Source: Diploscapter coronatus
Taxonomy: Eukaryota; Nematoda; Chromadorea; Rhabditida; Rhabditidae
Direction: 5' to 3'
Length of the DNA: 64,000 nt
NCBI GenBank assembly: GCA_964036155.1
Contig: OZ038423.1
Location: 68,029,249 to 68,093,248 of the forward strand
Positions within the stretch are counted from its first letter, which is position 1; each line of letters opens with the position of its first letter. The translations under genes were made by a program, and so were the position numbers. Below, piece after piece: positions 1 to 64,000 of this stretch. The notes under the pieces were generated by a model. It saw only the letters and a program-made list of their open reading frames with translations. It had not been told where the DNA came from and searched no databases.

Positions 1-841
1 CTGAAAGAGTTTCTAATGAACAACCAAAACTCGGTAATTTTACTGCAGAAACATCTAATTAAGGCAATCTTAACTAACTCAATTAACGATAATCACGTGT
101 TAAATTAAGAGCGCTTTGAAGAACGTAAAAGACAATGAGAACCATACGATTTCGGCGACGAGAGTCGGACCGATGGGAATCCTCGATGAAGCCTTTGGAG
201 ATGATGATTAACTTAATTGCTCAATTGAACTAATTAACTCATTTAATTGGACAGTTAACATTTCATAATTAGCCACCGGGTTCTTAATTTTAAGTGATTT
301 AATTATTTTAACATTAGTTGCTTCAAGATAATCACTGTGAGATGATCATGCTGCGGGTCTTATGTAATACGATTCATCGAATTGTATTTTAACAATGCTA
401 ATTTCAATAATAAATTGTTTTAAAACTTTCGAATTGTTCAATAAAATTTTAATAATTAATTTACTAATGTCAGTAACCCAAAAATGTGCTAATTATCTAA
501 TTTCGCAACTTTTCATTATTTCCCATATATCAAGCCATTCTTTCTAGCACTTACGATTTTCTCAATATATCTTTAATATCTCAAGCGACTGCCACCCCTA
601 CTCTTCATCATATCCTGTTGACCAGGTGGCCTTCAGAAAGTCGCATCCTTTCGTTCTCCATCTTGGCATGTCTGAATTTTTTCTCATCACAGAAAAGATA
701 TCGCCTTTGAAGGCTTTTTTACCTCAACAAAATATCACTTGAAAATGAGATAATCAAAGATATCACAGCATTATCTCCCGATATTCCATGGTAGTTCTTT
801 CAAAAATTGAAAGTGACAAGCTATCACTAGCCATAGCATGG

Positions 842-848
842 CTATATA
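842..848 (+). promoter_or_regulatory. TATA-like element upstream of the secreted orphan
   Basis: TATATAAA-like run about 115 bp before the ATG at 962 and about 95 bp before the acceptor at 937-944. The spacing fits a core promoter with a short outron. The assignment rests on motif and position only. Confidence 0.35.
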
Positions 849-961
849 AATCGCAAAGTGTCATTTTATCTGCACTAAAAAGGCTGCCGCCTGCGTTTTA
901 TGACGTAATTTTCTGATTTATAATCACTAAATTAGCATTTTCAGGTGGAAAATTGGGGGAA

Positions 962-1917
962 ATGAACCTGAAGTTATTGGTGATTTTGGGATTGACAATT
1001 GCTGTGGCACTTGCCTGCACACGTTCGAGAAGTCCTCACAAAACCTGTACCAAATGGGGTAGGTTGGAATTTGTTTAATTTTTATGGAAAATGGAGAAGA
1101 AAGCTTTGACCAGAAAACTTGATTTTTGCCCTCTTGGAAAGGACGCAACGACACAACATAGCAAGAGAATATCTCTACAATCTTTACTTTCCCTATCCTT
1201 CAGTTACTATTTCACCTTTTTGCGACTCGGCGTCCTTTCCAAATTGCTATTTGTTTTTATCTTTGAATACTTTATTCTGAAACATCAATAAATAGTAAAA
1301 TAAAATTTTAAAAAATAAAATAATACATTTTACTTTCAGCAATAGTCAAGAAGGGCGACTCAGATAAATCGGGAGAGGGACCAAAACCAATTACGGATCG
1401 GAGGGTAAATTAAAGAAAATGTTTTTTTCACAATTTTTAATTTTCCAGGGTCGAAAATGCATAGAATGGGAAATTCTGCAAAGCAATGGCCAGTGGAAAA
1501 CTGTCAAGGCATCCAAAAAGACGATTGTCGTCAATTTTGACGTCGGTAAGAAAATTTGAAGTTTCGAAATTTTCCAGTCAAATTTTTATTCAATGTTAGA
1601 ACTCTATTGTATTGTTATCTTGTAAGCTATATGATTTAGGAGTAAAATCATGAAAATACTATAGGAAAAGATATCGGCTACTACACCCTTCTTTGCCCCC
1701 ATTTCGTTTATGCTTTGTGTTATGATGCCATGTACTTTTAAAGTTTTCTATTAGTTCATTCAAATAATTTAAAGGCATGTTTTAAATTTCTAATTCAGAC
1801 GTGAACAAGGACGGCTCGAAGGACTTCTATGACTACTATCACTACTATACTGATCCGGAAGACATCAAAAAAGGCTCCAAATCCGGGAGTCACGAAAGTG
1901 GAAGTGGAGGAGATTAA
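962..1917 (+). CDS. small secreted orphan protein (125 aa, 4 exons)
   Basis: Exons 962-1058, 1340-1404, 1449-1545 and 1799-1917 have GT-AG boundaries and sum to 378 nt, which is 125 codons plus TAA. The first ~20 residues (MNLKLLVILGLTIAVALACT) are a signal peptide, so the product is probably secreted. The mature part is Lys/Ser-rich and basic. It then has a Tyr-rich stretch (DFYDYYHYYTDP) and a Ser/Gly tail. There are three Cys codons in all, one of them in the signal peptide; there is no recognised domain. The start follows an attttcag acceptor at 937-944, a likely trans-splice site, and a TATA-like element lies ~115 bp upstream. A polyadenylation signal AATAAA is at 1963-1968. I do not recognise the family. 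The gene model is well supported; the function is unknown. Confidence 0.7.
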
Positions 1918-2184
1918 CTTCATTTGCAGGCAATCTAGGACAATTTGTAACTTATTACTCTTAATAAAATATTTATTGGCAATGTTGAATACAAACTATT
2001 AGGCTAAAAACTTCAAATGCTATCAGAACTACTAAAATTATGCACTGAAATACTAACATCATAAAGAATATTTGGAAAGATTTAGGTTAATTAGTTATGT
2101 TTGTAAAGGATACACAGACAACTGAGGCACCAATTATCAGTTACTCTACGTGAACGTTTTCTCAAAGATTAACGAGATAAAAAT

Positions 2185-3095
2185 TCACTCCATACTGTAT
2201 TCATCGTGATAGATGACGTACCCATCGTTCTGCTTCTTCCAGATTTGTTGTTCGTGTCCCTTGAGATCGCCGGCCTTAAGATAATAAATTATCTGGTATA
2301 TGTCAAATAATTAGAAATCGAAATCATAAAAATAGGTGAATTCACTCGGTTCAGTCCCCGAATTGAGATCACATAGATCATTCGATGAGGTACCTTCTCG
2401 GTATGAAAGACGAAATCAGCCTCGTAGATCGGAAACTCGGCCGTGCCTCTGAACGACTCGTTGCTTACGCTCATCGTGGTCTTGCCGAATTCCGTGGTCA
2501 TGGCGCGAAGCGAATCTTCGATGTCTGAAGGACATGAAATTAAATCAAATTCTTACTTATCACTAATTTTTTTTCGAAATTCACACGCTTATCACGTTGA
2601 CAAACATATTATTGGATTGAAAATTAGTAAAACTTAAGAAGTTTCCATTTCGATGACTATTATCTAACCGTTTGAAGTCATGCAACGTTAATTTTGAGTC
2701 GCACAAGTAATCATTTTGAGGCGCGGAACAAATTGTTGTTCATAATAGTCGTGAATTTGTGAATTTTTTAAATCTACGAAGCTCTTTCACCTTTCCGACC
2801 CCACAGAACACTTTTGTCAGTTTCCACAAGCACCGCGTTTTTATCATAAAATGCGCCCATTTGATCGAGCAATGCCTTGCTCAGAGTGTCGACGTAGTGG
2901 CGGACATAGGACTCGAGGAGAGGACGGGTGTCTGAAAACAAATCAAAATTTCAACTTTTTGTTTCGTTTTTTAAAAAATATTTTTACTCTTCTCAATCAC
3001 TATTACAAATTTATTGAGCTTGTTTTACGTTGGTTATAACCTTGATCTAGCGGAGTCTGAGGGACTGTTGACGGCCGCGGGGGAATGGTCGACAT
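2185..3095 (-). CDS. NTF2-like (SnoaL/DUF4440-type) small protein, copy 1
   Basis: Four exons (3041-3095, 2791-2931, 2394-2524, 2185-2274) sum to 417 nt, 138 aa plus TGA. The fold is inferred from an N-terminal helix (RPLLESYVRHYVDTLSKALL), then GAFYDKNAVLV, then strands ending in QIWKKQNDGYVIYHDEYSM. That is the helix-strand layout and C-terminal 'W..Y.DEY' ending of cystatin-like NTF2 domains, which nematodes carry as many small genes. No catalytic residues can be named. There is no signal peptide, so it is probably cytosolic. An acceptor (ttacag) lies 14-20 bp upstream of the ATG. Its tandem paralogue is at 4835-6480, with identical internal exon lengths (141, 131, 90). The last intron (2275-2393) ends in AAG rather than CAG or TAG, and this is the only choice that keeps the frame. 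Confidence 0.75.
2275..2393 (-). other. hyper-conserved last intron of NTF2-like copy 1 (pairs with 4925-5044)
   Basis: This 119-bp intron and its counterpart in copy 2 differ at only about three sites over the ~80 bp next to the donor. The adjacent 131-bp exons differ at roughly a quarter of positions. The block contains a 10-bp perfect palindrome GTGAATTCAC (2336-2345; 4987-4996) preserved in both genes. Confidence 0.7.
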
Positions 3096-3172
3096 TAGGA
3101 TGTCCTGCTGTAATAATATAATAAATTGGTGAAAATTCTCCTTTGCAGTGCCACCCTTTTTTCTTTCCTATC

Positions 3173-3326
3173 AGATCTAAGGAAGGCGAACGTCAGAAAC
3201 CCCTTGCGACCTACCCCTATATATTTTCTTAAGAATTTTGTATCTCTAATCAATCAATAGCGTAAACGTTCGTTTGCGATCTACCCCTCATAGATTTTTC
3301 GCCTGACGAAAGTGCTTCCTAGGTCT
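3173..3326. mobile_element. MITE-like dispersed repeat, copy A
   Basis: The ends form an imperfect ~25-bp inverted repeat (agatctaaggaag at left; aggaagcac...gtcagg read inward from the right). A shorter relative lies in inverse orientation at 25495-25579. Copy A carries an internal duplication of a 'gcgaYctacccc' block (3207-3285) that copy B lacks. There is no coding capacity. Confidence 0.55.
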
Positions 3327-4834
3327 ATATTTCCCATTGCCAGGATTAGAAAATAAAAATAAGAAAAATATAAAATAAAATAAAATAATAATAATATGTT
3401 TCTGATTAGGTTGGGTAAGCGTGTTCGTACTTAGTAGGTGGTCTTACTCTCATATAATTTATCTATTTCTAATTACTGACAATGATATTACTAGGATAAG
3501 TAGAGGAGAGAAGAAGATAAGATAAGAATCGAGGAATTCCGGGGAATTGGAGAACTCTAATGAGCTAGGCTAGACTAGAAGCTCAAGCTAGGTTGATTGA
3601 TCAGTTAGACGGCTAGAGATATGAAATGTGATCTATGGGAGGAGACAGCCAAGGGTCAATTGATTTACGAGATGAGTTTGGGGGAATAGTTACGAAACAT
3701 TCTTCGCGTAGAGGAATAGGAAAATATCGTTGCTAGGATTGCGACACCCATACTATTTCTTAAAGATAATGGATGAATGACCACTATAAGAGTGTTGTGG
3801 TGAGAGCGTGATGACTACAATGCGTCAAAAATTAAAAGGAATCCTGATTGAGACTAGCCGGTGGCAACTGATGGTCGTAATACTGTGCGGTGATCCCATG
3901 ACTAGTGTCAAAAGAAGGAAAGCCATTCTAAAAAATATTCAAAATTAACGAAATTTGAATTGAAAATGAGTTTTTAGAAGGTTTGCTCAGTTTTAAAACG
4001 AAATTGTGTGTCAGTAAGAAGATGCAACACGACTATATCAAGGAAAGCTTCTGAATTTCTTACCTGACGAAAAACAGCTCGATCAAATACTACCTTTCGT
4101 AGTCGATGCAGGCCTTTTGTATTCTTCGCACATTTCTCATCAAAATGCGCCTTATTGAGAAAGTTCGCAATGAATTGTCAACAGATTTTATTCATTAGAT
4201 GCTACTTTCTAAACGTAGTTTAGCAAATTACTCGTCTCGTCTTGATTATTTTATTATTATCAACGATCAAAAAGCGTTATTTCATTATAGTGCGAAGTGC
4301 AACGCTGAAAACTTTCTTTCATCCTTTCGACGAGATGTGTGTCCAATAAAGTGAGTTAGAGCATTTCCTTTGCATTCACTAGCCTACACAGTAGTTTTCG
4401 ACGAAAATAATAGCGACCGGAAAACATAGAAGCATAGTTGGGAGAGAATGAATATGAGCAAGCAAAACCGAGCTCATTCATGGGAACAAATTGAAGACAA
4501 ACGAAAAAATTTCCGATTTTTGAGCATTGATAGCATTGATGATTGATTTTAGCTCTTCGATAAATGATTTTTAACCGATTTATTTTCAATTATTTACTGA
4601 CTAAATCGAATAATTATTGTCAGATAGCAAAAAATGAAAAGGATCAATTCCATATACAAAACTATTATTGGAGTTCTTGAAACGTATGTACTGAAATACT
4701 AACAACACATGGATAATACTCGGAAATCAAGTAAATTACAATGTTTCTAAAATATAAACGCAAATAAACTATCAATTAACAATAACTATTCTACTCAAAA
4801 CGTTTTTCGACAAAAAAGTATGAGATACAAAAAT
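3327..4834. other. intergenic, nothing recognised
   Basis: About 1.5 kb between the MITE-like repeat and the end of NTF2-like copy 2. No ORF with coding-like composition, no RNA gene and no strong repeat was seen. Confidence 0.5.
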
Positions 4835-6480
4835 TCAAGCCATGTTGTATTCATCGTGGTAGATGACGTATCTGCCATTCTGCTTCTTCCAGATTTGTTG
4901 GTAGTGGCCTTTCATATCGCCGGCCTTAAGTTAATAAATTATTTGGTATTATCATAAATAACTAGAAATCGAAATCATAAAAATAGGTGAATTCACTCGG
5001 TTCAGCCCCCGAACTGAGATCACATAGATCATTTGATGAGGTACCTTTTCCGTATGGTAGATGAAATCGGCCTCGTAAACAGGGAACTCAGCTGTGCCTC
5101 TGAAGGACTCATTTCTCACATCCATTGTAGTTTTGCCGCATTCAGTGCTCATGTGATGGAGGGAGTCTTCGATGTCTGGAATTTAAGTTTTACGAAGATG
5201 AGAAAATTATAACTTTATTCCCAAATCACGGTCCGATCAACTTGATGAAAGTGGAACATATGTAGAGGGTGTAAGTGGAGTCAAATGCTTGAAGCGAATT
5301 TTATAAAGCGGTTTTAAGGAAAAGTTTGCCTAGCAAAATTGTGACCGATAAGTAGGTGAACAATTTTGTTTCGTTGACACCTGCTCAGAATCCCAATAAT
5401 CTACCAAAAACGAATATAAAGCTTTAAAATGAGAAATAAACGGCATATTGAATCAACCTTATCAAATTCGCCAACAGTTTATGATGGATTAAGGCCTTGC
5501 GGTCATTTTTAGACCGGGTTTATACGTAAGGAGGTCCTGTCGTGTTCTGTCGCACCGATTGTTTTTTTCCATTGTAAAATGAACATTTGGGTATTATTTT
5601 GATATTGAAACAAAAAATGAACCCATTTTCACTCATTGCTGCCGTTTTTCTTTGGATCTTTGCAGCTCCCTTCCTCAAATGAACGAGAGATGATGATTTT
5701 GAATAATTTTCGATCGTTTGGATGTATCCAAAATCATGAACGAAAATTCAATTGGCGAAAAAAATGTTTAGACATTATAAATTCGGAAGATGTCTTCTTG
5801 ACGTCACAACTTTCGATGGGATTATTCATTTTGAAAACGGGAAAGAACATTGAAATCAGTAAAATCGAGCTAAATTTTATCCACTAGACTTCTCATTTCA
5901 AAATCCACTCGCACCCTCTACACATATGGTTAGAATTCTTTTTTAAACTTATAAAACTTGTATCGTGATAATCAGGCTTTCTCGAATCATTATGGAGCTA
6001 ATCTTAAGTCATGGTTCTTATTTCGAAGCACGACGGAACAAAGCGTTATTAATAATCGTGAGTTTGAAACAAAATCTTTCCATACCTTTCTGCCTCCACA
6101 ACGCACTTTTGTCAGTTTCCACGAGTACAGCATTTTGATGATAGAACGCTCCCATCTGCTCGAACGAGGCTTTGTTCAGAGTGTCAATGTAGTCACGAAT
6201 GTAGGGCTCGAGAAGAGGACGGGTGTCTGAAATTAAAAAATAGATACATTAGAAAATTTAGCTACTTATATATTCGATGGGTACGAGCCACTAAACTAAT
6301 TTGCTTATAATGAACTGTACAAGTTTAAGAAACACTCATACTTGGAGAAATCAAATTATCGTACTTGAATTAAAAATAGGAAAGTTTTTTGTTTCTTAAC
6401 GGCTTGAATTGGTCTATTAAAATTTGAAAATTGCACAATGACCAGCAATTTTACTGAGACTTACTTGCATCAACAGACAT
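4835..6480 (-). CDS. NTF2-like small protein, copy 2 (tandem paralogue)
   Basis: Exons 6465-6480, 6086-6226, 5045-5175 and 4835-4924 sum to 378 nt, 125 aa plus TGA. The protein is about 75 percent identical to copy 1 through the core (TRPLLE.Y, MGAFY, AVLVETDKS, ESFRGTAEFP, GRYVIYHDEYNMA), but the N-terminal exon is only five codons, so the Pro-rich leader of copy 1 is missing. A tttcag acceptor precedes the ATG, suggesting trans-splicing. Intron 2 (5176-6085) is unusually long for this locus because it hosts a terminal-inverted-repeat element (5265-5918). As in copy 1, the last intron (4925-5044) ends in AAG. A soluble NTF2-like fold is inferred; the ligand is unknown. Confidence 0.75.
5265..5918. 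mobile_element. TIR element in intron of NTF2-like copy 2
   Basis: A 654-bp segment bounded by TA dinucleotides (5263-5264 and 5919-5920). Its ends read GAGGGTGtaAGTGGA inward from both sides, with ~30 bp of imperfect terminal inverted repeat. This fits a TA-targeting (Tc1/mariner-type) non-autonomous element. An internal reading frame at 5636-5887 has no recognisable transposase motif. A degenerate relative with the same TAGAGGGTGtgaatagattt start is in a Frizzled intron near 19880. Confidence 0.55.
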
Positions 6481-7205
6481 GATTTTATCGCTTCTGAATG
6501 AACGGTAAATCTGGATATTCTGAAACAAATTCTTCAAAGTGGACTGAAATTTGGAAATAGGCAATGGCTGAGAGAATTGAGAGAAATTTTGGTTCCGGAA
6601 AGTTTTTCCTTCGTTTCAAATCTCCAATTTTCTGTGTTATGATTTAGTCTCTCAACTTTTTATTTTCTCTCACTTCGCAGCTTCAAAACCAATTCACTAC
6701 TTGAGTTAAACCTGGCTATTTACCTAAACTACAAGATAATTGAGGTTTCCGACGAAGAAAGGTCGCAACGATGTTGGACACACTTGGAAAAAAGAGACAG
6801 GAACATTGAAAATAACAGAATTTTCGGAGATTTCCCAGGATAAAACCCGAGAAAAACGGTTTTGGAGCTTTCAACTCAACTAGGGAATTTTTCGTAAATT
6901 TTTCGCAGCACAAATCTATTGTCTCCATTGTTTACTCGTGTTTGGCTAAAGCAAAGATCGAAAAAAGTTCGACGAAAAAGTGAGTTTTGACAAAGTCCGC
7001 AATGAGTAAAGCACTCAAAACCACGGCAATTACGAAAACGTTGCTATTTCGAAAGCACAATTATTATTCATGACGAAAAAAATTTGGAAATACGAAAAAA
7101 GACAAAAAACGTTTATTTTGCTACAAAATATGCCCGTTTCATGAAAATCAACAGAAAAATAGGTACAAAAATATAAAAATCAACCTGATTTTAAAGGAAG
7201 TGCAT
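6481..7205. other. intergenic, nothing recognised
   Basis: About 0.7 kb between the NTF2-like copy 2 start and the 3' end of the transporter. AT-rich, no supported gene. Confidence 0.5.
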
Positions 7206-10200
7206 TTATGCTTCGGTAATTATGAGTGGCGAAGGTTCGGTTTCAGGGGCTGGTATCGCCTTTTTCTTTCCTAAATTATTTAAATTTAAGATTTTTAAAC
7301 TTTATTATAGCGAGTCTACTTTTTGAAAAATTTCAAATTTGAGTTGAATGTCAATCTGTTATTTGAATGAAAGATAAGATATGCCGAATTCGTACTTTTG
7401 AATTTGTTGAAAAATTAACTCGAGCCTTTTTTCGTCTTCATTCATTAATGAAAAAAAAGTCTAGGTAACCCATAATTTTTCTGAAACTTACCGAAAATCC
7501 TCTCATGTCTTGGCGGCATGTGCTCTACCAGGGGTTTCCCCTTGGTTTCAGGGAGTAAACATTCAAATGCGAAGGTGTCGATCAAAGCCATTCCCAGCAT
7601 GACGCAGTATGGTAAGGCGATCCAGTAATCTGTCTAAAATTAACGACTTTACCAGTTTCGAAATTTTCAATAATTTATTATGACGTATTATTGATCATAT
7701 AGATTCCCCGATTATTTTATATTTCAAATAAATGCTCTATGAAAATTTTTGAATCATATTCTTTCTTACCAAATAAAATACGATTGGCGAGAAGATAACT
7801 CCAACTCGGTTCCAAAGTTGAACGAACGAATAGCCAAGGTTTCTAATTGGAGTAGGGAAGAGTTCATTTGCAACGATGCCATCAGCTATGTAGATCTAAA
7901 AATAGAGTATGTTTCGAAAATAGTCACTTCAAATTTCAAATTATTGCTATGATAATCCATCAATTATAGCATTTTAAAATCAAATAATTCTAATCTAGAA
8001 ATTGAAAAATCGTATACCTGAGAAGTCATCGAGCTGGCTAGCAATATCAGGATAGTAATGGTCATATTCAACTCGTGGTTCATCTCTCAAACATTATCAT
8101 TGAATAAAGTTCAAATTTGAAGCTAACCGAAATAATAAGCGCCTATGACAACAGTTAGCGAAATCAAAACGACGACTAGGCCCGAAGTATGGACGAATTT
8201 GCGACCGACACGGTGAAATTTTAAATCCGCATAACCGAAGATTAAATTGCAAGCATATCTAAAAGTATATGCTAAAATAGCATATTGAAAATTAATATAA
8301 CCTAACCTCATCAACCCCGTATACACCGAATTCCAATATATCGAACCGCTAAGTTTCTCCAGATTGAATAGAATTCCGTAATTGATAATCGAAGTTGAGC
8401 AACTAAATTTCCTAATTTAAATTTAGGTTAATTCGATGTACTTACTAGCTGAAGGCTAAAACGATAGAAGTCAGCATTAAGCGATACGTAGAGAATAAAT
8501 GATAATAGGAATATTGACCTTTCTTGCGGTTTTGTTGGAGGGCAATCTGCAAAATACTTAAAGATACATTATTATTCTTAGAGCATTCGATTTTTATTTT
8601 TAGATGCAATTTTATCGCAAGATCGTTTCTAACCTCATACTCTGTAAGCAGAACCTTCTCAAATTCATCATCAATCAAATGGTGATGATCGGAAATGCTC
8701 AATTGCGTGGTCAGGAAATGTCTTGCTTCCTCTAATCGGCCCTTAATTATCATAATTGCCCTCCAATTAAGGACTTATTTATCCTAGCTAGCTAATCAAT
8801 TAGTTAATTACCTTCTGAATCAGCCATCTCGGTGATTCATGAACGAAGAAGTAGCAGAACAATAGCGCTGGGATGCAGAAGAATGCGTTGTAATAGGCGA
8901 ACCAATCCCAAGAGTGGGATGCCCTAAATCAGAATAATTAGGGTAATTAAGTGTTTAACTACCACGCAATGAAAGCTAATAGGGGCATATTTGGCGACCA
9001 AGTTATAGCCATGTTGATCCACATACGATGCTTTTTGGGGATGTTTTCCATGATGTAGACGTTTACAACTCTGTAAACATTTAAATTTTACAAAAAAAAT
9101 ATCGATTTCTCCTACGAGATAGCCCCTCCAGTGAAAAATCCTACTATAGATCGAGTAGCGGTGAATTGAAAGAGATCTCTTGACTGGGCTACTAGAAGCC
9201 ATCCCACGAAAGTTCCGAAGGTCGAGATTAGGGTGGCCTGAATTTTAGAATTTTTTTAATCGTGTGATAAATTATAATGCAGAAATTCATCTCTTAATGG
9301 TGATAAAAATAGAGATTCACTGACTTATATTTTAAATCTTATAGCATCTGCAAAATTTGTAGTAAAGTCATTTTTACAGTAAAATTTAGTGAAGTCCGTC
9401 GTTAAAGACACATCAAAAATATACGACCATAGACTTCTATTTTAAATTTTGAAGAGGTGTTGTAATCCTACCAATTTCCTTCCGAAAGAATCGCTGATCT
9501 GTCCGAACACGACGGCGCCGACCAAAACGCCGAACATTTGAATCGAAATGCTGTTCTTCACTTGCTTCGCTTTCGCGCAGTACAGATTCCACTAAAAATT
9601 AAACAATTTTCCATATATCGTCGATAATGGAGTTTTTAATTCTATACTGCTTGTCCTCTGATAAATAATACTGATCATCGTACATCAAATAAATTAATTT
9701 TTATGTCTAAAAATTGAACGTTTCGAAATTTTCTAAAGCTCTCTTGTTCAAATCGATTGTAAAATCAATTAGAAGAAAAACACAATTATTTCCAATTGTT
9801 TATCTCTTATTCACTAGCATCATTGATCTTTCTAGTGACCAGACCTCATAACTACACATTAACAATTCCGCGTTGCTTATTTGTTCATCATGGCAGATGT
9901 CTATGTGCTAGGCTTATCAGATAGCGATACTAGACATCAGTAATGCGATGGACTATTTTGTTCTAGGTTATAGGGAGACAAACAAAATGATCGCTACACT
10001 ATAAAATTTTTGAGGCTATTTGGTAATAGAAATAAATATATTGAACATGAAATTACTGTACACAACTTAGAAAGAAATGCACGAAAGTAACCACGGAAAA
10101 TAGTAGCATTTAACGAAACAGCATTGACAGATGATCTTTTCCAAACGCTATTTGTCTCAAAGTGGCTAGTTTTGTAGCGTAAAATTCACGTTACCGAAAA

Positions 10201-10864
10201 TTATAGGCATTTTCAGGGTTATCTACGATTTAGCTAAAATTGAGAATCTTAATTTTATGCTAATTACCTCGACATTAACGGACTTGAACTGCCACGAAAA
10301 TTGCGGTTTCGTGCAATTATCGCCCATTTCGTGGATCGCCGCGCAAATCTCATCGTTCTCCATTTCAGGCGGAAACGTGTAGCCGTTACAGGAAAGAACA
10401 CGGGGACCCGCTCCTGTAAGTTTAAACAAAAAATCGCATATTTAGAAAGTGAAATGTAGGCGTTGAAATAGTTCATTCGTTCTATTCTTTCTTAAAACTA
10501 AACTAAAACATAGATGAGTTTCAATAAATGTTTCTATTTGTGAAGATATAACGGTTGAAGTAATTCATAATTCAGTCTATCTTAAGACTAAACTCATAAA
10601 AAGGTCAGTTTCAATCAATATACTTATTTAAAAGGGGAATATAGTGGTTCAAATAATAGTTCGGCATTCTTCAAAGCCAAACTAAAGACAAAATTATAAT
10701 TTTTAGGAGAAATTTGTTGGGACTTATAAAAAAAAAATACCTGCATAGACCATGTAGAACATAGATGAAACTTGCGTTAATATCATTAATTCCGCTACGA
10801 TACAAATATACACCACATATCGACCAAAATGTACAAAATCATCTAGCCGCTTTTCAGTCCCCAT
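7206..10864 (-). CDS. SLC22-type (organic cation/anion) MFS transporter
   Basis: About twelve exons encode a polytopic plasma-membrane transporter of roughly 500 aa. In order: N-terminal TM1 (VVYICIVAELMILTQ), an extracellular loop with several Cys (GAGPRVLSCNGYTF...NCTKPQF...), the MFS signature GQISDSFGRK, TM segments, then ESPRWLIQKGRLEEAR, which is typical of SLC22 proteins after TM6. After the central loop come YADLKFHRVGRK, VANELFPTPIRNLGYS and PETKGKPL, also SLC22 landmarks. The C-terminus is a short Lys/Pro/Glu tail. The start at 10864 follows a tttag acceptor directly, consistent with trans-splicing. Two introns (ending at 8742-8744 and 8086-8088) need AAG or GAG acceptors to keep frame. 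The substrate cannot be inferred; SLC22-like is firm, orthology is not. Confidence 0.85.
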
Positions 10865-11950
10865 ATCTAAAATTTAAGATATAGATAAAATTAAAATAGG
10901 CAATATCAAGATCTTATCGAGCTAGGTAGTTGTCGAAAAAACTACAGAAAAATTGAATGGCCTGATTCGAAGAGTTAAGGCACATGCAATTCCCATTCTT
11001 TGTAAAACCAGTAAAAAATTATCGGGTCTAATGCACTTGAAAACCAATTACTCTGCATCTCTAGCGTGACTAACGATCAAAGATAGGAAGAGAGGCGAGA
11101 GTCAATCAACAAGGAAATATTCTTGATTCATTCTCTAGAGCAATTTGATGACAAAAATCGCGAAAGTTCAACGAAAGTATTAGTGTCATGAGATATTTAA
11201 GGGAAAGAACATCTATTTTCAAATTTTAGATTATCAGAAAACTAAGTAGCCTGTACCTAAAGAACCCGAAGTTTAAGATCATCATGTACTGAAAATGAAA
11301 AAGATGACTAATTTGATCAACAACTAGCATCTAATTGCAAGTTAGTAACAAATGGAAGGATGGCATTTCTGATGGTGGACAAGAAAAAATCGAAGTAGCA
11401 CCGACGCATGCAGGAAATGGTTATATTTGGAAGAAACAGAGAAAGTAGGAACTTTGGTTTATGATTTTCTCTGACCACTACGTCAGATCATGATAAATAA
11501 AGTTACAAGTACATAGTGTGACCAAAAATGTGTGTATTTACTTTAAAAAATAGTTTAATAAAAATTTATTTAAATGATATTGACCCGGAAAATAGACTAC
11601 CTCAAAAATCAGAATTCATGTTTTAGTCTGACGCGAAATAACGACTTTTTGAACGAAAGAACATGAAAAAGTGGCATCATTTAGGTAGATTGATGACTTC
11701 CTAATATGAAGAAAAGATACATAGTTTTGCCAATCGAATGATAGCTAAAGAATCAAAAGAATTTTTATCATATGATGAAAGATATGCGAAGAAAAATGTT
11801 TGGGATATTAGAAAAGATGATGAAATAATGAAGATCGATGATATAATAGTCTCTGAACTGCTATCCTATGTTTCAGTGAAAGTGCAGTATAAATTATTTT
11901 TAAATAAAATGCTTCTGCTCTTTTTTCGTAGATAATTCAAATTTATATAA
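10865..11950. other. intergenic, nothing recognised
   Basis: AT-rich spacer upstream of the transporter. No coding exons, RNA genes or clear repeats seen. Confidence 0.45.
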
Positions 11951-12213
11951 TGGAGCGGTTTAGTGTAGTCGTTGTGTGTCACTGTCTAGAGCAGGGCCTT
12001 AAGTCCATCTCCCGTTCCTGCCCAAACCAAGGGGGTTAAGAAATGTTGGTAGTGGCTCAAACCACGAAAAATTTGCCTAAAATCCCTCGACTGTTGCACA
12101 CAACAACAATCTGTCCTCGGGACGGGCCACTAGTCCTGTGTGGCTAGGATAGGCCGACTGTTCCATTACAGGCTGAGGGTAGCCGACCCTATCTAGTTGG
12201 GAATAAGGCTATG
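11951..12213 (+). mobile_element. tRNA-derived SINE, copy A
   Basis: The head resembles a tRNA promoter: an A-box-like ttagtgtagtcgtt near 11960 and a B-box-like ggccttaagtccatc near 11995. The body is shared with the inverted copy at 36196-36465 (gttaagaaatgttggtagtg, ccacgaaaaat, tgttgcacacaaca, ctgtcctcggg, ggataggccgac). There is no exact target-site duplication, so this copy is probably older than copy B. Confidence 0.7.
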
Positions 12214-13590
12214 AAATTTTATAATCTATAAAAAAGTCAAATAGCTATTTTTGACTATTTTAAAAATAGGCCTCATTTTTGCAGGTTTGATTTTTGAAGC
12301 AGAAAATTAAATTTCAGTTTTCAGTACGAAAATTGTATTTGTATATTTGCAATGGACTCTTATCGAAGCGCAAAGCTTAGACCGATCATCGAATCATAAA
12401 AAGGCCAAAACAATGCAGAATGTGCAAAACTAGTGACCAATAACATTTTCGATTTGGAACTGATTTATTGATTATTTTAGTCGATGAAAAGTAATTTCGT
12501 AAATAGTATACGAGATATTATTTAGGAGACAAATCTCAATACGAAACTATTTTATTACCATTTTGAAATTGTCCTAATATTTTGAAACATTTCCCAGAAA
12601 GTTAAAAAATTGATAAACATAGCTTTTGTGAAGATTGCGCTAAACAAGAAATACAAATGAATGGTCAATAATATTTTCGATTTGGACCTGATTTATAGGT
12701 CAAAAATAATTTCTTATAATTGTAATAAAGTTTCATTTAAATGACGAAGGGAACACATTAGTAAACAGAATTTAATAAATTTTCATGAGTCCCAGTTGTG
12801 AAACATTTTTTTCGAGAAAATTTATTGAAGTCGAATTTCCTTAAGATTGTATAACTTCGATAAAAAACATCAAATTGAAATATTCCTCCAACATTCTGAT
12901 CACTTACTTTTCCAAAACATATGCAGATGGCAGCGTTTTCTGATGTAAGACAAAGCAAAATATCGCTCTCGGAAGATGTTTGATTATCAACAAATTTCGA
13001 GAAATTTTGACAAAGAAAATTAGTTGAAAGACGTTTGATGCCAAATTTACGAAAATTGAGTATGATACTAATTTCCTGACTTTACCGGTCAAATCGTCTT
13101 CTTACTTTCTCAGGTTTCAACCGATTTTTCGCCTCATTACGTTAAAAATTCGGGTCGAATTAAGAATTGACGAACATATGTCTTACTACTCATTTCTGTG
13201 GAGTTGAAGTTACAAGGTACTCTGCGTCTTGATCTTATTGATAGTGTGTTAAGATAGAGACTCTGTCATTCATTGGTAAGTTCGAAAATCGATATTTTGT
13301 CTGCAATCTTGACTCGATGATCTCTATTTCAAATCGGTTAATTCACGTGCATGAAAACGTGAAGAGAAAATGTTTATTCGTGATTTAACAAAATCAAAGT
13401 AGGAAATGAAAATAAATAAACGAAAGTTTAGACATTGATAAATTTAATTTTTGAGTAGATAATAACGGAAAGCATTACCAGCAAAATATCAGCGTTTTAA
13501 ATTTGCTCATGAACAGACAAACTAGCAAAAGATAATTTTAAATGTTCTAAAACCTTCAAATAATATTATGCAATACTACTATATGCTAAC
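12214..13590. other. intergenic with a local direct duplication
   Basis: No gene supported. A ~50-bp segment around 12430-12490 (attttcgatttggaactgatttat) recurs imperfectly at about 12663-12715, a degraded direct duplication about 230 bp apart. Confidence 0.45.
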
Positions 13591-14560
13591 TTATGCCTTC
13601 TGAACGACAGCTCTGACTCTCTTGAACAATTCCGTGTCGTTCGGGAAATCGGCCCTGGGCGATTTGAATTCGCATCGAATCGTGAATTCGACGTCGGATG
13701 AGCGGCACCTGGAAATTAAAGTTTTTCGTCAGTATTCTTATTGTTTCTTTAAATATTTGCCAGAAAACATTCACTTCCTCTAAAATATTAGTTTTGCACT
13801 AGAGTATATATTTCTGTCGATAATATTTTTGGTAAAATTATAAGTGAGCTTACTTCCCGCTGCGCCACATGAGGTGGCGACCCTCTCTTCTCTCCAGTCG
13901 ATAGGTGAGGTGAGAGTGGCAGGTCTTGTGATTCTGAGGACGAACGAAGATTCGATAGACAGTGTCGGCATCCGGGCACAAAGTGTCGCAGTAGGTACGC
14001 ACGGTGTTGTCGACGTTTTCCTGCAAGATTAGTCTTCAAATATATATTTTTTGCTAGATTTCGACATTGCATATTCGACCAACTGATGAAATTGGTTTGT
14101 TTGAAGTGGTTAAATTTTCTTTCACACCTTTGAAAGTTTCAATAATAGAAGATTTTTGTTATTGAATTCACAAGGTAACTCAGACGTGATTAGGCATCGA
14201 AAATGATCAATTTTTCAGATACAAAATTCCTTGTAACACTCGAATTTTTGGATAATTTTTACCGCTTGCTTACCTCAAAACAAGGATTGAACGGTACTTT
14301 CCTTGGGTTCGGGTCATCTTCAGATTCCTTCAGATACAACGAGCAATCCGCTTGTTCTTTTGCTTTAGGATCTTTCGGATTCTTATTCTGAGTACACACC
14401 ATGTCACGCCATTCTGAATAATTAAGCAATTAATCGACCCAATTACCCTGATTAAACAGTAATTATTGGACAATTAAGCAATGATAAACTCACGCCAATG
14501 TACGCTCTCCGAGTTAGCCAATGCAGTAAAATATGCTAACGTGACAAAATACAAGAGCAT
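13591..14560 (-). CDS. secreted Cys-containing orphan protein (163 aa)
   Basis: Exons 14494-14560, 14274-14413, 13854-14020 and 13591-13708 sum to 492 nt, 163 aa plus TAA. The start codon immediately follows a tttcag acceptor. Residues 1-17 (MLLYFVTLAYFTALANS) form a signal peptide. The mature protein has about eight Cys (in MVCTQ, ADCSLY, NPCFE, YCDTLCPD, KTCHSH, GKCRSS, IRCEF), which suggests disulfide bonds and extracellular function. The middle section TVYRIFVRPQNHKTCHSHLT looks like beta-strand repeats of a small extracellular domain. I do not recognise the family. It is divergently arranged with the Ser/Gly-rich gene at 15374. Confidence 0.7.
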
Positions 14561-15278
14561 CTGAAATATGAAATGAAATTCGACATAGAGAACGGTCTTA
14601 TTAAAGCTATGATGAAAGAATAAATGAAGATTTGAAGATATAAGACTTCAAATGAAATAGAACTGAATGTACAGACAATTTAAAAGGATTTTTAGATAAA
14701 ATCAAATGAATGTATTGAATTGTCGATTGACTATTTGAAATTGGGACAAGTCTCTGTGTGAATGCGTAAACAGATCTTTAGGAGTTTAAATGGAATAATT
14801 ATTTAAAGCTTAAAAATAATAAGTAAAAATTCAAATTCTCAATTGAGTTAATTTCTATGTGTGTTCAAGTTATGTGGTGAATATTCAGTAGGGAATAAAT
14901 GTTCGATTCAGCTAATGTTTCCCATTTCAATTTTAAAATTACACTTTACTGTCAATGTTTTAAAATGTCATTTTCCGGAAGTAATTACCCAAATATTTTA
15001 TAAAATTGTTCATAATTTGGTTCTTTCCGACACTTCCATGAAAGGTCTTATCGCGATTTTATTGTCATTGCCATTTTCGAGCGAATCGAGTATTCGAATT
15101 AAATGTCATTTTGATAGGAGCTAAAATTTTCTTACAGATAAAAAATTAACCCATGACAGTGTTAAGTCATATTGACTTCAGACAGTCTGAAATAAATTCT
15201 TCAGCCTATGAAGCTTATTTAATTATACGAACAGCACAAGACTCACTCAAAAACGGAAAATTTTCAGTTCTGAGCAAG
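14561..15278. other. divergent intergenic region
   Basis: Shared upstream region of the genes starting at 14560 (-) and 15374 (+). No coding exon supported. The GATA/TATA cluster at 15279-15313 belongs to the rightward gene. Confidence 0.5.
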
Positions 15279-15313
15279 CTTATCATTAGAATTGATAAAA
15301 GCTCTCTATAAAA
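15279..15313 (+). promoter_or_regulatory. paired GATA sites plus TATA box
   Basis: CTTATCA (15279-15285) and TGATAA (15293-15298) face each other and are followed by TATAAAA (15307-15313), about 60 bp before the ATG at 15374. TGATAA is the core of nematode gut GATA-factor sites, so intestinal expression is an inference. Confidence 0.4.
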
Positions 15314-15373
15314 TCGGAAAATTTTCGTCGGGAAATAATTTTGCGATTATTGCAGATTCGACCTATTTCAAAA

Positions 15374-16778
15374 ATGCCTTGTGGTAACCGAGTCGTGTAC
15401 ACTACTTGCCCGAATAGTGGAAGGGTAGGTATTTCGAACAAAAATTACTCAAACTAATGAAATAATGCATGACTACTATCATTTCCGCACTATGTGTTAT
15501 CACGTTATTTGAGTAAATGAGTTCATTCTCTTCCTTCAATTATTGATTTTATCGATTTTCAGAGAATCGTTTCCAAGACCACTACTCACACAGTCGCGCC
15601 TGTTGGGGCATCTACCGTGTACTACTCGTCGGGTTCGGGACTTGGTAGTGGTGGAGCAGCTTATAGCAGTAGCAGCAGCAGCAAAAGTAATTTCTCTAAT
15701 TCTTTTTTTTTTTTCGTTTGAAATAAGTTTTATCGAAATTTGGATGGAATAATGAAGTTCCATATGCAATTCTCAGACTCCACAAGTTGAAAACAATCTA
15801 AAATTTCGACGCAAGCTTGAACGATTATTGTATCATTTGTTTTGAAGAGAAAGCTAGGTCTTTTGGGTTCCCTGTAGTCACCGCCAGCCTCTTTTCATTC
15901 TCCATACTATTTCTCAAAAAGAAGGTGGTAGCTACAATGAGTCGTGTTTTGTTGATCTAGTTAAATGAAAATCGAAACATTTCAGGCTACAGCAGTTCAT
16001 CGTCTGGACATGCGATCGGAGGTCTGGGTGGATCGAGTTATCACTACGAGTCGCGTTCGAGCTCTGGAGGCGGAGGTCTTGGATCCGGAGCCATTCTCGA
16101 AACTCATTCAACCGGTCTTGGACTTGCTCCGCGCCTGCACATCGATAGCGGACTATCGACAAGGTATGATTTTTTCAATAAACTGTTTTATCGATTATCA
16201 ATCAGCTCACACATTGATTTTCTCATTTCGTATATATTTAACGAGACTTTTAAAACTTTATATTACCACCTTATAGGCCTCAAATGTCATGCAAAATTAG
16301 AATATTCACTCTTTCAGATTTCATGAAACTCTCTAAAACATACCAGAATATTTAATAAATGTTTATTTCAGAACAAATATGGATTTAATGAGAGCTGAGA
16401 TGGAAATGGATAGCGCTATGCTGGGAACTGGAAGAACTACGGTCATTGGAACTACTGGACTTCACAGTGGCTTGACTGGAGGATCGTATGTTGAGAGATC
16501 GAGTGTAAGTGCAATATTCTTGGATCAGACTCCGATTATAATCATCATGCATCACTTTAACTAAGATATTGGGTTTATGAAATGAGGTTTTCATTGTTTA
16601 AACTGTCACAAAGCAATAAGGAAAGTATTGAAGAAGTTTTCACATTTAGAATTAAAAATCTTTGAAACATAAAAATTTAAAACATGCATCTTCATTTCAG
16701 TACTCTTCAACCGCTCCAGCTTACGTCGAGAAAAGCAGTTACTACAGCAGCAGCTCTTCGGGAGGAAGATTCATTTGA
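15374..16778 (+). CDS. Ser/Gly-rich low-complexity protein (187 aa)
   Basis: Exons 15374-15424, 15563-15686, 15986-16163, 16372-16504 and 16701-16778 sum to 564 nt, 187 aa plus TGA. The N-terminus is MPCGNRVVYTTCPNSGR, with no signal peptide. The rest is built of Ser runs, GSG/GGLG repeats and Tyr-Ser clusters (YYSSGSG, SYHYES, SSYYSSSSS), ending GGRFI. A Met/Glu-rich segment (MDLMRAEMEMDSAM) interrupts it. The composition suggests a disordered or structural protein; no domain is recognised. Likely acceptors (ttgcag) lie just upstream of the start. AATAAA is at 16873-16878. The upstream GATA/TATA cluster suggests tissue-restricted expression. Confidence 0.7.
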
Positions 16779-17471
16779 ATTTAAATAGATTGTTGAAACT
16801 TTTATTTTCCATATTAGTTTCCATAAGTATTTCTTGACAGAATCGATTCATAACACCCTGCGACATTATTTTAATAAAATTATACGACTTGTAAAATGGT
16901 TAATAAAGTCCTAAAATGCAATGACAATATCATCATGAAGATAAAATTATGTAAATGAAAGCTCGCTTAGGCAGAATATGAAGAAAAAGTAAATGGTCTA
17001 AAATCCTAAAAATTTTAAGAGTAGCATGAAAAATATGTTGGTTCAAAAAGCCATGCTATTCCTAAAAATACTTGAAATTCTTGATTCAAGAAAATTGACT
17101 AATGAGCTACTGCCACTTTATGGAGTGCGGTAAAAATCGTTTCGAGACCCCATAAAGTGACGAAATATTTTGATTATGCAAAGTAAAAGATTCGTTAAGA
17201 CTGACTTGAGATCACAAATGTTTGACGGCTCATCGATACACAAAATAATACAAGAAGTTCGGATAATTTATCGGAAAAGCTCGATTTTGACGTTTCTCAG
17301 ATATGAAGAGTTTTTGGTGATAAATATGAGGCATTGCATATGAAAATTTTGGCAATACTTTGGCAGAATTTTGATCAATTAAGGTTCAAAATGATGAAAG
17401 ACTAACAACAAACCAACTATTGAAGGGTAATTTTAAATAATTTTTCAAATTACCTTAAAAATTAAGACTAT
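16779..17471. other. convergent 3' intergenic region
   Basis: Lies between the 3' ends of the Ser/Gly-rich gene and Frizzled. Only a poly(A) signal and AT-rich sequence; nothing else recognised. Confidence 0.5.
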
Positions 17472-20400
17472 CTACAATTTTTCCGGTAGCGCTCCGTACA
17501 TGTGGTTGCCTGGGTGCCTCAGGCCTGGATTGTAAAAATTGGGGCAGGAAATGTCGCTCTTCGCGTAAATCAAGTCTGCCGGTTCATATTTTGCTGTTCC
17601 AGAGGCTCGGCCTAGAATTTTCTTATGAAATTAAAGAATTTCAAGTGCATTCCTCCTATAAGTGAGTACTATCCTCTCCTAGTTTTATTTTCTGTCTCGT
17701 TTCGTGAGGAAAGTACTCGTAGTCAAATGTTTAAAGACGCAATTTTTACCTAGACAACAAATGAAATTCCTCCAAGACGCGAGAGTTTTCGAACTGAACA
17801 CCCAAACTCCCGAGGTCCAGCCGACGATGCACATACAGGCCGTACGAATCATGCCAAGGAACAGGGAGGAATCGCCTGAAATTGAATTTTTCCTCTTAAT
17901 AAATGGTTGAACTAGAAAGACTGATTTCATCGAATTTCATTTATAATTTTTGAAACTAGCATTTGACTTTTTTCGTAAAACTATCAAGAATATTTCTATG
18001 CTTAGAAAAGATTAAAGAAACATTAAATTAATTGTGGTATCCATTTTTAAGCAAAATTTTAAAACATCTAATATTTCCAAAAAAAATCTACTTAAATTTA
18101 ATTCTTACCAGAGATATTATTCCTCTGAGCGCACGGGCAGAGTGATGCCTGTTCCCATTGGGGTCGATGATATTGTTCGTAGAACAGGACCAAGATAACG
18201 AGGAAGGCAGGCAGCGTGTAAAGCACTGAGAAAATGCCGATCTTCGACATCAGCTGCGTCAATTTTGATGCGTTGTCCAAACCGGGGTGCTGTTTTTGGA
18301 CCTAAAGCAAGAAACATATTTTTATTTTAATTCCATGCATTTTAATCATCATGAAGCATTTCTACTACCAAAATTAAACTCCAAATATTTGATGTTGTAT
18401 ATCAAATTTTATGAGACTTAATTATTTGACAATAATTTACCTCATTTCGAATACTCCAGAGGTTGAAGAACCCAATCGCCAAAAATAGCACGCCAAGGGA
18501 GAAGTAGAGAACTAGCGGAGCCAAGACGAGGGTTCTCAGCGAGCTGGCATCCGTGTTTCCGACGTAGCAGAGACCCGTGACTGGATCACCGTCGATGGAA
18601 TTCAGTACCTACAAATAATTAGTAGTAACACGGAAAAGAAACTATCATCGGGGACTAGAGAATGCAAAGAAAACTCTCCAACTCTCCTCTTTAGTACGCT
18701 ATTTCGCCGAAGGGAGAAAAGAAGATTTCAATTGCCTGCATTCCCCTATATGCTCGAATAACCGTTTTCTTGCACGCCGACAACCTATTGATATCATAAC
18801 CAATGTAGTCAGATGTATGTTGAACCAGGGACGGAACAGAATTCCGACTCTGATTCCGAAAAGTTTAGGGAGTTGACTTCTACTGTGACTTTTTCAAATT
18901 TCGTCCTGCCCCCGTTCTGAATAATGACTTACCACGACAAGAATCGTCTGTCCAGCTGGGATCAGCCATCCGACGATGTGGAAGTAACGGGAGTATGACG
19001 CGATGGCTTCTGAGCTCCATTTCGAAGCGGCCGCCAGGACCCAGGTCAGGGAGAGAACAACCCACCAGACAGAGGCCGACATCCCGAAAAAGTAGGTCAG
19101 CAGGAAGACCTGAACGTCATCATAAGATGAGTCGATCGACTATCTCGAAATTCCAACACTTCAAGTCATGAGACGTAGATAAAATAGGATAGAAAAGTGT
19201 AGGAAAATATTTTCCCCAAACTATTTCGAATTCTCGTGTATTGATGTCTATCGGGTTCCAAGTTACTAATGAATTAACGATCTTACCAAGAAGCACAGAC
19301 TTCCATTGCCGTCTTCAGCGCCTTTGACACGATAAGAATCACAAGCGATCTCCTCATGACCCACGACCACCCGAATGATGAATCCGACTGCGACCATCAT
19401 CTGGCAGAACGCAAGCATGAAGATCGGCCTCTCTGGGTATTGGAATCGATCCGTCTCGATCAAGAAGGTCAGGAACGTGAAGGCGGATAGAACGAAGCAG
19501 ATGATTGACCTGCAAATCTCATAAGTTACAAAGTTTTTCATACTAGTCCAATTTTAAACCCTTCAGTTTATTGTTGAGTCTGCGGGCATTCGAAAGTAGC
19601 TAACATCTTTGAAAGATGTTGAGCATACATTATGTCATGATTAAGAAAATATGCCTATCGTGATATTTTTGCTCGGATGATTTGCTTACCAAGTAGCCAT
19701 CCAATTGGTCATGAGCTGTTTGTTGTCTTTCAGCGATGACGCATAGCAGGGGTAAGCACATCCACTGACGTTCCACACCATGCTTCGAGCAATCGGCACT
19801 GGTCGGAATGGAGATGAGCAGCGACAACGACAAGCACTAGACTCTTCGGAGTAGTCCTGAAATTGATCAAATTAGCTCATAGAGGGTGTGAATAGATTTG
19901 CAACAAAAAGTGAAGCGAGGAGACTTGTAACATAAGGAATATTGTCTTTTTCAATGCGTTACAAATCTTCTCATTTGTGCTAAAAATTTGCTTACCTCTT
20001 CCTCATAGATCATGAATTTACTTGATTAGGTTGATCAATTTTGATCAAAATTTATGTAGCAGCTTTATTATTATTTGACAGATCTTACAATTATTCAAGT
20101 AAATTTCCGAAACTTATTGAAAATTCGAGTATAGTATTATAATAGATAAATGCTGGTCTTATCGCTCTATTTCAGATAAGGATTTAAAGACTGGCAATTC
20201 TGAAATGCATTACCTGGAAAGAAATACCGACTTCCGGCACTACCAGCGTCGGGGGTTGAGCTGGAGCGGCCTAAAACTGATCGTTATCAACAATCGAAGA
20301 TTAAGACTCCGTTGGTATAATCGAGATAGATTAAGTAAATAGAGGTATGGAGTTTAGCACTTACAATTTCAGTATCTGGTGGCGCCGCGCAAAGGACTCC

Positions 20401-21283
20401 AGTCGTTCTTTGATCGCTCAACTTCGGCAGCTTATCACATGACAGTGTCTCAGGCCATCGGAACCCATATCTAGAAATTCAAATTATTAGATCTTACAAA
20501 TGCAATCCCTAATATATCCCTAAATTTAATGGATTTTTATGGTACAATATTTTAATAGTCTGTTCTCGCTGTCAATATGCGAAAAGGGGAAGAATTTGAT
20601 ATTATATCTGTATAAATAATGTAGTTAGAGAGGCCAAGTGGTTTTTTCTTCAAAATATCAAGCTTATTTGCAATTAAGCAAGGTATAAAAATATTAATTT
20701 ATTTAAGACGAAGCATACTTATGCATCAACGGACTGCATCGCTTCTTAGCCTCCAAGCACATTTCCATGCAAGGTTGGATAGAGAGATCGTAATTCTCCT
20801 GACACAGAGGCGCATAAAGAGTGCACAGGAAAAACTTCAGGTGCTTGTAGCAGCCGACCTATAAGTTTATAGTCATTTTTAGGTAAACATCAGCTTTAAT
20901 TCGCCTTTTTCTGTAAAAATTGAGTATGTAACAGAAATTTTAGCCCTCAAAATTGGACCATTAACTTCGTTAAGTGCACGTTTGCTATTTTTTTAAAACA
21001 AATATATCGCCAAGCTAAAAGTTTCTGACTTACCTCAACCAGAGGATAGAACTGATGGACTTCCAAACCAGCATCTTCTTGTTTCTCATGATCTAACGAA
21101 TTCGGAAACGATGTCAAATTGTAGCCCACGCCTTTACACTAAAAATCGAACTTGGTTTTTTCAAATGAAAATAAAGCTAACCAAAGGAATTGTAATCGGC
21201 TCGCAAGTTTTATGGCTCTGTGAGAAAATCTGGGGTACAGTAGAGAAAATTAGAATAATAGGAAGTAGTTGAAGGGTACCCAT
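17472..21283 (-). CDS. Frizzled Wnt receptor (complete)
   Basis: Twelve exons encode a seven-pass receptor for Wnt ligands. A signal peptide ([20 protein letters not shown]) is followed by the cysteine-rich domain: [61 protein letters not shown], then [16 protein letters not shown]. After a short linker exon come the TM region ([33 protein letters not shown]), [33 protein letters not shown] and ALYTLPAF-type helices. The C-tail starts with SSKTLASW, matching the KTxxxW Dishevelled-binding motif. The protein ends GALPEKL, so there is no obvious PDZ ligand. The start follows a tttcag acceptor. The CRD resembles the Fz1/2/7 class, which would point to a mom-5-like gene, but I cannot resolve the orthologue. 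The tenth exon (18110-18301) encodes TM6 and the last extracellular loop. Confidence 0.95.
19880..20008. repeat. degenerate inverted-repeat element in a Frizzled intron
   Basis: Starts TAGAGGGTGTGAATAG like the end of the element at 5265-5918. It contains an internal inverted repeat (about 19899-19931 against 19960-19995, sharing ...ACTTGTAAC / GTTACAAATCT). Probably a decayed, smaller member of the same TIR family. Confidence 0.4.
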
Positions 21284-24200
21284 TCTGAAATTTTGAACTT
21301 TATTTTGTGCAACTATGATTTTCACGAGAAAATCACGAGGTAAAATGACAAGAAATCATTTTTTATCAATTCTCCAAGAGGTTGATATAAGCTGCGCGTA
21401 GTCACTGATAAGAGCATGAGGGATTTGATAAAGGGAAAGATAAAGATTGCTGGACCGGATATCGTAGAGATAAAAAGATAAAGAGCAAAGAAGAAGAAAG
21501 AAACTTGATAGAGTTATCTTTCATGAAAGTACAGGGCGAGAGAGTAATTGAAAGAAATCTCAAATATCTAGAGGAAAAATCGATTTTCGAAGATTTGAGA
21601 GAAACGGTCTTTGATAATTTAACAATTAAAAATATCTATCTTTCAAAAATTTGAAACAAAGAAACATAACACATTTTATGACATGCACCGAAAAATAAGA
21701 AATCAATAGTCTATTAAAAATTTTAAATTCATTCAACTTCGAGATTTCTGAAACATAAACAAAAATGGTATATTTTTGAAAGATAATGCAGAACTACTCA
21801 ATATCTTGGAAGAAGAAGCAAAATACGATATACGATATGATCTATAAAATGTTAACTAAGAAGCGAATAGTGAAGAGAGCTTCAATATTTCGAATGACAG
21901 AAAGGCTTCTTTCCCTTTTTCTCTAAATCTCATAAATCCCTTGTATCTATGATCATATCTCGAGTGCTTTAAAATACATACAAGAGAATGCTATGGACTA
22001 ATACAGGGTCTTGAAATGGAGACGACAAACTCAAATTGGGTATAGCATTAGTTTTGAAGTTCAAATTTTAAATTTCGCAGTTTTGTAGAACTTGAAAGAC
22101 CTCCAAAATAATGTAAAGAAATCTATATTTTCATCATTTTTAAAATAGTAAAATCTTGGGATAAGCTTCATTAAAGTTGAAGGATGAAACTTTTTTCTTT
22201 TTTTTAAATAGGACTACTATTTCGCGTTTAGTCATATATATATTTTTTAAATCTAGATATATCTTTGTTTACTCAAGAAATGTCATGACAAAAACCCAGG
22301 TATTGTCCAAGGTGTGAATATTGCAAAAATGGACGGTAGTCTTGCCTATCTATATCCAAACATATCCAAGCAAGTCCAAATAAGGCCCTATTCTCTGTTC
22401 TGTTTGGATATTTGATTACAACCATATTCACAGGAGCCCCTACTTATGGACAAAACAACCCAAAAGAGTGTTTGCTAGAGGAATAAATATATAGGTAAAA
22501 GAAGAAAGTATCGGCTTACGGTATGGAGATCTCGAGTTTTGGAATGATTGAAAATTTTAGCTAGGATTTGCGATACAAAGCGATTTAGAAGAGTGAAAAT
22601 TTGAAGCATAACCTAACATAAAGATAATAATTTCCTGATATTTTGAAATTTTCAAAGATCAGATTTTTCCTCAAAAATATACAAAACTCTTTTCGATCTG
22701 ATGTAAATCGATGCAAAAAATAAACAACCAAATCTTGAAGGAAAAAAGAAGAAAATGCAAAAATTTCGAAGAATAGTTGAACTCTCTTCGCTAAGCCGCC
22801 TAGCGCCTGTTGTAGGAGGCTCGTCTTACTTCTCCTCTGAGTCTCTCAATTTTCCTATTATAAAGCATCCTCTCGCTTTTTCGGACTCTTTTCTCTTACT
22901 ATTTCTCCATCTTTCATCTTTTTCTTTCTCTACTCTCATATTGTATCGCATACTCTCTCGCATTTTCTGCATCTTTTCTCAGTGATATTTCGAAAGTTTT
23001 TCCTCTCTTCCATATTATATTACTCCCGGAGAAAGCGATATTTGATACTTCACTTCTCTAAATCTTTGAATATCTTGAAAATTAGTGCTATTTCAAATAT
23101 CCCTTTGTAAGGAATTCCTAGCGCTAAAGCTCAGCCAGTTAGAAACCGAAAAATAAGAATAACACAAGTATTCCGGATTAATTTGTAATAATCTACGAAT
23201 AAACGAAGAAACAATTAGAAATAGAGAAAAATCGTATAAATCCGAGAGAATTTTGAAACCTACAAATCTTATGAAATCATGAGAAACTTCAAGTTATTTC
23301 GCTAGGAAAATGATGAGAATTGAGAAAGTTAGGGTTAAAAATCGAGTAGAATTTTGAAATGGTAAGTTTCGAATTAATCAAAATCTCTAATAAAACCGAA
23401 AAGAATATCTTCATTATTAGGACTTTCTCATTAAGGATAAAGATTTGGAAGATCCTAATACCTACAAAATGATCAATAAAATATTCTAAATAGCACTTTA
23501 AGACCACTCTAAAGTATAGAAAAATCTCTAAAATGAGCACTGTTGGGCCAACAACCTAGCACTAATTGGGCGTCCCCCGCTGTGAGACAGACTCTGACCA
23601 TGTAAGGGAATGCTCACGTACAAGAATGAAAATTAGGCAAAATTACGCGATAACAAAGGATCTTCCCAGAATTAAATGAGACAATGGAAGTTATGAAATG
23701 GGTCTAATTATGAGAGAGTTTTCTAGACTATTAAAAATTGTTATGCATTTTCTGTATAAAATTTGAAAATATTTGATTTTGTGGGATTTAGTTTAGAAAA
23801 GCATAGATATTGAAGATATCTGATTAACTTGGTCAAATAAATAAAGAAATTAGGTAACTTACGACAAATTTTAGCATCTGTAAAATTGCAATGCTCAAAA
23901 CAGTCGTAGATATTAGCTAATAAACGATGTCCTATTATCTACACACCTATAATTTGTACGACCAAATCCAACATCTGTTATGCAGAAATCCACGTTAGAT
24001 TATATCGAAAATTCGGAATTTTGGCAAAAATCAATATTTTCGTGGGATGTCAAAAATTGAAGAGTAATTGTCGATTTGCCATCAAACCATTTAACTATCG
24101 AGAGCAATTAAAGGGGATTATCTTGGAGCAATCGATTCGGGATTAAGAAAATGTCTCGAGATGATCAGTAAAAAATGAGTAAGTTTGAAAACCTTAAGAA

Positions 24201-25494
24201 TATGAAACTTTTACCCAAAAATAATTATTCTAGATAGAGAAAACAAATTTTAAAGAGGTGGAATTAAAAAATGCCAAAGAGTTGAACATTTAGGAATTGA
24301 GTAGACTTGTCCCTTGAAAACCTGAGTTCACACTTATTTAGTGATCGCCAAAAATCTCGTCTTCTCGTCGGTTTGAATAAGCGAAATGTTCGCAGGTGAA
24401 TGACCCTATTCATGTCAAAATCTGTGGCGTATATTAACCATTTTTCGGTCTATATCCTTATACAATAGAAGAGAGACTTGCATGAAGTGACTAATATGGA
24501 CAATAGATAGGTGAAATGACCCCGGGTAAAGAAAATGAATTGGAATATCACTCAAAAAGTGACAAATAATATGAAGATTTGACAATTTGACATTTTTGTG
24601 CGAGTTTAGGCGATTGACGAAAATTTAGACAAAATCTAAAATTCTAAAGAAAAATGTAAAACCAAAAAGAAAATTAGAGTGTGGAAATTAAAATGGGAAG
24701 ATAAGTGCTTGAAGCAATACGTGAATTTGACAATTTTACATATCGGGATAAGCCACGAGATTTATGGCAATTTTAGATTTCTGGAAAAAAAACTGAAAAA
24801 TTTAGGAAAAATAAAGAAAAAATGCTAAATCTTGGAAAGGATAAAAATGGAAATGAGAAATAAAAGCGTCCAAATTTCGCAACCAATTGATGTGGGAAGT
24901 GAATATAAAACACGAGTAATTCCAACAAATGAATGTGAAATCGCAACATTGCACATCGTAAAATTTGAGATTTGAGAAAGTTGGTCTGAGAAAATTAAGA
25001 CTTTAGTCAGACGACAACCAGTGAAAGCTATCAGCTATGCATTGATTATCGAGTATTTTGAAGCATAGTTCATTCAGAAATAAATGAGAGTACTTTTTGC
25101 AGATTAAAGTCTTCAAATTAATTCGAAATAATCGGATAAAGTCTAGTAAATATTTGAAGCATACGATGTTGAAGAATAAAAATAACAATGATTGCATAAG
25201 AATATGAATCAAATGATGAATACATAACCTCCCTAATTACCATTAACAGTCACTTTGCGATATCACAGTACATGTTAGTTTTCACATGTCCCCAAGACCT
25301 AATCAGAACCTTTCGTATCAAGAACCCCTTTTGATCTCAAAGACGAGAGCCGACGTTATCAAGAGGCTTCGAAAATGAGAAAGACAACCATTTCGCACCT
25401 AGAATATCAAAGAAAAATAGCGCCATTCGATCGATTTCTTTTTTATTTTGTGATGTAAGTTTCAGAAAATTAGACATTACAATGGTATTTTAGC
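21284..25494. other. gene-poor region upstream of Frizzled, part 1
   Basis: No exon chain with coding character found on either strand; the open frames are short and low-complexity. A weak inverted repeat near 22290-22455 (gtgtgaatatt against aatattcacag-like arms) may be a MITE relic. It may hold distal regulatory DNA for Frizzled, which is inference. Confidence 0.4.
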
Positions 25495-25579
25495 AGACCC
25501 AGGGAGCGCTTTCATCAGGCGAAGAAAATATACGGGGGTAGGTCGCAGAGGGTTTCTGACGATCGTCCTCCCTAGATCT
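25495..25579. mobile_element. MITE-like dispersed repeat, copy B (inverted)
   Basis: Reverse-complement relative of 3173-3326, sharing agatctagggagga, cgtcagaaaccct, tgcgacctacccc, tatattttctt and cgcctgatgaaagcg. It lacks the internal duplication of copy A. The ends are again imperfect inverted repeats (agacccaggga / agatctaggga). Confidence 0.55.
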
Positions 25580-28500
25580 GTAATCTCTAGAAGTTTGCTA
25601 TGAGATACGAGGTTTATGTGAAACTAAGAATTAGTAAAAATAGGTTTCCAGTAAATGTAGGATAAATTTGCATGAAGATGACTTAGTTTTTTTGGGACAT
25701 CGGAATCATATACTAACCTTAAAATTAAGACAAATAAAGTCATACTTTTTAAATACCATAGAGTTCGGTATGACTAAATAAGTAAAGGGGTGAAGAAATC
25801 TATGATTCAAAGATGGGGGATACAATGGACTGGTGCATTTGAACAAAGGACCGATGGGTGGAAGTTGGATGAAAAGAAAGAAGAAAGGATAATTACCCTC
25901 CTTCGGTCCCACACCTTTACATTTTTGCATAAAAGGAAAGGTCTAAGTCCCGCCCACTTCTTTATTCTTGGCAACGACGCATCAAAGAAAATACCGAGCA
26001 AAGTCAGAAATTACAGGACTCCCGAAGATAATGCATGTTGGGTAATATGAACCAGGCAGGTAAATTGGATGGCAATTAGGGGAATTGAAAAGAGGAGTGG
26101 TTTGAAAGATGATTGTATTACAGCTGGAAAAGAGATAAATTTTGATATATTTTGACACTATTTGAATGAGGGATATCTTGAAACATAATGAATGTAGTAA
26201 CTTGAAAGACTAAAAATTATTGAATTTTGTTACATCTTTCGGAAAAGAGCAAATGGGCAACTGAATTTATATTGAGAAGATGAATGGTTAAAATTTTTGA
26301 AACGTAATTTTAAAAAAGTTTCATATAATAGCAAAGTTACACATTGCACAACTATCTGCGGAATGTGCAAATGAGTCGTGAGCGATGTCACTAAGCACGC
26401 AAAGCAGCACTCAATTTGGTGTTATCCATTCCGGCTTTCAACCAACTTCCATCCAACATTCTTTCTCCTCTTCCTGCATAGCATATCAACTGTACATCAA
26501 ATGAAATGGCTATGACTTTTCTAGATGGGTAATCAAAAATTCATACTTCATAGAGAAAAATATATTACGAAGTTGTTGCAATTAGTTTTGGGCTAAGATA
26601 ATATATATTCAAAAAATATAATTTAGAAAGATTGTATAATTTTAAAATCTAGAAAATAATATCCTAATTATCGAATGCATGAAGGTTTAAAACATAAAAA
26701 TCAGGAGTCCAGCAAAAGTAGCCACTCGAATGAAATAGTATGTGGAAGAAATTCCATTTCGAATGATCATTTAGTCAAATGCAGCTTTTAAAACAATGCC
26801 TAAAGTCATATATTCACAAAAAATATATATAAGAAATCACAAGTCATATGCAGAATCCGAATCCTTGAGATCTTGAAGCCTTTAGCACTGGACGCGTGCA
26901 AATCGAGTTATGCGAGTACCAAATTTGGCCGCGAGCACAATTCACCAATAATTTAGGCAGAGGACCTTTTCATGAAATATTAGAGTTAGAGATGGACAGA
27001 GAGAGATATTGGGAAAGGATCAGAAATATCCGAGATTTTAAGATATATGGATATATGCTAAAATTTCCTGACTATAATGTTTAGGAAATCTGGAATTGAA
27101 TTTACAAGAATTTATAAGAATTTCAGAAATTTTTAAACTTAGTGCAGTTTTAGAACATTTTAGGTATGAGATGAAGGATCGAAGAATGCGTAAAATAGTA
27201 AGATCCAAAATCACAAGGGTATTATGTGGATACCCATTTTCATACAAACTATATACCAAATTACGCATAAGATTTTCCGAGTAATTTCAGGATTTTGAAA
27301 GATATTTCAGCCGGCTTTCACCTTCCATACCAATAAATGTGAGGAGAGGTTTCTCTATCTAAATCCGCCGGAATCCATTGGAGAAGTGCAAAGTAAGACG
27401 CACCAAGGTGGCAAAATGGGAATATGAATTAAAGAAAGGAACAGACTAGAGAAATGGAAATAGTATGGAAAAGTGAGAGAAAAAAGAGTAATACAAAGAA
27501 AAATAGTATTGCATATGGGGAGAAAAAGAGACAGAAAGATAAAAATTCCCGTCCTGAATGTGCATCCGACCGTATAAAATAACTGAACGCACATTCTTTA
27601 GGTTGTCATCTTTTCCGTATCTCAATTTTCCATGCTCTCTAACTTTATCTGACCACTATACCAATTAACAACTATACGAAGATGATGAGTTCAGGTTAGG
27701 TAACCATAAAAAGTAAAAAGAAGGATACAATAATTTGAGTCCAGTGTTTTAGAGCGAAAGATAATAACTGTTTCAGAATACGCGATATTGAAGATCAAAC
27801 TTTAGGAATTCGATTATTCCATAAATAGTTCACAATAACTAAGATAAAAAATAGAAACTTTTAAAATTTATATTTCCTTACAAGAAATGCGAGAAATAAG
27901 TCTCTGCGCAAATGTAAATTAGCGAGAGAGCATTGGAAAACGAGAGAGCACAGACTTGTCCAAACATAGAGCAAAGAAGCACCTTGCATAGGTAATCTTC
28001 TTTTTCTCTTCGTCTCTCACAGATTCTAATTATCCCTCGCTCAAGAAGTCTATATAAAGGACCTTGTATATAGAAGTTATGTTGACCTACGACAAATATA
28101 GTCGACGGAAGAAATAGTGAGACAATTAGAAGAGACTAAAAAGAAACGAGAGATTCGAATTGACTAAAGTAGATAATGAACATCTGCCTAGGTAAACTTT
28201 TGAGAAAATAGATTTTAGGTAGGTTTCAAAATTTTTGGAAATTATACTCTTTATGAACATATTTAGTTTGCAAATAAATGTTATGAAATTTGAAAATTAG
28301 CATAAAGAAATGGAATTTTCAATAAAGTACCAAAATCTTTACCTCAGAGAGATGATAGAAAACTAATCTTTCAGGTTTATGGAATCATATAAATACCTAA
28401 TTTTTTATGAAGTATAGGTTAGAAAGCCAGAGTTTTCCTATCCTTCGACATTATGAATTGCTCGAGATGTCGAATATCTTTAGCCTCTACAAGTTTTTCA

Positions 28501-31500
28501 ATGTCAACTCAAAACTCAATGAGCAAAATGTAAAGAAAATGAAGAAATGTTTGCCGGTGATTTCTTGTCGCGTTTTTGCGGGCGGCGGCTTTGACAAATG
28601 ACGTAATTCGAAAATAGGTAAGTACAGGCAAAATTTAGAGATAACACTTTGAAGATTTTGTAAAACCGGAAACTGAGTTGAGAATTTTAAACGAACTTGG
28701 TCAGGAAGAATAGTTCGCAAGATTTGGAATTTTTGCAAGCGATTTTCTGAAACATGATTAGATTGAAAAAGGTATAGAAGCAAAAAAACAATTTAGAAAA
28801 TCTCAGATTGATGATAAAAAAATGTTGAAACATAAAGATGACGAAGAAAGCCTCAAGAGCGTTATGCAACGCAATCTTTAATAATTACGCGATAACACAA
28901 CTCGTAGGTATGTGTTTTCGAGTTCGTTGGATTCGAATGAATGAAAATAATGCGACGAGACAGAACGAATCAGGGTCGAAAATAGAGAGAGAAAAAGAAA
29001 GAGAGGGAGAGAAGTTATGAGAGAACAAAAGAATCGGAGATTTTAGAGGAAGAGAAAAATAGCGCGGTCGGATATGAGTTGAGAAAATCAAAGTGACAAG
29101 CCCATGCCTCTGGCGGCGGACTGAATGAAATGAAGAAACGAAGTGAGGTGAGTTGCAATCGCAAAGGCGAAATTTTCAAACTCTCAGCCCCATCTCCCAT
29201 CCCAGTGTGTGTAATTAAGAAAAATCACTGATAATTGATTGATCGTCGAATTTATGGATACGAAATAGCGGATTTTTAAAAATCATGCAAATTTAGGCTG
29301 AAAAACGGAGATTTAGAAATCTTTGAAGCCTTTTTTCCTGAAAGATAATTCCTTGAAAGAAAATGGCGATGAAAATTAATTTCATACCAACTTTCCGCGA
29401 GTTTTCCACACGTCTAATTTTATGCAGCTTTTCGTCTCAATTCATTGCCTCCACGGGAAGCGGTCATAAAACCTAATGAAACCGAAAAATGGCAGAAAAG
29501 CAGAAGGAGTGGATGAATGAATGAAAACGAATACGAAAGGGACGAGTAAAAGTAAGGGACAAGTCTAGAGAAACTCGCGCTATTACGAAATTAATTCCCG
29601 GAGTTATGACAGAATATTAATAAAAAATAAATATTCTCGTTAAAATTTGTCACTTTCTATAATAAAATATGTGAAGATCAGCTTCAAGCATAGTTGTCAG
29701 AAGAATGAATGATTCAACATCTGAACTGAGATTGTTCAAATCGTGTATCTAAAAAATACACAAGCTCAGGTTTTCTTTTTTTCAGTTGAATCTGAATCAT
29801 CAAGCTCTTCTCTTCGCATATTTTCTTTCCCGAAAACTCTCACAGTGCCAATTCCCCTAACTCGAACCCATCTGTCAATTCGCACACTTCAATGGTCCAC
29901 TCGAAGAAATGCGTTCGTTCACGAAATGACAATGAAGAATGGAAACAGTCTGCGAGGGTCACACATAATAAAGAATGCAACCTGGAAACGGCCTGGGATA
30001 TCCTAAATATGTCGAGCAAGTGGTCATTCACTTAGAGCGAGATCGGGAGTAATCTCTAATCCGAGTACAAGCAAGTGCTCATCACAGATGAAGAGGGGTG
30101 AGAATGAGGGTGGGAATATGTAGGAGCTCGATGGAAAACCTTAGAATAAGTACAGTAAATTCAGGAATCAAAGTAGCTGAAAACCTTGTGATCTAATCCA
30201 GATAAAGCTTGAAACACATAAGAAATTTTTTGGTGATCAATCTAGGAAAGAAGTTTCCACTCAAGATCACGCTGGGGTTATTTAGGTAAATTTTTGATAC
30301 CAAAAATTTCATAATTTCCCACCTTAGATTATACAGAATTTTGGAAAAATAGTAGGATAGCCGGATAAAAATTGTCGTTATTTTGTTGACCGGTCTTCGC
30401 CAGGTCGGCGAAGAATGCATAAGAAATGCGAGTTGAATGAGGCGAAATGAGGAATGAAACGCCCGGCCGAATCCCCGTTGTGCCAATCGAAAAACAACCA
30501 AGAAAAAGCCGACATCTAACACGTGCAATGAAAACTGCAGCTGTTAGAAAAATGGTAGCGAAATGAAACAGAAAAGTTGCATTTTGGACTATCTAACTAA
30601 AAATGGATCTTACGCAAGAAATATCATAATTGAAGGAAAATCTGGGCGAAGATCTAATTTATTTAAGTTTTTCGAACTTTGCTTGTACTACTTCGTTCAA
30701 TACAAGTTCAAATTCAGGTGAAGATTAAGATTTTTCAACCTAAATTTTAAGCCCAAAGCATCAAGATAAAAAAAGAACAAATCATTTAACAAAAAAAACG
30801 ATTTTTAAAGAAATTGAAAAACTCCAGAAAAAAGCCAAAAAAGACATCGAGTAACGGATTAGACCGATCGAGAGAGGAATGGAAAGGAATTCTTTCATTA
30901 GTTTCTCGTCTTGTATTATTCTTCTCTTGCGCCCAATCTTTTCTCGATTTTCTGTCACTTTTCGCATCTTTAATTCACTCGATCTTTTCCTCGGTTAACA
31001 TTTGATTGGCGTTTGTGCTAATGAGAGAATTTGAGAATGCGAATTGACAACCGCCGACTGCGGCGAGAAAATAGGAATTCGAAGGCTGATTACCATACAA
31101 TTATTACAGATTAACTGAATTTCGAGAAAGAAATGAAGCAATACCACAAAATTGCCAAAATTCAGTGAAATTATTTAAGCACTTTCATTCTTATTCATCG
31201 ACCACCTGCTCTATCTCTATTCTTAATGTTTGCAATTTTCGCCATTTTTGAACAAATGATTTTCAGGTTAAAAAAGTGATGCAGAGAATGGAGCCAGTAG
31301 GCAAAATCAATGTTCAAGAATGCGCTGAGAATGAATCCCGTTTCGGATATCTGCAAGTGTCAGTTTTGTCTCGGAGTTTTGATTTCTTTTCCGATTCAGA
31401 AATGCAGAAATGGCGCAGCCCGATTATCGCGACTCGATCTCGCCGCGCGCATTTCGACATTTGCCACTCATTTCCATCGCCATTCACGAGCAATCTCATC

Positions 31501-33204
31501 CGATGATGAAGCATGGAAATGGACTATCGGCTGAAATAATTCTCAAATGATCTCACTTCCTTCTTCGTTGGCGAATCATCAAACCTCAAAATGACAAATG
31601 ACAAATCCACGCGAATTCTCATACACACACGACACTTTTTCGGCTAGATTTTCTAAAAATAAAAAAGAATGGCAAATTTCACATCAAGACCGAGGTGCAG
31701 GATAAATGATGGATCTCGAAAGAAAAAATACAAAACGACAGGAAAAGATTTATGATGAAAATGCCTTGAAAACTGTTGCAATAGAGCAATTTCCACTATG
31801 AACGCCCGAGATCTCTCGAATGACAGTTATTTCGATTATTTACCGCATGTGCGGAACGCGTGTTGCAATAATCGAGTCTAATGAATCGGCTCGCCTTCCT
31901 TGCTTTCTCCGCTTGGTGCTTGGGGCGTTCATTACGGCCAGTCTGCCTGCGCGCGCACTTGGACATCTCAAGTAGAGGCGCCAGACGGCACAAGAAGCAG
32001 AAACAACCACAACCGAATTAGGGAATTAGAATTGGACGAGGCTAGGGGTGACAATCAAGGAATTAACCTAATTGGCCCCGAAGGGCCTGGAATCAATCGG
32101 GGAAATCAATTGACCTCAGATGTGAGACTTTTCTCCTGAAAAAAATCATGATGATATTGAGCGTTATGTTAAAAAATTTTAGGAAAAAATACTAAGGATA
32201 TAGATGCAGAAAAATTCGCGAGCTCTCAGTCTGTAAATATTAAGTTGCCAAAAAGTTAATAGATTTCTTAAACTAGAAGATAAATAATCATCAACTTATC
32301 AAAAGCGCTAGTAGTAGTACAAATCGCCATCAATCTCTCCAACAACTAACAAACCCGACTGGCGATAACTCATCCACTCTCGTTCAGTCTTATTCAGACA
32401 TTCGGACATATCTGTGACCTGTCATTCGGTGACTCGCGCTGATGGGATGAGCAATGCGTCTAATGAACAAGTGCTTTTGGCAGCAGGAGGACAGATCCAG
32501 AGGATATCATCGTTTTGCCGCACACATATACCCAGGATATGAGATATGAGTCAAATCCCTTTATACAAATCTTCTGAATCTCTTGACTCTCCATATTTCA
32601 ATTAAATCAAATTTTTCTCGCATTCTTTTTCTATCTACTTTCAGAAAGACACTTCTTGACTATCTCGTCTCCTATGAAAATTCTATAGCGCTTTCCATTC
32701 CGGATTTCAATCCTATCTCGTCTTTTTCTAACTCTTTTGCTCTCTACCTTTAGAACGAGGATTTCTGACTATCTCACTATTTCAAAATCTTTCTTCATCT
32801 CTATTTTCCTAAATCTTTACCCTTCTCCTCTCTTTCCATATCACAAATCTGCCCCCATTCCTACTACCTCAATCAGATATGTAAGCTGTCAGGTAAGCGA
32901 CAAGAGGACATTCAAAGAAAGATGTGCTGCAGCGAAATGTGCAAAGATGGATGGACTGCGAATAGCAAAATAGACAATGCAGGACAAATTGAAGGGCATG
33001 TGTTAGAGCCAAAATTTAAAACATCTGAGAATTTATCTAAAATATACATTCCTATGATCGGGAAAAAGTTGATCTTCAATAGTTTTACCCATTTTCAGGC
33101 TTACTCAGAATTTCAGCCAAAATGCTAAATTTTAGAGGAGGTACGAAATAAAAATTTTCTATAGAAAAGTGGCACATAATGTGGTACGAAATGGTTTTAG
33201 CAAA
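25580..33204. other. gene-poor region upstream of the disordered orphan, part 2
   Basis: I find no supportable gene. Locally GC-richer islands near 27350, 28560-28610, 30390-30480, 31280-31500 and 31840-32110 stand out from the AT-rich background. The last contains clustered TAATT/CAATTG words and a small perfect hairpin (ggccccgaagggcc near 32072). These could be regulatory or unrecognised non-coding exons. Confidence 0.4.
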
Positions 33205-33324
33205 CTTCTTAAAACTCGACCTGTAGAAAAAATAGTGTACCTTTTCAAGAGAGTAAAAGGAAATATGCTCTTTTACTCTCTCGATATGACACGCTATTGT
33301 TTCTGTAGGTCGAATTTTGAGAAG
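33205..33324 (+). ncRNA. 120-nt long hairpin, candidate small-RNA precursor or MITE
   Basis: Two ~57-nt arms pair end to end around a 6-nt loop (aatatg). Matched blocks include CTTCTtAAAAc, TCGACCTgtAGAAA, AATAGtG and GAGAGTAAAAG, and several differences are G:U-compatible. Strand and expression are unknown. A palindromic MITE is the main alternative. Confidence 0.45.
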
Positions 33325-33913
33325 TCTGGACTTTAGTGCAAAATTTAGCTAAATGGGTGTACCTACTGAGAATCTTAATTATTCCTTGCCTAGACATGTC
33401 CATGCTTGGTCATTACTATTTCCAAGTCCTTAGGATTTTCTCACCTTTTCTGCTTCTCTAAGCCTCTCAATCTCTCTCATGTCCAAATTCGATTAGCACC
33501 GGATGAAGAAGGCCTATAATTGCCGCACGAACGCATGTGTGTAAGGCTCTAACATAAAGCCTCTGCTCTTTGCGGTAAATGAGAGAAAGGAGTTAGAATG
33601 TTAGAGAAAGAGAGCCACTGAATAGCCTGTTAACTCATTAGGACACTACATAAACATCCTGACTTTGGCAATAAACGGTTTTTAGGAGAAATCAAAAGCA
33701 TTGGAAGGTACTAAATTAGGAAAAAGAAATACCAATTTTAGCCGTACCGAAAAGATTACCAGAATCAGCCTACTTTCGTTAGCCTTACTCAATTTCGTCA
33801 AAAATTGGCTTACATCATGAAAATTAGCTTATATTGTAGCAGTGAAAGAAGAAAATCACATTTCGAATCATTCCCTGGTCGATCATTACCAAGTTTTGCG
33901 AGCAAGTGAAAGC

Positions 33914-35819
33914 ATGGAGCCTTACTACTTCCGAAGTGCGTACTACGAGTCGAGGACGCCAACAGCGGACGAGCCGAGCAGGATGGCTGTCGGTACGCAT
34001 CTTGAGAAAATCTCGTTTCCCAACCGAACGTTGACCTTCACGATTTTTTTCAAGAAGCCATTGACATCGTGTTTGGTTGAATACGATTTATATTACAAAA
34101 GGGGTGATTTATATTAAAATTTACGAGAGAAGCTCCTGCAGTTTTTGTACAAATCACTCCTTTCGTGATATAAATTGCCTCCAACCCATCGTGTTACTGA
34201 AAATGAAGAAAATCGATAAAGTTTCAAACTATCAAACAATCGTTCAAATTTCCAGGAAAAGGACTGAAAGTGTCACCGGACGTGATGCCGTTCTCTTCGC
34301 CGGCATCTCAGCAATCGACGTCCAACGACCTCTCGCCACAGCAACTCAGCGAGGCCATCGCACTCTACAAGGCGACGCTCAGTGGCAAACTCTCCGTCGT
34401 CAGCCAGCAGTCCTATCAGGTAAACTGATAACGACAACAGAATCTATCACTCTTTCTTACAACGCGTCATTTGTCGTCAGGGACGAATTTATTCGTTCCC
34501 TCTCGTTGTTTTGCTGAATTTCTCTGTAAATCGAAAATGATTCAAAAGTCCGCATTTTAGGAAGCCAACTCGACCTCGTATCGCTCGTCTCAGCCCGTCG
34601 TCGCTCAGTCGCCAGCGCCAGCAGTGATGGAAGAGTCGGTCGTGCGCTCGTCGTATCTCTCGCCCGGAGGCGTGCCCGTTTACTACCAGATGTCGCAGCT
34701 CAGCACGTTCAAGAGTGAGCATAAGCCGAAGAGCTTTGAAAACCATCGCGAAAAGATCAGAACTTCAGAGAAATCTGATTCTAGCTCATCTAGAGCGGCA
34801 GGATGAATTTTTAAAAATGTCATTTCCATGAAGGCTAAATTCCTAAAGGAAACTTCATTGATTACTGTTCCAACTTCAGCGCCCTCGAAGATCGCTCCCT
34901 TGCCCGCCGCACCCCCGACGACGCCCATCTGTGTGACATCGCGCAAGATCGCGTTCTCGGGCGACTCGACCCCTCAGCAGCAAGCGGCCACCGGACAGCG
35001 CCCAGTCGTCATCCAGACGCCGTCCACGCCCGTCAACGTCAAGCAGCAGCAGCCAATCAGCAATGGTGGACGCAATAAGAATGTAGATCGAAATATGATT
35101 TGTGGTTATTTGATGAAGTTCAAGGTTTCCCAGTCCCCCCACAATCGACGATAATTTCAGAGCGACGACAATTCGGCCTATGCGCGGGGAAAAGACGAGC
35201 AGAAGCAGGCTGGTGGGCAGAGATTCAAAGTCGTTGCGCAAGTTCGTCTGAACCGAAGAGAATGAAGAGAAGGCTGAATAATATTCAGGAATACTCTGCC
35301 TACCTGGGACTGCCAAACGACATGTACTCGCCGGCGCTGATGAAGGGAAACAAAGTGCTGGACGTGCCGAAGAGCTACACGATGAGCGACATCAGAGCCA
35401 AGCCAACTAAGATCAACCCCTCGGAGCGCTATGTCAGTGAGGAGTTGCCCGCCACAGACGTGCAGCAGCCCATCGAATCCCCCGTCCAGCTGCCCAAAAT
35501 CGAGGAACCCGTCTACGATCCGAGCACGGTAAATTTGATCTGGAAAAATTGAAGATCGGAGCTTAAAGAACCCTACCAATTTTATTTGATAAAAAATCTA
35601 TCTACTGTGAAGAAACGGTAGTGTTAATAGCGAAAGATTTCATGAGTTGACCAAAAATCTTCAATTATGGCAAAGAAGGAAGATGGCCCATTTCAGCCGC
35701 CGAACGGTGCCGCATTCGCGACGGTGACACCGAACGAGGCAGCGCACGACGATGCCCGCTCGGACTACCACTTCAACAGACTCAACGACCTCGTCTCGTA
35801 CCTCGATATCAAGCACTGA
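33914..35819 (+). CDS. disordered orphan protein (347 aa)
   Basis: Seven exons (33914-33992, 34256-34419, 34561-34714, 34880-35082, 35161-35241, 35289-35528, 35697-35819) sum to 1,044 nt, 347 aa plus TGA. It begins MEPYYFRSAYYESRTPTADE and is rich in Ser, Gln, Pro and Thr. There are short conserved-looking segments (ALYKATLSGKLSVVSQQSY, YLSPGGVPVYYQMSQLSTF, LGLPNDMYSPALMKGNK, SYHFNRLNDLVSYLDIKH-like C-terminus). No signal peptide, membrane segment or known domain is visible. The fifth intron is only 47 bp. Exon GC content is high compared with the surrounding DNA. An in-frame GTG-led extension upstream of the ATG is unlikely to be used. A scaffold or adaptor role is possible, but I do not recognise the gene. 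Confidence 0.75.
34086..34175 (+). ncRNA. 90-nt intronic hairpin, miRNA-precursor-like
   Basis: Inside the first intron of the disordered orphan. Two 34-nt arms pair over their full length, with 28 Watson-Crick pairs, 3 G:U wobbles and 3 mismatches, around a ~22-nt loop. Size and symmetry resemble a pre-miRNA; a small MITE is the alternative. Confidence 0.4.
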
Positions 35820-36181
35820 CGCACATCCGGTATGCTTCTTGGAAAGGTCGCCCAGCTTTATCTCTTATCGACTCAATTTTTCGTTCAAACTGGGTGACCG
35901 CCTTTCAAGAGACCTTGGCTCTTCTACACCACCTTCCTCCTCGCATCTTACACCAGCACCCCAACACATCAGGGTGAAATTTTCGTGGCTTTCGAATAAA
36001 GCTCCATTGAAGCTCTTACTTTTTCTATCTACGCAAGAATCAACTTCACCCGAGAAAATGATATCTTCAAGTAACATCAAAGTAATGAGTGCATCATCTC
36101 GAACCCATACTTATCTGAAAATTTAGATCTAGTTTTTGAATTCTGCATCCATTACCGGCTTTATCGCTATACTTCTAGCCC
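35820..36181. other. 3' intergenic region left of SINE copy B
   Basis: No gene supported between the disordered orphan stop codon and the SINE target-site duplication. Confidence 0.5.
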
Positions 36182-36479
36182 TTAGATTCGATGATTTTTA
36201 TTTCTTCCTAGCCTTATTCCCACTGAGTGGGATCGACTACCCTCTGTAAATAGGATAGTCGGCCTATCCTAGTCACACAGGATCAGTGGCCTGGCCCGAG
36301 GACAGACTGCTGTTGTGTGCAACAGCCGAGGGATTTTTAGGCAGATTTTTCGTGGTCTTACTCACTACCAACATTTCTTAACCTCCTTTGTTTGGGTAGA
36401 AGCGGGGGCAAACTTGAAGCCCTAGTTGCAGGAATAACACACAATCACTGCGCTACGTCGCCCCCTTAGATTCGATGAT
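36182..36479 (-). mobile_element. tRNA-derived SINE, copy B, with 14-bp target-site duplication
   Basis: TTAGATTCGATGAT occurs at 36182-36195 and again at 36466-36479, flanking a minus-strand SINE. Read on the minus strand, it begins GGGGGCGACG, then an A-box TAGCGCAGTGATT and a B-box-like GGCTTCAAGTTTG. A GCCCCC stretch complementary to the 5' GGGGGC recalls a tRNA acceptor stem. The ~200-bp body is shared with copy A, and the 3' end is A-rich (agaaataaaa). A-rich tail plus TSD indicate LINE-machinery retroposition. Confidence 0.85.
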
Positions 36480-38552
36480 AAATACAGAAAACTGAACAGT
36501 TAGCATCGCTTTTCCGTGAACCGTCAGTTTTCTCGTTGGACATTCCTGACTATTTCGCACACTGTATTTGTGTAGCTTTTGAGTGTTTACTCATTGTATC
36601 CCACTTATGAAATACGTGTTAGGCAATATAACGCGCAGTCACTAACGCACACCTTTCAATCATGTTATTTTGGTTCTCGTCTTTCATTTCGAGCGCGTGT
36701 GAAATTGAAATTGATTTTGGCCTTGATGAAAACAGCAGCCCCACCTTTACTCACTCGTTAGTCACATATCATTTCCTTTCTCTGCATGGTTTCAAAATAA
36801 CTTATAGAAATAGCAGGTGATCTTCATTGTTCTAGAAGGAATCTCAAACGTTTCAGTAAATTCTAGAATGTATTTTTTTCAGATGATTAACATTTTCGTT
36901 TGATCTAGTTTATTTCAGAATTATTTTTCAAACTTTTGAAAAAAATTTTCAAAGCATTTCACGCTTTATTTTTCAGCTTCTAAATTTTCTCCCTTAAACT
37001 ATTTGATTTTAGAACCATATTTTCCCTTTCTGGAACATTTTCAGCGAATTCCAGAACTTATTTTCCGCCAGAAAATGGTAATCTTATCTTATCTAGATGC
37101 TTTTTGAACCATTACACTTGTCAAAATAAAATCATTGAGCTTCCCAACTTTTGCTCTATGATTGTCTAACCTTTGCTCATGTCTTGCTTTGTTTACATCC
37201 TGTGTCCTCTATCATCTTTTTTCTCTCCCTCACATTATCGATCTCCTCCTCTATTCTCTCGTATCCTATTTCTGGTGTTTTCGATCTTTTCCACTTCTTG
37301 CTTTCCTGCTCTATTTCGTCTATTTTTGCCACATGCCGTTTTGACTCAAGGCCTTCATAAAAATCGACTTTTCATCGTTTTTTTCGCTGTCTTTCAATAG
37401 AAACTTTTATTTTTCTGGTTCAAGCAATTTCCAACGATTTTTCGAAGAAATTTTTATTTCGGTGAAATGCAGTTTTTTATGAATCAAAGTCCATTTGTTT
37501 TAAATTTTTAAATCTTGATTTTTTACTTTCCACCCAAAAATATATTGAATTTGTTATAAATTAGCATATTTCCATATTTTAAAACATGACGTGGCATGTG
37601 GCATGTAGCATGTTACGCGAAATCTCGTGACGCCACATGCACAAAATTTGGATGACTCACTCGGCGTGTATTTCAAAAGTGGCGCAACTTTCTTTCCTTA
37701 CTCTTTCATAAAAAGACGCATTTTCAAATTTCTTTCACCACACTATTTTCTTATTTTTACAAAGAATAATAAATCCCGCCCCCTTTTGAAACATTCTTTT
37801 CTCTATGGCCGAAACCCGCTATATAATTGTCGATACTAGGGGATATCATGACGTCACCGAGCTAAAACGGATATTTCGCAATATGGATCTTTGCTCGCTA
37901 TTTGCAGCAGGGCTTTATATTCGTTTTCGGGAACTTTCCTACTTCATTAAGCCATGCTTATGATAAACCAAGGTGATTTTCCCTATTTTTATCCGTTGTA
38001 TCCCGACATAACACTAATCTCTTGCGTTGCTGTATATAGTTTATAAGTTGTTCTTCCAAAGTCTACTAAATTTTTGAATCTTAAAATGTAAATTCCCTAA
38101 TTCGTATTAGTTTTCTTCTCCTCGAAAGCTAAAGTTTTGATTTTACCAAAAATTTCAGTCAATTTTTGATTTTCGTTCGACTTTTTTGTCGTGTTTATTC
38201 ATTTTCTCGATCTCTCGACCCTAATCTATGCAAAACTTTCTCAAACCTAGAAAATCTCGTTCAATATTGAAGAATAGGGCGTTGAAAACAGGCTGGCAAA
38301 AATTCCATTCCAATTCTCTCATTTTCCCGTGGTTGCCTAGCAATTCAAGCGGATCTTGTTGTTACCCTTTTCCATCACTTGCCGATTTTCCTTCCATTGC
38401 TATTCTACTTGAATAGTTCACCACTTCACCGATCATAAGTTTGAAAGTTTACCCACTTTTCCTGGAAAGAGACAGACTTTCAAACTTTTAGTCAGTGAGT
38501 AGAGCGAATTTTCAACCCTATCCCTTTCTATTCTGTTGTTCGTCTTCCAAAA
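36480..38552. other. intergenic upstream of the PH-domain gene
   Basis: No coding exon supported. Notable words: ggcatgtggcatgtagcatgtt with a GCATGTGGC/GCCACATGC inverted pair around 37590-37640, and a perfect CRE palindrome TGACGTCA at 37849-37856, about 700 bp before the PH gene start. Confidence 0.45.
37849..37856. promoter_or_regulatory. CRE-like palindrome TGACGTCA
   Basis: Perfect 8-bp CREB/ATF consensus with a TATATAA word ~30 bp upstream. It could serve the PH-domain gene. Motif only. Confidence 0.25.
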
Positions 38553-41500
38553 ATGTCACTATGCAATAGCGAGGATGCTGTCACCGTCAATTTCGATATA
38601 GGTCCGTAAATAATTGCCTATCTTCATTTTTATACCAGCCTGTTTTCCGACCTATTCTTTATCATTGGGAATTTTTTGATAAAAAATGCTGACTCTCGTC
38701 TTCTTAAAATGGTAAAAATAATATTTTTCCTTCAAAAATCGCGATTTTCTAAAAATATTGATTTTTTATATATTGTTCTGTTCAGATAACATGGACGCTC
38801 GTAAACTGAAAGAAGGCGAAATTTTGAAGTACAAGTCGGGCTTTCTGGGCGGAAAGTGGAAGAAACACTACGCCGTTCTCTTCAGCGATTCCCGATTCTG
38901 CTGGTTCGAGGATAAGGTTGGGGATTTTGTTTTATTTTTTAACTTATTTCTTCTTTAATTGTTTTCTTCAATTTCTCTTATTTTATTTATTTATTTTTTA
39001 AAATTATTAGATGGCTCAGGAACTCAAATTCCGTATTTACCCTTTTTTGTATCTCAATTACTTATTTTGGTAAATAGTGCGTAGATTCATAGTTCATTTT
39101 TTCTAGGTTGCAATATTGACTTTCTTTTCCGCCTTACTAGGTCATTCTCAGATTGAATTGGGGCCAAACTTGTTCAAATTTTTGTTATATCGATTTCTAA
39201 AGACTCAAAATTATGGAGTTTTTTGCACAAAAAATGGCCAAAACCTCGATTTTTGAGCGAAAAATCATGATTTTTAGGGAGATCGCAAGCCGAAAGGATC
39301 TGTCCTGTTGAAGGATGTCGTGCCGTACATCTGCGTTGGATTGATGACCGACAGAATGCCCACGAAGCGCCCTTCCGTTCCCGATGGCCACTCCGTGCAC
39401 CACCTCGTCGGAATCGGCATGGACCCACGGGCCGAGACCGTTCATTGGATCCTTTTCTCGTCAGATTCGGACATCGAGTGAGTTCTTCTTTGTTAGTTTA
39501 AAAATGTCAACTTTCTGTTAAAATAGTTTTAAACATTTGTAAGATCCTATATCATTAGTTTATTCAAAAGTTGAAAGCTATCTTTATTGGTGATGCTACT
39601 CAAGAGCGGATTAGAAATTGAGCGTTTTCCGAATTCCGAATAGTATGAAATATAGAAGATAACATACTTTTAAAAATCTAGACTTTTTACTTAATTTACT
39701 CTTTCAGATCGTGGTTCAACGAAATTGTGAAGACGTTGCCGAAAGTCGCGAACCCGTCCCCTCAACAGAACTCCGGCGCTCCGCCTCCAACCTATCCACA
39801 AGGACAGAACACTTCGGGAGGATACAGTAATTTTTTTTATTTTGAGAAAAACAATGCCTTGATATAAAAAGAAACTACCTATACTAATTTAAAAAAAAAA
39901 AAAACAATTTTATCTGAGATTTTAATAGAAAAAAAACTTGAAATGTTTTTAAAAATATTTTGGAGTTTGAAAAGTAAATACTTTGAAAATTTCCGCCCCC
40001 CCGACTAGGTACCCTGATGGGCCGCCCCCTGTTCAGCCGATGCAATCCGGCGGATATTCGAGTGGAGGGCCTCCGCCTTCGTACAATCAGGGTAGGGTTT
40101 TCTCTCAAAATTTTAAATATTTACCGAATTCAAATGTTGTTTTTCGATGTCTAGCCTTAAAATCCGAAATTTTGAAGCATTCGACGAATTTCAAGCTTTA
40201 GTTTTTATGACTCTAATTTGAAAAAAAGAAATAATAATCTTTATAGGTTTTAGGGAATCCAACAATTTGATTTTTTTCCAGGCTACCCCCAGCAATCGTA
40301 TCCTCAAGGAGGAGGAGGGTATCCGGGAGGCTACGCTCAGCCCACACCGACCAGTCACACAACCGTCATCGTCAGAGATGGAGGAGGAGGTCATTTTTCG
40401 TTTCATTCGTTTTAATTTTCATTTCTGTGAGATTTTTGCAAATTTTTCTTGACAGAAGCTCATCGAAAGAAGTTTCTAAAATAATTTCCTTTATTTTCCT
40501 AAAATATCGTTATTTTCTTGGAGCTTTTAGCTTAAGGAATCCCTTGTAAATAATTTGCCATCATCATTAAAATAAGAGGAAGAATTTAAAATTAAAAAAA
40601 AAGATTTCAGGCTACGGCGGAGGCTATTCTTCGGGTCTCGGATCTGGACTAATGGGGTTTGGCGGTGGAATGCTAGCCGGTTCTCTGCTCGGATACGGCC
40701 TCGGTTCGTCCTGGGGATTCGGCGGGCATCACTACGGCGGTTTCGGGCCCAGTTATGGATATGGAATGGGCGGAATGGGAGGCGGATACTATTCGGTAGG
40801 AATGTTCTTTGTTTAAAAAACTTGAAAACTTGCACTTTTAAATTATTTTTTAACTTGCATTCAAAATGTATACTTTCAAATTAAACATTTTATTTAAAAA
40901 TCCTTTACGTATGATTAAAGACAGGAGAAGTGCAATTTTATAATCATTTTCCAAAAATTAAACTTTATTCGTCATGAAAAATCCCGATTTTTGAGTTCTT
41001 TTAAATAAAATTTTGAAACCCCAGGACAACGACACCACCACGAACAACGTGACGAATAACTATTACGGGGACGGAGGCAACAACTCGTCGGTCGACCACA
41101 ATGCTGGTGCAATTGATAGCGGAGGCCACCCTGGAGATGCCAACGAAATGGGAGCATCCGATTTTGGTGGAGCATCTTATGGTGGGTTTTTCTTTTTAAT
41201 TCCATTTTAAGTTAAAATTATCATTCTTTTATTTTTGACTTGAAATAATTTGTTTTCTTTAAACTAGATTACCAAGTGAAAGACTTAGTAGAGTATATGA
41301 AAGTGGAATTTGAAATTTTGAAGTATAACTTGAAAAATATTCATTTTCAAAAATCCAGATTTCGGCGGAAACGATGGCCCCAGCTACGACATGGACGGTG
41401 GGAACTTTGAGGCTTCAGATTTTGGCGGAAACGATTTCGGAACTTCGGACTTCGGAGGAGGCGGTGAGGAAATTTACAGAATTATGTCACTTTTTAAAAA

Positions 41501-41788
41501 TAAAAAGAAAACCTCTTTTGAATTCTATTTTCAATATGCCATGATAGAAAATTTTCATAAGTTTTTTCAGCTTACTGATTTTATAATTTTTAAAAATATT
41601 TATTTTAGGTGACTTCGGCGGCGGTAAGTAAATTTACAGAATTATGCCACTCTTAAAAATAAGAAAACCTCTTGAATTTTATTTGTAATATGTCACGATA
41701 GAAAATTTTCATTTTTTTCAGCTTGTTAATTTTATAATCTTTTAAGATAGTTATTTTAGGCGATTTTGGTGGAGGCGGAGACTTCTAA
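38553..41788 (+). CDS. PH-domain protein with Gly-rich C-terminal region
   Basis: Eleven exons. Exon 1 (38553-38601, MSLCNSEDAVTVNFDI) joins in frame to exon 2 (38786-38916). An internal ATG at 38791 right after a ttcag acceptor could be an alternative start. Residues ~20-150 form a PH domain (EGEILKYKSGFLGGKWKKHY, FCWFEDK, the conserved Trp in SWFNEIVKTL), similar to membrane-associated evectin-type PH proteins. It would bind phosphoinositides, which is family inference. The rest is Pro/Gln/Gly-rich (PPPTYPQGQ, GYGGGYSSGLGSG, YGMGGMGGG), then Asn-rich, then repeats of D-F-G-G ending GGGGDF. Exon 5 (40009-40091) is in the wrong frame by one nucleotide relative to exons 4 and 6. Exon 10 is a 15-nt microexon. 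Confidence 0.75.
41464..41759 (+). repeat. tandem duplication of intron plus microexon in the PH gene
   Basis: The intron before microexon 10 (41464-41608) and the one after it (41624-41759) are near copies, sharing aaatttacagaattatg, ataagaaaacctct, gatagaaaattttcat, ttttttcagctt and ttattttagg. So intron plus a GDFGGG-encoding exon was duplicated in tandem, extending the Gly-rich tail. Confidence 0.7.
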
Positions 41789-42502
41789 TCTCGATTTTAA
41801 AGACTTTCGAAAAATTCCAATGTCAAGCAGCTTCAAATAACCACGCAAGTAGCTAGAAAACGCTATCTTCTTGTATATATCTAGTTTCTTTTACAAAAAA
41901 TATTGTATTTTCCTTACAATGCTGAGCATATTGTACATTTTTTATAAAATGAATGGAACCTTTGACTTTTTTTAAGTTAGTTTCTTTACTACACAATTCC
42001 AGCTAGTCATTTTTGCTGTACTCATGGCTAGAAATAGTGGGGTTTACCGATTTTATTTTTCTATTAATTTTTAAAGCTGGTAAACTTCGCTATATTTTAC
42101 TTCTCATTCTAAAATTGACACAAATTCCTTTGTTTAATGATTTTCTGACAGTTTTCTTTCTTTGGCAGTCTATAAATCGTTCAGTTATTTATAAATCCCG
42201 GTGCCAGTGTTAACCTATCGCAAAATACCGTATTTCGTATTTTAATCACCAAGACGAATAAATCATGTTGTGCTTTTTTAAATTTATTTCTGTGGAAATT
42301 TAGTTTTGGTCTAAACGAAAATATTTTGAAACTTGTCGACTTTTGGACATTGAGTCTCCTGTGTAAAGTTAACCGAAGTTTCTCTTTTTCACTCTCTGAC
42401 GGTAAATTGGTGAATTTATACAGGGGCTAAATTTTTAATGACCCCCAACTTTGAAAAAGAATGGCTAATTTTGTTTAAATATGCCTTAAAATTTCAGCGA
42501 AA
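41789..42502. other. intergenic between PH gene and APC10
   Basis: AT-rich spacer of 0.7 kb. It ends in a tttcag acceptor at 42492-42497, just before the APC10 start. No other feature. Confidence 0.5.
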
Positions 42503-45500
42503 ATGTCTGAAATGAACGATTCTGGAACTGAGGAGAGGAAGGAGGAATTGCGGTCGGGGAGCGGCGAATGGCGGTCAGCTATCGATAAAGTCGTCTGCCC
42601 GGGTAAAAATAGTGAATTTAGAAAAAAAAAAACCCATTTTTTGTCCAGAAAGTTACTATTTGATAAGTTTGTTTCGGATTATAAATAGCTGAATTTCAAA
42701 ATATGTATATCTTATTTCAGACAGTCTCAGGGACATTTCGAACGAGGGCTTCTGGACTCGGTCCACCTGCAAACCGGGTATTTTGAATGTTTTCTTTCTC
42801 AGGAAAACTGATGCGTAATCATTATTTTTATGCATAATGAAGGAAATGTTTTAAAACGCTTTCATGTTCATTAGCGATTAACTTTTCCCTGCACAATGAT
42901 TTCAGATCGTTAGTGGACGTGTCCAAAGAGCTATGGGTGTATGCCATTGCGCACAAAAAATATTTGTGCGCAATGACCACTTTTCAAGTATGTCATTGCG
43001 CACAAAAATTATCAAGTATGTCATTGCGCACAAAAGTGCGTCATTGCGCACAAAAGTATGTCATTGCGCACAAAAGTATGTCATTGCGCACAAAAGTATG
43101 TCATTGCGCACAAAAGTATGTCATTGCGCACAAAAAACCTGAAACAACGTTATGCCAGACAAGAAGTCAAAATATGATTGAAATCATGCATCGTTCTGAC
43201 TAAAATGATCATTTGAGTTCAAAAACGAGTAAATAGCCATGAAATAACCACAATGTATTGAAAGATGATCTTATAGGAAAAGATAATAATGAATTTAAAG
43301 GAAATGTCGCGACGTTAGAATATTAGCTACGATAATTACGACTCGGCGATTTTTATCATTTTTTAGAATTTGAATTTTTATGAATTTATGTGAATTGAAT
43401 TATCATTAATATACTCGTGCATTATGTGATTTTGGACAATTAGTAGGGACGAAGACTGATAAAACTGTTCTCCAATTTGATGGTACGTTATCTTTTAACA
43501 TTTCCTATGTCGATAAGTACTTTAATAAAAGATCATATTGTGAATTTGTAAGCTTTTAATAAATAAATGGGTTATGAAACTACTGTATTTTTGTAGCTCT
43601 TTCCCTCTAAATCTAGTGATTCTTTCCTCTTATCGCTAATCTTTTTATCCTTCTACTTTCTCACTACCACTAGTTAATTAACTAATCATCTATAATTGCC
43701 TATTAGGCGAGAAAGTGTGAAAAGGGGAGAAAGAAGAAAGATAGTATATATAGTAGTAAAAAACAGCAAAGAGAAAGTGATCTGAAATCTCGTTTGAGAT
43801 AAAGCACTGAATGTTAACCCGCGACAAGATTCACTCTCATCTAACCTTCGAGCTCTCTTCACTATTCATGTCATCTCCCGGTCATTCTCTTACTTACTTG
43901 CCTCAGGGCAGTTCATCTCCTTCATATCTCATGTATCCCAACGGCCCTCATCAGGGCCAATCTTATCTTCCCAACTCTTCTACTTCTCTCACTCTTCCAA
44001 TCTCTTATTCTCTTTCTCTTCTCTCTTCCCATTCTCTCTCTCCTTATAATCTTTCTCAACCAAATTATCATAATCTCACTTCTCCCTCTCATCCTTCCGT
44101 TTCCTTCTCTTGTCCGGCACCGTACTCCCAATACGGTGTTGTGCCAACCTCTCATCCTTCATCTTCTGTGGCAAATTCGGGCTCCAACCAGGACCCGAAT
44201 TTGTCAACATCTCCCCTTTCCTCTCTCTCATCTCTTTCTCATCTTTCCTCATCATCGTCTTCTTCTACCTCTTCTTCCCCTCATTCCTCTCCTTTTTCCT
44301 CTCCTCCGTCCTCCCCTCTTTCCATCTCCTCGATCCCACTGCCACCCGGTACGCCTCCACCTTCAGTCCCAGCTCTGACAGTGTTCCCAGCCATTCCGGT
44401 TCCATCGAAGTCCGGTAAACACCCCATCTATCAATTTAGACTCCCTGGCACCGACACGGTCTATGAATTCGCCTTCCAGTCGAAGTACAAGGACGTCTTG
44501 ACCTATGTCTGCGCCGGGTGCAAGGCTATCCCCATCACTCCTGGGAGCCGAACTGGACACACGTCTGCAAGGCATATTTTTTGGAAAATTTTCGAAAGAA
44601 CTAACGGAGTAGGTTTAGAACCAAGGTTGTTGGTGGGTACTTCGAGAAAGATCCACGGTCTCTCCCGCACGTTTGTCAGCCTCGTAAGACGGCTATCAAG
44701 GTGGCAGACAGAGTCGGATACGCGGTAAGAGCTGAAAAGCTTCATTCATCTATGATATTTTCAATTCAGTTGGTCAGGGAGATCAAGTCTGACCCAAAGA
44801 AGTTCGTTGGCCTCAACCCAAAGCAGGTTTACACGAGACAGATCAAGGAGATCAAGGATCAGGACTACGGTACATTTCAATTTAATCGTTTTTCAAAAGC
44901 AATTGAGCTGATTTAGGAAACGATACCAGTGCCGTATCCGTGAAAAGGGCCTTTGCTCGAGGAGAGTACAGTCGCCAGCGCCGCACCATCTCCCGTGCGT
45001 TGAACAGCCACCCTGGGTCGAAGGTGACCTTCGTTGCCGTCCCGGACCAATACACAGTAGATTTCTTGATCTTAATTTTTCGATAATTTTCTTAATTTAG
45101 AAGCTCGACAATGGCACCCTCTTCCTCCAGCTCAAGACAGACACGCTGCACATCTTCTTCAGAAAGGAAACTCTTGAGCTGGCTGTGAGAGCGGGACTCA
45201 ACGCACTGATCGGCGATGGCGTCCACTCGTTCCACCCCAAAGAGTTGGGTCGCAAGGCCCAACTCTATGGTCTGCATGGTGTCTGCGGAGACGCGCAGGC
45301 CAAGCCTCTCGTCTTCGCAGTTACCACAAACAAAATAAAAAAGACTTACTTTCAAATCTTTCAGACCGTATCCTTGGAGCTGCAGAAGTGTGGGGCGAAG
45401 CTGAACGAGATTGACATTGTTTTGGATTTTGAGACTGCAGCACACAACGCAGCAGAACAGGTACGTTTCCAAAGTTAAAACTGATAATTTTTGACATGTT

Positions 45501-48500
45501 TAGACGTTCGATGCTGATCATGTCGTTGGTTGCCTATTCCATTACTCAATGGCATTCGCAAGGAATGTTCAGAGGAAAGGGCTCAGTCAGTACATTGAGG
45601 AAAACAACAAAGACGAGAGCATCGACAAGTGAATTTTCCTTCGTTATTTTCAATTAAACTCATTAATTGCAGATGGCTCAAGCAGCTCAGAGCCCTGCCC
45701 TTCCTTCCCCTGACTCTGGTGCCCAAAGTCGATGCACTCAGCTCTCTGCCAGTCAAGCGGAATCACTCAGCATACAATTCTTGCAAGAAATTCATCGACT
45801 ACTACAAGGAGCAGTGGATGTCGCCAGAAATGCTCAAGAAACTCAACAAGTGGATGGTTTACGTGAATCGGACTACTAACATGGCAGAGAGCTGGCATCG
45901 ATCTCTATCAGGTAGAACTTGAAAGAACTTACAGGAGAAAATGTCATCATTTCAGCCACGGTTCGTTGTCAGCACCCGTCTTACTTCGTGCTTATCGAGA
46001 AGTTGATGGAGGAAGATGAAGCAACAAACGACTTCCTCTTCAACCGAGTCGAGGTGAAAAATTGCCCATTCCTGAACTTGTTAACGATTTTATTTACAGA
46101 ACGGCATGCCAACTAGACCTTTGCGGAAAAAAGATGCGGAAAGAAGAGACGCCGTCTACAGGGAAATGACGTCTTTCGAACAGGAAATCGCATACAGGGC
46201 CCCAACAAAGAAGCGAGTTGCAGAATATTTGGAGAAAATGAGCTGCCACATGTCGACAAAGCGTAAATGATCTCATTTTTCATTTTCCCACTTGTTTTCT
46301 TCTTTTATTCTTTTCCGTCTCTTTTCATCATTTTTCTCTACTTTCATTTTCCCATTTGTTTTCCTTTTATCTTTTTCTGTTTCTTTTTCTTCATCATTTT
46401 TTCTAATATTTCCATTTTTCATCCTTTTTCTTTCTTTTTTGTGGTGATATTTTTTGCCTAAGAAGTACCAATTTCGAACTCGCATTTTTGGGCAGGAAAT
46501 ACCGCCGCTTTTTCATGTAGTCATTCTGGGTGCTTTTAATCTATTTCTATCATTCTGGGTTTTCATTGTTCTTTGATTTCCTTCATGCTTTGTGATTATT
46601 TTTCGGGTTTTTAGTTAGATCTTTTTCTGTGATACTTTCTTGGATTTTTTTTCTTGTAAATGTTTTTTGCCTAACTTGGCCACTCGGATGACTAGGAATT
46701 TTGAAGATAGTTTTGAAAAGCAAAAAAATTCCCGAGTTGCCCTCTTCTCTTTCTTTTCAATAAAAAAAATAAAAAATCCCAATTTTTTGTCAATTGAGAA
46801 TGAGATTTTAGATGATGGAATTTTATCGAATATGCATGATAGAACTGAAATGTTGATGAAGATAAATAAATTTTGTGAAAAATCGACGTTTTTATCCATT
46901 TTGTGCGCAATGACATACTTTTGTGCGCAATGACGCACTTTTGTGCGCAATGACATACTTTTGTGCGCAATGACATACTTTGTGCGCAATGACATACTTT
47001 GTGCGCAATGACATACTCAAAAAAACTTTTGTGCGCAATGACATACTTCAAGTGTGCCATTGCGCACAAAAAATATTTGTGCGCAATGGCACACTTTTGT
47101 GCGCAATGACCGTTCCCCAAGAGCTATACTGTATCGATTTCATTTTTGATTTCAAACTATTTGGTGCATATCACATCTCTTGTTCGTGGTTATGAATAAT
47201 TCTATGACATGTTGAACCATGTCGCGCTTCGTTAACGAACATGATAGAGTACTGAAACATACCATAGAAACTGAAATTATGACAAATTTGAATTTTTTTT
47301 TTCAAAATCACCATTTTCAGGCAATGGAATCATCGAACTATTGGACGAATCGGCTGATAAGTTCTGGCAGGTATACTGTAGATTACAGTAATCCATTTGT
47401 AATGCTCGATGTTTGCAGAGCGACGGCCAGCAGCCGCATACCGTGACGATCGAGTTCCAGCGAAAGACGGACGTCTCCTTCATCATGCTCTACTTGGACT
47501 ACAAGTGCGATGAGAGCTATACGCCTAATAAGTTCGTTTTTTCCATTATCCATTTTTAAAGAATTCAAAGTTAGGATTTTTCAATTTTTATTTGGATAAG
47601 ACGGTTTTTCTGAATAAAAATTGATATAAAATTATATGTATCATTTATTACTATTATTTCATGAAAATATTCAAAGTGGTTGCATTTCTAATTTTGGAAA
47701 TTAGACTAAAACTTCTGACAAATTTCATCTTTAATTTTTCCCTTCAAATTTGCAGAATCTCTATTCATCTCGGCCCCTCCGCAATGCATCTCGATCACTG
47801 CGTCGACAAAATGTTCCAGGAGCCGCACGGGTGGCAGGTGAACATTTTTAAGAATTAAAATTTTTCAAATTATCCGGCTTCCTGATTTTTCATTTTGATG
47901 AAGCAATAAAATTTATACAGGAAGAAGAAAAACGTGACTTTTAAATGGCAGAATTAAATTTTGAATTAATTTTTTAAATTCAGTTCATCGACGTTCGCGA
48001 CAAGACGAACAAGAACCAGCCTCGTCCTTATCGCTGCATGGTCGTCCAGCTGCAGGTCGTGCAGAATCATCAAAACGGCAGGGATACGCATATTCGGTAA
48101 ATTTGCTATTTTTAAAATGAAAGTAGAAATTAAATTAAACGTTTCTAAATCATCTCATGTTCAGTGAACTTTGAAACCTATTTTCAAAATCTGATTTGAA
48201 GGAACATTTTAAATATTGATTTGATCTTGTTTATTTCATTGGCTAACAAACCACTGGCAAATTTGAAAATACACTTTGTATTTGATTATTTTTGAAACAA
48301 ATGAAAATTTTCAGTCATGTCCGAGTTGTGGGCCCCGTTGAGCAACAGTACACGGCCACTGCGCGAATCGCTGTCGGTGATCCGCTAGCGATCGATAACT
48401 ACAGGGTAATTTGTTAACTTTTCTCTAAAATAAAAGTGATAAATTCCCTTGATCCTATTTTTGGATCTTAAAACTGTTCCCTATCTGAAAATCATTTTTT

Positions 48501-48613
48501 TAAAGAAATATGTTAATTTGTTCAATTTAATTTATTTTTTAAAATTTCAGACCAAGCCCTCCCACGAATTCTCGCTAAGCACCAAATTGACGCGACAAAT
48601 GATGCTCCGATAA
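42503..48613 (+). CDS. apc-10: anaphase-promoting complex subunit 10 (APC10/DOC1)
   Basis: Eight exons (42503-42602, 42721-42777, 47321-47370, 47419-47531, 47756-47837, 47984-48096, 48315-48405, 48551-48613) sum to 669 nt, 222 aa. The product is the DOC-domain co-receptor subunit of the APC/C ubiquitin ligase, which helps bind D-box substrates in the nucleus. Landmarks: FWTRSTCKPG, DKFWQSDGQQPHTVTIEF, LDYKCDESYTPNKISIH, VQNHQNGRDTHIRHVRV, all characteristic of the DOC beta-sandwich. The C-terminus KLTRQMMLR ends in an Ile/Leu-Arg-like tail of the kind that docks onto TPR subunits (family knowledge). Intron 2 is 4.5 kb because it holds the MULE at 42935-47118; the other introns are under 230 bp. 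A tttcag lies directly upstream of the start. Poly(A) signal at 48678-48683. Confidence 0.95.
42926..42934. repeat. left 9-bp target-site duplication of the MULE
   Basis: AAGAGCTAT immediately left of the element, with an identical copy at 47119-47127. The empty intron would contain one copy. Confidence 0.9.
42943..43137. repeat. left terminal array: 20-bp repeats of the MULE
   Basis: A palindromic unit (42945-42975: 13-nt arms around 5 nt) is followed by seven direct units of gtcattgcgcacaaaa, most of them spaced exactly 20 bp as tatgtcattgcgcacaaaag. The array is inverted at the other end of the element. Probable transposase-binding or subterminal repeats. Confidence 0.9.
43811..46270 (+). 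CDS. MULE transposase (696 aa, 9 exons)
   Basis: Exons 43811-44562, 44619-44724, 44770-44869, 44917-45056, 45101-45460, 45504-45628, 45673-45911, 45956-46053 and 46100-46270 sum to 2,091 nt with no stop, 696 aa plus TGA. Residues 1-~200 are a Ser/Pro/Leu-rich low-complexity leader. A CX2C...HXC module follows (YVCAGC ... LPHVC), resembling the FLYWCH/WRKY-type zinc fingers of MULEs. The MULE catalytic core follows: first Asp in ALIGDGVHSFHP (codon 45215), second in VLDFETAAHNAA (45424), GCLFHYSMAF, and Glu in TNMAESWHRSL (45887). That gives a complete DDE triad with the usual MULE spacing. A TATATATA promoter-like run lies near 43745. The first intron (44563-44618) is the least certain junction. 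Confidence 0.9.
46902..47110. repeat. right terminal array: inverted 20-bp repeats of the MULE
   Basis: Seven units of ttttgtgcgcaatgac in inverse orientation to the left array, then a palindromic block (47050-47096, ~21-nt arms) and one last unit before the terminus. Two units have lost one T, giving 19-bp spacing. Confidence 0.9.
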
Positions 48614-49135
48614 TTTTTTAATTCGTTTTTTTCACTTTCGATCTCCTTCCCAGGTTATTTATTTTGTGTATGTCAATAATAAATTTGTATTTTGAAGCGA
48701 AAAGTTCTGGAAAATCAATTTTTGGTTGATCCAAACGTTATATTGATACGTTTCAATGATAAGTGACCTTTTCTATGTTTTCTTTCTTTCTACTATTTTT
48801 CGAACAATAAAATAGTAGAGCGATAAGTTCCTTCTTTCTTTCATTTCCCTTCTCTCCTTTTCTTCCTCTTTTTTCCTTTATATTTTCCTTACTCTTTCTC
48901 TTTTTCACTCTTTTCATTTCTTTGCAATCTAGATGATGTAACTAATCTTTGAAATTTTATGTCGATTTTTTGAAAATCTAGATAATTTCTTCTTACTCTT
49001 CTAGACACTAAAAATTTCCGTTATTTAGTTCGTTCATTTCTTCGAATTTTTGGCTACACCGTAGCATTTTCCAGAACTAATTACCCTATTGTTTCAGGGT
49101 AAAATCGAAAGCGTCTTTACGGGATCGAGCTCAAA
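48614..49135. other. short intergenic between APC10 and ADH
   Basis: Holds the APC10 poly(A) signal (48678-48683), a pyrimidine-rich run near 48770-48930 and a gtttcag acceptor at 49091-49097 before the ADH start. Close same-strand spacing, but no firm operon evidence. Confidence 0.5.
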
Positions 49136-51838
<2,703 letters not shown>

Positions 51839-52660
51839 AGAGTTCACTTTCATCGACAATTTTTTCACTTGCCTTAAAAGTAGATATGTAGATTTTTAAT
51901 TTAAAAGTTCATATTTTCTTATTTCTGGCGGTTATTCAGAGTTGTGCTTTTATCAATAAAGTGTTTTAGAAAATTTGTTTATTTTTGTACGAAGTTTGCA
52001 TACTTTATGCGAAATAACTTATCTTTTCTATTTCCCACTTTGGACTTGGATTTGGCCTTTCTCACTTTATTATAAAAAACAAGTAGTTCATTGATATCTT
52101 TTTTTAATCTATAGAATCTGCCTCTTTTCGTTCATTTTCAAATTTGAAAACCTAGTCTTCGTTCGAGTGTTCTCATTCGAGCGCATTTTCTTTCGTCTTC
52201 CCAAAATATTGAATTCGCTTTTTATAAAGGCAGCTGATTTATTTTTACTTCTTGGCTCAAAAATGCTATTTCTTAAGTTTATTATAAACTCAGCAAGCTG
52301 ATTCATTTGGATCCTTATCAGTTAGAGCTGATATTTGAGACGCATCGTCTCTCTATAGAAATAGCTCATTAAAATCTACCCAGGAAAAACTTAGGTTGCA
52401 AATTTCATGATTGTCGAAAACAAATTCGTATATTTAAAAAATCAAAAACGTCTCCTGAAACTAGAAATTTTTGTCATTTTCTTTCAAAATTCCTCAAAAT
52501 CGCTTATCCACGTTGTCCTTCAGTCTTTCATCTTTCAAATTCTATATTCTTGATCTCGTTGCGAAATTTACCCTCACTTTTATGCTGTATTTATACATTT
52601 AGAAAAGTGACGTTATTTTTTAATTATTCAACTCAGGTGAAAAACCTGCGTGCGTGTAAA
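51839..52660. other. intergenic between ADH and PP5
   Basis: Contains the ADH poly(A) signal and a caactcag acceptor at 52629-52636, likely the PP5 trans-splice site. Otherwise nothing recognised. Confidence 0.5.
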
Positions 52661-55600
52661 ATGACTACGGTAACGAACGACATCGTGACCTCGGTGAAGA
52701 TGGCCTCTGAGCTGAGAGAGTTCAAGTCGGACGGAGAGAAGGCAGCCTACTTCAAGGACGAGGCCAACCAGATCTTCAAAGGTCAGATAATTTTTGAAAA
52801 TTAACCAGATTCGTAGAATTTTGAAGGGTAATTTCAATGAATTCTTGTCAAATCGTTTCGAATAGGTAATTTTTCGAAATCATTTTTTTACACAGAAACG
52901 TCTTGAATTAATTATAAGATATACTAGACGCAGCTAGGTTTATTTTAAAACAGATTAGAAATGAGACTTTCAAGACAAATTTCGAGAAGAAATTATTGAA
53001 GTCTGCGTAAATTATCAAATAGAAAAGTGAAAGATTATTTTATATTTTCTGAAACCTATTTATTCAGATCAGCTCTACGATGTGGCGATCGAGCTCTACT
53101 CGCTCGCGATCGACATCCTCCCCTCGGCAGTTCTCTATGCAAATCGGTATTTTTATTTTTTTAGTTAATCTCTTTTTTCGATAAAACTTGTTTCAACTAA
53201 TTTCAGTCGAGAGTTGATCATTTAGTCGCAAGAAAATCACATATTTAAAACAAAAGATTAAGATCGATTTAAAAAATCGAATAGTGAAAATGTTCAGAAG
53301 TATGGCAAACATGAAGCGTGAATTGTACGGCAGCGCTCTCGAGGACGCTGACAGAGCTATTGAATTGGATCCCAAGTACATCAAGGTTCGGTAATTACTA
53401 CTTGTTAAGGAGCCCGTTAAATTCGAGGATATTTAGCGAGAAGGAGTTGAAAGAATATACAATGCAATTTGAGAATTTTAGGGCTATTACCGTCGTGCCA
53501 CCGCAAACATGGCTCTGTCTCGGTTCAAGAAGGCTCTCGCTGATTACGCTACTGTCGTCAAGGTAATTTCGATCTTTCCGCAAAAATAAACAAAATCCGA
53601 AAATTACAATATTTGGATGTTTCTTTACTTCTAATAAAATAAACAAGCAAATTTCTAAAAACAAAACCAGGTCTGCCCGAACGACCCCGATGCGAAGCGC
53701 AAGCACGAGGAGTGCCAGAAGATCGTGAAGAAAAAGGCTTTTCTCGACGCGATCGCCATGGATCACACAGAGAAGAAACCACTCGCTGAGGCGATCGACT
53801 GGAAGAAGAAAGGTTATTTGAATCATTTTAAGTGGTTTTTTTTTTGTTTATTCTTTTCTGTAGCATAGATTTCTAACCTTTTAGGATTAATTTGAAGCAT
53901 ACGCTTTTTAAGTTTGGAAAAAATCAGAAATTTTGACTGAAATTCATTTTTACGAGATAATGGCATTATCACGATAGCATTTCTAAACGAAAAGTGATTG
54001 ATGCATGGAAAACTTTTAAATATTCTTGAAAAAGTGGAACAGATTAAAATTTGAGAAGTGGAGTCGAGCTACGACGGCCCGCATCTGGGCGAGCAGGTCA
54101 CTCGCGAATTCATGGTCGCCTTGATCGAGTGCTTCAAGCAGCAGGGCAAATTACACATCAAATATGCCTATAAGGTCGGGAGAGAATTTGATTTTTAAAA
54201 ATAAATCTTTCTAAAATCAAATTTGAAATTTCGAAATAATTTATGATAAAAATGCGTTTCAAAAATTCTTTGGACAACACTCAGTAAAGAAGCGATTTTC
54301 TGGCAGAAACGGGACGAAAATTATGATTGAGACTAAGAAAGAGTTGAAATATCAAATGATCTCCCCCTTTTCTTGTCATTGAGCATAGAATTATAAAATT
54401 TCCAGAAATTTTTGAAAAGCTCTTTTCAGATAATCATCGACATTTTCAACTACTTCAGGGCGCAGCCTTCGATGGTGGAAATCAATGTTCCGGGTAAAGA
54501 TCGCTTTTTATCGCTCTAAATTAAAAGAACGTTTTCAGCCGGCAAGAAATTCACGATCTGCGGCGACGTGCATGGCCAATTCTTCGATCTCGTCAACATT
54601 TTCGAGATCAATGGCTTGCCCAGGTAACGCGTTGTGATTTTCGAGAAAAAAGTCTGTCATTTGAAATGTTCGGAGTTTCTTTTCTCTTCCAACTCTGGAA
54701 AGTCTTCCTCATAACTCGGAATTCTTCAAGTATTCAGTCTCCAACTGACATGTTTTCTATGAAAACTTCAAGTCATAAGAATAGCTGCATTTAGCGAGGA
54801 CAACCCCTATCTGTTCAACGGGGACTTCGTGGACCGCGGCTCGTTCGGCGTGGAGACCATCTTCACGCTGCTCGGCTTCAAGCTCCTCTATCCCAACCAC
54901 TTCTTTATGTCCAGGGGTAACCACGAATCAGATGTCATGAATAAGGTCAGTTTTTTCCTATTTACGATAGATTTGCACTTTCTTATTTTTTTAAAGAATC
55001 GAAGGTTTGAGAAATGAAGTTTTCACATGATTTTTTCTAAATGGATACTAATGCAGCCTGAAAAAAAACGTTCATTTAAAGTTAGCTTTTATAAGAAAAA
55101 CTGAAACATTGAATTATCTTTCATTTGGAATTTTGATCTTTCAGATGTACGGTTTCGAGGGCGAGGTGCGTGCCAAATACGAGGCGCAGATGAGCGACTT
55201 GTTCACGGAGACTTTCTGCCAGCTGCCTCTCTGCCATCTCATCAACAAGAAAATTTTCGTAAGATTTTTATTATTCCAAAACTACGAAATTTTACTGATT
55301 TCCATACAAAAAAGACAAAATAATTTGAATAGCGAGACTCTATCAATTCAATTCATTTCATTCTTTTTTTTTGTAAAGTTCATATTTCTACCAATGGTAT
55401 AGTTGTTTTTTTAATCAAAACCTTTTTCTTCGGAATAAGTTACTTTTCCAAGAACCCTAAAAATTACAACAACAAAAAACCCATTCCAGGTTTGCCACGG
55501 CGGTCTGTTCTCGAAAGACGGCGTTACTCTCGATCAAATCCGCAAAGTCGACCGTGTCAGGCAGCCGCCCGATGAGGGAATCATGTGCGACTTGCTATGG

Positions 55601-56532
55601 TATGATTTTTTTCATTTATAAATTAGATTTTCTCGAGGTTCGGGAAATTTGTTAAGTTTAATAAAATAAGGCTTTTCATGTTTTTTGAAAATTAAAAAAT
55701 TAGGTCCGATCCGCAGCCGATCCAGGGCAGAGCGCCCTCGAAGCGCGGCGTCGGATGCCAATTCGGACCTGACGTCAGCAAGAAGTGGTGCGAGGAGAAC
55801 GACGTCGAATACGTCGTCAGGTCGCATGAAGTCAAGCCGGGTATGAAAACTATTTTTTTACCAAAATTTTTATTTCGAAATTTGCTTTCTGCGTATTTTA
55901 GTTAGGATGTTTCGTGAAACGCTTTTCCTTGACTTTTATCTGAAATGGCTTTTTAAATCGTTGATGGTAGTATTTTCTAAGATAAGAAGCTTCATGGAAA
56001 ATTTTAAAATATTTTTTCTGAAATGAAATGATAGTTGAAGATTTTTTGACAATTTTTTCATGTTTGACTTTCAGACGGCTGGGAGGAACATCATAACGGA
56101 CGGGTCTACACTGTAGGTTTTGAAATTGTATCAAGTTTAAAGAATTCAATTTTTTGTGATGCGTTTCAGAGTTTCATGTATTTTTTCTGAGAAAATTATT
56201 TAGGCTGTAAATTTAAAGTCCGATTTATTTATTAAAAAAATTCAGGTGTTCTCAGCGCCGAATTACTGCGACCAAATGGGCAACAAGGGCGCGTTCATTA
56301 CCATCACAGGAGATAATTTGAAGGTTCGGAAACACTTTAAAATTGGCATAATTTAATTTTTTTTCAAATAAGCATTTCTGAAAAGATTTGTTTAGGAAAG
56401 TGCGGGTTTAAACATTTTTTGAAACTAAACAAATTTCAGCCGAAATTCACCGAATTCGAGGCGGTCGATCACCCGACACTGCCCCCGATGGCTTATGCGC
56501 GAAATGGCGGATTCTTCCCATTCTTCGCCTAA
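52661..56532 (+). CDS. pph-5: serine/threonine protein phosphatase 5 (TPR-PP5)
   Basis: PPP-family phosphatase that binds HSP90 through its TPRs and is autoinhibited by them. N-terminal TPR block: [58 protein letters not shown]. Catalytic domain: [87 protein letters not shown] and [16 protein letters not shown], which carry all the metal ligands and the catalytic His. The protein is about 480 aa, like metazoan PP5, and ends GGFFPFFA. The intron before VESSYDGP ends in GAGAAG (54053-54058), so two in-frame acceptors are possible. The start at 52661 is the first ATG after the caactcag acceptor. Confidence 0.95.
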
Positions 56533-58054
56533 ATTCGACAGGTTAAAACTACGGACTGTGAGTACTTTTTCAGCCGTTTGAATTTTTTATAAGAAAAGTA
56601 GAGCACTTTTCAAAATTTCACTTTCGAAAGAAATACTCACATTCCAAAGTCAATTTTATCGATTTCCATTCCATCAGGTAGCTAAAATTATGTGAATTCA
56701 AAGGTGCAGCTGTAATTTTTAATATTTCATAAGACATTTTGAAAAATTCGTTTTCTTCAAGATTGCAACTGTGCCTGAAATTTATTCGATGCCAAAATAT
56801 TCTCACTTTTCTCCCAGATTTTATCGATTTCAGCCATAAGTTAATTCCGTTGTTATTTTATTCAAAGTAAAGATTTAGGTACAAGTTTTATTCGCCCAAA
56901 AAGACAAGTTTGTGAAGTGTTGTTTGTTAGGATTTTCAGAGATATGTTAATTTTTTACTTGCCCGTATTTTCGAGATTTTCATCGTTTTCTGGGTCAGCT
57001 TTAGATTTTTCAAAATGCAGGAAACTCTGAAATCCCGATAATTTAAAAACTTTTAGAGCTTAGAACGAGTTATTCTAATTCATTTTGATTTTGCGAGTGA
57101 ACATTTTTATTGGATAGTCGATTTTGATCATCGGTTTTAATTTCATTTTTGTTTGTCAAGAACCCAGGACTTTTTCTCAGAACAGGGTTACGGTATTTCG
57201 CCCAATTTTTAACTCAAACTTGATTTTTTCTGTATTTGATCCTACTTTACTCTTACTAGGCAATTATTTCGTTTTAACTTTATTATTGCTACCAAGAATT
57301 TCGTATTGTTGAGGGGTAAAAGTTATGATTTGACGAGAAAATGAAGGATCAAGTTTTATTTTTGTTATTTTACCGGTTTTTAACCGATGTCAACTGCACT
57401 TTTCACAAGATTCGATGTTTCAGCTGCAATTAGAGGTAAAACTTTTTATTACCTTTCTTCAAAATCAATCAAATTTTCTTTCTTTCACAATCTACTCTAC
57501 GAAAAAATAAATAATCACATTCAGTAGTCGATAAAAATCCCAGATTTGTGATGAGTTGACTTGGAGAATTAGGCACCTTTACCTATCTTTTTTCAAAGAT
57601 CGGTAAAAATCGCCCAAGGTTGCAAGGAAAATCAGGTAAGAAATTTGGAGAATCCTACATAAAGCTTGGGATCAAATTTTGGAAAACCCTATCATATTTC
57701 TTTAGAATAGAACTTCCTAAAAAGTTGAGAAAAAATTGGGGGATCAAAAAATTCGAATGAAGTCCCCACCCGAAAACGTATGGAAAGAGGGAGTATTCAT
57801 AAAAAGTGGAGGCAAACTCCAGAAAACAAGTAAAAGTTCATCAAAATCAAAGACGATGATGAAAAACAACAATTATTAAAATCTTCATTTGACGAAGAGT
57901 AAAAGAGGCTTGGCGGGTTTTGAGAAAAGGGGGATGGGTCAAAAAGAAAAATGGCAAAAATTCGGAAGGTCCCGAAAATTTTACCAAATGAACGATGGGG
58001 AGAGGACTACTCGAGTCCATGAAATGCGTCTTTTATGGTAGGCGACGATATCAT
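56533..58054. other. convergent intergenic between PP5 and calreticulin
   Basis: 1.5 kb, AT-rich, containing both 3' untranslated regions. No RNA gene or repeat recognised. Confidence 0.5.
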
Positions 58055-60800
58055 TTAGAGCTCGTCCTTGTCGGGCTTCTCCTCCTTGTCTTCATCCTCC
58101 TCCTCTTCGTCTCCGCCCTCGGCCTTTTTCTTTTCCTCCTCCTCCTTTCGATTCTTCTCTTCCTCCTCCAACTTCTTGCGCGCCTCTTCGTCGGCCTTCT
58201 CCTTTTGCTCCTGAAAAATGTAAAAATTAGGGAGGATTTTTCATTTTATTAAAAAGCTTCTCCATACCTTCTCAGCCTCCTTGAGTTTCTCGAAGGTGTT
58301 GGCGGCATGGTCCTTGGCGTCATCAATGGAGTCGGCCACGAGGATGTTGTCGAAGATCGAGCCTGCCTTCACCTGTAAATAGACAACATTTAGAGCCTGC
58401 CTCATCATAAATTTTAGCAGTTATCATAGCAACTTTTATCCCTCTCATTGTTTATAGTCAGAGATGATAACGACTATTTCGAAGTCCGCTCACCTGCCAG
58501 ATGTCGACTCCAATGGCGCCGAAATTATCATACAGGTAGATCTCGTCATCCGCGTGGTACTCGGGGTTGTCGATCTGCAAATTTTATATTTTTCTCTAAA
58601 AATATGAGTTTTTGATTTTGATATGAAGAAAATTGATTTCGATTTTTCCCCAAAAGTACATCTTTATGGATATTTTTCGATTTTCGTACCTCGGGATGGA
58701 TCCACTTGCCCTTGTAGTCGGGGTTCTTGATCTGCTTTGGCTTCCACTCGCCCTTGTACTCGGGGTTGTCGCTGAAAAGAGACGCATTACTTTTTTGGTA
58801 GCACTAATAAAAGCAATTTTATGACACTTCATATGATGCCATTCAATAAAGTATTCCAAACGGTATCATTGGTACCATCATTTCTAGTGACTCACATCAT
58901 CGGGGGCTCCCACTCGCCGTCCATCTCGTCGTCCCAGTCATCAGGCTTCTTGGCATCCGGGTCGGGGATGTGCTCGGGCTTGTCCCAGTCCTCAGGCTGA
59001 AATGGTTCATGGTTACCAAATTTTTGAGTCTATGGAAATTTTAAAAATCGTATTTTTGGCAACATCTTTGTACCAAATGGCATTTCTTTATGATATTCTG
59101 ATACTATCTGTACACCAAATAGTCCCATTTCTGATAACCAACCTTGGAGTCATCGGGGTCATCGATGTACTCTCTCTCGTCCCAGTCTTCGGGCTTCTTG
59201 GCATCTGGGTCCTTGATCTTCTTGGGAGGCAGGAAGTCCCAGTCGGCTTCGAGTTCGCCCGATTCCACCTTCTCTCCGTCGATCTGCACCTCGTACGTGT
59301 TGTCCGGGTTCAGGATCAGGGTGTAGAGATGGGTGAGTTCGTCGTCCTGAAAAAATTCATCATTTTGGAATCTTATGCATAAATTTATGGTCTTTAGAAA
59401 TTATTAAATAGAAAAGAAATGGAATATTTTCAAGCGTTTATTTGAAACACGTGTCATCTCTGGTTAATTTTGTACTTTTTGATTTTAATGATCAAGTTCG
59501 GATTTATATGTTCGTCAGCCAGGATCCACGCAAGACTGGGGGAGCGCTCACAGTGAGCCTTACTCACAAATTTTGGGTTTGGTGCGAATTGTGACAAAAT
59601 TTACGAGCATTTTACGCTAAATTTTGTTACAAATCGGCACAAAATCCAACTTTTGAGAGACGAGTTCCTCCTGGGTGCGCTGTCTTTTGTGGATCCGCTC
59701 AGATTCGTTTTATCCCTTTGTCCTCACCTTGCATCTGATGTCCTTCTTGATGAGGTGGTTCTTGCCCTTGTACGAGAAGATGACGTGCACCTTCTTGGTG
59801 GGTCCGCAGATGTCCGGTCCGAACATCACGTTGTACGGCGTCTCACCGTGGAAATCAGCCAGGTCGACGTCCGAGCGCATCACCTGGAATTTTAGAAATT
59901 AGCATAAACATCTTTTCTGTTGAACAGTCCAAAAATGTGGTTTTCGATTCATAGTTTGGTTATTTTCCTACTCACAAGATCAAATCTTGCAAGTTTTACA
60001 TGTCTTTTCTGCGGAAAAAGGAGGTTTTTCAACTTTGACATGAATTTCCGGATCGGATTTCTGGTTTTTCTAAAACGCTTTTTCCCTGACCTTGACATAT
60101 CCACCTCCGCAGTCGATGCCCTGCTCGTGCTTGACGGTGAACTGGATGACCGTCGTCTTGCCCTTGTTCGAGAACGACTTCGGGAACTTGGCCGCGCGCG
60201 AGTAGAACTTCGCGTCCTGCAATTTTAAAACATCATTTTCTAGAAGCTTCCAGAAACTTGTTTTTCCAGATATTGCATTATCTCTAAAAGCCCCTCGATA
60301 TTGAGATATTGAACCCTTGTAGTTTCCACTTTGTCTCCTTTATTCTACCTTTCAGAAATCAGAGTGGAGACTGTAAGGAGTCGAAAATAGAAGATTCGGG
60401 ACTTTTATTTGAGAAATACAAGATCCATTTCCTCGTTCGGACCTGGGAAGTCTTGATTCCGGCGTCGCGTTTCTCGTCGCCGAAGTACTTGCCGGCAGTG
60501 CGCTTGAATTCACCGTAGTCGTCCTTGTGCTTCGACTGAATCCAACGCTTCTCCCACGAATCGTCTGAAATGGAGGGGTCTTTTATTTTCTATAGACTTA
60601 TTTTTGATAGAATCCTAAATTTTTGAAGAAAATCTATTCTTCCTAGAAAATTGTGCATTTTTTTTTAGAATGAATCTATCTTTCTAGGAGATTTCCTAAT
60701 TTTGGGATTTTATTCTATTCTCACCTAAGAACTCTTCCTTGAAGAAGACCTCGGAGGCGACGACGGCAACGAGCGCCACCAGACACAAGACGGACCGCAT
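58055..60800 (-). CDS. crt-1: calreticulin
   Basis: ER-lumen lectin chaperone and Ca2+ store. Ten exons encode ~410 aa. A signal peptide ([16 protein letters not shown]) precedes [17 protein letters not shown]. The N-domain has [14 protein letters not shown] and [20 protein letters not shown], which contain the calreticulin-family signatures. The P-domain has the repeats [46 protein letters not shown] units and [20 protein letters not shown]. The C-domain is Glu/Asp/Lys-rich and ends DKDEL, an ER-retrieval signal. A tttcag acceptor lies ~26 bp upstream of the ATG, either trans-splicing or a 5'-UTR intron. An ER-stress-type promoter cluster is ~1 kb upstream (61766-61792). One intron hosts a palindromic MITE (59522-59696). 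Confidence 0.97.
59522..59696. mobile_element. palindromic MITE in a calreticulin intron
   Basis: 175 bp with GGATCCAC at one end and GTGGATCC at the other. The interior folds back: ~35-nt arms (about 59571-59606 and 59615-59650) share gacaaaatttacg / cgctaaattttgtt and ttgggtttggtgcgaa / ggcacaaaatccaac. No coding capacity. Confidence 0.6.
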
Positions 60801-61765
60801 GTTGATTTGCCGAATCACACAAGTCCTGAAACACTCGAAAATTATCCGGAAAACCCGAGAAAATTTCGAAAATCGCCAAAAATCGCTCGGAAATGACGGG
60901 CAAAACGCGAGGAAAGACAATGGAGAAAGTGGCCGTCTTCATTGCCCAATTTCGTTTTCGGCAAGTGGTTTTTCGAGTTTTGTGGTTTTTTGAAATTTTT
61001 TGGTTACTGTCAGCAGGTGGTTGTTGAAGAAATTGAGGGTTTGAAGACGAGATATGTCACGATAAACGCAGAAGCGATAGTGATTTTGGAAATGAAATCG
61101 CAGACTTTCGAAAAATGTAATCAAATTTTGGAAAACAAAGTTTTTGATTTGGGATTTTCTCGAATTTCGAGATTTTTGGACAGGAGATCGACAAATTGGG
61201 TCATTCAGCGGTCGTTGTTCGAATTGGGTGAAGGACGAAGTAGTCTGTTTTGGAATCGAAGATTTTTGAGAGATAAGGAAGGCTTTCTGCAAAAAATAAA
61301 TGTTCTAGAAAAATGAAAGTTTCTAGATCTTTTATAGAAGCTTTTAGGTATTTTCAGATGTTGGAGTCTTTTGGATAAGTTTGGAAAGGGGTTGATAGAA
61401 GTGTGTTTGAGTTTTGAAGAGTATCAAAGCAAAATGGGAAAGCATTAGGATCAAAATGTTCAAAGGGCTCTAGCTCCAGAACGAGTCTGATCTGATAGAT
61501 GGTTTTGGAAGAACTTAGATAAGATAACCGAAGGACAAGATAAACAATTGGCCTGGAACTTTCGGGGGTATCAATTCAAAGAACCAAAATTGCTCAAGAA
61601 TGGTTAAAAACGTGGAGCCCTCGAATAAATATGGTTCTAGTGAGAGGACGCGTCAAGAATATTCAAAATTTCGGGGTGGTTTTGATGGAAAACCGTCATA
61701 AATCCCGTCGGCGCTTCATCGCTGACTCGACTTTTCTCCGCGTTCTCGCGTTTTGGCGAACCCCC
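60801..61765. other. calreticulin 5' region
   Basis: Open frames occur here on both strands but none has recognisable protein character or consistent splice sites. Probably an outron or 5'-UTR intron between the promoter-like cluster at ~61.77 kb and the coding start. Confidence 0.45.
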
Positions 61766-61792
61766 ATTGGTCCACGTCAGCTCCCGACCAAT
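61766..61792 (-). promoter_or_regulatory. ER stress response elements (ERSE-II, UPRE, CCAAT)
   Basis: ATTGGTCCACG (61766-61776) matches the ERSE-II consensus ATTGG-N-CCACG exactly. The overlapping CCACGTCA (61772-61779) is TGACGTGG, the XBP1/ATF6 UPRE core, on the minus strand. A second CCAAT is at 61788-61792. The cluster sits in a locally GC-rich island (61700-61860), ~965 bp upstream of the calreticulin start and on its 5' side. Calreticulin is a classic unfolded-protein-response target, which supports the assignment. Confidence 0.65.
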
Positions 61793-63340
61793 CAGAGCGC
61801 GCCCTCCACGAGGTGGGCGGAGCGTAGCGAGGCATTCTGCCCGTCATTTACGCGCAATACACGTTGCACTAAAGGAGAAACTAGAAACTCGAGAGATTTT
61901 GCTAAAGGACATTGATAAAGTGACGAGACTGATAGAGAAACAGATTATCATGCAAAAAATGAAGGTTTGAGATAAATTAGTAAGAAAAAAGGATTGATTT
62001 AACTTAAATTTATTTTTGGTCAAGAATTTTTAAATTGGTACGAACAGCCGATGGTTAAAAGTGGATACTTTGAAGGTTTTATCACATTGCAACGTAAACT
62101 CCCGTGAAACTTGCTTACTACTCGAAAAGTGCATGTTGGGGTGAAGTTTTGCTACTTATCTGAGACTTTAGACAATTTCTGTACGATCACCTTGGAAACG
62201 ACTTTTAATCGAAAAAATGTTCTATTTTTATCCTTCGCTTCATTTCCTATTCTGGTAAACTGGTTGTTGGAAACTCTCAAATTACTCGGAAAATAGTGAA
62301 TCTGGGAGATTTTAAAGTCTAAATCTAGAAAGGCCATGACAAGCTTAAGATCTTAGGCTGCAACTATGCTCTAAAGCTAAATAAGAAAAACGATCTTATT
62401 TTGAAAGTCTATTATTCACCTTTCGAAACCACTAACTTTTCTTCTTTTAGGGTTTCGACTAACTTGTGAAAAAATCAAGACTGAGTCTGGAATGGAATGA
62501 ATTTGGTCTAATTTCAACTGAACCTTTCCTGGGGTTGGACTTGTAGCGGCGACGATTTCAAACTATATCTCGGATTTTTCTGGGCTTCCCTGGAATTCAA
62601 AGATTCAAGGATCAAAAAGGCCGATCCAGAGCTTATCTTCATATCAGATCAAGGTAGGGAATTTTATTTCCTTTCTTTTGAAAATAGAATCCTCAAAAAT
62701 AAATAAATTTTGCATGCAGAGCTTGTTTGATAGCTTTTTTCCTTGAAACCTAGACAGAGATCTTGCGAAATTCATTTTTAATCTTGGAAAGTGCCTATTG
62801 CCAACTCTCATTTATTTCTAAAAATTTTCAAAAATCATAAAATTCAAGTTTAAAAACATTGTTTCCGACTTTGTTTTGAACTTTTCAAAAACACGAAAGT
62901 AGCTCATTTCCATAAGTTGAGAACTTTGACTACCGAAACTACTGAAAATCAGACAGAGTTGTTTCGATGTTTCTCTCGAAAGTCCACTCTCTTTTTTCCT
63001 TTTCTTTGTTGACTTTACAATTCCAGTTGAAAAGGCTCCCTGTTTTCGAACTATTTTCCTCTTTTTCCCGAGTTTCGAGCAAAACCAATGTTATGAATTT
63101 TTTCTTGAAACATTTTAGAAAATCTGCAAAATTTGATATTTTCACCGAGATAAACTTATTTATACTCTTTTCAAGCAGAGATGTATTGATAAAAGCTGTT
63201 ATTTTGATTGTTTATGAAAAATTATATATATATTTTTTTATTTTTTTTAATTTCACTAATTTTCAGCCAAAGATTTATTATCATTTTTTGAAAATGTTTA
63301 TGATTTTTAAAGACCTTTAAGATTTTTATTTTAGGCCGAA
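61793..63340. other. intergenic upstream of HMG-CoA synthase
   Basis: No coding exon supported. The GC-rich island at its left edge could be a bidirectional promoter. A ttttag acceptor at 63329-63334 precedes the next start codon. Confidence 0.45.
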
Positions 63341-63965
63341 ATGACTGTAGAAAAAGTAGGCGTAAACGCGATTTCCTTCTACTACCCGAAAAATGTCGTT
63401 GATCAATCTGAACTGGAGAGAGTAAGCATTTTTAAAGTTTTAGTTTTACAAATATTACATGCACCGTCTCATAAACTCGTTCGATGTAAACTCGCAAATT
63501 CTTGTGAAATAAAGACATGATTCTGAAAAAATAATGCCATTGTTGAAGCTAAAATTTACGAAGAAAATTGAAAATTAAAATTTTCAGTTCGATGGTGTTG
63601 GCGAGGGCAAATACACAAAAGGCCTCGGCCAAATCGGAATGTCGTTCTGCGCCGACAACGAAGACGTCAATTCGCTCGCGCTGACGGCAACAAAACGACT
63701 TCTTGAAGATTATCAGGTATTTTTATATTTGAAAGTTTTACTTTCTTTACAACATTTTATCAGTAGAAATCCGTGATTTTTATCAGACCAAGTCTTTTCT
63801 ATCACCTAATGATATTTTCTTAGAAAGATTCCGATTTTTTTTAAAATTCAGATCGATGAAAAGAGCATCGGATGTCTGGTAGTCGGCACGGAAACGATCA
63901 TCGACAAAAGCAAAAGCGTCAAGACGATTTTGATGGATCTGTTACCGAATAATACGGACATCGAG
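63341..63965 (+). CDS. hmgs-1: hydroxymethylglutaryl-CoA synthase (5' part; continues beyond window)
   Basis: Condenses acetyl-CoA with acetoacetyl-CoA to HMG-CoA at the head of the mevalonate pathway. Three exons are visible. The first starts [20 protein letters not shown]. The second has [20 protein letters not shown] and [16 protein letters not shown]. The third has [19 protein letters not shown] and [12 protein letters not shown]. These match the N-terminal third of HMGCS. The catalytic Cys (in TNACYGG) would be in the next exon, outside the window. The third exon ends at 63965 with donor gttgat. The start follows a ttttag acceptor by 6 bp. Whether the enzyme is cytosolic or mitochondrial cannot be judged; no presequence is seen. 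Confidence 0.93.
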
Positions 63966-64000
63966 GTTGATTTTTTGTACAATTTCTCGAAGTTTCTTTT

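What the first reader, a model, noticed from the sequence alone, without database searches (positions are those of the whole stretch)
42926..47127. Apparently intact autonomous MULE with tandem-repeat inverted termini, inserted in an APC10 intron
Seen: a 9-bp duplication AAGAGCTAT, a 4,184-bp element, ~200-bp inverted termini made of ~7 copies of a 20-bp repeat each, and a nine-exon transposase of 696 codons with an unbroken frame and a complete DDE triad. Known: MULEs give 9-bp duplications and encode this type of DDE core. Inferred: a recent, possibly active insertion. Long termini built as arrays of 20-mers look like a distinctive family that may be undescribed.
Basis: partly seen in the sequence, partly recalled or inferred. 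Interest (0 to 1): 0.88.

Follow-up and report, generated by a model that had tools for sequence, protein, structure and literature searches.

The report
Young jumping gene with 51-base offspring
In a nematode genome that is likely Diploscapter, an apparently intact Mutator-like jumping gene sits in an APC10 intron on one of two homologous chromosomes and is missing from the other, and its family includes dozens of shrunken copies, some only 51 bases long, that likely arise by deletion between the repeats at its ends.

Summary
Confirmed, with corrections. 42935-47118 is a 4,184-bp DNA transposon flanked by AAGAGCTAT, with inverted ends that are arrays of a 20-bp unit. The homologous chromosome carries the same APC10 intron with one AAGAGCTAT and no element. 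A second copy is identical over 4,184 bp with its own 9-bp duplication. Two further full-length copies are identical to each other, but a 2-bp deletion breaks their transposase. The transposase is 680 aa, not 696 codons. The plan is that of known Mutator/Foldback elements such as nematode Tm1. What stands out is the derivative ladder: of 56 copies of 50-168 bp read, 34 have exact 8-9 bp duplications, against 2 of 3,080 chance pairings. Exact repeat-to-repeat deletion products of the window copy, 71 and 51 bp, occur at four and three sites. Of 28 loci asked, 18 have an empty allele and 10 are undecided. One insertion is 71 bp on one homolog and 52 bp on the other. Open: whether 51-bp copies move themselves or are collapsed remains. 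Expression and activity were not tested.

The parts
42926..42934 (.). target-site duplication, left copy (AAGAGCTAT)
   Evidence: a single copy in the empty allele on C1
42935..43135 (+). left end: 10-bp tip GGGTGTATGC, then repeats of CATTGCGCACAA in a 20-bp period
42945..42975 (.). 31-bp near-palindrome (hairpin) of the left end
   Evidence: element position 11
43868..46270 (+). predicted MULE transposase gene, 9 exons: 43868-44571, 44619-44724, 44770-44869, 44917-45056, 45101-45460, 45504-45628, 45673-45911, 45956-46053, 46100-46270; 680 aa
   Evidence: splicing supported by D. pachys relatives; Pfam MULE 27.1 bits against cut-off 27.6
46899..47118 (-). right end: array of the same 20-bp unit and tip (reads GGGGAACGGT inward)
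47058..47088 (.). 31-bp near-palindrome of the right end, same sequence and orientation as the left one; deletion between the two gives the 71-bp copies
   Evidence: element position 4124
47119..47127 (.). target-site duplication, right copy (AAGAGCTAT)
42721..42777 (+). APC10 exon upstream of the insertion
47321..47370 (+). APC10 exon downstream of the insertion

Best explanation
This is a young, apparently intact Mutator-like DNA transposon with foldback-type ends; its predicted 680-aa protein is likely the transposase that cuts and pastes it and that would also mobilise, in trans, its broken full-length copies and at least its longer deletion derivatives. Shown: the insertion, the empty site on the homolog, the twin copies, the duplications, and the exact match of natural 71- and 51-bp copies to deletion products of the window copy. 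Inferred: the protein binds the CATTGCGCACAA units (many sites per end), pairs the two ends, excises the element and inserts it with an 8-9-bp stagger. Inferred: because each end carries the same 31-bp hairpin and a run of nearly identical 20-bp units, slippage or gap repair after excision often deletes everything between two repeats while both tips stay intact, turning a 4-kb element into 71 bp and then 51 bp. At one site the two homologs carry the same insertion at 71 and 52 bp, so length does change in place. Which of the small copies moved as small copies is not settled.
For: Empty allele: searches find the homologous region on C1 at 88-90% identity; read a single AAGAGCTAT there. Copies: L026 is identical over 4,184 bp with duplication TACTAACAC; L027 and L028 are identical to each other over 4,339 bp at different sites with duplications AAAATTTC and AATAATCAA. 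L027 and L028 lack two bases in exon 4, which breaks the frame; two identical broken copies at different sites point to movement in trans. Derivatives: of 56 copies of 50-168 bp read, 34 have an exact 8- or 9-bp duplication, against 2 of 3,080 when flanks of different copies are paired; by size 14 of 27 (50-52 bp), 11 of 20 (69-72), 3 of 3 (91-119), 6 of 6 (168). The same 34 of 56 result when the ends are paired blind to the duplication. The deletion product of the window copy equals L045-L048 letter for letter, and a further 20-bp deletion equals L060, L074 and L075. Alleles: of 28 loci asked, 18 have an empty allele, 11 read to the base and 7 judged from contiguous coordinates only. L051 (71 bp) and L077 (52 bp) are one insertion on two homologs. 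Transposase class: Pfam MULE, D459/E584 invariant.
Against: The Pfam MULE match of the window protein is just under the curated cut-off (27.1 against 27.6 bits); of the three D. pachys relatives one passes it (29.8) and two do not (16.9, 21.3). No transcript, protein or excision was tested. 22 of 56 small copies show no exact 8-9 bp duplication, so some are decayed or rearranged. 10 of 28 alleles are undecided. The fold model of a relative was of no use (mean pLDDT 40). Binding to the 20-bp units is an analogy, not a test.
Confidence: 0.86

Rival explanations
1. The 50-71-bp copies are themselves mobile: the transposase pairs two ends of about 22 bp inside a 51-bp palindrome and moves it directly.
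For: 14 of 27 copies of 50-52 bp have exact duplications. Five 51-bp copies have an empty allele on the homolog (L059, L060, L074 read; L079, L088 by coordinates). Three are letter-identical at separate sites. Of four small insertions found on both homologs, one shows a length difference, so shrinkage in place may be too slow to make so many young 51-bp copies.
Against: Letter-identical copies are also expected from repeated identical deletions of identical parents. A 71/52 length difference at one site is documented. A 51-bp duplex is stiff and hard to bend into a paired complex (general knowledge, no call). Four shared pairs are too few for a rate.
Confidence: 0.35
2. The small copies are only remains: each was a long insertion that collapsed in place between its repeats, and none moves.
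For: The 71- and 51-bp forms are exact deletion products of the window copy; the L051/L077 pair shows a length difference in place; both forms fold into strong hairpins as single strands.
Against: The six 168-bp copies carry changes in the interior not seen in the four full-length copies, and all six have exact duplications at separate sites, which fits movement of a short form; of the four shared small pairs, three keep equal length.
Confidence: 0.4
3. The C1 site is not a never-occupied site: the element was once on both homologs and was cleanly excised from C1.
For: Cut-and-paste elements do excise, and repair from the homolog can restore an empty site (general knowledge).
Against: All 11 alleles read are exact empty sites without footprints; that would need perfect repair each time, and the identical twin L026 by itself shows recent copying.
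Confidence: 0.06

Closest known systems
Tm1 Mutator/Foldback family of root-knot nematodes (Gross and Williamson 2011, PMC3169594; abstract, passages, sections 7 and 9 seen)
   Same: Asexual nematode hosts; 9-bp duplications; ends made of tandem short repeats in variable number; different short tips at the two ends; MULE transposase; MITE-like derivatives.
   Different: Repeat unit 14 bp with another sequence (here 20 bp). Transposase 496 aa with a Pfam FLYWCH match (here 680 aa, no such match). Tm1 elements range from 0.17 kb up, no two identical, and the authors report no evidence of recent transposition; here full-length twins are identical and copies go down to 50 bp. The protein sequences were not compared.
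Galileo and Foldback elements of Drosophila (Galileo: PMC3688188, abstract seen)
   Same: Long inverted ends with internal tandem repeats; for Galileo, several transposase binding sites lie in the repeats.
   Different: Galileo encodes a P-element transposase, not a MULE one.
Tetris/DAIBAM foldback elements of Drosophila virilis (PMC4079207, abstract seen)
   Same: Foldback plan with tandem repeats in the ends and short derivatives sharing the tips.
   Different: Non-autonomous, 220-bp repeat units; here an apparently intact transposase and 20-bp units.

Membership tests
Mutator-like elements (MULE superfamily) | target-site duplication of about 9 bp | tested here: met
   9 bp in the window copy, L026, L028, L034; 8 bp in L027, L029, L031, L035; none found for L030 and L033; empty site read
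Mutator-like elements (MULE superfamily) | MULE transposase domain (PF10551) | tested here: inconclusive
   27.1 bits against cut-off 27.6; relative P0002 at 60% identity passes with 29.8
Mutator-like elements (MULE superfamily) | catalytic DDE residues | tested here: met
   D389, D459, E584; D459 and E584 invariant in 5 of 5, D389 matched in 4 of 5; activity not tested
Foldback-type elements | long inverted ends with internal tandem repeats of variable number | tested here: met
   the left array of L028 is longer than that of the window copy
Phantom subclass | N-terminal FLYWCH zinc finger | tested here: not met
   no Pfam FLYWCH match up to E = 10; a C-x2-C ... H-x-C pattern (C215, C218, H252, C254) is visible in the sequence only
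Tm1 | 14-bp repeat of the Tm1 motif C and Tm1 tips | tested here: not met
   unit here is 20 bp with a different sequence and different tips when compared with the text of PMC3169594
MITE (for the 50-168-bp copies) | short, non-coding, inverted ends shared with an autonomous parent, target duplications | tested here: met
   34 of 56 with exact duplications; ends shared with the window copy
MITE (for the 50-168-bp copies) | movement of the short copy itself | tested here: inconclusive
   empty alleles and duplications fit movement, but collapse in place after insertion of a longer copy is not excluded
Dfam or Repbase entry | match to a catalogued family | not testable with these tools
   neither library is on hand

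The most novel reading that the evidence does not exclude
The 51-bp copies are complete transposons in their own right: two 10-bp tips around one 31-bp hairpin are enough for a Mutator-like transposase to cut and insert, which would put them among the smallest mobile DNA elements of any animal, and the tandem-array ends are a built-in machine that keeps making them.
Probability: 0.35. Interest if true: 0.78.

Novelty: new variant of a known kind. Interest (0 to 1): 0.56.

Why it matters
The two homologous chromosomes of one animal serve as a built-in control: a young insertion can be compared base by base with its empty site. [quoted passage not shown] The Tm1 authors cite that prediction and report no evidence of recent movement in their asexual hosts. 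The size ladder and the 71/52-bp allele pair suggest a simple route from full-length elements to very short MITEs, and the 51-bp copies set up a direct test of how short a mobile DNA can be.

Tried and rejected
Fold prediction of the D. pachys relative P0001 with a 4-sequence alignment gave mean pLDDT 40; no fold search was run. The sequence search of solved structures with the transposase gave one chance-level match (E = 0.29). The idea that the 1.8-2.0-kb relatives L033-L035 had captured a host gene was dropped: the longest open frame between stops is 98 aa, in the end array, and 89 aa in the interior, which is a long foldback. L117 was tested as the allele of L081 and is not. The GT alternative for intron 1 and the retained intron 2 (696 codons) were rejected on the D. 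pachys alignment. Literature searches for elements this short, or for Mutator-like elements in Diploscapter, listed no such report in the held open-access library (listings only; searches had no hits). This is no proof of absence in print.

Limits of the counts. The whole-genome pattern counts (151 left ends and 140 right ends with up to 2 mismatches; 0 for the reversed control) are complete, but only the first 100 places of each were listed and only part of those were read. The 56 small copies are those with both ends 40-200 bp apart among the 74 loci L025-L098, chosen mostly for well-preserved ends, so they favour good copies. In one search the ends were paired with a preference for duplications; one search repeated it blind and no pairing changed (34 of 56 again; 34 of 54 if both ends together have at most 3 mismatches). 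In the flank searches only 40 of 1,405 and 40 of 489 first-look candidates were scored, so the unresolved alleles may exist.
Full report
OBSERVATION. 42926-42934 and 47119-47127 both read AAGAGCTAT, with 4,184 bp between them. Each end is a 20-bp array of 6.1 copies, and the best arm pair is 98% complementary over 83 nt. The core 13-mer CATTGCGCACAAA occurs 19 times, all inside the element, against 0.12 expected. Each end starts with a 10-bp tip that differs between the ends (GGGTGTATGC and, read inward, GGGGAACGGT), has a 31-bp near-palindrome close to the tip, and then the array.

GENE. Nine exons with a clean frame give a 680-aa protein. The three Diploscapter pachys relatives align across intron 2 without its residues, and two of them keep the residues that the GC-AG choice for intron 1 keeps, so I prefer 680 aa to 696 codons. 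The catalytic residues are D389, D459 and E584 (positions). D459 and E584 are invariant among the five aligned proteins; D389 is kept in the three D. pachys relatives, while P0004 is aligned differently there. Pfam MULE scores 27.1 bits, just below its cut-off of 27.6, and there is no FLYWCH match.

HOST. The flanking exons encode APC10 (158.5 bits). The intron runs 42778-47320; without the element and one duplication it would be 350 bp. The genome (G000, 169.7 Mb) has contigs of 87.7 and 82.0 Mb; the third must be about 13 kb, by subtraction. Alleles fall in the same order along both large contigs (for example C2:15.58 with C1:16.38 Mb, C2:36.57 with C1:39.00, C2:68.07 with C1:72.94, C2:79.05 with C1:84.75), so I take them as homologous chromosomes. 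The protein search gave four hits: three from Diploscapter pachys, 53-60% identical, and one distant unnamed protein. D. coronatus is described as a 170-Mb diploid genome with two chromosomes, 5.7% heterozygous and parthenogenetic (PMC5483258, passages seen), which fits. I infer Diploscapter, likely D. coronatus; no tool named the organism.

EMPTY SITE AND COPIES. C1 carries the same intron with one AAGAGCTAT and nothing between. Four full-length copies were found. The window copy and L026 (C2:20.26 Mb, duplication TACTAACAC) are identical over 4,184 bp. L027 (C2:27.43 Mb) and L028 (C1:28.70 Mb) are identical to each other over 4,339 bp, with longer left arrays and different flanks and duplications. 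L027 and L028 lack two bases in exon 4, so two of the four copies have an open frame. Of the ten coding substitutions between the two types, the five before the break are 4 silent and 1 not, and the five after it are 0 silent and 5 not. That fits loss of constraint after the break, but the numbers are small and three lie within 13 bp. Since L027 and L028 are broken, identical and at separate sites, they likely moved with protein supplied by an intact copy.

DERIVATIVES. The end sequences occur 151 and 140 times in the genome with up to 2 mismatches, 0 for the reversed control. Among the 74 loci L025-L098, 56 have both ends within 40-200 bp: 27 of 50-52 bp, 20 of 69-72 bp, 3 of 91-119 bp and 6 of 168 bp. 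Exact 8- or 9-bp duplications flank 34 of the 56 (14, 11, 3 and 6 by size class); 22 have none. Pairing the left and right flanks of different copies gives 2 of 3,080, and pairing the ends blind to the duplication changes nothing. Deleting everything between the two 31-bp palindromes of the window copy yields 71 bp, letter-identical to L045, L046, L047 and L048 (L049 differs by one base). One more 20-bp deletion yields 51 bp, identical to L060, L074 and L075. Both forms fold into strong hairpins as single strands (z about -5.5). Larger relatives include L029 (1,630 bp, internal deletion) and L033-L035 (1.8-2.0 kb, another foldback interior).

ALLELES. I asked for the homologous allele of 28 loci: the window and 27 others. 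Eighteen are empty. Eleven of these were read to the base, with flanks 90.8-97.1% identical (window, L026, L027, L029, L045, L046, L047, L049, L059, L060, L074). Seven are judged from contiguous coordinates only (L028, L038, L042, L069, L070, L079, L088). Five lie inside dispersed repeats with many matches (L037, L044, L061, L075, L094). Five were not resolved (L034, L048, L071, L078, L097). Separately, by matching coordinates, I found small insertions present on both homologs. L051/L077 are 71 and 52 bp with the same duplication, so the length changed in place. L083/L091 are 71 and 71 bp; L120/L121 and L109/L110 are 51 and 51 bp each. One difference among four shared pairs is too few for a rate.

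MECHANISM. Shown: recent insertion, identical copy pairs including a broken one, the derivative ladder, and one length change in place. Inferred: the protein binds the repeated unit at many sites, as binding tests showed for the unrelated Galileo transposase (PMC3688188, abstract), and the repeats that help binding also cause deletion down to the minimal pair of tips. Whether the minimal copies then move on their own is the open point (0.35).

KNOWN KINDS. The plan is that of Tm1 (PMC3169594; abstract, passages and sections 7 and 9): tandem-repeat ends, unlike tips, 9-bp duplications, a MULE transposase, MITE-like derivatives and asexual nematode hosts. Repeat sequence, unit length and domain content differ, so I do not file it as a Tm1 member. 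I rate it a new variant of a known kind: the known plan, with identical full-length copies, empty alleles in the same animal, and derivatives down to 50 bp.

Noticed in passing
L051/L077 (C1:73.71 Mb, C2:68.88 Mb); L120/L121 (C1:8.02 Mb, C2:7.67 Mb): Homolog identity jumps to nearly 100% just past the insertion in L051/L077, and is 100% over 435 aligned bp in L120/L121: likely gene-conversion or loss-of-heterozygosity tracts between the two homologs.
   Followed up: no
window 42853-42925 and 47128-47260: The insertion landed inside an older dispersed repeat of the APC10 intron: these flanks match many other genome places at about 70-86%.
   Followed up: no
L111-L116, L118, L119: Older relatives with the same left end (CGTTGCGCAC and CACTGCGCAC variants) and other interiors are present on both homologs at about 93% identity.
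   Followed up: partly
L035 (C1:25.72-25.73 Mb): Two 1.8-kb relatives with the same flanks lie 4.2 kb apart, 98% identical: a segmental duplication carrying the element.
   Followed up: no
L044 (C2:50985950-50986040): A 91-bp copy with an exact 8-bp duplication whose hairpin lies in the reverse orientation beside the right tip, suggesting exchange between the inverted ends (sequence).
   Followed up: no
P0003 (D. pachys WR25_22920): The public gene model joins a MULE-like transposase to a dynein light chain domain: a fused prediction or a domesticated fusion.
   Followed up: no
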